DNA from: a virus
Reading direction: 5' to 3' (one strand)
Virus record (IMG/VR): IMGVR_UViG_3300025759_000191
Location: 1-42,672 of that record
Length of the DNA stretch: 42,672 nucleotides
In this document: positions 1 through 42,672 of the stretch, piece by piece
Position numbering within the stretch: the first letter of the stretch is position 1
How the letters are laid out: the number at the start of each line of letters is the position of its first letter
Position numbers and translations under genes: made by a program
Notes under the pieces: model-generated
Told to the model about the DNA's origin: nothing
Seen by the model: only the letters and a program-made list of their open reading frames with translations
Database searches by the model: none

Positions 1-117
1 TAACCCAACAGAAATGGTACCGCTCCTAAACCCATTTCTGACGATTCTATCAGGCCATTGATCACCAGCCGCTAGTGTATGCTTAGCCTCCAGCGACTCA
101 TCAAGCGTGATCGCTAC
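1..117. repeat. Terminal direct repeat, left copy
   Basis: Bases 1-117 recur at 42556-42672 with a single difference (G at 16, A at 42571). The gene on the minus strand reads without interruption from one copy into the other. The simplest reading is an assembly overlap of a circular or circularly permuted genome of about 42,555 bp. A true short terminal repeat is possible but less likely, because the repeat lies inside a tail gene. Confidence 0.9.
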
Positions 118-717
118 AGATTTAGCGTAACCTATACCGGCGCCGTTAATCGATAGGCTGCATTGATCCCACAAAAAAGGCTCATCAACTACATATGTGC
201 CCGCGCCTGCCGCGTTGCCGTTGTCATTCCTTCCGCCGATGTATGGAATTTTTATTTTCAAGGCTTCGCCGGTATCGCAATTTATTTCAAATCCCGTAGC
301 GGTAAGATTGTAATAATTAACAACATCATTAGCGCCATCGCCCCACGTTTTAGCTAATGACATAGGGCGCTGCGGGCAGTTTTCCATTGCGTCGCTGGTT
401 CGTGGCGTAAACTCATGCGTCCTCAGGCTCCCGCTATTAATAAGGCTTGTCCTCTCAAGACATGACGCCAGCAGAAAGCCGGTTATTTTAGATGCCGCCT
501 CCGTTTCTATTTCGCCTGTAACCTGTTTCGCGCCCGCGTAGGCATCACCTCTATCCACACGCCCCCGTATGCCCTCGCTCATCATTAAAGGCTGGTCGGC
601 GTTGAATGTTTCGCTAACGGCGGGGATGTGGTGCCCCGATGCGGTGAAATCTCCAATAGTATCGAAAGAGGTTTGAAAACAAACAGATAGACTTACATCA
701 GAACCATAGACTGGCAT
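1..717 (-). CDS. Tail tube protein paralogue 3, N-terminal part (gene spans the contig ends)
   Basis: The start ATG (715-717) opens a protein beginning MPVYGSDVSLSV that runs off the left end and continues at 42268-42672. The circularised gene encodes 334 residues. It shares with the two following genes (41267-42256 and 40262-41254) the MP(I/V)YG start, an FQ-x-S(F/Y) motif, a V(S/T)GE/D-IE-EA segment and a T-H-x-(W/F)-x-P-(R/K/N)-T segment. The family resembles Phage_tube_2-type siphovirus tail tube proteins, which stack as rings around the tape measure. The ATG overlaps the stop of the upstream 93-residue gene (TAATG), so translation is probably coupled. Confidence 0.75.
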   Translation of the reverse strand, partial: MPVYGSDVSLSVCFQTSFDTIGDFTASGHHIPAVSETFNADQPLMMSEGIRGRVDRGDAYAGAKQVTGEIETEAASKITGFLLASCLERTSLINSGSLRTHEFTPRTSDAMENCPQRPMSLAKTWGDGANDVVNYYNLTATGFEINCDTGEALKIKIPYIGGRNDNGNAAGAGTYVVDEPFLWDQCSLSINGAGIGYAKSVAITLDESLEAKHTLAAGDQWPDRIVRNGFRSGTISVGL

Positions 718-998
718 TATTCGCCACCTCCTTCGCTGTTATCGGCATTATTGGCGCGATTATCGCCACCACCATCGCGCACCTTAGCAGGCAAATCAAT
801 ATTATTCCGTTTGGCATAGCGCTTGTATTTGTCGCTTGCCAGCTTCTCATCATCAGTTAGCGTTCGCGCTTTATTTGATGCTGCGAACTCATCCGCTATA
901 GCCTCATCTAGCTCTATCTCCTTATCGGTCATGGCAACGCCCTGGTAAGGTATCATCATGTCATTATCGCCTTGCCAGATAATCGGTTTCCTAGACAT
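717..998 (-). CDS. Small acidic/polar protein before tail tube genes
   Basis: This 93-residue protein is not recognised. It is rich in Asp, Glu, Lys and Asn, has no membrane segment, and ends in a Gly/Asn/Asp-rich, probably disordered tail (about residues 73-93). It overlaps the tail terminator gene upstream by 8 bp and the first tail tube gene downstream by 1 bp. It therefore belongs to the neck/tail operon and is probably a structural or assembly factor. Confidence 0.7.
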   Translation of the reverse strand: MSRKPIIWQGDNDMMIPYQGVAMTDKEIELDEAIADEFAASNKARTLTDDEKLASDKYKRYAKRNNIDLPAKVRDGGGDNRANNADNSEGGGE

Positions 999-1434
999 TT
1001 GATCTTGCCTCGCTTGATATAGTAATTACAGCCGTTTGATAGTATGCGTCTGTCATTTCACTACTTTCAACATAGCCGAAAACTGTATCAACTGCGCTAG
1101 TGTGTAATACCGCACCGCTAAAAGTTAAATCGCTGAGAATCGCAGAATTGACGACATTAACCAGATTATCGAGCAATTCCATGCACTTTTCGCCGCTTTC
1201 AAAGCTCGCATGCATCAATAACACGTCGTTTGTTAGTTGCGCTTTCCAGGTGTTGTGACCAAGCGTATGCGGCGCCTGCGTCAGTTTCGATCGATAAACG
1301 GCTACCATGGGCGTGCGCCCTGGGTCGCTGCCAACCAATTCGCCATGTATAAAAAGAGGATCCAAGTTTTTAACCGTTTGATAGTCGGCTATTTGATCTC
1401 TAATCGCTTTAGATACTGTATAGGTATTGATCAT
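991..1434 (-). CDS. Putative tail terminator protein
   Basis: This 147-residue protein lies between a gpG/gp10-like gene and the tail tube genes. That is the usual place of the tail terminator (lambda gpU, HK97 gp10 neighbourhood), which caps the tail tube and joins it to the head. The sequence has the mixed alpha/beta pattern expected of this small family, with a C-terminal segment DAYYQTAVITISSEA. It overlaps the upstream gene by 4 bp (ATGA-type). The assignment rests mainly on position and size. Confidence 0.55.
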   Translation of the reverse strand: MINTYTVSKAIRDQIADYQTVKNLDPLFIHGELVGSDPGRTPMVAVYRSKLTQAPHTLGHNTWKAQLTNDVLLMHASFESGEKCMELLDNLVNVVNSAILSDLTFSGAVLHTSAVDTVFGYVESSEMTDAYYQTAVITISSEARSNV

Positions 1435-1892
1435 GTAACTCTGACGCCTTTGGTTATATGGTGCTCTATCAGTCTGCGGGCCTGCTTTCTAACGTCATCC
1501 TGTACAGGTAGCATGCGCCGCACCGGCACGCCTTGCCCTTCCTCATGCGTTTTGGCGTAATTCAGATCTGAGCCAATACCGGCAACGCTTTTGCTGTGAA
1601 ACGGTTTAAATGAAAGCCTCAAGCGCCCTGTATCCTGTAAAAGCTTCGCGCTACTATCAAATCCCTTATTTTTAACGTAACGCCCCTTTAGCGCGAACTC
1701 CTGCCAGCCGCCAACCTTGCCGCCCTCGCTTTTGAAGTTGGTTTGCACCCATCGATCAAGCATAATGGCCACTTTAGCCATTGGCTCATCAATCTCAGAA
1801 AGGTTTTTTCTGATTTTCTGAATCTCTTCACGCGCCTGCTTGAGTTGCGCCTTATTAAATTTAATAGTAACGGCCACGGTCGTTTTCCTCAT
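1431..1892 (-). CDS. Virion morphogenesis / tail completion protein (Mu gpG, HK97 gp10-like)
   Basis: The 153-residue protein has the family pattern: an N-terminal helical region, then LDRWVQTNFKSEGG, GGWQEF, LLQDTGRLRLSF and IGSDLNYAKTHEEGQ. The 'L-x-D-T-G-x-L' and 'Y-A-x-x-H-E-x-G' motifs are typical of Phage_tail_S/gpG proteins, which act at the head-tail joint. It overlaps the gp36-like gene by 32 bp and the next gene by 4 bp. The order gp36-gpG-terminator-tube matches Mu-like head modules. Confidence 0.8.
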   Translation of the reverse strand: MRKTTVAVTIKFNKAQLKQAREEIQKIRKNLSEIDEPMAKVAIMLDRWVQTNFKSEGGKVGGWQEFALKGRYVKNKGFDSSAKLLQDTGRLRLSFKPFHSKSVAGIGSDLNYAKTHEEGQGVPVRRMLPVQDDVRKQARRLIEHHITKGVRVT

Positions 1893-2322
1893 CGATCACT
1901 TGCTGGCTGTCAGCATCAAAATGGATAGTATCGCCCATGCCGAAAACAGGATGATAATCCTTTGTGTTGCTCCATGCTGTCACCTGGCCGCCGCTTGTTA
2001 GCACCTCGCCTGCATCGGTTAGCATGCCCATCTCGCCGCTCTTGAGCATGTTAATTCGCTCCATCACATCGGCTTTTAATTCCTTGCGGCCCTTGTCCTT
2101 AAAACGGCCTATCCGGAGATAGGCCAAATCAATTGAAAGATCCTTAGCAGTCAAATTGTTTGATGAAAATGGCACTGTATAGGTTGATGCCAACATCCCA
2201 TCAAGTTCATTTTCGGCATAAACAATGTAAGCGCTCCCCACTTCTGTAGATCCATCCTTGCTGTCATTAGCTAGCTGCCTATATCGATCCACCAAATCAT
2301 CATAAGTTATATAACGCCCCAA
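1861..2322 (-). CDS. Head-tail connector, DUF1320 / Mu gp36-like
   Basis: This 153-residue protein starts MGRYITYDDLVDRYR. It has a central helical part with IDLAYLRIGR and VMERINMLKSGEMGM, as in DUF1320 (Mu gp36) proteins placed at the neck. It is encoded immediately after the large glycosyltransferase gene (12-bp gap) and overlaps the gpG-like gene by 32 bp. The family role as an adaptor or head completion protein is inferred from conserved gene order. Confidence 0.75.
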   Translation of the reverse strand: MGRYITYDDLVDRYRQLANDSKDGSTEVGSAYIVYAENELDGMLASTYTVPFSSNNLTAKDLSIDLAYLRIGRFKDKGRKELKADVMERINMLKSGEMGMLTDAGEVLTSGGQVTAWSNTKDYHPVFGMGDTIHFDADSQQVIDEENDRGRYY

Positions 2323-2334
2323 GCTACACCCCCA

Positions 2335-5241
2335 TCAATACCATGGCGAATCAAAGTTTTCGGTTTTAACTTCCATGATTTTATTAAAGAACATATTGAT
2401 ATGCTCTTTATTAAGCCAGCGCCCGCCGACCTCTTTTTTGTCTGTTAAAGTAGGATCTCCATGCTTGCTGAAATCTACTTTAAATGATGCCTTTATACCT
2501 CGATCACAAACAACATTTAAAAAGCTGTAGTAATCCATAGCATCAACAGCCATTCTGATCTCGCCAGCCTCTACCAACTCAACAAACAGCCGGTTAGCCT
2601 CATCTGATCTTTCCAGCCTAACATCAAAAGGGCAATGGCCGCGCTCTAAATCATATTTAGTTTGCTGCGCTAAATCGCGTATCCATAGATATTTACCGAG
2701 CGTTCGCTCTGGATGCTTCTCCCGATCACGCCGCATCAAGTCGCAATTTCTAGTGAATCTATCGCGCCTAACTTGCTCGGTAGTATAGCCGGTATGCATG
2801 ATATCAACATCGCCAATGATGTGAGCGCGGCCAACTTGCTCATTCAGCTTGATTTCGGGGTGTTCGTGAACTACTCCAAAAAACCTGATGCCTTTATTGT
2901 TTCTAAAGAGTCTAAGCGGATAGTCGGTTTTCATCACCCCCAACGGCTCAACGCTGTAATGGTGCTGAGCCATTCCATAGCCGAGGTATTCATTGTTGCG
3001 CAAATATTTCAATATGTTTTTAGGGTCAATAACCTTTTCATCGCAATCGAGCCACAAAACCCAATCGCCGCAGGCTTCCTCTATAGATAGGTTTCTCGCC
3101 TCATCGAAACCGATTTCTAGCGGTGATGGTATAGAAAAGGATTTAAAAGCTATATCAGGGTATTTGTTCGAGAGATGGCTTATTTCATTTAGCGTGCAAT
3201 CTGTAGTAGTTTCATCAATCGCTACAATAACCTCTTGAACTACATCGCAAACGCTTTCAATAGCCTGCTGCATTGTCGCCTCGGCATCTTTGGCGATCAT
3301 GCATAGGCTAACGGTTTGCTTCGGTATCGCTTCAGTTATCTTTCTGTCCATATCGTATTGATGGATAGTGAATTCGCTTTTGGCGGTGTAGTCGTATATG
3401 TAGGAACCTAGCCCGCCCCGACTCGGCGCAATCACGATATTTAAATCATCAAAATCGCTTAGTATCTCTTTAATATCTTTTCTATCGAAGTGGTGCAGGT
3501 GGGCGCGCCATGGCCAGTGCTGCCGGTATCCGACTTGCTCCCATGGGCCATAGGGGGTGGTGATAATTACCTTGCCGCCTGGCTTGGCCTGCCTGGTAAT
3601 AGCGGTTAATAGCTCCACGTAATCGCCAACGTGCTCTACAACTTCAGCGGCTATAACGCAATCGTAATCATCTGCGGGGGTGTCGAATGATATAGACCTT
3701 TCAAAAAAGCAAGCGTTTTTAAGTTCCTCGCTGCTCGCCCAATCTATCGCTTTTTCAACATTGCTTGCGGCAATATCATAGCCAGCGAATCGAATATTTG
3801 GAAACCGCTTTGCTAGATTTATAGTGTAATGCCCATGGGCGCAACCATAATCTAGCACCTTAGATCCTGCCGGTAATTCACCAATGAGCCTAGCCACCGT
3901 TTCAAATCTTAGATTACCATCGAGCGATTCAGGCCCATAATTAACGCCGCGCTCCTTTTCGTATTCGTAATAATCCGCGTAGTGCTGCGCATAATCGGCA
4001 TCACGATAAAACCTATAACACTGCTGATACTCCGCCTCAATGTTTCGTGATATTCGATCTTCTCCAGCGGGCAATACCTCGAAGGCCGGAATATCAGAGT
4101 TATCTATGAAGTGCCTGGCGAGTGCCTGCGGGCTTTTTTTGCATAGCTCAAGCGTTACAACGTCCATAAGTGCGCCCGCTGAATTCATCCAACTATTGCG
4201 GGGGGCGCACTCTAGTTGGCGGTGTGATAGGTTTGGCTTTTTGAGTATGTCGCGTATTGCATCAACAAAGCTATCAATATCCGGCAATCCTTCGCCGTTT
4301 AGCGGCAGCATTACCACGCCGCCATCCTTGGCGGTTTCCGGTATCGCGCCGCAATCGCTCGTTACCATCGGCAAGCCTGCTGCCATACATTCCATAATAG
4401 TAATGCAAGATACTTCTCGAAATTCTTTCGCGCCTGGGCCTGGCGTTGGGTAAACATGTAGATCCATCTGGCGCATCAGATCAGCTAGCTGCTTTTTAGT
4501 AAGCGCACCTATGTTGGTGCAATTGGGTAGCTGCTCGATTCGGCTATCTAAGTAGTTGTAATAATCGTTCATGTGTGCAACAGGGTTGTAGTAGCCGCAA
4601 ACAATCAGTTGAACGTTATCATCAAGCAGGTTTTCCATAATGCCGCCTGGCGCCACTAGATGCTCTAACCCGCGCTCCGGCCTGCTGGAATAAAGCAGAT
4701 ATTTGGTATCTGGCTTTTTCTCTATAGCGTCTATCTCGCCCTCGTATAGAGATAAATCAACACCGTTTTTAATAACGTGGATATAGTTCTTGCTGATGCC
4801 ATATACTTCGCTTACTTGCTCTTTGTGGTATTCGCTCACAACTAAAACGCCGTTAACGTTCCATAGATGGGCGTTCGCGGCTTCCTTGTTGCGATACATG
4901 GCGAGGTCGTGAAGCCACCACAAATTGATTTTGCTAGCGTAGTTATGCGAAAAGGCTTGCGGCGCTCGCTGCATTATCAAAACGTCATGGGGGGTGTTTT
5001 CTGCGTAGAAATGAAATTGATTACCAAGCGGGTGCTGTTCAGACTGTTCGCCAGCAGGAACATATTTTACATTGTCAAATGTTTTTTGTTGCTCGCAACG
5101 TGTAAACATTGTTACATTATGCCCCATTTCGGCCAAACATTTCGCCATGTAGTAAGCTGCCGTTTCGCTGCCGCCCAAGCTTTGCTTGTTGATAGTATCC
5201 CCATCAAACGGCATGCCTAAGCAATTAATAACTATATCCAT
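2335..5241 (-). CDS. Trifunctional GT4 glycosyltransferase - SAM methyltransferase - GT2 glycosyltransferase
   Basis: The 968-residue protein has three enzyme modules. Residues 1 to about 370 form a GT-B/GT4 glycosyltransferase (LGGSETAAYYMAK near the start, YSSRPERGLEHL, then EVSCITIMECMAAGLP containing the E-x7-E signature). About 410-620 form a class I methyltransferase (VLDYGCAHGHY motif I, AAEVVEHVGDY, PGGKVIITTPYG). About 640-860 form a GT2/GT-A domain (VSLCMIAKDAE, FDEARNLSIEEACGDW, WLDCDE as DXD). It probably transfers and methylates sugars. It lies in the capsid/neck operon between the capsid and gp36-like genes, so virion glycosylation is a reasonable inference, but host surface or DNA targets are not excluded. 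Confidence 0.85.
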   Translation of the reverse strand: MDIVINCLGMPFDGDTINKQSLGGSETAAYYMAKCLAEMGHNVTMFTRCEQQKTFDNVKYVPAGEQSEQHPLGNQFHFYAENTPHDVLIMQRAPQAFSHNYASKINLWWLHDLAMYRNKEAANAHLWNVNGVLVVSEYHKEQVSEVYGISKNYIHVIKNGVDLSLYEGEIDAIEKKPDTKYLLYSSRPERGLEHLVAPGGIMENLLDDNVQLIVCGYYNPVAHMNDYYNYLDSRIEQLPNCTNIGALTKKQLADLMRQMDLHVYPTPGPGAKEFREVSCITIMECMAAGLPMVTSDCGAIPETAKDGGVVMLPLNGEGLPDIDSFVDAIRDILKKPNLSHRQLECAPRNSWMNSAGALMDVVTLELCKKSPQALARHFIDNSDIPAFEVLPAGEDRISRNIEAEYQQCYRFYRDADYAQHYADYYEYEKERGVNYGPESLDGNLRFETVARLIGELPAGSKVLDYGCAHGHYTINLAKRFPNIRFAGYDIAASNVEKAIDWASSEELKNACFFERSISFDTPADDYDCVIAAEVVEHVGDYVELLTAITRQAKPGGKVIITTPYGPWEQVGYRQHWPWRAHLHHFDRKDIKEILSDFDDLNIVIAPSRGGLGSYIYDYTAKSEFTIHQYDMDRKITEAIPKQTVSLCMIAKDAEATMQQAIESVCDVVQEVIVAIDETTTDCTLNEISHLSNKYPDIAFKSFSIPSPLEIGFDEARNLSIEEACGDWVLWLDCDEKVIDPKNILKYLRNNEYLGYGMAQHHYSVEPLGVMKTDYPLRLFRNNKGIRFFGVVHEHPEIKLNEQVGRAHIIGDVDIMHTGYTTEQVRRDRFTRNCDLMRRDREKHPERTLGKYLWIRDLAQQTKYDLERGHCPFDVRLERSDEANRLFVELVEAGEIRMAVDAMDYYSFLNVVCDRGIKASFKVDFSKHGDPTLTDKKEVGGRWLNKEHINMFFNKIMEVKTENFDSPWY

Positions 5242-5314
5242 ATACTAGTCTATCCTTATTTTGACTCGGCTAAGTGGAAACCCTAGCACCCGCAAACGAT
5301 TGATTGATGATTAA

Positions 5315-5467
5315 TTACTTTTTGGCGGCTTTGGCTTCTGCTTCTGCTTTGGCTGCGGCCTCTGCTTCGCCTGACGCTGCTTTCATCGCTGCTTTTTGTT
5401 CGTCAGTAGGCTCAGGAAATCCGCCCTTTGGCTTTGTTTCGTCCCAGCTTGCTTTTACTAGTGCCAT
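5315..5467 (-). CDS. Small Ala/Lys/Glu-rich protein downstream of capsid gene
   Basis: This 50-residue protein runs from ATG 5465-5467 to TAA 5315-5317. It begins MALVKASWDETKPKGGF and ends in a low-complexity Ala/Lys/Glu helix. An AAGGAA sequence lies about 10 bases upstream of the start. It sits between the major capsid and glycosyltransferase genes in the same direction. No function is recognised. It may be a small virion or assembly protein. Confidence 0.6.
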   Translation of the reverse strand: MALVKASWDETKPKGGFPEPTDEQKAAMKAASGEAEAAAKAEAEAKAAKK

Positions 5468-5551
5468 GTTTAAATATTCCTTATGTTGGTATAGCGCCCC
5501 ATGCGAGGCGCTATAAATTGAGATAACTACTATTTTACTACTTGGGTGCTA

Positions 5552-6499
5552 TTAGCTTGAGCTATTAGCGGCATCAATCAGATAAGCATACGTTGCAGCC
5601 GTAACAACTTCATCCTGGTAATAGCCTACTTCTACTTCCTCTGATTTCTTCTTTCGATCGAAAGGATGGCGCTCTACTTGCATTTCTGGCAAGCCCTCAT
5701 CAGCCCAGCGGAAAGAATAAAACGCTGAAGGGCGCTCAATGTTTGGCGAATCAGGCGCATAGTAAACAAGCACTTTATCTTTCCAAACAGTTGAAAGCGC
5801 TTCGGTCAATCCCTTATCGCCTGTATTCTGAAATGCTCCACCAACATAAACGTTAGGAATATCTAGCAATTCAGAGGTTTGGCTAACGTTAGGATAACCG
5901 CCACCGTTGTTTGTGCCAAAAATCAGATTTCGCACTGTGGAATCGCGTCTAAAAGATTTCCACGCCTCAACGCCGAACGCTATTCGGTTAGGGTAAACCC
6001 CATTTGATAAATGCACGTTATCAATTGCCTGATTAATATCGCCAAGCGGATCACCGGCGCCATCCCATGCAGAGTTTACACCTGATGAACTGCCAACGTT
6101 TGTGCCGCTTGTTACCTGATTAGCAACGCGGATTTCCCAATCCAAAAGCAGGCTATCTAATACAAGCTCTGAACGCCCTTCGATAATGCCAGCCATGAAA
6201 ACAGGATCAGCATTGGCGCGATCTTCAAGAGTAACGCCCGCCTTTAGCGCGTAGTTCTTGGCGTGGTAAGTGCCTGTCCCTACGTCCTGCTCGATTAGAT
6301 TGGCTTCCTGCCCTGGCGCCCTCGCTGTATTGCGCTGTCGCAGTCGGTCGCCCCGATCAAAAACAGTATAAATACCGCTTTGTTTTCCTACTCTAACAAT
6401 CGGCATGATCATATCGGCGATCATACCCATTGGCCTATACCCGATTGCCATCTCAGACAATAGCGGATCTATATATAAATCATTACTTGTAGCGCCCAT
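5552..6499 (-). CDS. Major capsid protein
   Basis: This 315-residue protein follows protease/scaffold and decoration genes, the standard position for a HK97-fold coat protein. It begins MGATSNDLYIDPLLSEMAIGY. Features of the coat family include the N-terminal arm with IADMIMPIVRVGKQSG, the central 'D-x-INQAIDNVHLSNGVYPNRIAFG' helix/strand region, and a C-terminal domain ending in VEVGYYQDEVVTAATYAYLI. A strong Shine-Dalgarno GGGAGGG precedes the ATG. Shell assembly in the cytoplasm is the expected role. Confidence 0.85.
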   Translation of the reverse strand: MGATSNDLYIDPLLSEMAIGYRPMGMIADMIMPIVRVGKQSGIYTVFDRGDRLRQRNTARAPGQEANLIEQDVGTGTYHAKNYALKAGVTLEDRANADPVFMAGIIEGRSELVLDSLLLDWEIRVANQVTSGTNVGSSSGVNSAWDGAGDPLGDINQAIDNVHLSNGVYPNRIAFGVEAWKSFRRDSTVRNLIFGTNNGGGYPNVSQTSELLDIPNVYVGGAFQNTGDKGLTEALSTVWKDKVLVYYAPDSPNIERPSAFYSFRWADEGLPEMQVERHPFDRKKKSEEVEVGYYQDEVVTAATYAYLIDAANSSS

Positions 6500-6566
6500 G
6501 TTGCGCCCTCCCTGTATTTAATTTGCAAAAAATCCATTTGCTTAAAAAACTGCTAAGCGGCTTGTG

Positions 6567-6923
6567 TTAAGTTGCTAAATATCCAGCTTGCGCAAAGTTA
6601 ACGAAACCCTGACCAATGCCGCCACTAGCTACTGCGCTGAGCGCTCGCCCGCAAGTTTGATCGCCAGAATCAGCAACATTCAACCAGCCGCTAGTGGTAG
6701 CTGTTAGCATAGCGCCATCTGTATGGGCGCCACCGCCTGCTCGGTAAAAGGTTTTACCATGTATAGCTACCGCTGCATCCTCGCCACTTGCATCTGGCTT
6801 ATTTTGCAAAATACCATAAGCAACTTCAGTACTGGCCGCCAAGGTTCCTGACACGTTCACCGCGTGATACTGTCGGGCGCTTAGATTCTCGCCCGCCTGC
6901 ACGTTTACTATATCTTTGCTCAT
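6567..6923 (-). CDS. Head decoration protein, DUF2190-like
   Basis: This 118-residue protein is Ala/Gly/Thr-rich and beta-like. It contains LSARQYHAVNVSG, YGILQNKPDASGEDAAVAIHG and GRALSAVASGG. This is the pattern of DUF2190/gpD-like decoration proteins that stabilise the expanded shell. It has a good GGAGAT ribosome site and sits just upstream of the major capsid gene in the operon. The decoration role is inferred from family and context. Confidence 0.75.
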   Translation of the reverse strand: MSKDIVNVQAGENLSARQYHAVNVSGTLAASTEVAYGILQNKPDASGEDAAVAIHGKTFYRAGGGAHTDGAMLTATTSGWLNVADSGDQTCGRALSAVASGGIGQGFVNFAQAGYLAT

Positions 6924-6987
6924 TGTTTCAATCTCCGTTTGAAATGATTACAAGCATTTACCAACAAGAAAAATAATAGAACGACCT

Positions 6988-7515
6988 TTAGGTCATCATT
7001 ACATATTCTTTCGCTAGCTCCTTATCGGCTTCCATCACTGCCCTGGTAGCCGCCGAAAAGGTTGCTTTTGGGTGGTTTTCCTGATACTTCTTAGCGCGAT
7101 TAAAAATAACCTGAGCGGGGTTTTCTCCGCTGTCGTCATTATCGCCACCGCTGCCGCCTTGCTCGCCATCATCACCATCATTTTTTGAAAACATGCCAAG
7201 CACCTTTAGGTTTGATTCCATCATTTCGATAACAGAATCATCCTCTTTGAATTGCTTCATAAACTCTTCACGCTGCGCGGGTAGGATCTTTCCACCCTTG
7301 ACAAGCGCTTCAGCCGCTTCGGTTAATTCAGTTTTCTTTCGTGAGAACTTCTCCTTTTCGGCTTGCTCTGCCTGCAATTTCAGCTTGGCTGCCATGTCTG
7401 TTTTTTCGCGTTCAAACTTGGCTTTGTCGCCTGCCAAATCTGAAATTTGAGAATCCTTAGCGCTTAACTGCTTTTTTAGCGCCTCAAGTTCTGCTTGTGC
7501 TTCTTTAAGATCCAT
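6988..7515 (-). CDS. Scaffold protein from internal start in protease gene (nested)
   Basis: Inside the protease gene, codon 161 is ATG (7513-7515), and AGGAGG stands 5 bases before it, the best ribosome-binding site in this neighbourhood. Initiation here would give a 175-residue protein (MDLKEAQAELEALKK...) made only of the coiled-coil scaffold and its tail. This is the lambda C/Nu3 and Mu I/Z arrangement, in which the nested scaffold is made in excess. The site is seen directly. The use of the start is inferred. Confidence 0.75.
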   Translation of the reverse strand: MDLKEAQAELEALKKQLSAKDSQISDLAGDKAKFEREKTDMAAKLKLQAEQAEKEKFSRKKTELTEAAEALVKGGKILPAQREEFMKQFKEDDSVIEMMESNLKVLGMFSKNDGDDGEQGGSGGDNDDSGENPAQVIFNRAKKYQENHPKATFSAATRAVMEADKELAKEYVMMT

Positions 7516-7995
7516 ATCGACCTCCTGCTTAAATAATTTATTAGCAGCGGTAAAGGCTGCGCGTTTACTAGATTTTAAATCAGCCGTCATGTATTTTTTC
7601 AGATCGCCAATGTTATTAACAGCGGGAATATCCGCACCTAATAACGCGATACCGCTTAATACAAACGGGTAATAATCTCCCTTATGTTCAACGCCAAACT
7701 CTAATTCAATAGAAACATGTCTATATAAATTAGCGTTGATAGCGTTAAATACTAGTTCTGGTACATCTGACAAGTTAGCTATCAACTTATCATCTACAAC
7801 CTCTAAATCGTTTACCCATCCGAGCGCGGGCTGTCCATCAGTAAATGGTTGCTCTTCATTATGGCCAAACTTCATTGGCACCTTATGAAATTCTTTTAGC
7901 TTGCTGAATGCTGCGGCCATGCTCATTAGATCGGTTTTATCAAACGTGATACCGTTCCATTTGCCAACGCTGAACACTTCAACCTTAATATCCAT
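6988..7995 (-). CDS. Prohead maturation protease with C-terminal scaffold (Mu gpI-like)
   Basis: The 335-residue protein has an N-terminal Mu gpI-type protease domain (about 1-145) with KFGHNEEQPFTDGQPALGWV and the probable nucleophile segment YRHVSIELEF. A long charged coiled-coil scaffold follows (about 160-260, many Lys/Glu/Gln), then an acidic Gly/Asp-rich linker (GDDGEQGGSGGDNDDSGE) and a helical tail. Proteolysis of scaffold during head maturation is the known role of the family. The start is 1 bp after the radical SAM stop (TAATATG), so the two are translationally linked. Confidence 0.85.
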   Translation of the reverse strand: MDIKVEVFSVGKWNGITFDKTDLMSMAAAFSKLKEFHKVPMKFGHNEEQPFTDGQPALGWVNDLEVVDDKLIANLSDVPELVFNAINANLYRHVSIELEFGVEHKGDYYPFVLSGIALLGADIPAVNNIGDLKKYMTADLKSSKRAAFTAANKLFKQEVDMDLKEAQAELEALKKQLSAKDSQISDLAGDKAKFEREKTDMAAKLKLQAEQAEKEKFSRKKTELTEAAEALVKGGKILPAQREEFMKQFKEDDSVIEMMESNLKVLGMFSKNDGDDGEQGGSGGDNDDSGENPAQVIFNRAKKYQENHPKATFSAATRAVMEADKELAKEYVMMT

Positions 7996-7996
7996 A

Positions 7997-8695
7997 TTAA
8001 ACAGCCTCCGCTAATGGTATTCTGACGCTTGAATCGTAATGACACGATTTACATAATTCATATGGCTTTACTGATATTTTTGATAGATCATCATAAACAT
8101 TTCCTATAACACCCGCGCCAGTTGAATCAAATGAACAGGTTGTTACCCTTCCATCTGATAATACCATAGATTGCCCCATATTCAACCACGCGCATTCTCT
8201 ACCCTTATGTTCACTCGACACATGCCAATCAACCTGGCCCGCCCAATCGACTGCATTTGTAGCAGGATCTGAACTAGAGCCAGCATAACAGCCCGCCTGC
8301 CTTAATATCTCGATAGCTGGCCCCGCCATTTCTGGACGGTGCAAACTAACGAACGCCGCGCAACGATACTTAAACAAATACTCTGCTATCTGCGGTTGTT
8401 TAACAATCTCTATACCGTTCGTAGCAATTACAAGCGGCAAATCTGGAAGGGCTTCACGAACTATTTCTAAATAGTATTCAAGGTTAGGGTGTATCGTGCT
8501 TTCGCCTATACCGGCCAGATTCAACGATTTTTGCGCGCCTTGATCGCTGAAATATTTAACCCACTTAATAGCTCTACAAAAGGTTGTATAATCCATATCA
8601 ATTTTAGGGCGGGTCATACTGGGATGCACGCAATAACGGCACTTTAAATTACAGCGTGAAGTGACCTCTATTTGGTGTATCTCTCTTATCTTCAT
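7997..8695 (-). CDS. Radical SAM enzyme with C-terminal Cys motif
   Basis: This 232-residue protein opens with IEVTSRCNLKCRYCVHPSM. The canonical CxxxCxxC (C15, C19, C22) binds the 4Fe-4S cluster that cleaves S-adenosylmethionine. SLNLAGIGEST is the GGE-like SAM-binding segment. Near the C terminus, TTCSFDSTGAGVIGNV and LCKSCHYDSS supply extra cysteines like a shortened SPASM/Twitch auxiliary cluster region. Such enzymes often modify peptides or proteins. The start overlaps the portal-MuF stop by ATGA and its stop is 1 bp from the protease gene, so it is translated with the head genes. The substrate is unknown. A capsid protein is a plausible target. Confidence 0.85.
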   Translation of the reverse strand: MKIREIHQIEVTSRCNLKCRYCVHPSMTRPKIDMDYTTFCRAIKWVKYFSDQGAQKSLNLAGIGESTIHPNLEYYLEIVREALPDLPLVIATNGIEIVKQPQIAEYLFKYRCAAFVSLHRPEMAGPAIEILRQAGCYAGSSSDPATNAVDWAGQVDWHVSSEHKGRECAWLNMGQSMVLSDGRVTTCSFDSTGAGVIGNVYDDLSKISVKPYELCKSCHYDSSVRIPLAEAV

Positions 8696-11600
8696 TTAAA
8701 CCCTTGCAATGGTTGTAATGTTGGCTCTCCGCCTTCCTCGAAATCATCCATATCTACAACAGTAACGGGTATTAAAAGCGAGCGGCAGTTGTGGACCAAT
8801 ACGTTACTTGCAATGTATGTTTCATCATCTTTAACAGCAAGGTTGTAGACCCTTCCTTGATATGGTATAACGGCAATTGACTTGATTGAAGAACTAAACC
8901 AAGAGGTGTTATTATGCTTACGGTTGAAACTGTTAAAACTATTATTGCTGAAAGGCATTTCGGGGAGGGTGTCAGCATCCGCGCTATTGAGCGGGAAATG
9001 GGGCTTGGAAAAACCACCCTTTCGGGTTTCTGCAAAAGAAACGGCATCAAGACTAGAACCCAAAGCCAGGGCGCCAGCCTTCACGCCAAAACCATGGCTA
9101 GAAAATCCGGCGACACACATTGGACTAAAACCAACCCTGAAGCGGCTAAAAAGGCTGCCAAGAAAAGCAGCAAGCGAATGCTTAAAGAAAACCCCATGAT
9201 GAAGAGTAGAAATATCGAAAAATCTGCTCAAACGCGATCCAAGACCTACAGGACCAATCCCACCATTCACGAATCTACTTTGTGTAGGTTCTTCGATGAC
9301 GCTGGGGTTGATTACAGTTTCCAAGTTCCCGTCGATAGCTATATCATGGATTTCCTTATTGGCTCCGTCAACCTTGAACTTGATGGAAGAGGACACGCCG
9401 AAAGAAGAGCTATGGACATCATAAGAGATCAGAGGCTCATCGACAAGGGGCTTACAGTTCTGCGCGTCGCTCAAGACTCCTTGTGCAACTACAGAGCCGC
9501 ATCCGTATGGCAGCTCTCCCCACTCTTCGGTGCGCTGGAATATGTTATCCCCAGCCTTAATCTCATCTGCCCTAAACCAGCCATTGGCGGTAAGTATAGG
9601 GTGCTCATCCGTGACAAGGAGAATGTCTCCGGTACTTATTTCAAGCTTAATAATTGATTTTGTATCGTTTCTCTTACCCATAACAGCGTATACAGGCATA
9701 TATCGATTGTTATGGGTAAGAACTCTGTCACCAACCCTAATATCTTCTATAGGTACAAGTCCGCGCTCCGAATTAATTAACTCGCCTTCTGCAATCGCGT
9801 TAAAATGATTGGGCGGTTTATATTGCGGATTTTCATCATACCATTGCTTGCTATGGTTCCCTCGGTTTTCTTCGTCAAGATGCCTGCAAATAGGGGTAGT
9901 GCGCGAATCAAGTATGGCGCTATATTCAAACGCCTGAACGAAATCGCCGAGCTTTGGATCAGTAAAATAGCTATGGCGGGCGTTGTTAATGGCGTCAAAG
10001 GTGCTAGTTCTTACAATCGTTCTTAGCCTGGCATCGGGGTTATTGACGTTCAGCGCCTCGCCTAACGAATCCTTAGCCTGATCTAATGTGATCATACCCT
10101 TGGTAGCAAAGGCTGAATAGATCGACTTTTCGATCTCTGGCCATGTCTTATCGTATCGAGCGCCGTTTAGAATCTCTTGCTCTATAATGTTCTCGGCTTC
10201 TGCTGTTAGATTTCCCGCAATCTTGAACGCGGTAATTTTGAAGAAATCGTCAGCGATAAAACCAAGCCGCATAGCATCGGCTTTGAACTCTTTTTGATTG
10301 GCCTGGTTAACCTCTAGCGCGGCATGCTTGGTGCCAAGCCTGACACCCTCCTTTAGCATCGCGTTAGCTATACGGTTAAACTTCTGCTTTTGCTTTGAAT
10401 CGGCTTTGACAGCCTTTATATTCGCTGCAACATCCTGACCTATATCGCCGCCGGTTTTGGCTTTGGCAATTAGATCAGCTATAAGGCCATCCATATTTTC
10501 AGCCAGCACGCTTGTAAACTCATCAACAATAGAATCGGAATTTCGAGCAATAACAGCGAAATCAACGCGCCTTTCAGCTTTGGTAAATGCGCCGATTGAT
10601 ATTAATCCTTTTCCCATGACGGTTTCATCGATCGCACCCGCCTGGCGTTCCTCATTTTCTTCAATCTCTTCTTTTCCCGCGCCGATCTGCCCGCCTTCCT
10701 GCTCGCCCTCTGCATTATCACCCCCGCCATTATCCTCAACCTCAACCTCAACGCCAGGCGGGAAGCCCAGCGCATCGCGCACATGCTGCTCATCTTCAAA
10801 ATGCGGCTTCACAACGCTAGCGCCTGCAAGCTCTTTAAACTTATCGATCATTTTGAGCTTTTGCGTTTTAGTAAATTTCTTTAACTGATATTTAGGGTAT
10901 CGACCATCGCCCCAGTTTTTATCACCCAGCTTTCTAAATAGCTGCTCATTAAAAGCATCTTCTAAGCGATCTATATCAGTGGTAAGCGTCTCAAAATAGC
11001 TATCTAGCTGAACCTCCGACTGTGAATAGCTGCCGGTTTGTGTTTGCGGTGTAACGCCAACAAGGTTTGGCACTAACAACGCCATAGCGATTCCAAAGTT
11101 GTAATCCTCTATAGCCTCCTTAAATGCCACCTGATTGGATGGGTAATCGCTTTCAAAATCGTAGCCGCTCGGCAGTATTATTCCGGTTGATCCATTAATA
11201 TTATCTAGTATATTTTGCAGAGCTAGATAGTTAGGCGTGCCAGCGTTTAGTGAGGTTCCTTTTCCTGGCGTAACGGTACGAACGCCGCTCGCGTGCTTTT
11301 CCAACCACATATTACGAAACTTAACGACATAATCTTTGCTGAACCATGAGCGATAAGCTTCATTTAGTTCGCTTTGGCCGTAATGCTCATCTATATCGGG
11401 GTTAACGACGAAATGAATAAACTTTTTATGATCTATTTTGATTTCGCGTCCTGCGATCTTTTGCACCACTTCTTTGATATTACCGTGAACATCTACTTTA
11501 AATGCAAATGTATCAAACGGGCGTAGCTTTAGATTCTCTAATCCTATCCAGGTAGAGCCATCAACCTCGATCTTATTAGTGATAATTTCAGTCATCGAGA

Positions 11601-11922
11601 AGCCATACTTAATAGCAGATAAAACGCCCTTGACTTTATCTGTCCAGCTTCCTTTGATCTGTTTAACTGTTTCTTCAAATACCTTTATTCTCTCTTCTCG
11701 CTGATCATCCGTTAGCGTATCGTCATCAAGCACAAATTCATGTTGCCTAGAAATAATCGAATCACCGCGAAACTTAACAACCGCCTTGACTTGCTCATCG
11801 GTTAGCATCTTTTTATAGATATGAGCACCTTTGCGATTGATGAGCGCGTCAGGGTTGTATTTCTCGAAATCGCGCCCCGTATAAAGTAGGCTGGCTTCGC
11901 TGTATGCTATCTCTCTACCCAT
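8692..11922 (-). CDS. Portal (DUF935) - MuF head morphogenesis fusion interrupted by an intein
   Basis: The precursor is 1,076 residues. Residues 1 to about 390 are a DUF935/Mu gp29-type portal (SAIKYGFSMTEII, LKLRPFDTFAFK, VNPDIDEHYGQSEL). After an acidic linker (about 395-425), residues of about 430-740 resemble MuF/gpF, with RTIVRTSTFDAINNARH, SAILDSRTTPICRHLD and the terminal motif PPNHFN/CRSLL. This motif is split by an intein (residues 709-1045), so the spliced product would be 739 residues. The portal is the DNA gate of the head, and MuF proteins are minor head proteins attached to it. The stop overlaps the radical SAM start (ATGA). Splicing itself is inferred. Confidence 0.9.
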   Translation of the reverse strand: MGREIAYSEASLLYTGRDFEKYNPDALINRKGAHIYKKMLTDEQVKAVVKFRGDSIISRQHEFVLDDDTLTDDQREERIKVFEETVKQIKGSWTDKVKGVLSAIKYGFSMTEIITNKIEVDGSTWIGLENLKLRPFDTFAFKVDVHGNIKEVVQKIAGREIKIDHKKFIHFVVNPDIDEHYGQSELNEAYRSWFSKDYVVKFRNMWLEKHASGVRTVTPGKGTSLNAGTPNYLALQNILDNINGSTGIILPSGYDFESDYPSNQVAFKEAIEDYNFGIAMALLVPNLVGVTPQTQTGSYSQSEVQLDSYFETLTTDIDRLEDAFNEQLFRKLGDKNWGDGRYPKYQLKKFTKTQKLKMIDKFKELAGASVVKPHFEDEQHVRDALGFPPGVEVEVEDNGGGDNAEGEQEGGQIGAGKEEIEENEERQAGAIDETVMGKGLISIGAFTKAERRVDFAVIARNSDSIVDEFTSVLAENMDGLIADLIAKAKTGGDIGQDVAANIKAVKADSKQKQKFNRIANAMLKEGVRLGTKHAALEVNQANQKEFKADAMRLGFIADDFFKITAFKIAGNLTAEAENIIEQEILNGARYDKTWPEIEKSIYSAFATKGMITLDQAKDSLGEALNVNNPDARLRTIVRTSTFDAINNARHSYFTDPKLGDFVQAFEYSAILDSRTTPICRHLDEENRGNHSKQWYDENPQYKPPNHFNAIAEGELINSERGLVPIEDIRVGDRVLTHNNRYMPVYAVMGKRNDTKSIIKLEISTGDILLVTDEHPILTANGWFRADEIKAGDNIFQRTEEWGELPYGCGSVVAQGVLSDAQNCKPLVDEPLISYDVHSSSFGVSSSIKFKVDGANKEIHDIAIDGNLETVINPSVIEEPTQSRFVNGGIGPVGLGSRLSRFFDISTLHHGVFFKHSLAAFLGSLFSRFRVGFSPMCVAGFSSHGFGVKAGALALGSSLDAVSFAETRKGGFSKPHFPLNSADADTLPEMPFSNNSFNSFNRKHNNTSWFSSSIKSIAVIPYQGRVYNLAVKDDETYIASNVLVHNCRSLLIPVTVVDMDDFEEGGEPTLQPLQGFK
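8788..9798 (-). mobile_element. Intein in the MuF domain (337 residues, Ala1, Cys+1)
   Basis: The insert splits the conserved MuF motif HFN/CRS. Block A is AIAEGELINSERG with VGDRVL. Block B is LLVTDEHPILTANGW with T63 and H66 (intein numbering). Block F/G is RVYNLAVKDDETYIA...VLVHN, followed by the extein Cys. The splicing domain is therefore complete (about residues 1-100 and 295-337). Position 1 is Ala and not Cys or Ser, as in class 2-like inteins, in which the +1 Cys attacks directly. The middle (about residues 100-290) has no DOD or HNH endonuclease. Its Ser/Phe/Gly-rich sequence is the antisense of an endonuclease gene on the plus strand. Confidence 0.9.
8914..9657 (+). CDS. EDxHD (Vsr-like) homing endonuclease encoded antisense to the intein
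   Basis: This 247-residue protein is encoded entirely within the intein DNA on the opposite strand. The start ATG has AAGAGGTG (8901-8908) at good spacing. Residues 1-45 look like a helix-turn-helix (SIRAIEREMGLGKTTLSGFC). Residues of about 60-118 are basic with an ENPMMKSRN segment typical of homing endonuclease DNA-binding arms. Residues 118-190 form a Vsr-like nuclease core with E120 (IHESTLCRFF), D146 (YIMDFLI), E155-L-D157-G-x-x-H161 and D172 (RDQRL), the EDxHD pattern. It should cut intein-less MuF alleles to drive homing. None of its 20 Leu and 19 Ser codons is TTA, CTA or TCA. Confidence 0.88.
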   Translation: MLTVETVKTIIAERHFGEGVSIRAIEREMGLGKTTLSGFCKRNGIKTRTQSQGASLHAKTMARKSGDTHWTKTNPEAAKKAAKKSSKRMLKENPMMKSRNIEKSAQTRSKTYRTNPTIHESTLCRFFDDAGVDYSFQVPVDSYIMDFLIGSVNLELDGRGHAERRAMDIIRDQRLIDKGLTVLRVAQDSLCNYRAASVWQLSPLFGALEYVIPSLNLICPKPAIGGKYRVLIRDKENVSGTYFKLNN

Positions 11923-13378
11923 AATTTACACTCTGCACCTGAGCTATCGCGCCGTAAGCGCTTAGATCTATTTCATCATTTGAGGCTTTGTCGATAAACT
12001 GCTCTGCTAATGAATCGCCGTAATCAGGTGACTCAAGGCCATCGGATTTCATCTGTTCCTTTGTCTGTATGTCATCAACTTTTTGGTTTGCCATATTTCG
12101 TTTAATTGATGATAGATGGGCGCGTAGCTTTTCAATGTCGTCTATTCCTTCCTCATCAATCTTGATTCGCCCTTCTCGAAAATACTTTTCAAGCGTTATA
12201 TAATTCTGTACGCGCCTATTGCGGTATAGGTCGGGGTGATCTGATGTTTCACCCCCAACATGCCTAATGACATTGTAGCCTTTTTTCATAAGATAGCCTG
12301 CGGTGCCTGCGCCCACGCCGGTAGAATCAACTACGAAATCATCAAAGTTTTTTCTACCATCAAAACCCTCAAACATTCTGATAGCCGTTTCGGCAGCGTC
12401 AATAATTGCCTCGCTTGGGTTAAAATGGAAGCTCTTTTGTTTCAGGATATGCACAAAGGTTTCATAATGTATGGCGGCAGTTATGACGGTAGCATCTGCG
12501 CCTCCATCGGCAACATCAACGCTTATTCTCAGATGGGGGTGACTGCCGTCTGGCTCCATATCTGCGTCTATCGCATCCTCGAAATGCTCTAGGTTTATTA
12601 AAACATAGTCATCAAATGCGGCGAACTCGCCAAGCGCCCTGATCTTATAAATGGGTGATTGCGTGCCGTATTTGGTGGCCATATCTGCCAGCCATTGTTG
12701 GCTAATAAGCTCCGGCGCATCGCTTGGCTTGATGTGCATACGATAATACAAGCCCTTGCATGATTTGTCGTTGTGGTGCTTATAGAATTCACCATCAAGG
12801 CGGGTAGGGTTGCCTATCTCCACGACGCATGAACCAGCAGTAGTTAGTGCGCCCTCGATGGTGGGGTACATTGGATCAAGCTTTTTGCCGCTTGCTTCAT
12901 CTATCAAGAATAACTGCGGCTTATCGTGGTAGCCTGCCAGGCTCTCTGGATCAGTGGCAGTTTCAAGTGATGCGCCCCAATCCTTATCGCAGCCGATATT
13001 GATTTCGCGCCCTAACACGTTGATCATTTCTTTGTAGCTGGGGAGTGCGTTTCGCATAACGCCCCGATAGCGTGGTAGCAAGCGCTTTGTTAGCTGTTGC
13101 TGTTTGGGTGCAGTACAGGCTATTTGGCCGTATGTTGTGAAATTCCATAGATGCATTAGCATAGCTAGAAATTGCGTTTTTCCGGTGCCATGGCATGAGC
13201 GAATTGTTAGGCGCGGTTTTTTGGCTTTGTTGTATTTGGGTTTATCTCGGCGCAAATCCATAACAACGTCGAAACCTTCTAGCTGCCATTGTAGCGCCGG
13301 AAATTTCACAACGTTATCGAAAAACCACTGGGGGCAGTTAATCGCTTTCTGTTTCGCTATCTGCGCTGTAGTCGTCAT
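11915..13378 (-). CDS. terL: Terminase large subunit
   Basis: This 487-residue protein has an ATPase domain with Walker A HGTGKT (63-68) and Walker B LFLIDE (156-161), where E161 is the probable catalytic glutamate. The RNase H-like nuclease domain has SVDVADGGAD (D288, D291) and FVVDSTGVGAG (D351). It cuts and pumps phage DNA through the portal into the prohead. It overlaps TerS by 41 bp upstream and the portal-MuF gene by 8 bp downstream. Length and motif order are normal for the family. Confidence 0.93.
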   Translation of the reverse strand: MTTTAQIAKQKAINCPQWFFDNVVKFPALQWQLEGFDVVMDLRRDKPKYNKAKKPRLTIRSCHGTGKTQFLAMLMHLWNFTTYGQIACTAPKQQQLTKRLLPRYRGVMRNALPSYKEMINVLGREINIGCDKDWGASLETATDPESLAGYHDKPQLFLIDEASGKKLDPMYPTIEGALTTAGSCVVEIGNPTRLDGEFYKHHNDKSCKGLYYRMHIKPSDAPELISQQWLADMATKYGTQSPIYKIRALGEFAAFDDYVLINLEHFEDAIDADMEPDGSHPHLRISVDVADGGADATVITAAIHYETFVHILKQKSFHFNPSEAIIDAAETAIRMFEGFDGRKNFDDFVVDSTGVGAGTAGYLMKKGYNVIRHVGGETSDHPDLYRNRRVQNYITLEKYFREGRIKIDEEGIDDIEKLRAHLSSIKRNMANQKVDDIQTKEQMKSDGLESPDYGDSLAEQFIDKASNDEIDLSAYGAIAQVQSVNYG

Positions 13379-13736
13379 TCAGTAACGCCTGTTTTAATTC
13401 ATCGGAAAAGCTATGTTTGTTCGTGTTGTCGTTGATGTTTTCGCGCCTGTCTTTCCAATCTTCAGATGCGCGGTTTTTCAAATACCATATTTGCGCTGTC
13501 GTATCGCCGTTAGTTGCGTTAGTGAATAGTGAATTAGTTACCTTCGCAATGCCTTTTGCCTGCCCCCTTTTTAGGCACTCCATTAATTTCAAATATTCAC
13601 GCTTTTTTTTGATGAATGTTGTATGACTCCAGCCGATAACATGGCATATTTGCTTTTCATTAAGCCCTTGAGCCGCCAGCATTTCAATTTGTGCGCATAT
13701 CGCATCAGTGATCTTATAAGGGGGTCGGCCAGCCAT
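13338..13736 (-). CDS. terS: Terminase small subunit
   Basis: This 132-residue protein has an N-terminal helix-turn-helix (ITDAICAQIEMLAAQGLNEK followed by QICHVIGWSHTTFIKKKREY), then a helical oligomerisation region and an acidic C-terminal tail rich in Asp/Glu/Ser. It lies directly upstream of, and overlaps, the large subunit gene. TerS recognises the packaging site on phage DNA. The pac or cos site itself is not identifiable here. Confidence 0.85.
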   Translation of the reverse strand: MAGRPPYKITDAICAQIEMLAAQGLNEKQICHVIGWSHTTFIKKKREYLKLMECLKRGQAKGIAKVTNSLFTNATNGDTTAQIWYLKNRASEDWKDRRENINDNTNKHSFSDELKQALLNDDYSADSETESD

Positions 13737-13737
13737 A

Positions 13738-14967
13738 TCAAGCAGCCTCCCGTTTACCTTTTAATTCCTGGTAGGTTTCGCCAGTTGATTCAAGCGTTGC
13801 CTGTTTGCCGGTGAAATCCTGCCAGCGGTTTATGATTACATCGCAGTATTTTTCATCTAGCTCCATCATAAAGCAATTGCGGTTTGTCTTTTCGCAAGCG
13901 ATCACGGTTGAGCCGCTGCCGCCAAATAAATCAAAGACGTTGGATCGCTTATTGCTTCCTATGTTTATCTGGTTTTCAAGCATAGCTACGGGTTTCATAG
14001 TGGGGTGGTACCCCTCTTTTTCTCTCGGAAACTCAAGGCATTTAGAATAATCAACACCTTTGATTCCTCCATTGAAAATACCCGACCTTCTGAAAAGCAA
14101 CAGGTATTCGATATCCGGTCTATGGCTCCCACCAATAGGTATAGCGTTAGGTTTTTTCCAAACTAACAAATTGAAAGCGTATTTATTATCTTTTGCCCAA
14201 GACAAGTATTCAGGAAGCAAATCTTTTGATGTAAAAATATATGCGTTCATTGTTTTATTAAATAATATCGGCAGCACTTGCAAAAACTCTGCTGGGTTAA
14301 AATTACAAAGATGCTCTATATCACCAGACTGTTTTTCAAGTGCCTTCCCTATCTCGCCTTTGAACCCACCCTTAGTTTCCTGATTGTAAGTCGGATCAGT
14401 AAAAACCATATCTGCCTTCTTGCCATCCATCAAACTTTCAACCGCATCAATAGACGTACTATCCCCGCACATCAACCTATGATTACCTAAAACCCAAATA
14501 TCACCGCTAACCGTTACCGCCTGTTCAGGTATCTCCGGTATATCATCATCACCCGTTAGCCCTTCAACTGGTTCAGTATCATCTAGTAAGCCATCAATAA
14601 AGCCAGTATCAAACCCCAATAGATCAGTATCAAAATCTAACTCAATCAGGTTGTTAACTTCCAGCTTTAACTTGTCCAAGTCCCAATCAGCATTTAACGC
14701 TAATTGATTATCAGCGATAACATAGGCTTTCTTCTGCGCCTCTGTAAGCCCTTCAGCCCGCACGAATGGAATAGATTCAAGCCCTAGCTTTTTAGCTGCC
14801 ATCACTCGACCATGGCCAGCTATAAGCCCGTTTTGCTCATCAATAATAACGGGATTCAAAAATCCAAATTCTTTGATGCTTGATGCAATTTGAATAACCT
14901 GTTCTTCGCTATGAGTTCGTGAATTATTGGCATAAGGTATCAAATCATTAACCGCTATTTCGTCCAT
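13738..14967 (-). CDS. ParB-like / DNA adenine-type (N6/N4) methyltransferase fusion
   Basis: Translation most likely starts at ATG 14965-14967 (a GTG lies one codon before), giving 409 residues. Residues 1 to about 125 are ParB/Srx-like (LIPYANNSRTHSEEQVIQIA, GLIAGHGRVMAAKKLGL). The rest is a beta-class amino-methyltransferase with motif IV VFTDPTYNQE and motif I FDLFGGSGSTVIACE followed by FMMELDEKYCDVIINRW. The usual D-P-P-Y reads D-P-T-Y here. Such genes next to terminase are common in phages and methylate phage DNA, perhaps for restriction evasion or packaging control. Activity is uncertain because of the motif change. Confidence 0.85.
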   Translation of the reverse strand: MDEIAVNDLIPYANNSRTHSEEQVIQIASSIKEFGFLNPVIIDEQNGLIAGHGRVMAAKKLGLESIPFVRAEGLTEAQKKAYVIADNQLALNADWDLDKLKLEVNNLIELDFDTDLLGFDTGFIDGLLDDTEPVEGLTGDDDIPEIPEQAVTVSGDIWVLGNHRLMCGDSTSIDAVESLMDGKKADMVFTDPTYNQETKGGFKGEIGKALEKQSGDIEHLCNFNPAEFLQVLPILFNKTMNAYIFTSKDLLPEYLSWAKDNKYAFNLLVWKKPNAIPIGGSHRPDIEYLLLFRRSGIFNGGIKGVDYSKCLEFPREKEGYHPTMKPVAMLENQINIGSNKRSNVFDLFGGSGSTVIACEKTNRNCFMMELDEKYCDVIINRWQDFTGKQATLESTGETYQELKGKREAA

Positions 14968-15275
14968 CACATACGCCTCATAGCTCGTACATCGATATCA
15001 TAAAACGCCGCGTTATCATCGCCAGAATTAACGCTAACCTCAAGGTTGTAGGTTAGGCCCACCAAATCAAGGCTACTTGTTAGCGTGCCTTGATAGGTGC
15101 CGCTGCTTTGGTGCGTTAACGTTAACGGCCATGTTTGCCCACTAACGTTAGTTCCTGACATAGTTTTCAGCGTTGCTAAAACAGTTGCGTCGGTTGTATA
15201 GCTCGAATCAGACAAATCTATCAGATCGGATAGTTTTAATAGATTGCCGTTATCTATATATATGGGTTTAGCCAT
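14967..15275 (-). CDS. Small beta-rich virion-region protein
   Basis: This 102-residue protein starts MAKPIYIDNGNLLKLSDLID and shows Thr/Ser-rich beta segments (QTWPLTLTHQSSGTYQGTL). It ends DVRAMRRM and overlaps the methyltransferase start (ATG followed by TGA). It follows a group of appendage-like structural genes. The pattern resembles small phage proteins with an Ig-like or jelly-roll fold. Function is not recognised. Confidence 0.65.
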   Translation of the reverse strand: MAKPIYIDNGNLLKLSDLIDLSDSSYTTDATVLATLKTMSGTNVSGQTWPLTLTHQSSGTYQGTLTSSLDLVGLTYNLEVSVNSGDDNAAFYDIDVRAMRRM

Positions 15276-15277
15276 AA

Positions 15278-15838
15278 TTACGCATCAGCCGCCGTATAAG
15301 TTGCAGTAACGTCGATTGTATCATTATCATCTAGTGATTTGTCGCCAGCAGTGAACGCGCCAACAGCAAACAGCGTTCCAGTAGTGCCGCCTTTGGTGTT
15401 AACGGATGTTAAGAAGGCGCCGCCAACAGTTGTACTGTTAGTGTCAATGGTAAATTGCGCGGGTGATGCTGAATTGTCAACAGATTGTGAAGAAACGCCG
15501 CCATCACTCCAGGTAACCCGCGCCGCCTCATCATAAGCCTCAACCTCTGACCATCCCGCGTGGCTCGACATGGTATCGCCAGCGGCAACTGTTGGTGCGC
15601 TATCGGTTAAACCAACATACCATGTTGTGATCTGCGTTCCAGCCGATAGCGTGGCATCTAGCGCGTGGTCAAGGCCCGCGTTAGTAATCAGATTTTCAAT
15701 CTTATCTTTCCACTTTACTTTTCCAGATTTGTCGCGGCAGGTTATATGCCATACACCCTTGAAAGCTGCGCCTGCGTGCATTGGCTTTTTTGCGTTAAGG
15801 CTGGCACTGTAGTTGTCGTTTGCTTGCATCCCATCCAT
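15278..15838 (-). CDS. Putative virion structural protein
   Basis: The likely start is ATG 15836-15838 (MDGMQANDNYSASL), which has GAGGT about 9 bases upstream and sits just after the upstream stop. The protein has 186 residues. It has an N-terminal basic part (FKGVWHITCRDKSGKVKWKD, LITNAGLDHALDATL) and then Thr/Ser/Asp-rich beta repeats, a style common in phage head or tail appendage proteins that start with 'N-x-I-T-N-A-G'. A structural role is inferred from composition and neighbours. Confidence 0.65.
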   Translation of the reverse strand: MDGMQANDNYSASLNAKKPMHAGAAFKGVWHITCRDKSGKVKWKDKIENLITNAGLDHALDATLSAGTQITTWYVGLTDSAPTVAAGDTMSSHAGWSEVEAYDEAARVTWSDGGVSSQSVDNSASPAQFTIDTNSTTVGGAFLTSVNTKGGTTGTLFAVGAFTAGDKSLDDNDTIDVTATYTAADA

Positions 15839-15839
15839 G

Positions 15840-16697
15840 TTATTCGACCTCAAAATCAAAGTTAAAATTTGGTTGTATCGTTATAGATCCGTCAAACGAT
15901 CTGTTAATAGTGACCTCAAAATCAAAAGGCCCAAGCGATGATGATGGATAACTGTAAACATCAGAAACCGTTATCTGATCGCTAACACTTGCCGCCGCAT
16001 TAACAACAGCGCCATATATATCATCAATAGTAACACTATCAGACGCCGAAGCCACCGCTGCCGCTAGCGCATTATTAATATCACTAAAGTCTGTCTGGTC
16101 GGTCGTTGCGCCTGCTTGCTGGCCTGATGTTAGCCCTGTATAGCTATCACCAATCCCCATTGAGTCGGGCGCTGAAGCCACCGCCGCCGCCAGTGCGCTT
16201 TTAGCGTCTCCAAAATCAGCTTGATCAGTCGTTGCGCCCGTTTGAGCGCCGGTTGTCGCCCCCGTGTAATCATCACCAAGCCCAAGCGAATCGAGCGCTG
16301 CCGCCACCGCAACCGCTAACGCGCTTTTAATGTCTGATATGTTGAGTGTATCAGATGACACGCCAACCGCCTGCGCGATAGCTGCTTGCGTATCATTTAG
16401 GTTTACAGCGTCATTCGTTGCGCCGAGTGATGCAGACAAGCCAGCTTTGGTATCATTTATGTTGATGATGTCAGGCGCCGCGCCGAGCGATGCGGCAAGG
16501 CCCGCTTTGGTATCGCTTATGTTTGCTGTGTCTGCTGTGTTGGCTGCCGCTGTTGTCAGGCCCGCAAATGTATCGCTTAGGTTTACAGTGTCAGGGATTG
16601 CGCCGGTTTGACTGCCGCCCGCTGCCGCCGCGCTTTCAATGCCGCCAAGCGGTACCGCGTCACCAAAAGGCAAACCCGCAAAGCCCAAGCCCGCCAC
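15840..16697 (-). CDS. Repeat-rich fibrous structural protein
   Basis: This 285-residue protein begins with a Gly/Ala-rich segment. It then consists of about eleven degenerate tandem repeats of 20-22 residues of the form D-x-(V/I/L)-N-(I/L)-(S/N)-D-x-x-A-(G/A)-L-(A/T/S)-x-(A/S). A short C-terminal beta domain (FDFEVTINRSFDGSITIQPN) follows. Regular Asp-hydrophobic repeats of this kind suggest a beta-solenoid or coiled fibrous stalk on the virion. It lies between two other appendage-like genes. No specific family was recognised. Confidence 0.65.
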   Translation of the reverse strand: MAGLGFAGLPFGDAVPLGGIESAAAAGGSQTGAIPDTVNLSDTFAGLTTAAANTADTANISDTKAGLAASLGAAPDIININDTKAGLSASLGATNDAVNLNDTQAAIAQAVGVSSDTLNISDIKSALAVAVAAALDSLGLGDDYTGATTGAQTGATTDQADFGDAKSALAAAVASAPDSMGIGDSYTGLTSGQQAGATTDQTDFSDINNALAAAVASASDSVTIDDIYGAVVNAAASVSDQITVSDVYSYPSSSLGPFDFEVTINRSFDGSITIQPNFNFDFEVE

Positions 16698-16698
16698 C

Positions 16699-17190
16699 CT
16701 ATAGCGCCTCTATATCGATTTCAGCTTGCCGCCAGATGGTGTTTACATCCTCAATAGTGGATGCAGCATCTAGCGCCAGGTTCATCTTGATTCTGCGCTT
16801 TTCAAGCGATGCCGCGCCAGCGTTATCAGTGTTTGCCGCTGATATGATTAGATTTGCCATCTGCTCAAGCGTTAGCTTACGCTCTGCGGCCTCTTCTTTC
16901 AGGTATTGAAAATCTTCTACTGTGCCTCTATAGCCGTTCAATTTGTAATTCAAAGCCTGCTGGCCTTTTAAGAGGTAGCGGGGGTTGTATGCTCTGCTAT
17001 AGCTTTTATTAATCTTGTGATCGACTAGATTTGATATTTCTTTTTTCACGAATACGCGAAAATTATTTACAGCGTTAGGGTTTGAAAAATCATCTGCATA
17101 TTGCCCCTCTCCACCCTTAACTACACCGCTTGCAATGGTTGCGGTTTTTCCGATTGCATATAAATAGTTTTGCTGAGCCACTGTTAGCAT
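16699..17190 (-). CDS. Hypothetical helical protein in appendage cluster
   Basis: This 163-residue, mostly helical protein (VEDFQYLKEEAAERKLTLEQ, MANLIISAAN, ASLEKRRIKMNLALDAAS, IEDVNTIWRQAEIDIEAL) resembles the DUF4376-like or tail-fibre-assembly helical proteins often encoded beside fibres. It is 1 bp from the following repeat protein gene and 2 bp from the preceding appendage gene. A chaperone or linker role is only a guess. Confidence 0.6.
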   Translation of the reverse strand: MLTVAQQNYLYAIGKTATIASGVVKGGEGQYADDFSNPNAVNNFRVFVKKEISNLVDHKINKSYSRAYNPRYLLKGQQALNYKLNGYRGTVEDFQYLKEEAAERKLTLEQMANLIISAANTDNAGAASLEKRRIKMNLALDAASTIEDVNTIWRQAEIDIEAL

Positions 17191-17192
17191 AC

Positions 17193-18320
17193 CTACCCCT
17201 CCACAACCATTAGGCCGATATTTGGAAACGAGCCAAGATCATCGCTCCAACCGCTTGTCATGTCTGGCGCATCCGGTAGCGCTGCGAACGTATAGGATTT
17301 TTGCAATCTCGTGACTGCTGCCGCGCCCGTCCTTACTCCAAACATGGTTGGCCTGCTTAACTCATCCGCCACGTTTATTCCATTGAAACGCAAAGAATTA
17401 GTATCTGTTACCATTCCTAAAATGTAATCACCCGCGGCTATTTTTTTAGGGAAGTGAAGCACGCCACCGGATGAGTATGCAGTATAGGCGCTAGTGTCTA
17501 CGTTATTTCCCTCCATGTCCTGTAGCGTAAATTCATCAGCGCCAGTATCAACCGCCGAAACCAAGAAAGAGGTTTGATTTACCTCCGTCATGCCTGCTAC
17601 GCCAGTTATATAAACTCTGTCGCCATTCGCCGGATCTGCGCCTGTATAAGAAAGTACGCCGCCGCCTGCATTCTGGGTTATATCTGTGATGGTTAACGCA
17701 GTATCAAAAGCATCCTCACTTTCTGACGCGCCCCCCGAGTGCGCCACACTCGCTGTTGATGCTATCAGCTGGTCGGGGTGCCCTGATTCGTTGATATCAT
17801 AAATTCCTAGATAATAATCACCAGCGCCAGCACCACCCGTTTTGTGGACTATAAAAAAACCGTAATACCATGCCGACATATCGAGGGAAAACGGCATCAA
17901 CCATAGCTGATCGTTTGTCATGTCTGCGTTGCCAGTCGAATACGGGGTATGATTACCCATCACGACATGGCCTTTCTGTGATGTGTCATTGCTTTGACAG
18001 TTGGCTATTCTTTGTTGATAGGTGTTATAGCTGGTTGCGCCAATAACTATATCAACAGTGCCGCTAAATGTTGGAACAGTTAAATCAGTTGCGCCAGCCG
18101 ATGACATTAAAACTTGGTCGGCCACAACTTGGTTAGATCCATTTAAGGAACATACCGCCACCATATAGTTGTCGCTGCCATCTTTGAAGCTGGCAACAAA
18201 GGTTTCATCCTGCGCGAAAAAATCTTGAAAATCGTTTTGTCCGGTAACCGATGCAGTGGTGAAGGTAGGCTCTGTATAGGTTGTGCTGGTCATGTAGCAC
18301 AAGTCGAAGGATCTAGCCAT
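17193..18320 (-). CDS. Tail fibre / appendage protein with FCCH-like domain
   Basis: This 375-residue, beta-rich protein contains a segment (about 225-295) with SYTGADPANGDRVYITGVAG, MTEVNQTSFLVSAV, FTLQDMEGNNVD and TSAYTAYSSGG. This matches the small repeat often annotated in phage structural proteins as an E1 FCCH-like domain. The N-terminal part has Tyr/Thr-rich beta strands. It is probably a virion appendage or receptor-contact protein. It is the first gene of the structural block, and a hairpin that could hide its ribosome site precedes it. Confidence 0.7.
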   Translation of the reverse strand: MARSFDLCYMTSTTYTEPTFTTASVTGQNDFQDFFAQDETFVASFKDGSDNYMVAVCSLNGSNQVVADQVLMSSAGATDLTVPTFSGTVDIVIGATSYNTYQQRIANCQSNDTSQKGHVVMGNHTPYSTGNADMTNDQLWLMPFSLDMSAWYYGFFIVHKTGGAGAGDYYLGIYDINESGHPDQLIASTASVAHSGGASESEDAFDTALTITDITQNAGGGVLSYTGADPANGDRVYITGVAGMTEVNQTSFLVSAVDTGADEFTLQDMEGNNVDTSAYTAYSSGGVLHFPKKIAAGDYILGMVTDTNSLRFNGINVADELSRPTMFGVRTGAAAVTRLQKSYTFAALPDAPDMTSGWSDDLGSFPNIGLMVVEG

Positions 18321-18322
18321 AG

Positions 18323-18343
18323 AATCAAAATTCCGTTTTGATT
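18323..18343 (-). promoter_or_regulatory. Hairpin around ribosome-binding site of first structural gene
   Basis: AATCAAAA and TTTTGATT form a perfect 8-bp inverted repeat with a 5-base spacer. On the minus strand the hairpin ends two bases before the ATG at 18320, and its loop is CGGAA, the only Shine-Dalgarno-like GGA nearby. Such a structure could control translation of the structural block. No protein that binds it is known. Confidence 0.5.
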
Positions 18344-18426
18344 AAAGCATAACGCGCCATTTGAAAGAGTATGTTATTTAGGCGGCCATCCTTGGCCTAT
18401 TGATAATATAGCATTGTTTGGGAGTG

Positions 18427-18446
18427 ATGCGCTATTTTTTGCGCAT
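18427..18446. repeat. Inverted repeat between early and structural genes
   Basis: ATGCGC and GCGCAT flank an 8-base T-rich spacer (read on the plus strand). It lies in the 145-bp gap between the VRR-NUC gene and the structural block, a likely boundary of gene expression phases. It could be an operator or a weak terminator. No clear promoter is visible in the gap. Confidence 0.4.
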
Positions 18447-18465
18447 ATATGGGATGGTTGCATAT

Positions 18466-18756
18466 TTAAGATTTGCTTAATATGTAATCTATAGCTTTTT
18501 CGGGGGTGTTTACGACAGCATATTGGCCGCGCCATAGCGCTTTGAAATCTTGTTGATCTGGCGTTAGTTTTTGTTCGCTTGGCGGCTTGCTGCCATCTTT
18601 AATCTCAATCAGATAATTTGCGCCACGATAGCCGACAACCAGATCAGGAAACCCAACGCCAACACCAGAGGTTACCGCAACACTGCAACCAATACGCCGC
18701 AGAGCCTCAACTATCTCGTTTTGGTTTCGGTCTACTCGCCCGTATTTCCGCGCCAT
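18466..18756 (-). CDS. VRR-NUC domain nuclease
   Basis: Starting at the internal ATG (18754-18756, MARKYGRVDRNQNEI) gives a 96-residue protein. It contains VTSGVGVGFPDLVVGYRG (the G-x-P-D of VRR-NUC) and YLIEIKDGSKPPSEQKLTPDQ (E-x-K with downstream Q). The PD-(D/E)xK fold of this family cleaves branched or Holliday-like DNA. It could resolve replication intermediates before packaging. A longer start at 18810 is possible but overlaps the upstream gene more. Confidence 0.8.
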   Translation of the reverse strand: MARKYGRVDRNQNEIVEALRRIGCSVAVTSGVGVGFPDLVVGYRGANYLIEIKDGSKPPSEQKLTPDQQDFKALWRGQYAVVNTPEKAIDYILSKS

Positions 18757-19012
18757 GCTTTTCAATCCAGTTAGTGTATTTTTGGTGGTGGATTGCGAAA
18801 CGTCTAGCAAGCTGCGGGCAGCGGTCTAATTCGCTTTTACTGTTGATTTTTAAGCAGAATTTTAAAAAGATATCGGCCATTATTGATGGCGTTATTAGTG
18901 CGTTTTGGTATTTATGCCCCTCTTCCGCCATCACTTCAAGATGATAATAAAAGGCGTATCGTCGATATAAATAGTTTTTAGTTAGAAAAAAGGCCTGGTT
19001 GCTTAATTTCAA
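18707..19012 (-). CDS. Hypothetical protein
   Basis: This 101-residue reading frame starts with TTG (19010-19012), preceded by a G-rich segment. It has a basic C-terminal end (RASRPKPKRDS). Cys and aromatic residues are frequent (LKFCLKINSKSELDRC). It overlaps the nuclease gene by about 50 bp. The start is uncertain. An internal ATG (MAEEGHKYQNAL) is an alternative. No function is recognised. Confidence 0.5.
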   Translation of the reverse strand: MKLSNQAFFLTKNYLYRRYAFYYHLEVMAEEGHKYQNALITPSIMADIFLKFCLKINSKSELDRCPQLARRFAIHHQKYTNWIEKHGAEIRASRPKPKRDS

Positions 19013-19033
19013 AGCGCCCCCATAAAGCCGCTG

Positions 19034-19240
19034 TTATGCGAAACCTTTTTGAATTGCCATGTATTCGGGGATGACTAAAACATAGCAATCTGGCGTCTCT
19101 TCCGTTAGCTCACAACAAGATTTTGGTACCCACTCAGCATTGGCGTGCTCGCCGTCATCCGAAACCAGCCAAGCCCTCTCGGTTTCGCCGTGAAGCTCAA
19201 CATTCATATCGATATTAACCGCATCATTATCGATAGCCAT
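19034..19240 (-). CDS. Small conserved-type phage protein
   Basis: This 68-residue acidic protein contains ETERAWLVSDDGEHANAEWV, followed by PKSCCEL, a motif seen in small proteins of many phages whose function is unknown. It has a good AAGGGA site upstream of ATG 19240. It lies in the leftward early block. Confidence 0.7.
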   Translation of the reverse strand: MAIDNDAVNIDMNVELHGETERAWLVSDDGEHANAEWVPKSCCELTEETPDCYVLVIPEYMAIQKGFA

Positions 19241-19325
19241 TATAATCCCTTTATTGCTTCCATGAATTCATCATACCCGCGCTTCGATGAAGTGTGCGCG
19301 GGTATGTCGTTTTTCGCTATTCTAT

Positions 19326-19763
19326 TTATGCTGCCTTTTTTTTAGCCTGCTCTTTTTGCTTTTTGAGCGCCAGCTTTAGCGCCTTAGCAATGCTGCCCTC
19401 ACACTCTTTTTTACATTTTGAAAAGCTAGTCATTGATACGCCAGGCGCCTGAGCTTTCAAAAACTCGGTAGAATTTTTGTAGATCTGGCCTTTGTATTTG
19501 ATAGCGTGCTTGCTTACAAACTCGATAGCCTGCTTGAGCGTTAAACCTCGGCGCATGCGCATAGTTAGCGTGGATGCGGGCACTCCAACAGCCTCAGCAA
19601 GCTTTTCTAAGCTTGGGTACGTCTCTCCCTTATACTTTACGGTGTTGACGTCTTTCTTAGCGACCGCTTTCGCCAAGGCTGCCCCTAAGGCGGCGTCCTT
19701 GGTTTTGGCTTTGATTTTGGTTGCTTTTGATTTTGCTTTTACTGTCGTTGCTTTTACTGGCAT
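19326..19763 (-). CDS. Lysine-rich DNA-binding protein with two HTH-like repeats
   Basis: This 145-residue protein has a Lys/Ala/Thr tail (residues 1-40) reminiscent of histone H1. Two related modules follow: KYKGETYPSLEKLAEAVGVP with STLTMRMRRGLTLKQAIE, and IKYKGQIYKNSTEFLKAQAP with GVSMTSFSKCKKECEGSI. It ends in another Lys-rich tail. The modules resemble the NUMOD1-type 'YKG-x-x-Y-x-S-x-x-x-L-A' DNA-binding unit. A role as a regulator or DNA-compacting protein is inferred. Confidence 0.65.
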   Translation of the reverse strand: MPVKATTVKAKSKATKIKAKTKDAALGAALAKAVAKKDVNTVKYKGETYPSLEKLAEAVGVPASTLTMRMRRGLTLKQAIEFVSKHAIKYKGQIYKNSTEFLKAQAPGVSMTSFSKCKKECEGSIAKALKLALKKQKEQAKKKAA

Positions 19764-19852
19764 TGCTTTATATCTCCAATATTGATTGGATCTAACATTA
19801 ACATTAACGTCATGTGCTGTATGTTAGATCAACCATTTTATTTGTAAAGCAA

Positions 19853-20503
19853 TCAAGCTTTCTTTTTTGTTTTTTTTGCAATTAATAAAAGTATATCCAT
19901 GAATGGCTTGGGTGTGTGGATTCTTGCGGAGCTGTTTTCGCCGCCCCCTTTAAACGCCATCAAGCCAGCTTTTCTACATTTTTTAATACCGTATCTTTCA
20001 AGCGCCCATTCTGGGAAATCACTATCTTTGACCTCAGTGATGCCCCAGTTAAGACTAGGTAAATCCTGAAAGCTAATTCCGGCTGCATAAAGCAAAGTTG
20101 GCTTTGGGCAATAATGGCCATACCTGCCTTGCTCAACGCAACATGTAAAGCCGCCGAAATCATCTGCTATTATCCACGCACCATGCCTAGACGGTTTTTG
20201 TAGCCCAAAGTGTGCCCATGCGTGACTACCCCATGGGTGCTCAAGCACCCCGCCCCACTTTCTGACTGATGAGAGCGCGGCTTTGAAGCATCCGTCATCA
20301 TCGCCCTTTTTCTTTCTCACACCTGTTTTTGCAATAACCGCAGGATTTCCGGCCCACATTTTACCCCAGCGCTGGCAGGGCGGGTGTGCAATTACGGGGT
20401 GCGGCCCGTTGTAGCTTCTTGCATCCCGCTCCTCATCCCATGGGTCGATATTATTGACGCCATAATATACGCCATCTTTTTGAACGTAGAGAGCCGATAT
20501 CAT
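19853..20503 (-). CDS. PPCQ-motif protein, divergent cytosine-methyltransferase-like
   Basis: This 216-residue protein contains VIAHPPCQRWGKMWAG, like motif IV (PCQ) of C5-cytosine methyltransferases, and GGVLEHPWGSHAW, placed like the ENV motif VI. A canonical glycine-rich SAM motif I at the N terminus is not evident, and the protein is shorter than active enzymes (about 300 or more). Related short phage proteins are widespread. It could be an active compact enzyme, a base-modifying enzyme or an inactive relative. It overlaps the initiator gene stop by 4 bp. Confidence 0.6.
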   Translation of the reverse strand: MISALYVQKDGVYYGVNNIDPWDEERDARSYNGPHPVIAHPPCQRWGKMWAGNPAVIAKTGVRKKKGDDDGCFKAALSSVRKWGGVLEHPWGSHAWAHFGLQKPSRHGAWIIADDFGGFTCCVEQGRYGHYCPKPTLLYAAGISFQDLPSLNWGITEVKDSDFPEWALERYGIKKCRKAGLMAFKGGGENSSARIHTPKPFMDILLLIAKKTKKKA

Positions 20504-21561
20504 AGCTGCCCCCTTTTTGATTCTGTGCTCATTTCAAAAAATTGGAAATATTTATGCATTGCACGCATCACGCCGAGACTATCAAGCTGCCGCAGAGATT
20601 CGTAGCCGCCGATTTTATGCAGCGCTGCTATTGCGTCAGCCTCGAGATTTGGAGCAGTATCGCCGTTTGTGAGAGCTTTATGTATTAACCCCCACGATTT
20701 GCTAGCGCCGTCCTGCCGTTGCTTGTCTGCGATCTGTTGCGCTTTTCGCGCATCGCCGAGGTTGTGGACGTTTGATTGGCCTATCTCGCCCACCCACTGG
20801 CTGAAGTATTCAGGGTTGAAAAGGTATCTAGGGTTTAGGTTTTTCTTTTTCACTTGATCTGTCAGCCAGGCCGAACAGCAGTAATCAATTCGGGCCTGCA
20901 TTTGTTTAACAGTGTAACCATGAGCAAGAAGGGTGCTTATGATCTTTTGGTTTGTTGGGCAGGGTTGAAATTTCTTGCCTGTCTTGCTGTTTAAATAAAA
21001 TACAATATCATCTGCCGAAATGTTTTCGGCAATAGTAGAGTTTATATTATGTTTATTATCTGTGTTTATATCTGGTATAGGTTCAGCCGTTTGGCTGAAT
21101 CCATTGAGCCGTTTGGCTGAATCCATTAAGCCGTTTGGCTGAAGGCTTTTGCCACCCTTCAGCCGTTTGGCTGAAGGCTTTTCGCTTGGTTTTTCTTCAG
21201 TTTCTTCAATAGCGAATTCGGGCATAGTGTACCACTTTGTTTTGTCATAATTCTTTTTGTTGTAATTTCCAACAATTATGACGCCATCATTTTCGAGCTT
21301 TTTAAGGGTTTTTTGTATCTTGTTCGGTGAGAAGTATGGCATTAGATTCGCGAATGCCTCCGATGAGTTGAACGTCCATACAAACCCATCAAACGCTTTG
21401 CATTTGGGATAATTGGCCATCTCATGCCTTAGCCAAAATTTGATATTATAAAGAATTGTTGCAGCATCAACGCCGTATTTTATAGCGTCCTCAACTTCAA
21501 AGTGATTTGTTTGTCCTGGCGTGCTAGAAAGTTTTTTATTGACTTTTGACCCGTATTCCAT
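20500..21561 (-). CDS. Replication initiator (Phg_2220_C family)
   Basis: This 353-residue protein has an N-terminal winged-helix region (about 1-120; ILYNIKFWLRHEMANY, NKIQKTLKKLENDGVIIVGN), a variable linker, and a Phg_2220_C domain (about 185-255; IVFYLNSKTGKKF, IISTLLAHGYTVKQMQARID, LNPRYLFNPEYFSQWVG). Proteins of this type open phage origins and recruit the host helicase. The linker-coding DNA contains four 18-bp palindromic iterons, as in lambda O. No helicase loader gene is visible nearby. Confidence 0.85.
   Translation of the reverse strand: MEYGSKVNKKLSSTPGQTNHFEVEDAIKYGVDAATILYNIKFWLRHEMANYPKCKAFDGFVWTFNSSEAFANLMPYFSPNKIQKTLKKLENDGVIIVGNYNKKNYDKTKWYTMPEFAIEETEEKPSEKPSAKRLKGGKSLQPNGLMDSAKRLNGFSQTAEPIPDINTDNKHNINSTIAENISADDIVFYLNSKTGKKFQPCPTNQKIISTLLAHGYTVKQMQARIDYCCSAWLTDQVKKKNLNPRYLFNPEYFSQWVGEIGQSNVHNLGDARKAQQIADKQRQDGASKSWGLIHKALTNGDTAPNLEADAIAALHKIGGYESLRQLDSLGVMRAMHKYFQFFEMSTESKRGQL
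21082..21175. repeat. Four 18-bp palindromic iterons, predicted replication origin
   Basis: The unit TTCAGCCGTTTGGCTGAA occurs at 21082-21099 and 21158-21175. One-base variants of its left arm lie at 21104-21121 (TTGAGCC...) and 21126-21143 (TTAAGCC...). Starts are 22, 22 and 32 bp apart, that is about 2, 2 and 3 helical turns, so the sites face the same side. An A+T-rich stretch (about 20980-21075) follows on one side as a candidate unwinding region. The repeats lie inside the initiator gene, the lambda arrangement. Confidence 0.8.
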
Positions 21562-21669
21562 CTATCATTCCCTCGTGGTTTGCTCTCGTTTATTTTCCCG
21601 TTGTAAACTGCTTTGTCGGGCTGCTTCAATCGTGTTGATACCTTGATTCTTAACAGCCTGACTAATCTT

Positions 21670-21700
21670 AAAAAAGCCCGTTCGCTCAACGGGCTTTTTT
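21670..21700. terminator. Bidirectional intrinsic terminator
   Basis: A perfect inverted repeat AAAAAAGCCCGTT / AACGGGCTTTTTT has a 5-base loop. It forms a GC-rich stem with a six-T tract on either strand. It separates the small early genes (21.7-23.7 kb) from the replication gene in the leftward direction. It could also stop rightward antisense transcription. Confidence 0.9.
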
Positions 21701-21710
21701 GTTGGTCGCT

Positions 21711-21739
21711 ATTATAACAAATCTGTCTTAACATATCAG
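21711..21739 (-). promoter_or_regulatory. Predicted sigma70-type promoter just before the terminator
   Basis: The minus strand has CTGATA (21734-21739), a 17-base spacer and a perfect TATAAT (21711-21716). Transcription would begin near 21704 and meet the terminator at once, giving a transcript of about 35 bases unless read-through or antitermination occurs. The -35 is weak. Usage is not demonstrated. Confidence 0.5.
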
Positions 21740-21849
21740 CACAACTTCCATTTTTGCGCCCAATACCACCTAATAACTTCGATCAATCCTTGATCTATTA
21801 ACACTTGAGCCGGAACTACTATACTATTACGCTTTTGCTGTTTGTCCAT
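21736..21849 (-). CDS. Small hypothetical protein
   Basis: This 37-residue frame (MDKQQKRNSIVVPAQVLIDQ onward) starts at ATG 21847-21849 and stops at TGA 21736-21738. It has a basic N terminus and a Trp/Tyr-rich amphipathic C terminus (RWYWAQKWK). It begins 4 bp after the frameshifted small membrane gene. The ribosome site is weak, so translation may be coupled to that gene. Confidence 0.4.
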   Translation of the reverse strand: MDKQQKRNSIVVPAQVLIDQGLIEVIRWYWAQKWKLC

Positions 21850-21853
21850 ATAA

Positions 21854-21983
21854 CTATTTTGGATCGTCATTAACAAACGCCGCAAACGCGATCGCCAGGG
21901 TTACAAATCCAAAAGGATTACCAGCCACCCCCCAAGCCCGCCGTTATCGCTCCAAATCCTAACCATATTAATCTACTAGCCAT
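21854..21983 (-). pseudogene. Small hydrophobic protein gene with frameshift in a G6 run
   Basis: From ATG 21981-21983, with a very G-rich Shine-Dalgarno before it, translation gives MASRLIWLGFGAITAGLGGGW and then a stop. If the run of six G (complement of the C run at about 21928-21933) had five, the frame would continue as AGNPFGFVTLAIAFAAFVND to a stop at 21854. That is a coherent 42-residue, two-helix membrane protein. The break may be a real mutation, population variation, a sequencing error or slippage. Confidence 0.5.
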
Positions 21984-21997
21984 ATATCACCCCCCCC

Positions 21998-22303
21998 TCA
22001 AAAGCTTATAGGCTCGCCGCCATCATCCTTGAATTGAGTATCTTTTTCTCCGCAAAAAACACACTCCCTAACCAAATAGCGCCCCATGTCTTCAGCCTTT
22101 GAAAATTCATGGCCATTATATTGAAAACGGCATTGAGGCATTTCTCTAACATTCGCCGAGCAAGGCTCTAGCTCAATATCGTAAGCAATCTCGATGCCGC
22201 ACCCCCAACATTGAACAAACTGCTGCGCCTTCTCTTCGCACAACTCAACCTCTAATATATTTTCATGCTCACACTGCGGACAAGTAACCGTTAATTCACT
22301 CAC
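21998..22303 (-). CDS. Small zinc-ribbon-like protein
   Basis: This 101-residue protein has VTCPQCEHENILEVELCEEK and VQCWGCGIEI (CPxC and CxxC), and later RECVFCGEKD (CxxC). It probably binds one or two zinc ions. The middle contains a short Phage/Com-like 'CRFQYNGHEFSKAEDMG' segment. It overlaps the upstream gene by 8 bp in the leftward early operon. The target is unknown. Confidence 0.7.
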   Translation of the reverse strand: MSELTVTCPQCEHENILEVELCEEKAQQFVQCWGCGIEIAYDIELEPCSANVREMPQCRFQYNGHEFSKAEDMGRYLVRECVFCGEKDTQFKDDGGEPISF

Positions 22304-22496
22304 AATTCACCCCCTTTAAAAAATCCGCTTTCAAAGCTTTTTCAAGCTCACCCTTTCTAGCCGCTAACGCCAGCTTTTTAAATACCTCAATATGATAATC
22401 ATCATTCGGTATAATGTACTGCTTAGCCCTTAGTTTTCGCCCTGGCAAGCCTTCGCGAAATTTTCTTGTTGCCGCCTCTTGCGCTGTTTCTTTCAT
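22296..22496 (-). CDS. Hypothetical basic small protein
   Basis: This 66-residue protein (MKETAQEAATRKFREGLPGR onward) is Lys/Arg/Ala-rich, helical and has no membrane segment. It overlaps its upstream neighbour by the ATGA stop-start junction and its downstream neighbour by 8 bp. It is thus part of a compact early operon. No function is recognised. Confidence 0.65.
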   Translation of the reverse strand: MKETAQEAATRKFREGLPGRKLRAKQYIIPNDDYHIEVFKKLALAARKGELEKALKADFLKGVNCE

Positions 22497-22711
22497 TTCG
22501 AACCCTCCTTAGCTTCAACTTTTTCAACTATCTCGTTTAACTTTTCGCATGTTGGGATATCATCTATTTGTTCAGCTATTGCGTTATACGCTTTATCTGA
22601 AAAGAAAGCGCCATATTTTGCAATTTCACCATCAGCCTGAATGCAAATAAATATATTGGCATTTACTGCGCCCGACGAAACCAACAAAAGCATAAATAAT
22701 AATTTTTTCAT
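22493..22711 (-). CDS. Small exported protein with signal peptide
   Basis: The 72-residue protein starts MKKLLFMLLLVSSGAVNANI, a classical Sec signal peptide with probable cleavage after VNA. The mature part of about 53 residues has two cysteines (IFICIQ, PTCEKL) that could form a disulfide. Export to the periplasm of an early phage protein suggests alteration of the envelope or superinfection control. This is inference from localisation only. Confidence 0.7.
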   Translation of the reverse strand: MKKLLFMLLLVSSGAVNANIFICIQADGEIAKYGAFFSDKAYNAIAEQIDDIPTCEKLNEIVEKVEAKEGSK

Positions 22712-22715
22712 AAAT

Positions 22716-22889
22716 CTATTCCGTATAAGCTATATATTTAAATTTACCATTCCCTAAACTAACAAATTCACCGCCGAACGTACCTCTGACAACCGCCTCA
22801 ACCTGCTCTTTAGTTTCGCCCTCGCTGTACGTCCCTTCTTTAATCATCGCAGAATTACAGTAGCTTTCGCTGTCCCATTTGATGCTCAT
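22716..22889 (-). CDS. Hypothetical small protein
   Basis: The preferred start is ATG at 22889 (MSIKWDSESYCNSAMIKEGT), which has GAGGG about 8 bases upstream. The longer frame from 22907 adds six residues. The 57-residue protein ends FKYIAYTE. It sits in the leftward early operon between two other small genes. No family is recognised. Confidence 0.6.
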   Translation of the reverse strand: MSIKWDSESYCNSAMIKEGTYSEGETKEQVEAVVRGTFGGEFVSLGNGKFKYIAYTE

Positions 22890-23113
22890 ATACCAGCCCT
22901 CACCCACGGTAACAGCCCATCTTTAAACGCTAACAATTTACCGCTACTGCTCCTTAGCTCGCCATGACTAAGCGGCGCCTTGATCGCATCGGCAATTCTG
23001 GTCGCTTGTTCATATGATCGCGCCTCGAATTTCTGCGGTGTTGTTCGCTGCTCCTTGTTAACTTTCTTTTCTGAAAATGTATAAGTTGCAAACTCGCTTT
23101 TAGTTAATGCCAT
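22886..23113 (-). CDS. Hypothetical small protein
   Basis: The start at ATG 23111-23113 (MALTKSEFATYTFSEKKVNK) is preferred, because AAGGAGAT lies about 9 bases upstream. The upstream in-frame ATG would cover that site. The 75-residue protein is basic at first (KKVNKEQRTTPQKFEARS) and overlaps the next gene by 4 bp. Function is unknown. Confidence 0.65.
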   Translation of the reverse strand: MALTKSEFATYTFSEKKVNKEQRTTPQKFEARSYEQATRIADAIKAPLSHGELRSSSGKLLAFKDGLLPWVRAGI

Positions 23114-23253
23114 TTTATTCAATCTCCTTAATATCATTTAACAATGACGCTTTATGCGCTTCAACGTTAGATTTTACCACTTTCCTTTCTCCGTCTATTG
23201 ATTAACTGTTGGTTAGGTTGGCGCCCGTGGTGAGCGCCGGTTGTAAAATTAAA

Positions 23254-23718
23254 TTATGCTAAAACTCGTTTCTTGCTTTGCGTCCAGAACTCTTTATCAC
23301 CTCTTAAAGTTTCATATATGAATTGACCGAGATTTCTATTGCCAAATGCTAGCTTGTATTCGTTCCCCTGGTATTGGTCAAAATCCTCTTCAAGTGCGCA
23401 AGTGTCTTTTATAAATTCAAATGCCGCCTGTTTCATTTCATCGCTAAATTTATTATCTACAAAAACAAACTTAGCCTGGTTTAAGTCTGAATTTGTGTTG
23501 CTATATTCATATATGTCTGTCATGCCATCAAAATGGCCGTACTGAAACCTATTTGCAAAGTTCTGAATTTTGTCGAATGTGCCTGGTGACTGATCATTAA
23601 CTACCACCCTAATGGAACTACCCATTGAATAATTATGGCTTTTTACTGTTGCTTTTATACCATTCTTTTTTAGCTCTTTTCTGATTGCTGCTGCTGCTCT
23701 GGCTGCTTCTGTTTTCAT
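23254..23718 (-). CDS. LPD29-domain-like protein
   Basis: This 154-residue protein begins MKTEAARAAAAIRKELKKNG, then SHNYSMGSSIRVVVNDQSPG and IQNFANRFQYGHFDGMTDIYEY. This is the pattern of the large-polyvalent-protein-associated domain LPD29, found in phage and mobile-element proteins, often with DNA-processing or anti-defence partners. It is the first gene behind a strong predicted promoter, so it should be expressed very early. A specific activity is not known. Confidence 0.75.
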   Translation of the reverse strand: MKTEAARAAAAIRKELKKNGIKATVKSHNYSMGSSIRVVVNDQSPGTFDKIQNFANRFQYGHFDGMTDIYEYSNTNSDLNQAKFVFVDNKFSDEMKQAAFEFIKDTCALEEDFDQYQGNEYKLAFGNRNLGQFIYETLRGDKEFWTQSKKRVLA

Positions 23719-23775
23719 CGCTTGATACCTCGATTGATTGATTGATTGGTTGTTGTCTCGACTTGCTATATATCT

Positions 23776-23804
23776 AATATATATGTCTTAGATATATTTA
23801 TCAA
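23776..23804 (-). promoter_or_regulatory. Predicted early leftward promoter with overlapping inverted repeat
   Basis: The minus strand has TTGATA (23799-23804), a 17-base spacer and TATATT (23776-23781), which would direct transcription of the LPD29 gene and following genes. A 10-bp perfect inverted repeat (ATATATCTAA at 23768-23777 and TTAGATATAT at 23788-23797) overlaps the -10 and spacer. It is a likely operator. The 253-bp gap around it (23719-23971) is very A+T-rich and holds no gene. Confidence 0.65.
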
Positions 23805-23882
23805 GTAATCTAACAAATATTTCCAATAAATAAATTTATAGATAGGATAAATAGTTTTTGTTGATCGAAAGCAGGATATAGA

Positions 23883-23898
23883 TAGCTATATATAGCTA
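23883..23898. repeat. 16-bp palindrome in early intergenic region
   Basis: TAGCTATATATAGCTA is a perfect palindrome in the A+T-rich gap between the HTH gene and the LPD29 promoter. The half-site TATAGCTA recurs just upstream of the HTH gene (about 24197). It may be a binding site for the phage regulator. Confidence 0.45.
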
Positions 23899-23971
23899 AC
23901 TGATTGATAGATATGTAGATTGATTGTTGATCTATAAATGGTAGTATATTATTTGGTCAGCGGTGCACGCT

Positions 23972-24184
23972 TTATTTGAAGATGTCTGGTCGAAGCTGGC
24001 TTGCCTTGACTCTGCCGTCTGTCGCCTCTTCTATTGCCAGGGCGCTTTCCGCGGTTATCTGATTGATACAGTATAGCCATTTGTTAACTGATGGTTGCGA
24101 GACTCCGGCACGACTAGCAAGCGCCGTTTGTGATCCGCAGTAATTGACAGCTTTTTCTATGAGTAGATTTGTTTGTGTTTTCAT
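23972..24184 (-). CDS. Cro/YdaS-like HTH regulator
   Basis: This 70-residue protein has NYCGSQTALASRAGVSQPSV and NKWLYCINQITAESALAIEE, a helix-turn-helix of the Cro/YdaS type. It probably dimerises on palindromic operators in the divergent region (24.19-24.28 kb) and the gap downstream. Its gene lies at the divergence point of the two transcription arms, the position of a lambda cro-like switch. No integrase accompanies it, so control of lytic timing is more likely than lysogeny. Confidence 0.8.
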   Translation of the reverse strand: MKTQTNLLIEKAVNYCGSQTALASRAGVSQPSVNKWLYCINQITAESALAIEEATDGRVKASQLRPDIFK

Positions 24185-24252
24185 AATTGCATTTTAGTTA
24201 TAGCTATTTAATTAGTCTATAAATTTATTTTCAGTTTTTTCGCTCCATTGGC

Positions 24253-24281
24253 TTGATATAAATTATAACTGTAGTTATAGT
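24253..24281 (+). promoter_or_regulatory. Early rightward promoter with palindromic operator
   Basis: TTGATA (24253-24258), a 17-base spacer and TATAGT (24276-24281) form a good sigma70 promoter for the plus-strand genes. The perfect palindrome TATAACTGTAGTTATA (24264-24279) fills the spacer and reaches the -10, so a repressor would block it. On the minus strand, TATAAT (complement of 24262-24267) lies within the same palindrome and could be the -10 of the HTH gene promoter. One operator may therefore control both directions. Confidence 0.7.
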
Positions 24282-24335
24282 CTAATCATCAACACGAAAC
24301 GCCGCGCAAGCGGTATCAACCAAGGGTAAATAGCT

Positions 24336-24512
24336 ATGTTAAAGAAATTACGCAAGATCAAATCAAAGGGGCGGCGCTTCAACAGCACCGCGCAGGATGC
24401 AGCCCTATTAACAGCGGCGGCAACAATTACAGCAGGCGCTTTGGCGGGTCAGGCGGCGCTTGGTAGATTCGGAAAGAAAAGATCATTAATGGATGGGGAT
24501 AATGCACAATAA
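24336..24512 (+). CDS. Small basic protein with hydrophobic middle
   Basis: This 58-residue protein (MLKKLRKIKSKGRRFNSTAQ onward) is the first plus-strand gene behind the rightward promoter. It has a strongly basic N terminus (residues 1-14), an Ala/Thr/Leu-rich segment (22-42) that could insert in the membrane, and a basic C-terminal part. AAGGGT lies upstream. No function is recognised. It overlaps the next possible frame. Confidence 0.65.
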   Translation: MLKKLRKIKSKGRRFNSTAQDAALLTAAATITAGALAGQAALGRFGKKRSLMDGDNAQ

Positions 24513-24702
24513 CGATAGCGGTGGCGCAGACTGGCAACAGTTAGAAGATAATTTGAACCAACTATTCAATGAGGTATTTTTAAATGTCGATAGCAACGCT
24601 AGTGCTGGGAGAATCGGGGACAGGGAAAAGTTGCAGCATGCGCAACATGAACCCATCAACGACACTATTGATACAGTGTCAATCAAAGCCCCTCCCTTTT
24701 AA
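24502..24702 (+). CDS. Possible small acidic protein overlapping the ATPase gene
   Basis: The frame from ATG 24502 encodes 66 residues. The first 25 (MHNNDSGGADWQQLEDNLNQ onward) look like a real acidic helical peptide and fill the gap before the ATPase start. The rest overlaps the ATPase gene in another frame and looks like shadow coding. A GGGG segment precedes the ATG. Support is weak. Confidence 0.3.
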   Translation: MHNNDSGGADWQQLEDNLNQLFNEVFLNVDSNASAGRIGDREKLQHAQHEPINDTIDTVSIKAPPF

Positions 24703-25207
24703 ATCGCTTGAGTGGAAAGCTTTCGCTACCAACCAAGCCGCGCAGATCTGTAAGTTTTTGCAGGCTGCTAGGTCTCGCGGGAAAACTGCTGTAGTCATTG
24801 ATGACTTTCAATACTTAATGAGCCACGAATACATGATGAGGGCTCAGGAAACAGGCTTTAACAAGTTTACCGAAATCGGACTAAACGCATACAACGTGAT
24901 TCAACAAGCGATACACTGCGAGCCAGATTTGCGCGTTTACATAATGTCGCATGTAGAATCAAGCGATACAGGCAAAGTTAAAATCAAAACGATAGGCAAA
25001 ATGCTTGACGAAAAGATAACCCTGGAAGGTCTCTTTACAATCGTTTTGAGAACTCATGTTGAAGGCGGTCAATACTCTTTTAGTACGCAGAATAATGGCC
25101 AGGATACCGTTAAAAGCCCAATGGGAATGTTTGATAGCACGACTATTGACAACGATTTAGATATGGTGGATAGCGCAATATGCGACTATTACGGCATCAC
25201 TAAATAG
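24584..25207 (+). CDS. Sak4-like AAA/RecA-type ATPase
   Basis: This 207-residue protein has Walker A GESGTGKS (9-16) and Walker B AVVIDDFQYL (70-74). IMSHVES is the sensor-like strand. Phage Sak4-type ATPases are short RecA/Rad51 relatives that assist single-strand annealing and recombination, usually next to an SSB. The following gene is DUF669 SSB-like, which supports this reading. GAGGT precedes the ATG. It acts in the cytoplasm in phage DNA recombination. Confidence 0.8.
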   Translation: MSIATLVLGESGTGKSCSMRNMNPSTTLLIQCQSKPLPFKSLEWKAFATNQAAQICKFLQAARSRGKTAVVIDDFQYLMSHEYMMRAQETGFNKFTEIGLNAYNVIQQAIHCEPDLRVYIMSHVESSDTGKVKIKTIGKMLDEKITLEGLFTIVLRTHVEGGQYSFSTQNNGQDTVKSPMGMFDSTTIDNDLDMVDSAICDYYGITK

Positions 25208-25252
25208 ACTAGAATCACTTTTTAATCAATAAATCAGATAAGGAATTAATAC

Positions 25253-25882
25253 ATGTTTCAACTAGACAAAAATATGGCAATCGAAGGCGCGGCAGCGGGC
25301 GGCGGCATCACTGAATCAGGCGCTTACACCGGCAAGATAGTTAAAGCTGAAACTTTTCAAAGTAGCATCCCTGGCAGCCAGGCTTGCGGTGTCGAGTTTA
25401 CTTTTGAGCGCGTGGATGGTGCTCGAGCAAGATACTTGCAAGTGTACGAAAAGAAAGCCGATGGCGGTGATGCGTTCGGGCTGAAGCAAATTCATGCGAT
25501 CATGGCATGTATGAAGATTCGTGGCATCAATCAGCTAAATGATTTCTGTCACCCTGTCGGCTTGATTCTTCAGCGCGAAGATTACCAAAATTCGGCAGGA
25601 GAAGAAAAGTATAAATTCCAGATCATCGCACCGTTCAACGCACAAACTCGACAAACAGCGGATGAGCTATTAAATGGCAAGCCTGCGGTTACTGTCGATA
25701 AGATCGTAGAAACCCTGGTTGATAAAAAAGCCAAACCGCGCACCAATCAAGGCGGCAACCAGGCGGCAGCAAATCAGGGTTATCAGCAATATAGCCAGCC
25801 TCAAGGCAATCAACCGCAAGGCAATAGCGCTGCTGTAGCGTCTAATGGTGCGCCTGTTTTTGATGATGATATTCCCTTCTAA
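25253..25882 (+). CDS. DUF669 single-stranded DNA-binding-like protein
   Basis: This 209-residue protein has an OB-like N-terminal domain (about 1-140: GAYTGKIVKAETFQSS, CGVEFTFERVDGARARYLQ, HAIMACMKIRGINQL), then a disordered Gln/Asn/Gly-rich tail, and an acidic tip ending FDDDIPF. The flexible tail with acidic phenylalanine end is the hallmark by which SSBs recruit partners. DUF669 proteins pair with Sak4-type ATPases in phages, as here (45-bp gap). Confidence 0.8.
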   Translation: MFQLDKNMAIEGAAAGGGITESGAYTGKIVKAETFQSSIPGSQACGVEFTFERVDGARARYLQVYEKKADGGDAFGLKQIHAIMACMKIRGINQLNDFCHPVGLILQREDYQNSAGEEKYKFQIIAPFNAQTRQTADELLNGKPAVTVDKIVETLVDKKAKPRTNQGGNQAAANQGYQQYSQPQGNQPQGNSAAVASNGAPVFDDDIPF

Positions 25883-26067
25883 AAAGGATGTGTAAGGTTT
25901 ATGCGGGTTCGAGTCCCGCTCGCTGATCGAGTACAGGTGTATAAATGATGAGGTTCGATTCCTTTATGTGCTCCCTGGTGGGATATGATCCGGTATACCC
26001 TCTGCCGTTAAAAAGCCTGGTAACAGGTAATATGAGGGAGCTAAAACTAATATAAGGATTTATCAAA
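25883..26067 (+). ncRNA. Structured intergenic RNA with tRNA-like elements and alternative stems
   Basis: This gene-free 185-bp region has several hairpins. A perfect T-arm-like hairpin (GCGGG-TTCGAGT-CCCGC) lies at 25903-25919. A second element has a 7-bp acceptor-like stem (25929-25935 with 25967-25973) enclosing a T-arm with loop TTCGATT (25954-25960) but no D or anticodon arm. A long-range stem GCTCCCT/AGGGAGC joins 25970-25976 with 26035-26041 and encloses CCTG-GTAA-CAGG (26016-26027). The second and third stems compete for the same bases. It may be a tRNA-derived regulator or attenuator in the transcript between SSB and exonuclease. Confidence 0.5.
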
Positions 26068-26667
26068 ATGTATTTATTTTATGATACCGAAACAAGCGGG
26101 CTGCCAAACTTTAATAAGCCAGCAAACGACATTAGCCAGCCCTATGTGTTGCAATTGGCCGCCATGCTGGTTGATCAATACGGCTATAAGGTTGCACAAA
26201 TAGAGCTACTGATTGATAACGGGCCTGATATTGTTATACATCCCAAAGCGCTCGAAACCCACGGCATTAGTAAAGAAAAGTGCCAGCAATTCGGAGTCAC
26301 CCCCGCGCATGCCTGTTCTATCTTTTCTGGACTAGCAAGCCGCGCCGAAATAATGGCTGGTCATAATGTTTCATTTGACGATTTTTTAATGTCGGCAATG
26401 TATAAACGCCTATGCAGGCGCAATGCAAAAATGCCAGATCTAGATATAAAATGTACGCTAGAGATGGCCAAACCAATTCTAAAGATACCCGCCACCGAGC
26501 GCATGATAGCGGCAGGCTTTGGCGATGAATACAAAACCCCAAATCTAGGCGAGTGCTACCAGCATTTTTTCGGCAAGAAATTAGAGGGCGCTCATGATGC
26601 GACGGTTGATGTTATCGCCTGCAAAGAGATCTTTTTTAAGATGCGAGAAAATGAATTGAATAGCTGA
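26068..26667 (+). CDS. DEDDh 3'-5' exonuclease (DnaQ / exonuclease I type)
   Basis: This 199-residue protein has Exo I YDTETSG (D6, E8), Exo II GHNVSFDDFLM (D104) and Exo III GAHDATVDVIAC (H176, D181), the full DEDDh catalytic set. It should remove nucleotides from 3' ends of single-stranded DNA. It follows the Sak4/SSB genes, so a recombination or repair role fits. An AAGGA site lies upstream of the ATG, just after the structured RNA. Confidence 0.88.
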   Translation: MYLFYDTETSGLPNFNKPANDISQPYVLQLAAMLVDQYGYKVAQIELLIDNGPDIVIHPKALETHGISKEKCQQFGVTPAHACSIFSGLASRAEIMAGHNVSFDDFLMSAMYKRLCRRNAKMPDLDIKCTLEMAKPILKIPATERMIAAGFGDEYKTPNLGECYQHFFGKKLEGAHDATVDVIACKEIFFKMRENELNS

Positions 26668-26682
26668 TTTCAGCACGCCCAA

Positions 26683-26703
26683 GCCAGGGGGCGCAGTCCT
26701 GGC
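26683..26703 (+). repeat. Intergenic hairpin after exonuclease gene
   Basis: GCCAGG and CCTGGC form a perfect 6-bp stem with a 9-base loop just after the exonuclease gene. No T tract follows, so it is not a simple terminator. It may protect or process the mRNA. Confidence 0.4.
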
Positions 26704-26718
26704 AAAGATTCTAAGCGC

Positions 26719-26895
26719 ATGAACCAGAAACAAAGACTAAGAAGCCAAATCGCTGATGCTATCCCGCTCTTTATAGATGATCGAATCAATAGCGAAATCA
26801 GGGAAAAAATAGTAAACAGCGCAGAAATAAAAATAAATAGTGGTATGCATGATTTAGATGCAGCAGTGATGGGAGCAGTAAAGCAGTTTATTTAA
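26719..26895 (+). CDS. Small helical protein
   Basis: This 58-residue protein (MNQKQRLRSQIADAIPLFID onward) runs from ATG 26719 to TAA 26893-26895. It is predicted all-helical with mixed charge and no membrane segment. The ribosome site is poor. The gene stands between the exonuclease and a minus-strand terminator. No function is recognised. Confidence 0.5.
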   Translation: MNQKQRLRSQIADAIPLFIDDRINSEIREKIVNSAEIKINSGMHDLDAAVMGAVKQFI

Positions 26896-26929
26896 AAAAA
26901 TGGGGCGCGAAGGGTTTGAAGGCGCCCCA
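26894..26929 (-). terminator. Intrinsic terminator reading leftward
   Basis: TGGGGCGC (26901-26908) and GCGCCCCA (26922-26929) form an 8-bp GC-rich stem. On the minus strand it is followed by seven T (complement of A 26894-26900). It stops transcription moving against the early rightward genes. On the plus strand there is no T tract after the stem. Confidence 0.65.
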
Positions 26930-26984
26930 AAACACCGTTTAGGCGAATAGATATTAATTATAGTTTAAAAATGAGGGGTTTGAA

Positions 26985-27755
26985 ATGATTAGATATTGCG
27001 TATGCGCGTTACTCTGCTTTGCCGGAATGGCTTTTTTAGGTTTTAGTGATGCGCTTATAAATTTTAGCGCAAGCTCTGTTGTCGGTAGCTCGCCAGAATC
27101 CCGAACCAGTGCGCAATATGTCGCTATCGGCATTACTGTTGCCCTGGCTGCAATCGGCGGCATCTTTACGTTGGTAGATAAAGAGCTATACAAGGTAGCG
27201 CTAGCCTTTGTTGTTTTGGTTGCCGCCCTATTCTCCGCAGGGCTAACCGTTCAAGGTACATCGATAGACTACGCCGCAAATGAGCACAACGGATCAATCC
27301 AGCATGATAGACGTTCCAAAAATGGCGACAAGATAAATAACTACAAAAGCGAGTTAAAAGAGCTTAGGCGCAAAATGAAAGAGTGTGAGCGCGATAATTA
27401 TTATATGCCATGCAAGATGACAGAAAGACGCATAGCCGCCATAACTGACAAGATGGCAGATATTAGCGATGACTCAGTATCAAGCAAACTGGCGCAAAAG
27501 ATTGATATTACCGATGCCATCGAAGCCAAATCAGGATTGCCAGCAGTGTATATTGAAAGATCAATCATATTCGCCCGCGCTTTTGCGGTGCCGCTATTGA
27601 TAGCCGTCCTATCGTGGGGCTTCTGGGAATTCGTGCATCTGATATTTGGCGCATGGAAGCCTAAAGGGTCAAGCGCTAACAAAGAAATCAAGCCTCAAAA
27701 AGCCACCGGCTCAAAAAAAAAGAGTCATCACCCAAGCTGGCTAAAAGCAGTTTAA
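26985..27755 (+). CDS. Four-helix membrane protein with coiled-coil loop
   Basis: This 256-residue protein has hydrophobic segments at about 4-24, 43-63, 70-90 and 190-215. The long middle loop (about 100-175) is charged and partly coiled coil (NNYKSELKELRRKMKECERD). The C-terminal tail is Lys-rich. Near its end, A AAA AAG at 27716-27722 is in phase for a -1 ribosomal frameshift into the open frame downstream. That would replace the last ten residues with a 142-residue basic domain. The architecture resembles membrane-anchored proteins of mobile elements (DUF2637-like). Function is unknown. Confidence 0.7.
   Translation: MIRYCVCALLCFAGMAFLGFSDALINFSASSVVGSSPESRTSAQYVAIGITVALAAIGGIFTLVDKELYKVALAFVVLVAALFSAGLTVQGTSIDYAANEHNGSIQHDRRSKNGDKINNYKSELKELRRKMKECERDNYYMPCKMTERRIAAITDKMADISDDSVSSKLAQKIDITDAIEAKSGLPAVYIERSIIFARAFAVPLLIAVLSWGFWEFVHLIFGAWKPKGSSANKEIKPQKATGSKKKSHHPSWLKAV
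27716..27722 (+). other. Candidate -1 frameshift heptamer A AAA AAG
   Basis: The heptamer lies at the end of a nine-A run in the membrane protein gene with the correct phase (X XXY YYZ). After slippage the -1 frame is open from GAG (27722) through 28150. The zero-frame stop comes ten codons later. No strong stimulatory hairpin is obvious. The downstream frame has no well-placed start of its own. Confidence 0.5.
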
Positions 27756-28150
27756 GCGGTACAAGCAAGGCGGGAGGATTGGTACAGGAAATATTAAAAA
27801 GCGGTACAGATAAAAAGCCTGAGGCAGTACAGAACGGGCCAAATAAACCGAATTGTACTGTACCGCAGGCCAAAAAAGATAATGTAATCGAGTTAAAGTC
27901 GAAGCAAAAAAGGAAGCCCAAACCCCCGAAAACAAAGGGTTCAAGGCATTCTGAGTATCGGCCAAAGATGTTAAAAGCGGTACAGAATAGGGCAGTACAG
28001 AATTTGCGGTACAGCACGCTAATAAAAAAGGCTGGCGGCGGCAGTCGCAGTACAGCAAAGGAAGTTTTAGAGAGCCTAAAGGGCAAATTGGTGTACCAGG
28101 ATAGCAACGGTTTATGGTACTACATTGATGAAAAAAGAGGGGTTAAGTGA
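27722..28150 (+). CDS. -1 frame extension: basic linker plus winged-helix-like domain
   Basis: Read as the frameshift product, this adds 142 residues to give a 388-residue protein. It has a Lys/Pro/Gln-rich linker and a C-terminal region RYSTLIKKAGGGSRSTAKEV that continues LESLKGKLVYQDSNGLWYYI. This looks like a recognition helix and wing of a DNA-binding fold. An independent start at TTG 27779 (123 residues) is possible, but GGGAGG is only about one base from it, too close for good initiation. The gene stop overlaps the next ATG (TGATG). Confidence 0.6.
   Translation, partial: ESSPKLAKSSLSGTSKAGGLVQEILKSGTDKKPEAVQNGPNKPNCTVPQAKKDNVIELKSKQKRKPKPPKTKGSRHSEYRPKMLKAVQNRAVQNLRYSTLIKKAGGGSRSTAKEVLESLKGKLVYQDSNGLWYYIDEKRGVK
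27756..28055. repeat. Array of nine GCRGTACAG motifs
   Basis: Exact copies of GCGGTACAG or GCAGTACAG lie at 27801, 27824, 27977, 27992, 28006 and 28047, and an inverted one at 27858-27866. Near copies are GCGGTACAA at 27756 and TTGGTACAG at 27779. The copies fall in all three reading frames (peptides AVQN, SGTD, LRYS, RSTA), so DNA and not protein sequence is what is repeated. They may be binding sites, perhaps for the protein encoded here. Confidence 0.7.
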
Positions 28151-28362
28151 TGGCAGACGGTAACGGCGGAATCAACTGGGGGGTGGTAGTTGGGTTTATT
28201 TTCTTCTATCTGCTCGGGTGGGGAAATCAGTATTTTGGCGTGCATGGCGCAATAGATACGCTATTTTTGACTAACAAGGGGGTGGTTGATGAGGTTGCTA
28301 GGGCATCAATAGAGCGACATCGCACGCTCGGTGAAGTTATAAACCCGTTTGACGGAAGGTAA
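28150..28362 (+). CDS. Small membrane protein
   Basis: The ATG at 28150 overlaps the preceding stop (TGATG) and has GAGGGG about 7 bases upstream. The 70-residue protein (MADGNGGINWGVVVGFIFFY onward) has one hydrophobic segment at about 9-28 and a charged C-terminal part (VVDEVARASIERHRTLGEVI). It is probably an inner membrane protein. Function is unknown. Confidence 0.65.
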   Translation: MADGNGGINWGVVVGFIFFYLLGWGNQYFGVHGAIDTLFLTNKGVVDEVARASIERHRTLGEVINPFDGR

Positions 28363-28366
28363 GAAA

Positions 28367-28468
28367 ATGCTCGAAGTGTATAAAATAGTGGGGGTGGCTT
28401 TTGCGTGGTTGATGGCCAGAAAAACGCCGCCACAAATTAGAAAAACAATACGGCTTTCGTGGCGCTAA
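28367..28468 (+). CDS. Very small protein
   Basis: This 33-residue frame (MLEVYKIVGVAFAWLMARKT onward) has GGAAGG just upstream at good spacing. It has a hydrophobic N-terminal half and a basic end (RKTIRLSWR), like a small membrane-associated peptide. It fills the gap between two other small genes. Confidence 0.5.
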   Translation: MLEVYKIVGVAFAWLMARKTPPQIRKTIRLSWR

Positions 28469-28492
28469 AGTAATATCAATCAGGGGAAGCAA

Positions 28493-28726
28493 ATGAAAAA
28501 CGATTTAGATTTTATTGAATTAAATAGAAGGGTTAAGGGTAACGGCGGTTGGAAAAAATCTATGCGCGAAGTAAGAAATAGCAATAGCTATAGAAATGAC
28601 ACAAAGCGCCGATGGCTAGTGCGAGCACTAAAGATATCAATAGTAGCCTTTGTTGTTATGTTTCTCCATGAGGGCATAACCTGCCCCGATGGCAAACACT
28701 ATCAACAAATTTGTTTTTTTAAGTAA
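28493..28726 (+). CDS. Single-pass membrane protein, basic N terminus
   Basis: This 77-residue protein is strongly basic in residues 1-45 and has one membrane segment at about 46-62 (ISIVAFVVMFLHEGI). A short cysteine-containing tail (CPDGKHYQQICFF) is probably periplasmic. A GGGGAAG site precedes the ATG. It belongs to a series of small membrane proteins in the right arm. No family is recognised. Confidence 0.65.
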   Translation: MKNDLDFIELNRRVKGNGGWKKSMREVRNSNSYRNDTKRRWLVRALKISIVAFVVMFLHEGITCPDGKHYQQICFFK

Positions 28727-28737
28727 GGCGAACAGCC

Positions 28738-29085
28738 ATGGCTAGAGATAGATTCAAAACGGTTGAAATTGATGGCCAAGTTAAGCTACAGCGGCTTGAC
28801 GGCTCGATAGTTGGCTTAGACCATGCTGTAGAGATAGCAGAGCCAGACGATACATCCGTTAGATTGACTGTTGATAATGATGCGCCTTCGGTAGATAAAA
28901 AAGGTTTTCGGTTGCGCCCACTAACATATGTAAAGCTTTTTTTATTATTAGCGCTGGCTCTGTTTCTGGTTAACAAAAATCTGTATATCAGCGAGTTAGA
29001 AAACAAGCATGAGGATCTAAAACAGCGGTTTGCTTTCCATCTGAGTATTGTTGATGATAGCGGCCAGTTTATTTGTGATTATTAA
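28738..29085 (+). CDS. Single-pass membrane protein
   Basis: This 115-residue protein has a soluble N-terminal part with beta-like repeats (VEIDGQVKLQRLDGSIVG), one membrane segment at about 66-80 (LFLLLALALFLV) and a heptad-like helix (LYISELENKHEDLKQRF). It begins 11 bp after the preceding gene. No function is recognised. Confidence 0.65.
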   Translation: MARDRFKTVEIDGQVKLQRLDGSIVGLDHAVEIAEPDDTSVRLTVDNDAPSVDKKGFRLRPLTYVKLFLLLALALFLVNKNLYISELENKHEDLKQRFAFHLSIVDDSGQFICDY

Positions 29086-29100
29086 AAGGAATTTTGAATT

Positions 29101-29553
29101 ATGAAATTTGAGAAATTTAAAAACATTACTTATGGCAATATGAGCAAGCTAGAAGTAGTTGTCGATAACCCCGAATCAATCGCACAAAAAGCGGCGCTCG
29201 GTTGTATCGGAGAATACCTATCAGGCGACAAATGGAATATTGAAAATACTAAACACTTTGTAGGCGTGCTAGCCTATTCGCTAATCGAGGCGGCAAAGTT
29301 TGCAGGTAAGCCGCTTAGCGCTAACTTTGAGGTGAATGGATCGGCGCATATAGCTGATATAGGCTATTACATTCTAGCGCCAGATAACAAACCAACAGAT
29401 AACCATTATCAAATATGCCTTAATTTCCTGCGTTTATGGTGCAAAAATGAGGGGCTGGATTTTGAAGAATGTTTAGATTTGGCGTCGCGCATTGTCGGCG
29501 AAGTGTTTAGCGATTTTGAAATAAAAGCTCAATTCTATATGGAGTGCGAATAG
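29101..29553 (+). CDS. Hypothetical soluble protein
   Basis: This 150-residue protein (MKFEKFKNITYGNMSKLEVV onward) is mixed alpha/beta with no membrane segment. It contains HFVGVLAYSLIEAAKFAGK and QICLNFLRLWCKNEGLDFEE. AAAAGGA precedes the ATG. It lies between membrane protein genes and the YopX-like gene. Not recognised. Confidence 0.65.
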   Translation: MKFEKFKNITYGNMSKLEVVVDNPESIAQKAALGCIGEYLSGDKWNIENTKHFVGVLAYSLIEAAKFAGKPLSANFEVNGSAHIADIGYYILAPDNKPTDNHYQICLNFLRLWCKNEGLDFEECLDLASRIVGEVFSDFEIKAQFYMECE

Positions 29554-29640
29554 TTAACTAACTTGAAAGAAGGGTGGAATTATCAAGGCGGCAACTATTT
29601 AATACGGGATTATGGATAGAGATATTGGGAGGGTTTGGGC

Positions 29641-30093
29641 ATGAGAGAGATATTATTTAGAGGTTGGTATGAGGGTGATCCAGATCGATCAAGGGGTTGG
29701 GCTTACGGGTCGCTAGTAAAACGTCAGCACCAGACGTTCAAAAACCCATGCTTTATTATAGAGCAAGAAAACGGGGAGGTGTTTATAGTCAAAGCCGAAT
29801 CAGTCGGGCAGTACTGCGGAAGAGATTACGCAAACGGCAGATCGGCTTTCGAGGGTGATTTATTTTATTGTGACCAATACCCCTTTGTTAGAGATGGAAA
29901 CATAAACTATAACGGCTTGATTGAATATGTAGAGCATCCCTCATTTATGGGATGGTATTATGATTTATTCCCTGTTTCTGATCGTGTAAGAGGCAGTGCG
30001 TGCGGTTCCGGAATGCCCGATCTTGAAGGTTTAGATTTGATTTATGTTGGCAACAAATACGAAAACCCTGAACTATTGGAGAAAAACAAATGA
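29641..30093 (+). CDS. YopX-like protein
   Basis: Starting at ATG 29641, behind GGGAGGG, gives 150 residues. MREILFRGWYEG, GWAYGSLVK, ESVGQYCGRDYANGRSAFEG and GLIEYVEHPSFMGWYYD follow the YopX pattern common in phages. The family is thought to form multimers. Its role is not established. It overlaps the next gene by ATGA. Confidence 0.85.
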   Translation: MREILFRGWYEGDPDRSRGWAYGSLVKRQHQTFKNPCFIIEQENGEVFIVKAESVGQYCGRDYANGRSAFEGDLFYCDQYPFVRDGNINYNGLIEYVEHPSFMGWYYDLFPVSDRVRGSACGSGMPDLEGLDLIYVGNKYENPELLEKNK

Positions 30094-30344
30094 AATTCTT
30101 TTACTGGATAATGAATAGGCTTGGGTATAGTTATATATATTGCTTTATGCATATCGATCATTCTGGGCCTATACCTCTTCATGGAGGGGCCATAGTGGTA
30201 GTTGATGCCCCTCTCAAAAGCTACCGAATGCCTTCGATTCTTGACGACTATAGGGATAAAAATGGTGATGTGTCTATCACTGCAATCTTTAAGTTAGGAT
30301 GGGAAAAACAGAGAAAACCCAGAACCGCTGGAGCAAAAAAATGA
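30090..30344 (+). CDS. Hypothetical protein
   Basis: This 84-residue protein (MKFFYWIMNRLGYSYIYCFM onward) has an aromatic-rich N terminus that could associate with the membrane, a central GGAIVVVDAPLKSYRMPSI segment and a basic end. Its start overlaps the YopX stop and its stop overlaps the next start (ATGA), so the three are translationally linked. Confidence 0.6.
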   Translation: MKFFYWIMNRLGYSYIYCFMHIDHSGPIPLHGGAIVVVDAPLKSYRMPSILDDYRDKNGDVSITAIFKLGWEKQRKPRTAGAKK

Positions 30345-30580
30345 AACTAATCATATTCATTCTGTCAGTAGTTGGGGTTGTAGTGGCAAGCAAAGCTGAA
30401 ATATTCGGAAATAATCGATACACCTACATTCCAGGTGAGGGTCATATCAAATCAGCTCCAGCCTGGAGGCTTTGGGGTAAGAGGGCGGGTCACGCTAAAG
30501 ATGATGTGATTAATACAGGGGGGCAGTGGGTTTGTGTGATTAATCCTGGGTGTGATAGACGGATTGTTAACTACAAATAA
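30341..30580 (+). CDS. Small exported protein
   Basis: From ATG 30341, which overlaps the previous stop, the 79-residue protein starts MKLIIFILSVVGVVVASKAE, a signal peptide with probable cleavage near ASKA. The mature part has two cysteines (WVCVINPGCDRR) that may pair in the periplasm. A frame beginning earlier at 30299 is not needed. Function is unknown. Confidence 0.65.
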   Translation: MKLIIFILSVVGVVVASKAEIFGNNRYTYIPGEGHIKSAPAWRLWGKRAGHAKDDVINTGGQWVCVINPGCDRRIVNYK

Positions 30581-30587
30581 ATTTGAA

Positions 30588-30611
30588 GTCCTATAAACTT
30601 TATTATAGGAC
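30588..30611 (+). repeat. Intergenic hairpin
   Basis: GTCCTATAA and TTATAGGAC form a perfect 9-bp stem with a 6-base loop between two small genes. It ends about 20 bases before the TTG start at 30633. It has no T tract, so it is probably an mRNA-stability or translation element and not a terminator. Confidence 0.5.
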
Positions 30612-30632
30612 ATAGCAAAAGAGGGTAATAAA

Positions 30633-30953
30633 TTGAAAGATTCAGAGAAAATTAAACATATAGCTTATCTTGTTGAACTTAACCAAAACTTCGACAAGGG
30701 ATATTTTAAGATAGCTCATGTCGCTGCATGTCTGCTTCCGAAGCATTTACATGAGCAGTTAAAGCAACTAGTTGATGGGCCTGTTTGGGATGGTGATGTT
30801 ATAAGCAAATCATGTAGGAGCCAACTGTTTGAAGCAGGGCTTGCTATTAGAGTTTGCAAGGGTGGCGAGCAAGGGTTCACGGGAGCCACTTATTTCGCCT
30901 ACTGTGTGCTGGATGCGTTTGAACAAATAAAATCGGGTAAAATAGCTGCTTGA
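30633..30953 (+). CDS. Hypothetical protein, TTG start
   Basis: This 106-residue protein begins with TTG (30633-30635), with GAGGG about 8 bases upstream and no better ATG. It contains IAHVAACLLPKHLHEQLKQL and GEQGFTGATYFAYCVLDAFE. It looks soluble and helical. No family is recognised. Confidence 0.6.
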   Translation: MKDSEKIKHIAYLVELNQNFDKGYFKIAHVAACLLPKHLHEQLKQLVDGPVWDGDVISKSCRSQLFEAGLAIRVCKGGEQGFTGATYFAYCVLDAFEQIKSGKIAA

Positions 30954-30971
30954 AATCCGTTAAAATTCGAT
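30953..30971 (+). promoter_or_regulatory. Repeated 19-bp element, copy 1
   Basis: AAATCCGTTAAAATTCGAT here matches 32273-32291 at 18 of 19 positions. Both copies stand upstream of right-arm genes. TTAAAAT could serve as a -10. It may be a repeated promoter or operator. Confidence 0.4.
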
Positions 30972-30984
30972 AGAGGAAATGATT

Positions 30985-31329
30985 ATGGGAAACGCAAGAA
31001 ATGAAATGCCAGCAGCGGTTAATGTATGGGGAATGCATGGCGATCATACCTTTGAGCGAATCGAGGGAAGCTCGCCGATGGAGGTCGCCATAAACTGGGT
31101 ACTAATGGCGCAAAATAGAGGTGAGTTTGATTTATGCCCTGCTGTTGTGATTGGTGCGGATGGAAGCGAGCTTAGGCGGGTAGGTGAAATGGTGTTTCAT
31201 GACACAAAAAGAGGCGGGCCCAAAGACGCTGGAAATCTGCTGGATTATGTGCAAATTTTATCTGATGATCCCGATATACCAGAGCTGCTAAATAAAGGAG
31301 CGCCTGTAAAGACAAAGGAAATGGGCTGA
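30985..31329 (+). CDS. Hypothetical protein
   Basis: ATG 30985 is preferred over 30979, because AGAGGAA is 8 bases from it and only 2 from the earlier ATG. The 114-residue protein (MGNARNEMPAAVNVWGMHGD onward) is soluble, with SPMEVAINWVLMAQNRGEFD and VVIGADGSELRRVGEM. No family is recognised. Confidence 0.6.
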   Translation: MGNARNEMPAAVNVWGMHGDHTFERIEGSSPMEVAINWVLMAQNRGEFDLCPAVVIGADGSELRRVGEMVFHDTKRGGPKDAGNLLDYVQILSDDPDIPELLNKGAPVKTKEMG

Positions 31330-31350
31330 TTGAAAAGAAGGGTTGAGAGG

Positions 31351-31563
31351 ATGAAAAGAGTTACAGTGTGGGTAACAGAAACAATAGAACATAAAATTCA
31401 GCTTGACGTTTCTTATGATGAGGCGCAACAAATGGAAGAGGATCTTAGCGACCCTTCTGTCAGGGATGATGTTGCGGGCGACCTAGCCAGTAGATCTACC
31501 ATTAGTGATGGGTCGTATGATCTGGAAGATTATGAGATTAAGGATATCAATGATGAAAGATGA
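31351..31563 (+). CDS. Hypothetical acidic protein
   Basis: The 70-residue protein from ATG 31351 (MKRVTVWVTETIEHKIQLDV onward) is very acidic in its C-terminal half. Its N-terminal strand pattern resembles small DUF-type proteins of phages. An in-frame TTG at 31330 is a less likely start. Its stop overlaps the next gene's start region. Confidence 0.6.
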   Translation: MKRVTVWVTETIEHKIQLDVSYDEAQQMEEDLSDPSVRDDVAGDLASRSTISDGSYDLEDYEIKDINDER

Positions 31564-31828
31564 GATTGATGAATTCAGCAATAGAGCACCATTTGTTTTA
31601 CAGCTTTTTTGCATGAGTCTTTCAGTTATTGCTACGGCTACACTTTTTGCTGTTTTTGCTGTTTTTATGTCTGGGATAATCGGGTTTCTTAATGGCTCCC
31701 ACCTGAACCCAAGCGAATGGCCTATGTTCTGCCACTTTATAATTTATTTTTTCAGTACAGGCATTGCGAATATGACAGCGTTCAGGCTCGGAGAAATTAA
31801 TGAACTTAAAAAACAGGGGTACGAATGA
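31550..31828 (+). CDS. Membrane protein, two segments
   Basis: The start is ATG 31550 or 31553, behind AAGGA. It gives about 92 residues with hydrophobic segments at about 16-42 and 55-75 (MSLSVIATATLFAVFAVFMS, FIIYFFSTGIANMTAF). It overlaps the preceding stop and the following start (ATGA). It is probably an inner-membrane protein of unknown role. Confidence 0.65.
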   Translation: MMKDEIDEFSNRAPFVLQLFCMSLSVIATATLFAVFAVFMSGIIGFLNGSHLNPSEWPMFCHFIIYFFSTGIANMTAFRLGEINELKKQGYE

Positions 31829-32229
31829 GCAATTTCATAGACAAGATATCACCAAATCACGTTATAGCAGGCATCATACTTGGGTTATTTGTATACATGT
31901 ATAATCATGGGTACAACCAGGTTATGGCCAATATACTTCTGATGTTTTGGGTGTTCGTATGCTTTGCAAATGTGGGCGATGCTATCAATCGTTTAGCAAG
32001 GTCTACTCAGTCAATAGCTGACCGGCTTGGTGGGGTTAATGTTGATTTTAAGATTGATAATCCTGTTAGAGTTAGCGTTGTAGGCAGTAACGGGCAAAGG
32101 ATTCCAATAGAAAACGAGATAGCCGCATGCGAGGACCTTCTGAAATCATCTAGAGAGCATGGCGACCTCATAGGTGAGAAGCAGATGGAGGCAAAGATAA
32201 AAGAGCTTAAAGAGAGAAAGATAAAATGA
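31825..32229 (+). CDS. Membrane-anchored protein with coiled coil
   Basis: This 134-residue protein has two hydrophobic segments (about 13-27 and 35-50), then a soluble part ending in a charged helix (NEIAACEDLLKSSREHGDLI, GEKQMEAKIKELKERKIK). The start overlaps the preceding stop. It may work with the preceding membrane protein. Function is unknown. Confidence 0.65.
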   Translation: MSNFIDKISPNHVIAGIILGLFVYMYNHGYNQVMANILLMFWVFVCFANVGDAINRLARSTQSIADRLGGVNVDFKIDNPVRVSVVGSNGQRIPIENEIAACEDLLKSSREHGDLIGEKQMEAKIKELKERKIK

Positions 32230-32270
32230 ACAGGTTTAAGATTCTTTTTTTTCATCAGGTTCAAACACCT

Positions 32271-32305
32271 TAAAATCCGTTAAAATGCGATTAATACGGA
32301 TTTTA
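32271..32305 (+). promoter_or_regulatory. Repeated element copy 2 within a 10-bp inverted repeat
   Basis: TAAAATCCGT (32271-32280) and ACGGATTTTA (32296-32305) form a perfect 10-bp inverted repeat with a 15-base spacer. The left half belongs to the 19-bp element also found at 30953-30971. It lies in the 134-bp gap before the last right-arm gene and is a candidate operator or promoter. Confidence 0.5.
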
Positions 32306-32363
32306 TATTGGTGTATATTAATCACTCACCCGCCCGACCGACCGACTAAAAGGAAATATCAGG

Positions 32364-32810
32364 ATGCCATTTGAAGCAATGCGCTATGAAAAAGACATAG
32401 AATACCCTGCCGCAATGCTGCACAAAAGAAATGGCAGTATATTCGTATTTATTAGCGAGTATGATTATATTGTTGTTAGAGAAACAAAAAGGCTATCTTT
32501 TATTCCGCTCGATGAATTGCATCCTGCCAACGAGTGCTGGATTCCAGTGGTAGCCGCCTATCCTTACTCTGCCAATCAATTCAAAGACATTGGCAGGCAG
32601 TATGCAGAATTAATAAAAGAGCGCGATAGTTGCAGGCGCACCGTTGACATGCAGGCTGAAGAGATTAAAGAGCTGAAAGATGAGATTGAAGATTTAAAAA
32701 ACAACCCGCCAGTTTGGGTGACTGCGCAACGCATGGCGGGTATTGTTTGCGGGCTAGCGCGTCAAAAGCGGTTCAAGCTCCTTTCTATTGCGAGGAATAG
32801 AAAACGCTAG
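32364..32810 (+). CDS. Hypothetical protein with coiled coil
   Basis: This 148-residue protein (MPFEAMRYEKDIEYPAAMLH onward) has a beta-rich N-terminal half and a coiled coil (about 75-112; MQAEEIKELKDEIEDLKNNP), then a basic tail. AAAGGAA precedes the ATG. It is the last plus-strand gene before the convergent junction. Its 3' end is part of the inverted-repeat structure there. Confidence 0.65.
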   Translation: MPFEAMRYEKDIEYPAAMLHKRNGSIFVFISEYDYIVVRETKRLSFIPLDELHPANECWIPVVAAYPYSANQFKDIGRQYAELIKERDSCRRTVDMQAEEIKELKDEIEDLKNNPPVWVTAQRMAGIVCGLARQKRFKLLSIARNRKR

Positions 32811-32812
32811 CC
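32752..32812. terminator. Nested inverted repeats at the convergent junction
   Basis: GGCTAGCG (32752-32759) pairs with CGCTAGCC (32805-32812). Inside, TTTCTATT (32782-32789) and AATAGAAA (32796-32803) form a perfect 8-bp hairpin with a 6-base loop. The structure lies where the right-arm and late transcripts meet. It may end or stabilise both, though there is no long T tract. Confidence 0.5.
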
Positions 32813-32836
32813 AGGTATTGATTATTGACTAGCGCC

Positions 32837-33226
32837 CTATTTTGTCAAGCCCCACGCCTTCTCAATAGTGCGAAGCGTGCCAACCCCCATCATAGCCAGC
32901 GCAAGGCTAAGCAGCGTTTCAGGGTTTGGTGGTGTAATCTTGTATACGGGTGTCAGCAATGGCGCAACAATAAAGTTAATAGCGAACCCCGCCCCACAAA
33001 CCCAGCCGCAGAATGGACGCCACCCCGCCACGAATATAGTTCTATGCTTAGATTCTGATAGCGTAATATTCGCCTGTAATGATTGCAGATCAGAGCCAAT
33101 CTTAGTTAATACCTGCTCTGCTTCAAGCTTCTCTTCTTTGCTTGTATGAATATTATCAATTATTTTGCCAATTTCTTTGACTGGTGCCGCTGCCGATTCG
33201 CCCAGTATTTTAGATAAGAACCCCAT
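32837..33226 (-). CDS. Holin, GTA-type 3-TM family
   Basis: This 129-residue protein has an N-terminal charged helix (LGESAAAPVKEIGKIIDNIH), then AGWRPFCGWVCGAGFAINFI and LLSLALAMMGVGTLRTIEKA. This matches the 'holin of 3TMs for gene-transfer release' family. It would open the inner membrane at the time of lysis. It is the last gene of the late operon, as is usual for this holin. Confidence 0.85.
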   Translation of the reverse strand: MGFLSKILGESAAAPVKEIGKIIDNIHTSKEEKLEAEQVLTKIGSDLQSLQANITLSESKHRTIFVAGWRPFCGWVCGAGFAINFIVAPLLTPVYKITPPNPETLLSLALAMMGVGTLRTIEKAWGLTK

Positions 33227-33243
33227 ATCACCCCCCGTTATAT

Positions 33244-33306
33244 TTATGCGCCAGCGGTCAAGCTGTCGATTTCCTAACTTACCATTTAAGGTTAGCTAGC
33301 GCATAA
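33244..33306. repeat. Inverted repeat between lysis genes
   Basis: TTATGCGC (33244-33251) and GCGCATAA (33299-33306) enclose a smaller imperfect pair (CTAACTTA / TAAGGTTAG). It fills the gap between the holin gene and the preceding 95-residue gene. It may modulate holin expression. Confidence 0.4.
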
Positions 33307-33312
33307 ACTCAT

Positions 33313-33600
33313 TTATCCCTTCGTGCCGTTATACGCCTTCATGGCCCACGAATCAACGCCTGGCCCTTTCGGTTTATAGCACCAGTATTCAACGTGCTTT
33401 AATTCTTTACCGCTGACCAAGCCAATAAAGCGCTCCCCGTCCCATATAGCAAACTCAGTGCTGCGCCTGCCTCTATCATTAATAGCCGCCACTACTTCAA
33501 CATCTTTGTTAGCAGGTGTGCCGCCGTCTATATGATTAAATACAGTAATTTTATATTCGTTTTTTGTTTCCCAATGATTAAAGCTCACCCTGAAAACCAA
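33313..33600 (-). CDS. Hypothetical protein in lysis cassette
   Basis: This 95-residue soluble protein (MVFRVSFNHWETKNEYKITV onward) has RRSTEFAIWDGERFIGLVSG and HVEYWCYKPKGPGVDSWAMK. It overlaps the upstream membrane protein by 16 bp. No signal peptide is visible. Function is unknown. Position suggests a lysis-timing or late accessory role. Confidence 0.6.
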   Translation of the reverse strand: MVFRVSFNHWETKNEYKITVFNHIDGGTPANKDVEVVAAINDRGRRSTEFAIWDGERFIGLVSGKELKHVEYWCYKPKGPGVDSWAMKAYNGTKG

Positions 33601-33914
33601 GACTTAAAACCGAGCACCAACAAAACCACGCCGCCCGTAACAATCGCATTTATTACGGTTTTGATTAAAGTGCCTTTATTACTTTTTGATTCGCTGTACA
33701 GCGTTTTTAAAAAAACCCAATGATCTGGCTTTAATCCAAACTCATCTTGCCAGTGACGCATCCCATCGCGAACGCCGCGCGAAACGCCGGACTCTACCGC
33801 GTTCGATATCATTTTCTCTATTTCGCTGCGGCTTAGGTATTCGCTCATTTTAAAAATATAGCCATCATATAAAGGCTCACTCTTTTCTAAAGGGTTGTTG
33901 ATAGCGCAATTCAT
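33585..33914 (-). CDS. Single-pass membrane protein, possible holin/antiholin
   Basis: This 109-residue protein has a helical soluble region (SRSEIEKMISNAVESGVSRG) and one C-terminal membrane segment (about 89-104; VINAIVTGGVVLLVLGF). The start overlaps the endopeptidase stop (ATGA). Size, one segment and position suit an antiholin or tail-anchored lysis protein. This is inferred. Confidence 0.6.
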   Translation of the reverse strand: MNCAINNPLEKSEPLYDGYIFKMSEYLSRSEIEKMISNAVESGVSRGVRDGMRHWQDEFGLKPDHWVFLKTLYSESKSNKGTLIKTVINAIVTGGVVLLVLGFKSWFSG

Positions 33915-34366
33915 TTTGACGCATACCTGTTTAACAGATGGTTTCTAAGCCATATATCAGGGTTTGTGTGATCGCCCTCGATGGCGACCTCAAAATGATA
34001 GTGGGGCGTCATGCCTTCAAAGTGCTTTGTGATATCCTGCACTATTCCAAGCGTGTCGCCCCGCTCTATTCTGTCGCCCGCCTTAACGCTTGGCCAAACA
34101 TACATATATTTAGTTATCGTTTGCGAATCAACTTCTAATTCTATCAATCTATATTCGTTTCTATCGCCTTTCAGCGAGTAAGGAAAACCAATCCTTTTAA
34201 CTATCGCCCTGTAATCACTAATTAGTATTGATTTAGGATATGCGCAATAGTCAACACCTGCGTGCTCATAATACTCTATAACGCCATCATCATTTAATTT
34301 GCTGCGCTTGGCCTTATATGCGCCGCTGCCCCATCTATCGAATTCCCTGATTGGCGGTATAATCAT
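33911..34366 (-). CDS. M23-family endopeptidase (endolysin)
   Basis: This 151-residue protein has EHAGVDY (H35, D39) and TPHYHFEV (H122, H124), the HxxxD and HxH zinc ligands of LytM/M23 enzymes, and VKAGDRIERGDTLGIV as the conserved strand. It would cut peptidoglycan cross-links. No signal peptide is present, so it should need the holin for export. It overlaps its neighbours by ATGA on both sides. Confidence 0.88.
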   Translation of the reverse strand: MIIPPIREFDRWGSGAYKAKRSKLNDDGVIEYYEHAGVDYCAYPKSILISDYRAIVKRIGFPYSLKGDRNEYRLIELEVDSQTITKYMYVWPSVKAGDRIERGDTLGIVQDITKHFEGMTPHYHFEVAIEGDHTNPDIWLRNHLLNRYASK

Positions 34367-34812
34367 TTTAACGGTATCTTATATTTGACCTCTATTCCTA
34401 TAGCGTCATAGGATAGCCGGTCGTGATAAAATGCGCATGAGTGATGGGTATATTTAGCGTTAACGGTTGTTCGCTTATTCTCTAACAGGTTTAAACCAAA
34501 TCCAACGTTGGATGTGATGTTGTCGCGCTCGCCCTGATGGCAATTAGGAAGGGTTTTTTTACCGAAATCAAGGCCAGTATAAACATATGCATTATTGAAA
34601 TAGGTGGTTTCAGCTTTGGCGCTTTTCACTGCGAAATCAATCAACCAGGCTATCAACGGTATTAATATAATGACAATAACAACGCCTTTTGCTACGCCTC
34701 TGTTTTTTTGAAAATACTTTTTTGCATCCCTTGGCGACTTGAACGAAACAAACACAACAAGCGTTAGCAGTGCAAATGTAATAACAATAAATCCTAATAG
34801 TGATTCATCCAT
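34363..34812 (-). CDS. Two membrane helices plus outer-membrane-barrel-like domain
   Basis: This 149-residue protein has hydrophobic segments at about 5-24 and 42-60, an AKAE signal-like site, then alternating beta strands (NAYVYTGLDFGKK, NVGFGLNLLEN, TTVNAKYTH, YDAIGIEVKYKIPLK) ending as outer-membrane barrels often do. Two cysteines (NCHQG, HSCAF) could pair. It lies directly upstream of the endopeptidase, so a spanin-like or outer-membrane function in lysis is possible but unproven. Confidence 0.6.
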   Translation of the reverse strand: MDESLLGFIVITFALLTLVVFVSFKSPRDAKKYFQKNRGVAKGVVIVIILIPLIAWLIDFAVKSAKAETTYFNNAYVYTGLDFGKKTLPNCHQGERDNITSNVGFGLNLLENKRTTVNAKYTHHSCAFYHDRLSYDAIGIEVKYKIPLK

Positions 34813-34815
34813 AAT

Positions 34816-35010
34816 CTAGCGCCCCGCTCCTGTAGTCCTACCCTTGGCCTTTTCCTTTATTTGTTGCCGCTTGCTTTTATACTCCAGCTCTAAAGCGTTT
34901 TTATCTGCAACCTTTGCCGCGCCCCTGGCTTTTTCTTTAGTTTCAACCGCCTCTAGCGCTTCATTGATTATAGCGTAAATTTCCTCTATATCTTGATCTG
35001 TAAGTGCCAT
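34816..35010 (-). CDS. Small charged helical protein
   Basis: This 64-residue protein (MALTDQDIEEIYAIINEALE onward) is Lys/Glu/Ala-rich and probably a single long helix. It ends in a basic Gly/Arg tail. It stands between the glycine-rich adhesin and the lysis genes. It could be a fibre-assembly helper. Function is not recognised. Confidence 0.6.
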   Translation of the reverse strand: MALTDQDIEEIYAIINEALEAVETKEKARGAAKVADKNALELEYKSKRQQIKEKAKGRTTGAGR

Positions 35011-35019
35011 GTTAAGCCT

Positions 35020-35910
35020 CTATTGTGCTATATCTTTTTTAAATGTGTAGCCATCGCCGCCCGCGCCGCCCGTTTTGTTTCCGCCGCCACCGCTGCCACC
35101 GCTAACAGTATAGGTTCCAGAGTCGGTGTTTAGAGTCTCATACAGCATTAAAATCATGCCCCCACCACCACCGCCACCGCCACCGCTCAATATGGTTCCT
35201 GCTACGCCGTCAGCGCCGCTCACGTCAATTTCACCGCTCGCATTAAAATCGATAGTTTCAGCGATTAGGATTATCACGCCGCCACCCTCGCCACCTGCGC
35301 CCGCTGTCCCTGAGCCTCCGGTTCCGCCGTTACTGCCTGCGCTACCGCCATAGTAAAGCGAGTTCCTTGTGGTTAGCTGCGCCTCTATAGCGCTAACATC
35401 GGCATTGCTGCCCGCGTTACCGGCAACATTAACCGCCGCGCCATCGGCGCCCGCTGCAACGTCAGTATGGTTAGTGTCGCTAGTTGACGCGCTACCGCCC
35501 GAATTCCCGCCGCCGCCACTGCCGCCACTGCCTCCAGTATCTTGTTTTGTCCATGGGTTTGACGCTTCGATTTTTCCGCTTATCGTTAGCGTGCCGGTGC
35601 ATTTGATAATGAGGGGGCCAGGGTAGTCGCTCCCTTTTGTGAGCGTAACACCAGAATTTACAGTAAAATTCGTATATTCCCTCGCCCCTGGTTGATAGGT
35701 GGTATTTCCGCTAATCGTTACAGCGCCCAACCCCCCTGATCCGAAATGATCAAATACATAATCATTAAATAGCTCAAAAGCGCCGTTTTGAACTTTCGGC
35801 GCACCAACCGCGCCCTGCGTCATAGCGGTTATATCGGCCTGCAATTGATTCATTTGCGTTGATGTCAATATTTGATTTAATGTAAAGCTTTGTCCAGTCC
35901 ATGCTGCCAT
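35020..35910 (-). CDS. Glycine-rich tail adhesin
   Basis: The 296-residue protein has an N-terminal anchor (LNQILTSTQMNQLQADITAM), a beta region, and then several Gly-rich stretches (GGSGGSGGGGNSGG, GGSAGSNGGTGGSG, nine consecutive Gly near 245, GGSGGGGNKTGGAGG). Short hydrophobic strands (GGVIILIAETIDF, GGMILMLYETLN) alternate with them. This resembles receptor-binding proteins built on polyglycine helices, such as gp38 adhesins of T-even phages. Placement after the tail tip genes supports receptor binding. Confidence 0.75.
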   Translation of the reverse strand: MAAWTGQSFTLNQILTSTQMNQLQADITAMTQGAVGAPKVQNGAFELFNDYVFDHFGSGGLGAVTISGNTTYQPGAREYTNFTVNSGVTLTKGSDYPGPLIIKCTGTLTISGKIEASNPWTKQDTGGSGGSGGGGNSGGSASTSDTNHTDVAAGADGAAVNVAGNAGSNADVSAIEAQLTTRNSLYYGGSAGSNGGTGGSGTAGAGGEGGGVIILIAETIDFNASGEIDVSGADGVAGTILSGGGGGGGGGMILMLYETLNTDSGTYTVSGGSGGGGNKTGGAGGDGYTFKKDIAQ

Positions 35911-35918
35911 GTTATCAC

Positions 35919-37109
35919 CTATGCGAGCCTATCAATATCTAGCTGGCTTTGATCTAATCGGAAAATGCCGACTATCTGCGAATCGTCAACCTCTATGTTC
36001 ATCGACATTGATTGCAAATCAAATTCGTAACCCATTAATCGTTTAGTGTCACCCGCGCCAATTCCGAGCTTGTCAAATTCAAACGTTATCAGATCGCCTA
36101 TAAATCGCGTAATCGGCGCCGCTGTCGTCTTTGCTTTTAACTGAACATAAGGCTCTTTTTGTGTTAGCACTATTCTCTGCGATAGATCGACTGCTGATGC
36201 GCTGTTGACATACCAAACGTTTTGATCTTTTTCTATTTGCTCTCTGCTTCCGTAGGTGTTAACGCTTGTTGTATCCTCATCGTTAACAACTACCGAATAA
36301 GTATCACTATCAACGTTATAATCCGCAAATGTAATATGCTTGTTGATAATCTGCTTGTCATCGATAAGGCCATGAACATCGATGATAGGGTTCGCGCCTA
36401 AGTCTAGCGTTATAGAAGTTGTTTCGGTGTATCTTGCAAAGCGTAGTTTGCCGTCCTCGACATAGATGCTTGAGCGCGTTATTCTTCCGAGTTTCCTAAA
36501 AGCTTCATTCAGTCGGGTTCCTTCAAAATACGCTTGCGCAAGAATTGACGAACTAGAAAAAACATCCGCCCACGCCGAAAAATCATCATAATCGATATCT
36601 GTATTAGCTGTTGATTTAGTGGTATCAAGCCCGCCATAACTGGTTGCCCAATACCAAGCCAAATCGCTTGGCAGATAGTCTGAGTTGGTATAGTCAAGCG
36701 GGTTATCTGTATCACCAAGCAGCTTCTCAGCGAATGGCTTGATTTTGTCAACCACTGACAGCGTGCAGCTATCTTTAGTATACTTGACACTGGATATCTT
36801 TCCTTCATGTATATTGATATACTCATCTGTTCCCGCCGGAGACTCTACCGACCAGGGGACGCCGAATTGTATTTTTGTTTCATTCTGCATTTTATAGGGT
36901 TCGTCTTCAAAGAAATCAAAAGCCTGATTTTCATTTGACAGGTTTATTGTTATATTGATCGGCCTGATATCGTTCCAGCGTTTTCGGATTTTAGGCCAGC
37001 GCTTCACAAAAGCGGTATAGTCGCTAGTGCCAATGGTAAACTTGCGCCCTACCAGCGGCACCCTTTTTTCTATCTCTACTAAAAAATCACTCGATACGCT
37101 ATGCGGCAT
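35919..37109 (-). CDS. Tail tip / central hub protein
   Basis: This 396-residue protein follows the 118-residue minor tail protein directly. It contains IGTSDYTAFVKRWPKIRKRW, YINIHEGKISSVKY and later LTQKEPYVQLKAKTT. It is rich in beta structure and resembles tail hub or baseplate proteins (gp27-like) that form the ring at the tail end. The assignment rests on order: tape measure, distal protein, hub, adhesin. Confidence 0.65.
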   Translation of the reverse strand: MPHSVSSDFLVEIEKRVPLVGRKFTIGTSDYTAFVKRWPKIRKRWNDIRPINITINLSNENQAFDFFEDEPYKMQNETKIQFGVPWSVESPAGTDEYINIHEGKISSVKYTKDSCTLSVVDKIKPFAEKLLGDTDNPLDYTNSDYLPSDLAWYWATSYGGLDTTKSTANTDIDYDDFSAWADVFSSSSILAQAYFEGTRLNEAFRKLGRITRSSIYVEDGKLRFARYTETTSITLDLGANPIIDVHGLIDDKQIINKHITFADYNVDSDTYSVVVNDEDTTSVNTYGSREQIEKDQNVWYVNSASAVDLSQRIVLTQKEPYVQLKAKTTAAPITRFIGDLITFEFDKLGIGAGDTKRLMGYEFDLQSMSMNIEVDDSQIVGIFRLDQSQLDIDRLA

Positions 37110-37466
37110 TTAGTATGTACTCAACTCTATAATACCCCTGTATAAGTCGTCATGGGGTTTGATAAATTTGGAAATAGGCTTGGTTTTATTAGTAAGCATC
37201 ACGCTACTAACATCACTAGTGCCAGCTTTAACGAAAATTAGCTCACTATTAGATATCCACCAACTATTTACTACCGCATAAAATGAGCTATTGACGAATT
37301 CAACATTGAATTTCCAAGCGTTGAAAGATCCGAATTTATAAACGTATTCTGCGCCGGTAGTGGTGCGCGTTCTAGATTCTATTTTTCTATCCTTTTCCTG
37401 ATAGTTATATTCGGGGGTGATTTCTACGCCGGTAGCGCTGTTTGTTAAATATAATCTATATGTCAT
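37110..37466 (-). CDS. Minor tail protein after tape measure
   Basis: This 118-residue protein overlaps the tape measure stop by ATGA. It has beta-rich segments (YNYQEKDRKIESRTRTTTG, FNAWKFNVEFVNSSF). Its size and place are those of lambda gpM or HK97-type distal tail proteins joining the tube to the tip. Family identity is not certain. Confidence 0.65.
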   Translation of the reverse strand: MTYRLYLTNSATGVEITPEYNYQEKDRKIESRTRTTTGAEYVYKFGSFNAWKFNVEFVNSSFYAVVNSWWISNSELIFVKAGTSDVSSVMLTNKTKPISKFIKPHDDLYRGIIELSTY

Positions 37467-39556
37467 ACCGCTTGGCGCTCCACAAAGTTTGGCCTAACAC
37501 CTTCGTTGTCAAGCTCATTGAACGCCTGAATAATCGGGCCAGCAACCACCTCTTTCATTTCGTTCGCATCAAGCGCTAGCAGAGAATCTGCGCTTGTTGC
37601 GTTCGGTAGAACCTCAACAATAAGCGTTTCGATGGTTATGGTAGTGCCGCCATTGGTTATGGTGTCGCCATTAGTTGTGGTGATACCATCGTTCGCCGCG
37701 CCAGGTGCAGAGCCTTGAGAGTTTAAGAAGCTGGTTAAATCGGTATTTTGTCGGGGTGATAATACCCGCTCGCCTTTATCTAAAAGAAAGGTTGACTCTC
37801 TGGGAACGTTATCAAGCCCGCCATGAGCCACCCCGCCAAGCGTACCCGCTCCAGTCGCCGCAGATGCCGCCATACCTGCCAAGCCTGCCGCTAATGATGC
37901 AGCCGCTACCGCTGGAGCTAGCGCTGGCCCAACTATGGGGATAGCTGCGGTTGCTGCAAATGCGTTACCGTATATTGTACCTCCAATCCTTGCGCCCTCT
38001 GATGTACCCATCAGCTTAGATGTAATTAGGTGCTGAATGCCGACCTTGACAAACATCGCCACCATTTCAGTTAGCACTTGTTTAGATAGGTTTCTCAATG
38101 AGTCGGTTAAGCTTTTGCCGCTTACTATTGCGCTAGCAAATGATTTGCTGAAACCGTCAACTGTGAATTTCATCAAGCCCGCTAGCTGCTTTGATGCGGT
38201 TTCGTTCATGGTTCCAAGATCTTTATAAAATAAATTCCACCCCTCGCCCAATATGCTAATCATGTCTAGCGTGTTTTCAGTGGTGCCGGTGTTAGAATCC
38301 TTTATGGATTCAGCCGCCGCCGCGCTCACCTCGCGCATGCGCTCAACATTCTCTACTCCTGCATTAAAGGCATCTTCTACGCTAAACTTAAAGCCATCGA
38401 GCGACCCGCCGAGGCTTTCTATGGCCTCTGTACCGCTTGCCGTTATTACTGTGAATCCTTTTGATGCTTCATTCTCTATGTTCTGCATGGCGTCAGCGAA
38501 TGCAGCGCCCATGGCTTCAGAAAAACCCTGAGCGGGGTTGTCTGAAAATATATTGGCAATCGCATTGAATGCCCATTCTCCAAATCTGCTAACTATATCC
38601 GTAGCGCCATTAAATGCGGCATCAAAAACCCTCACTATCATTTGCCCCATCTGCTGTAGTGCAATGGCGGTGTTTTCAGCCATTCCTTTAAGGCCGTTAG
38701 AGAAGGTATTAAATACATCACCCCCTGATAGAAAATCAATTAGATTTGTAGCGAACGTTTTCAAAACATTATGCATACCGGCAAAAATATTAATTGACGT
38801 TCTAAGCATGTTAGCTAGATGCTTTCTTGATTTTGCTACCGCATCAGCGAAACCGTTAGCAAGCGGCGCCAAAAATGGCATTAACTCTTCAGCAATCGCC
38901 ATACCAACGCCTTTAACCGATTTACCCGCCCGCGTCATCGCATCAACCATGTTCGCAGATTTGGCCGCAAGCGATCCAGATATAGTCACCCCCAGGAAAT
39001 CAGCATCATTTGCCGCCGCTCGCATGGCATCGCTTCCGCCTTTAAGCATTGTCAACATAGCCGTTCCTTCCGAATCAAAAAGCTTGAACGATAGCCGCAA
39101 CTGGTCAGCGGGGTCTTTTACGCCCTCCATAGCATCGGCCAGCTTCGCCATTTTATCATCCAGATTCAACCGCTTAAATTCGGCGGCATTAATGCCGAGC
39201 TCTTTTAATGCTGGCGCGGCTTCACCCATACCCTTGGCGGCTTCAGCAACTCGACGCGTAGACCTCTGAACGGCCATGTTGAATGTTTCCGTGCTAATTC
39301 CGGCAAGATCAGCCGCGTGCTGGGTGCGCGTTAACTCTTCAGTGGTCAGCCCTAGACGAATAGCAAACTTTCCTTGCCTGTCAACGGACGCCGCTACAGC
39401 AGTAGTAAACCCAACAACAGCCGCGCCTGTGCCCGCTATAGCTGTAGATGCTTTCAAGGCTGTCTTAGCAAAATCTTTTAATGATGCGCTAGACTTGCCC
39501 AGCTTCTTGCTAGCCCTATCGTTCGCATCAATTATAAATTCAATTTTATTTGCCAT
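37463..39556 (-). CDS. Tail tape measure protein
   Basis: This 697-residue protein has a long helical N-terminal half, starting with RASKKLGKSSASLKDFAKTA, with Ala-rich helices typical of tape measures. The central region is hydrophobic (IPIVGPALAPAVAAASLAAG, LAGMAASAATGAGTLGGVAH). The C-terminal part has LDKGERVLSP, common at tape-measure ends. It sets tail length. By the usual 1.5 A per residue its tail would be about 100 nm. It overlaps the frameshifted chaperone end by 11 bp. Confidence 0.9.
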   Translation of the reverse strand: MANKIEFIIDANDRASKKLGKSSASLKDFAKTALKASTAIAGTGAAVVGFTTAVAASVDRQGKFAIRLGLTTEELTRTQHAADLAGISTETFNMAVQRSTRRVAEAAKGMGEAAPALKELGINAAEFKRLNLDDKMAKLADAMEGVKDPADQLRLSFKLFDSEGTAMLTMLKGGSDAMRAAANDADFLGVTISGSLAAKSANMVDAMTRAGKSVKGVGMAIAEELMPFLAPLANGFADAVAKSRKHLANMLRTSINIFAGMHNVLKTFATNLIDFLSGGDVFNTFSNGLKGMAENTAIALQQMGQMIVRVFDAAFNGATDIVSRFGEWAFNAIANIFSDNPAQGFSEAMGAAFADAMQNIENEASKGFTVITASGTEAIESLGGSLDGFKFSVEDAFNAGVENVERMREVSAAAAESIKDSNTGTTENTLDMISILGEGWNLFYKDLGTMNETASKQLAGLMKFTVDGFSKSFASAIVSGKSLTDSLRNLSKQVLTEMVAMFVKVGIQHLITSKLMGTSEGARIGGTIYGNAFAATAAIPIVGPALAPAVAAASLAAGLAGMAASAATGAGTLGGVAHGGLDNVPRESTFLLDKGERVLSPRQNTDLTSFLNSQGSAPGAANDGITTTNGDTITNGGTTITIETLIVEVLPNATSADSLLALDANEMKEVVAGPIIQAFNELDNEGVRPNFVERQAV

Positions 39557-39803
39557 TCAATTTCGCCTGCTCGCTCTTAGCGTAGCTGTTGAACTCATCC
39601 CTAATAATCGCAAATATTGATACTATTATATTTTCCTGCTCTATATAGCTTTTGCCATTTGGCCAACAATACTGTTTTGCCCCCTCGATGCTTAAATGGT
39701 GGCAATTCTTAAAGGCATCAATCCACGCATCAACAGGATAGCCATAGATAACTATATTTTCGTAAGCTATCCCGCTAAAGTGTCGCCTTGCGGCTCTTCT
39801 AAC
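39546..39803 (-). CDS. Tail assembly chaperone, -1 frame extension (T part of G-T)
   Basis: This frame has no start of its own. It is reached by -1 slippage at A AAA AAG (39803-39809) in the upstream chaperone gene. It encodes 85 residues (VRRAARRHFSGIAYENIVIY onward, ending AKLNGK) and stops at TAA 39546-39548, 11 bp into the tape measure gene. The fused product would have 235 residues. The G/G-T pair chaperones tape measure and tube assembly in most siphoviruses. Confidence 0.8.
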   Translation of the reverse strand, partial: VRRAARRHFSGIAYENIVIYGYPVDAWIDAFKNCHHLSIEGAKQYCWPNGKSYIEQENIIVSIFAIIRDEFNSYAKSEQAKLNGK

Positions 39804-40252
39804 TTTTTTTCATCAGCTACCCTAAAGTAAGATTTATCAACTAATTTGTTAGCAATCTGAATAATTAAACTGATGAAATAAATAGACTCAAGAAAAACGG
39901 GAAATAATTCATTATCGGGCTTAACTTCCTTTCCCTGAATCGTGAACCCCTCTATATCGGATATCGATCCTTTTAAAGCGGTGGCGGCATCACCCATAAA
40001 GGCGATAGTTTCCTCTTGCGGCATTAAATCAGATATTTCTATATGCTCTTTATTTGTTACGCCTGGCTGTTGCTGATTCTCGAAATCTATTCTTTCGTTT
40101 TGCTTCTCAACTTCCTCAAGATGTTTAGCGATTTTTTCCATATGCGGGCTAAGCAGTAGAGCATTAACCCTGTTCAGCGGTCGCATGGTTACCGTTATTT
40201 TGTCGCCATCAAATTCAAACGTTTCTTTTATGTCTAAAATAAAGTTACCCAT
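39767..40252 (-). CDS. Tail assembly chaperone (G part)
   Basis: This 161-residue protein begins MGNFILDIKETFEFDGDKIT and continues with RPLNRVNALLLSPHMEKIAK, which suits tail chaperones. It lies between the tube and tape measure genes. Near its end, codons GAA AAA AAG form a slippery site. Without slippage it ends after DTLAG. With slippage it joins the -1 frame at 39546-39803. Confidence 0.8.
   Translation of the reverse strand: MGNFILDIKETFEFDGDKITVTMRPLNRVNALLLSPHMEKIAKHLEEVEKQNERIDFENQQQPGVTNKEHIEISDLMPQEETIAFMGDAATALKGSISDIEGFTIQGKEVKPDNELFPVFLESIYFISLIIQIANKLVDKSYFRVADEKKLEEPQGDTLAG
39803..39809 (-). other. Programmed -1 frameshift site A AAA AAG
   Basis: The heptamer is read on the minus strand within GAA AAA AAG, in the correct X XXY YYZ phase. 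It lies 11 codons before the zero-frame stop. A short GCC-GCAA-GGC hairpin follows. It is the same heptamer as in E. coli dnaX. Confidence 0.8.
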
Positions 40253-40261
40253 TTTTTGCCC

Positions 40262-41254
40262 TTACTTGTATAGTGCGCCGCCTTGTGAGTTAATCATGGT
40301 TATCTGTAAAGTGTTCGCGTTGGCATCGCTGTATTGCCCCCGACCTGAAATATTCAGCATAACTTCACCTGGCCCGCCTGCGCTTTTTTCTAGAGTTTCA
40401 TATCGCGCCCGCTCTACTTCAATCCATATCTGGTTATTGTATCCGCTTTGTATTTCCGTTGTACCTTTACAATATAGTTTTAACAATCCGATATTAGTGT
40501 CATTAAAAAAGTCTGTATAATTTGAGTTATTATTCCATGGAATCGTCATATTGAATGTTACATCACGAAACCCGTTAAGCCGGTTTGCATAGGGCCAAAA
40601 CCCCTGGCCCAATGTAAATTGGGGTTCTATTGGATCGGCAACGTTAACCGTTATAGACTCAGCAGAAAGGCCCGCGCCGTTCAAGGTTAAGCTGCTATTG
40701 TCCCATGTAAAAAGCTCATCATTAGATATGTATTGATTACTGACATCAACCACGCCGTTATCATCAGTGCCGCCAACAAACGCCGCTTTAGCCTTTAAAA
40801 AGCCGCCTTGCTCTAAAGAAAACTCTAAACTAGTAGCGCACAAATTATGGAAATTCTGTCTATTAGAGTTGGCATCCGATGACCCTTTCGAGATTGTTAC
40901 AGGATTCCCCCATGACAGCGGCATTGATTCCGAGGTGTTTGGCTGCCATATGTGCGTGAATATACTATCGCTTGTAACGCTGCTCGCTTTGTTCATCATG
41001 GCGCTAAGTAGCAAACCCAAGCTAGCCGCGCCCGCTTCCACCTCTATATCTCCGCTAACATGCCTATGCCCGTTGTAGCGGCTTCTTTCATCATATACAC
41101 CATCCAACTGATTGGATAATATATCCTCCTGATTTCTTGTTAGTGTTTCAGACAGGTATGGCAGGTTAGTAGTTGAGTTGGTAAGATCGCCAACAGTTCC
41201 ATATGAGTTTTGAAACACAAAACCGAGCGCTGATTGATTTCCATAAATTGGCAT
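40262..41254 (-). CDS. Tail tube protein paralogue 2
   Basis: This 330-residue protein starts MPIYGNQSALGFVFQNSYGT. It shares with its neighbours the motifs HVSGDIEVEAGA, THIWQPNT, IEVERARYETLEKSAGGPGE-type sequences and E-x-QSGYN. It lies last of the three tube-like genes, just before the chaperone. TAGAGGC precedes the ATG, much as TAGAGG does for paralogue 1. Which paralogue makes the bulk of the tube is not clear. Confidence 0.75.
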   Translation of the reverse strand: MPIYGNQSALGFVFQNSYGTVGDLTNSTTNLPYLSETLTRNQEDILSNQLDGVYDERSRYNGHRHVSGDIEVEAGAASLGLLLSAMMNKASSVTSDSIFTHIWQPNTSESMPLSWGNPVTISKGSSDANSNRQNFHNLCATSLEFSLEQGGFLKAKAAFVGGTDDNGVVDVSNQYISNDELFTWDNSSLTLNGAGLSAESITVNVADPIEPQFTLGQGFWPYANRLNGFRDVTFNMTIPWNNNSNYTDFFNDTNIGLLKLYCKGTTEIQSGYNNQIWIEVERARYETLEKSAGGPGEVMLNISGRGQYSDANANTLQITMINSQGGALYK

Positions 41255-41266
41255 AGTTAAAAGCCT

Positions 41267-42256
41267 CTAATATGCTGATTTAGTGTTAGTTAACGTAAAT
41301 ATAGCTATTTCTGCATCGGCTGTATCATAGTGGGCGTTACCATTAAAGCTTAACATAACCTCACCTGGCCCCGTTCTATTTGCTTCTGCTGTTTCAATTC
41401 TTACGCGCCGCAATATCATGTTAAATTTGTTGTAGTAGCCGCTTTGTATCTCGGTGGCATCCTGAAAAGTGATATCAAAGTCTAATTCATCTTTATTTTT
41501 GAATGCCTGGTAAAAGCTGTTTGTATCATATAAAAGCGAACCCGAAACAGATACTTTTCTCTGCCCTGTTAAAACGTTTTTACCAGGCCAGAAGCCCCCA
41601 TCAAGATAGTATTTAGGCTCAACGGGATCTTCCAGGTTGATTGTCAGCTCTTTTATTTCCGAAACAGCACCAAGATTATCGATACTGATACTGCTGGCAT
41701 CCCATGTAAAAGGCGCCTCGGTGGGGAATGCATGAGATTTAGAGAAAGCATCGCCGTCATCCCGCCCGCCAATAAAGCCGCATGTCATTTTTAATAGTTC
41801 GCCGTTAGCAATTCCGATATTTAGAGTGTTGGCAACTAGGTTATAGTAGTTTCCAGAAGTGCCGCCAAACTTACCCACTACCGAGTAGGTGCAAGGGCGC
41901 TTCCACGATGAGCCAATGGTGCTATCAAAAGCGGCCGTTTTCGGTTGCCATGAATGCGTTCTTAAATCGTCGCTAGTGGTCACAACAGCGGTTCCGAAAA
42001 AAGCCCCTAGCATATAGCCCATGCTGATAGGGTTCGCCTCTATTGCTAACTCGCCAGATACCTCGCTCATTCCTGCGTAGTTCTGCGGTTCATCATAACT
42101 GCCCTTTAGAGCTTTTTGAAAATTAACGCCCCTCTTGATTGATATGCTATCGCTTAATGCGGGGATTGATTGCGCACTATTAGTTGTATCGGCTATGGTT
42201 CCAAATGAATTTTGAAATGTAAAAAAGGGCGCCCTATCTGCTCCGTAAATCGGCAT
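41267..42256 (-). CDS. Tail tube protein paralogue 1
   Basis: This 329-residue protein starts MPIYGADRAPFFTFQNSFGT. It contains EVSGELAIEANP, RTHSWQPKT, EDPVEPKYYLDGGFWPGKN and EIQSGYYNKFN, aligned with paralogues 2 and 3. It is the middle gene of the tandem triplet, with short gaps of about 11 bp to both neighbours. The tail tube role is inferred from family resemblance and position. Confidence 0.75.
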   Translation of the reverse strand: MPIYGADRAPFFTFQNSFGTIADTTNSAQSIPALSDSISIKRGVNFQKALKGSYDEPQNYAGMSEVSGELAIEANPISMGYMLGAFFGTAVVTTSDDLRTHSWQPKTAAFDSTIGSSWKRPCTYSVVGKFGGTSGNYYNLVANTLNIGIANGELLKMTCGFIGGRDDGDAFSKSHAFPTEAPFTWDASSISIDNLGAVSEIKELTINLEDPVEPKYYLDGGFWPGKNVLTGQRKVSVSGSLLYDTNSFYQAFKNKDELDFDITFQDATEIQSGYYNKFNMILRRVRIETAEANRTGPGEVMLSFNGNAHYDTADAEIAIFTLTNTKSAY

Positions 42257-42267
42257 AACATAAACCT

Positions 42268-42672
42268 CTAATAGTGAGTATGAGTATTAACTAATGTTAT
42301 AACAACCATGGAGCTGTTAGTTATAGTATAACCTGTCAAGCGCCCGCTTAAAGTGGCCTCTATCTCTCCGTGTCCATCGGTTGGAGCCTCTAGGCTATCC
42401 CATGAAACATAAGGCATGTAGATGTTTAGAGAATGATTGTAACCGCTTTGACACTCTAATGGATGTTTGAAATGCAGGTTGACCGCCTCTGCGGATATCC
42501 TTCCTGAAGCTGTAACCTGGCTGAAAGCTGCATATTCACTTGAACCATCAAATGATAACCCAACAGAAATAGTACCGCTCCTAAACCCATTTCTGACGAT
42601 TCTATCAGGCCATTGATCACCAGCCGCTAGTGTATGCTTAGCCTCCAGCGACTCATCAAGCGTGATCGCTAC
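42268..42672 (-). CDS. Tail tube protein paralogue 3, C-terminal part
   Basis: This is the continuation of the gene whose start is at 717, in the same frame through the 117-bp terminal repeat. It ends ITLVNTHTHY with TAG at 42268-42270. The segment keeps the E-x-QSGYN motif and the GPGE/GHGE-x-x-x-x-x-G motif near the C terminus that both downstream paralogues also have. The window cuts the gene in two only because of where the contig was opened. Confidence 0.75.
   Translation of the reverse strand, partial: VAITLDESLEAKHTLAAGDQWPDRIVRNGFRSGTISVGLSFDGSSEYAAFSQVTASGRISAEAVNLHFKHPLECQSGYNHSLNIYMPYVSWDSLEAPTDGHGEIEATLSGRLTGYTITNSSMVVITLVNTHTHY
42556..42672. repeat. Terminal direct repeat, right copy
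   Basis: This is the right-hand copy of the 117-bp terminal repeat. It differs from the left copy at one base (A at 42571). The mismatch suggests that the assembly merged slightly different genomes of one population. Confidence 0.9.

Follow-up and report, generated by a model that had tools for sequence, protein, structure and literature searches.

The portal-MuF locus, its intein and the antisense endonuclease

The window, meaning the whole stretch of DNA that was analysed, comprises the 42,672 bases of an IMG/VR virus record. Its minus strand carries a fused portal-MuF gene that was found to be a single unbroken ORF encoding a precursor of 1076 aa, intein included (Table 1). The ORF matched the models Portal_Mu (2.5e-37), Phage_Mu_F (8e-8) and Intein_splicing (8e-12), as well as the PHROG 113 portal family (2.3e-51) and the intein C-terminal model TIGR01443. 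The continuous minus frame with a 337-residue intein that an earlier note on this DNA had read from the letters was thus borne out. The start of a radical SAM protein (7997-8695, minus strand, 1.8e-9) overlaps the portal-MuF stop within the structural gene cluster. Elsewhere in the window, the minus strand encodes a 968-aa protein in which a GT-B-type glycosyltransferase and a methyltransferase are fused to a family 2 glycosyltransferase (2335-5241) and an N6/N4 DNA methylase fused to a ParB-N domain (13738-14970). A 243-codon ORF at 38538-39269 (plus strand), opposite a 697-aa ORF, had no family match and is probably due to chance.

Table 1. Features of the locus and of related phage inteins; coordinates are those of the window unless another record is named.
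Feature	Coordinates	Strand	Basis
Host gene, fused portal-MuF protein	8692..11922	-	Portal_Mu, Phage_Mu_F, PHROG 113
N-extein, portal and MuF, ending ...PPNHFN	9799..11922	-	junction from alignment to empty alleles HPN^CRS
Intein, 337 residues, Ala1...His336-Asn337 (precursor residues 709-1045)	8788..9798	-	splicing-domain and C-terminal models
Intein N-terminal splicing region, residues 1-91; block A; block B T63-D-E-H66	9526..9798	-	modelled as a Hint fold (pLDDT mostly 70-93), similar to the gp41-1 and BIL structures
Intein linker, residues 92-298, disordered in the model; lies opposite the folded part of the endonuclease	8905..9525	-	pLDDT 24-39
Intein C-terminal splicing region, blocks F and G, ...VLVHN	8788..8904	-	C-terminal model, alignment, structure model
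C-extein, starting Cys+1-Arg-Ser	8692..8787	-	CRS kept in relatives and empty alleles
EDxHD/DUF559 homing endonuclease gene, 247 aa	8914..9657	+	DUF559, I-Bth0305I profile and fold
Endonuclease parts: N-terminal HTH-like region; C-terminal Vsr-like nuclease core (E120, D146, E155, D157, H161, D172)			
Shine-Dalgarno-like AAGAGGTG, 5 nt before endonuclease ATG	8901..8908	+	
Same-strand out-of-frame endonuclease ORF	L104 (Vibrio phage CP-T1 gp10) 2183-2932		
Same-strand out-of-frame endonuclease ORF (HNH_3 or DUF559)	L107 2312-2941		
Gordonia antisense ORF	L106 (Gordonia phage Barsten) 2588-3208	-	tblastn similarity to annotated homing endonucleases

The element meets the sequence and fold criteria for an intein, with a Hint fold and blocks A, B, F and G in frame with the host protein, HN|C in all copies and an exact insertion relative to intein-free alleles. 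Empty MuF alleles from more than 20 V. breoganii phages were 88-98% identical, end to end, to the joined exteins of the intein-bearing allele L003 (269 aa in exactly 807 nt), and because of this match the insertion site could be set at HPN^CRS and residue 1 identified as Ala. In nine aligned contiguous copies Ala1, the block B T-x-x-H and His-Asn|Cys+1 were invariant, and the block A-B and F-G regions were recognisable in contiguous copies outside this alignment. Residue 1 was Ala in all contiguous copies examined and Ser in the split copy L091. Ala1, that is, no N-terminal Cys/Ser nucleophile, combined with Cys+1 constitutes a class 2 signature; the class 3 definition was not met, as block F (YNLAV/YNISV) has no conserved Cys (no WCT branch-point Cys). 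Judged by these residues, the intein would be class 2-like (KlbA-like) and not a canonical Cys1 intein, with both splicing and its mechanism inferred.

On the opposite strand, the 247-aa protein matched DUF559 (1.2e-10), and the profile of its family, when compared with the PDB, matched I-Bth0305I, the type member of the EDxHD homing endonucleases (9e-4). Across 14 endonuclease sequences, E120, D146, E155, D157 and D172 were invariant and H161 was kept in at least 90%. The enzyme thereby qualifies as EDxHD, having a Vsr-like nuclease core with conserved E, D, H and D, and homologues whose absence would have refuted the earlier note were in hand. Its proposal of a plus-strand EDxHD endonuclease held, the sequence that it pointed out before the ATG is Shine-Dalgarno-like, and similar motifs were also observed upstream of most related endonuclease starts. 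A scan for an antisense promoter returned no credible candidate, only a weak sigma-70-like site upstream that overlaps the start codon.

The endonuclease gene lies wholly within the intein and occupies 73.6% of its DNA, in agreement with the earlier estimate that about three quarters is read in both directions. Codons of the two frames are in register: position 1 of an endonuclease codon pairs with position 3 of an intein codon, and residue n of the endonuclease lies opposite residue 296-n of the intein. Structures of both products were predicted, as had been suggested. The endonuclease model had a mean pLDDT of 85, and among solved structures Foldseek returned 3r3p (I-Bth0305I; probability 1.00, TM 0.60-0.64 on target) and 3hrl as its best matches. 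The Foldseek E-values were only 0.004-0.006; the sequence profile returned the same two structures. In the intein model, residues 1-91 and 299-337 were confident and formed a Hint fold matching the gp41-1, BIL, class 3 DnaB and RecA inteins, and residues 92-298 were modelled as disordered. The disordered linker is suggestive rather than proven because the alignment behind the intein model was shallow (6 sequences).

This linker faces residues 1-204 of the endonuclease, its folded part. Block B residues T63 and H66 stand opposite R233 and V230 of the endonuclease C-terminal YRVxxR motif, which is missing from the earlier-ending enzymes L009 and L096. Because the folded regions of enzyme and intein are largely staggered, a long overlap is sustainable, and the predicted placement of the folded enzyme mostly opposite an unstructured intein linker would explain how the overlap is eased.

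Recurrence of the layout and maintenance of both frames

A tblastn search of phage genomes with the endonuclease returned three records only, Vibrio phages 1.265.O, 1.266.O and 1.082.O, whose enzymes are 38-40% identical over 96-98%. Each match was antisense to an annotated hint/hedgehog or coiled-coil protein, and in all three phages a single ORF encodes the host protein together with a 341-residue intein, which wholly encloses the endonuclease gene in the same phase. IMG/VR was scanned with the intein N-part and every frame then tested with the endonuclease profile, which yielded the contiguous antisense cases L005, L006 (=L007) and L008; broader enzyme-alignment scans of viral contigs yielded L096, L097, L115, L116 and L120. 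No relatives were obtained from viral contigs with the enzyme as a single protein or with a first alignment, nor any bacterial-genome copy in two enzyme scans of genome contigs, the exact-pattern step probably having been too strict in both cases. A contiguous intein with an antisense EDxHD enzyme was thus present in 11 divergent lineages (the window and 10 others), and codon phase was identical in the contiguous antisense relatives for which it was computed (L115, L116 and L120 were left out). The antisense layout is confirmed as a real, conserved and recurrent phage architecture and not a one-off, the search for it that the earlier note called for having been answered by the three Vibrio phages and eight metagenomic lineages.

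Seven further relatives (L009, L090, L091, L092, L093 (=L010), L109 and L113) carry the same enzyme antisense to an interrupted sense frame. These have two ORFs around the endonuclease and hence fulfil the definition of a fractured gene, which the window and the 10 other contiguous lineages do not. In L090, L091, L092, L093 and L109 both fragments of the split intein, N and C, have retained an overlap with the ends of the antisense endonuclease gene, possibly an intermediate between contiguous inteins and fractured genes.

In this phase, each stop codon in the intein frame reads as TTA, CTA or TCA in the enzyme frame. None of the 410 Leu and Ser codons in the 11 contiguous lineages was of this kind, versus 69 of 296 in the seven split ones; the open intein frame and the absence of these codons are one fact seen from two sides. 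Given the phage's own codon usage and the composition of the enzyme, the probability of such an absence was 5.5e-9 for the window. It spanned 6e-6 to 7e-10 for L002, L003, L006, L008 and L097, each with its own codon usage, and was weak (0.02) for L096. For the high-GC lineage L005 the probability was 0.5, which is uninformative and carries no weight for selection. An open intein frame is very unlikely without selection. The earlier note would have been refuted by close relatives with minus-strand stops, and this condition did not refute it: the frame is open in 11 lineages and interrupted in the seven split relatives, five of them in one supported clade. Between L003 and L004, 8 of the 10 substitutions in the overlap, which are few, fell at endonuclease codon position 3; 4 were non-synonymous for the enzyme and 9 for the intein.

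Inferred mobility of the intein and competing readings

The inteins of L003 and L004 are roughly 98% identical in diverged MuF alleles. Divergence was 2.0% in the N-part, 1.4% in the overlap and 2.2% in the C-part, compared to 8-26% in the adjacent MuF sequence; the low values are not merely due to double coding, since the N- and C-parts are also low relative to MuF. Three variants in the last ~14 nt before the insertion site were common only to these two intein-bearing alleles, and the downstream flank differs from the first codon onward. The three variants are a short co-conversion footprint. This tract, along with the sporadic presence of the intein among close relatives, supports homing indirectly, with cleavage inferred.

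We hold it to be highly probable that the locus is a mobile intein in a phage portal-MuF gene with two functions on opposite strands of the same DNA. Conservation and maintenance of both frames, the exact insertion site, empty alleles, the co-conversion footprint and the predicted folds were established here; splicing, antisense transcription, cleavage and homing are inferred. The minus strand would give rise to a portal-MuF precursor from which the Ala1 intein would excise itself, joining HFN to CRS, probably in a class 2 (KlbA-like) manner where Cys+1 directly attacks the N-terminal junction. The plus strand would be transcribed and translated separately into a free EDxHD endonuclease that may act on co-infecting phages whose MuF alleles lack the intein, cutting near the HPN/CRS codons; repair of the cut allele would copy in the whole intein together with its antisense gene. 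Double coding would be tolerable with the nuclease fold opposite an unstructured linker and intein block B opposite the nuclease C-terminal tail.

The antisense ORF could instead be the relic of a once-functional endonuclease, no longer expressed and conserved only as the complement of the intein frame. In this codon-on-codon phase either strand is a shadow of its complement, the promoter evidence is unconvincing, and some of the enzyme conservation is in fact borrowed, because YRVxxR lies exactly opposite block B (R233/T63, V230/H66). Borrowing does not however extend to E120, D146, E155, D157 and D172, which are kept opposite a disordered linker that imposes no such pattern, nor to the split relatives, where the endonuclease frame is also kept despite a sense strand full of stops. 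The preference of the L003/L004 changes for endonuclease third positions, the endonuclease starts with SD-like motifs that are mostly kept and the recent transfer with co-conversion also speak against a relic, which we regard as unlikely.

Even less probable is that the intein frame is a passenger, its openness incidental, in a host gene that is effectively interrupted, with a Hint domain that only cleaves (BIL-like) or does not splice at all. The nearest profile match of the intein among solved structures is indeed a bacterial intein-like (BIL) domain and position 1 is Ala, not Cys, but KlbA-type class 2 inteins are known to splice with Ala1 and Cys+1. MuF is moreover a conserved structural protein, and in every lineage its C-extein resumes at Cys+1; the nine aligned copies show no variation at Ala1, at the T-x-x-H of block B or at H-N|C, and sense stops are avoided (P down to 7e-10). 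Chance or an assembly artefact can be set aside: long antisense ORFs in this phase are common in high-GC DNA but local GC is about 43-47%, the product resembles I-Bth0305I at the PDB level, chance is excluded by homologues that share the antisense layout, and an assembly error, which would likewise have refuted the earlier note, is excluded by independent isolates and contigs that carry it.

Other overlapping endonucleases and relation to known systems

The other five frames of contiguous inteins were examined systematically for overlapping nucleases. An independent antisense endonuclease with Cys-rich segments and a DUF559/Vsr region was found in an intein that occupies a different site in a Mu-portal fusion (L079:6223-7236, minus strand), and an antisense LAGLIDADG (Pfam match 7e-8) in a portal-MuF intein (L014:1237-4170). 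Same-strand, out-of-frame HNH_3 was observed in L021, L030, L056, L076, L080 and L084 (2e-10 to 6e-18), three of these six inteins being in terminases, and same-strand, out-of-frame DUF559 in the helicase inteins L047 and L058 and in the cultured Vibrio phages CP-T1 gp10 and 104E43.1. In L123, too, an HNH_3 or DUF559 ORF lies on the strand of a contiguous intein but in another frame. Gordonia phages Barsten, SchottB, Nordenberg, Thing3, Sitar and Lennon carry an antisense LAGLIDADG-type ORF in a MuF intein, kept at 91-99.5% in these six; a Pfam search of this ORF gave no match and its identity as an endonuclease rests on tblastn alone. Inteins L034 and L049 also have long antisense ORFs; these matched no family and were dismissed as chance. 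In the sense frame of 41 inteins with long middles, LAGLIDADG_3 was found in frame in 22 and HNH in 4. The premise of the earlier note that known full-length inteins carry their endonuclease in frame is not general, given that same-strand, out-of-frame endonucleases also occur.

In trees built from the enzyme plus the intein, five of the seven split forms fell into one supported clade (99/97), L009 and L113 were unresolved, and contiguous forms were present elsewhere throughout. The trees could not be rooted and the polarity from contiguous to split is therefore inferred, not shown; with the root unknown, they would fit such a transition by accumulation of stops in a dispensable sense linker. 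With the enzyme coded elsewhere, the sense linker would need only to stay open, and stops within it, together with a new start downstream, would create a split intein. We lean, by a small measure, towards a wider proposition: that intein-overlapping endonucleases in another frame or strand (EDxHD, HNH, LAGLIDADG) are a general, repeatedly evolved phage architecture and that the double-coding linker is the route from contiguous to split inteins, that is, to fractured genes. In Salmonella phage S16 (L105, NC_020416, 1796-4522) the annotation divides the helicase uvsW into two pieces separated by a hypothetical gene, which resembles a classic fractured gene carrying a split intein.

No endonuclease antisense within an intein was found described in a literature search, which did not reach a 2025 preprint on actinobacteriophage inteins with 'non-canonical architecture' (10.1101/2025.01.02.630785), known here only as cited in PMC11855218. 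Earlier accounts of the same-strand overlaps, and perhaps of antisense ones in Gordonia phages, may thus exist. The novelty claimed by the earlier note hence survives only as an absence from the literature searched; the arrangement is recurrent and priority is uncertain. If true, it is an unusually clear case of one DNA stretch that encodes a self-splicing element on one strand and the enzyme for its mobility on the other, kept over deep divergence, and it would separate endonuclease expression from that of a late structural gene in a mobile unit of only about 1 kb. The origin of split inteins and fractured genes becomes directly testable, since contiguous and split versions coexist in one family. 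Phage intein endonucleases have been overlooked by annotation pipelines, none being annotated in the Vibrio and Gordonia records examined.

Antisense endonuclease genes are known from group I introns, where, as in the window, the gene runs opposite to its host gene; since introns do not code for protein, double coding is not demanded there. In 2009 Dassa et al. reportedly described fractured genes that combine split inteins with free-standing EDxHD endonucleases, the EDxHD gene lying between intein halves in a phage gene. L009, L090-L093, L109 and L113 are of this kind with the enzyme antisense, whereas in the window host gene and intein stay one ORF and the endonuclease is on the opposite strand of the same bases. 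The intein resembles class 2 inteins such as MjaKlbA (PDB 2jmz; weak profile match, 3e-6) in Ala1, Cys+1 and Hint fold, and differs in its phage MuF host and antisense endonuclease. The enzyme shares its nuclease core, by sequence profile and fold, with I-Bth0305I (PDB 3r3p), which is called a mobile-intron protein in its PDB entry, whereas the window enzyme lies antisense within an intein. Overlapping frames are frequent in actinobacteriophages (PMC11855218), and the nearest published relative is the ShiLan domain, described with the Pacc40 insertion (Arsenault et al. 2025, PMC11855218), a mobile insert in a phage gene with an HNH in another frame of the same strand. In both inserts the host frame stays open while a different frame codes for an endonuclease. 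The window does not meet the ShiLan definition of a same-strand, out-of-frame HNH without a detectable splicing domain, as its endonuclease is on the opposite strand and of the EDxHD type, and its splicing domain is present.
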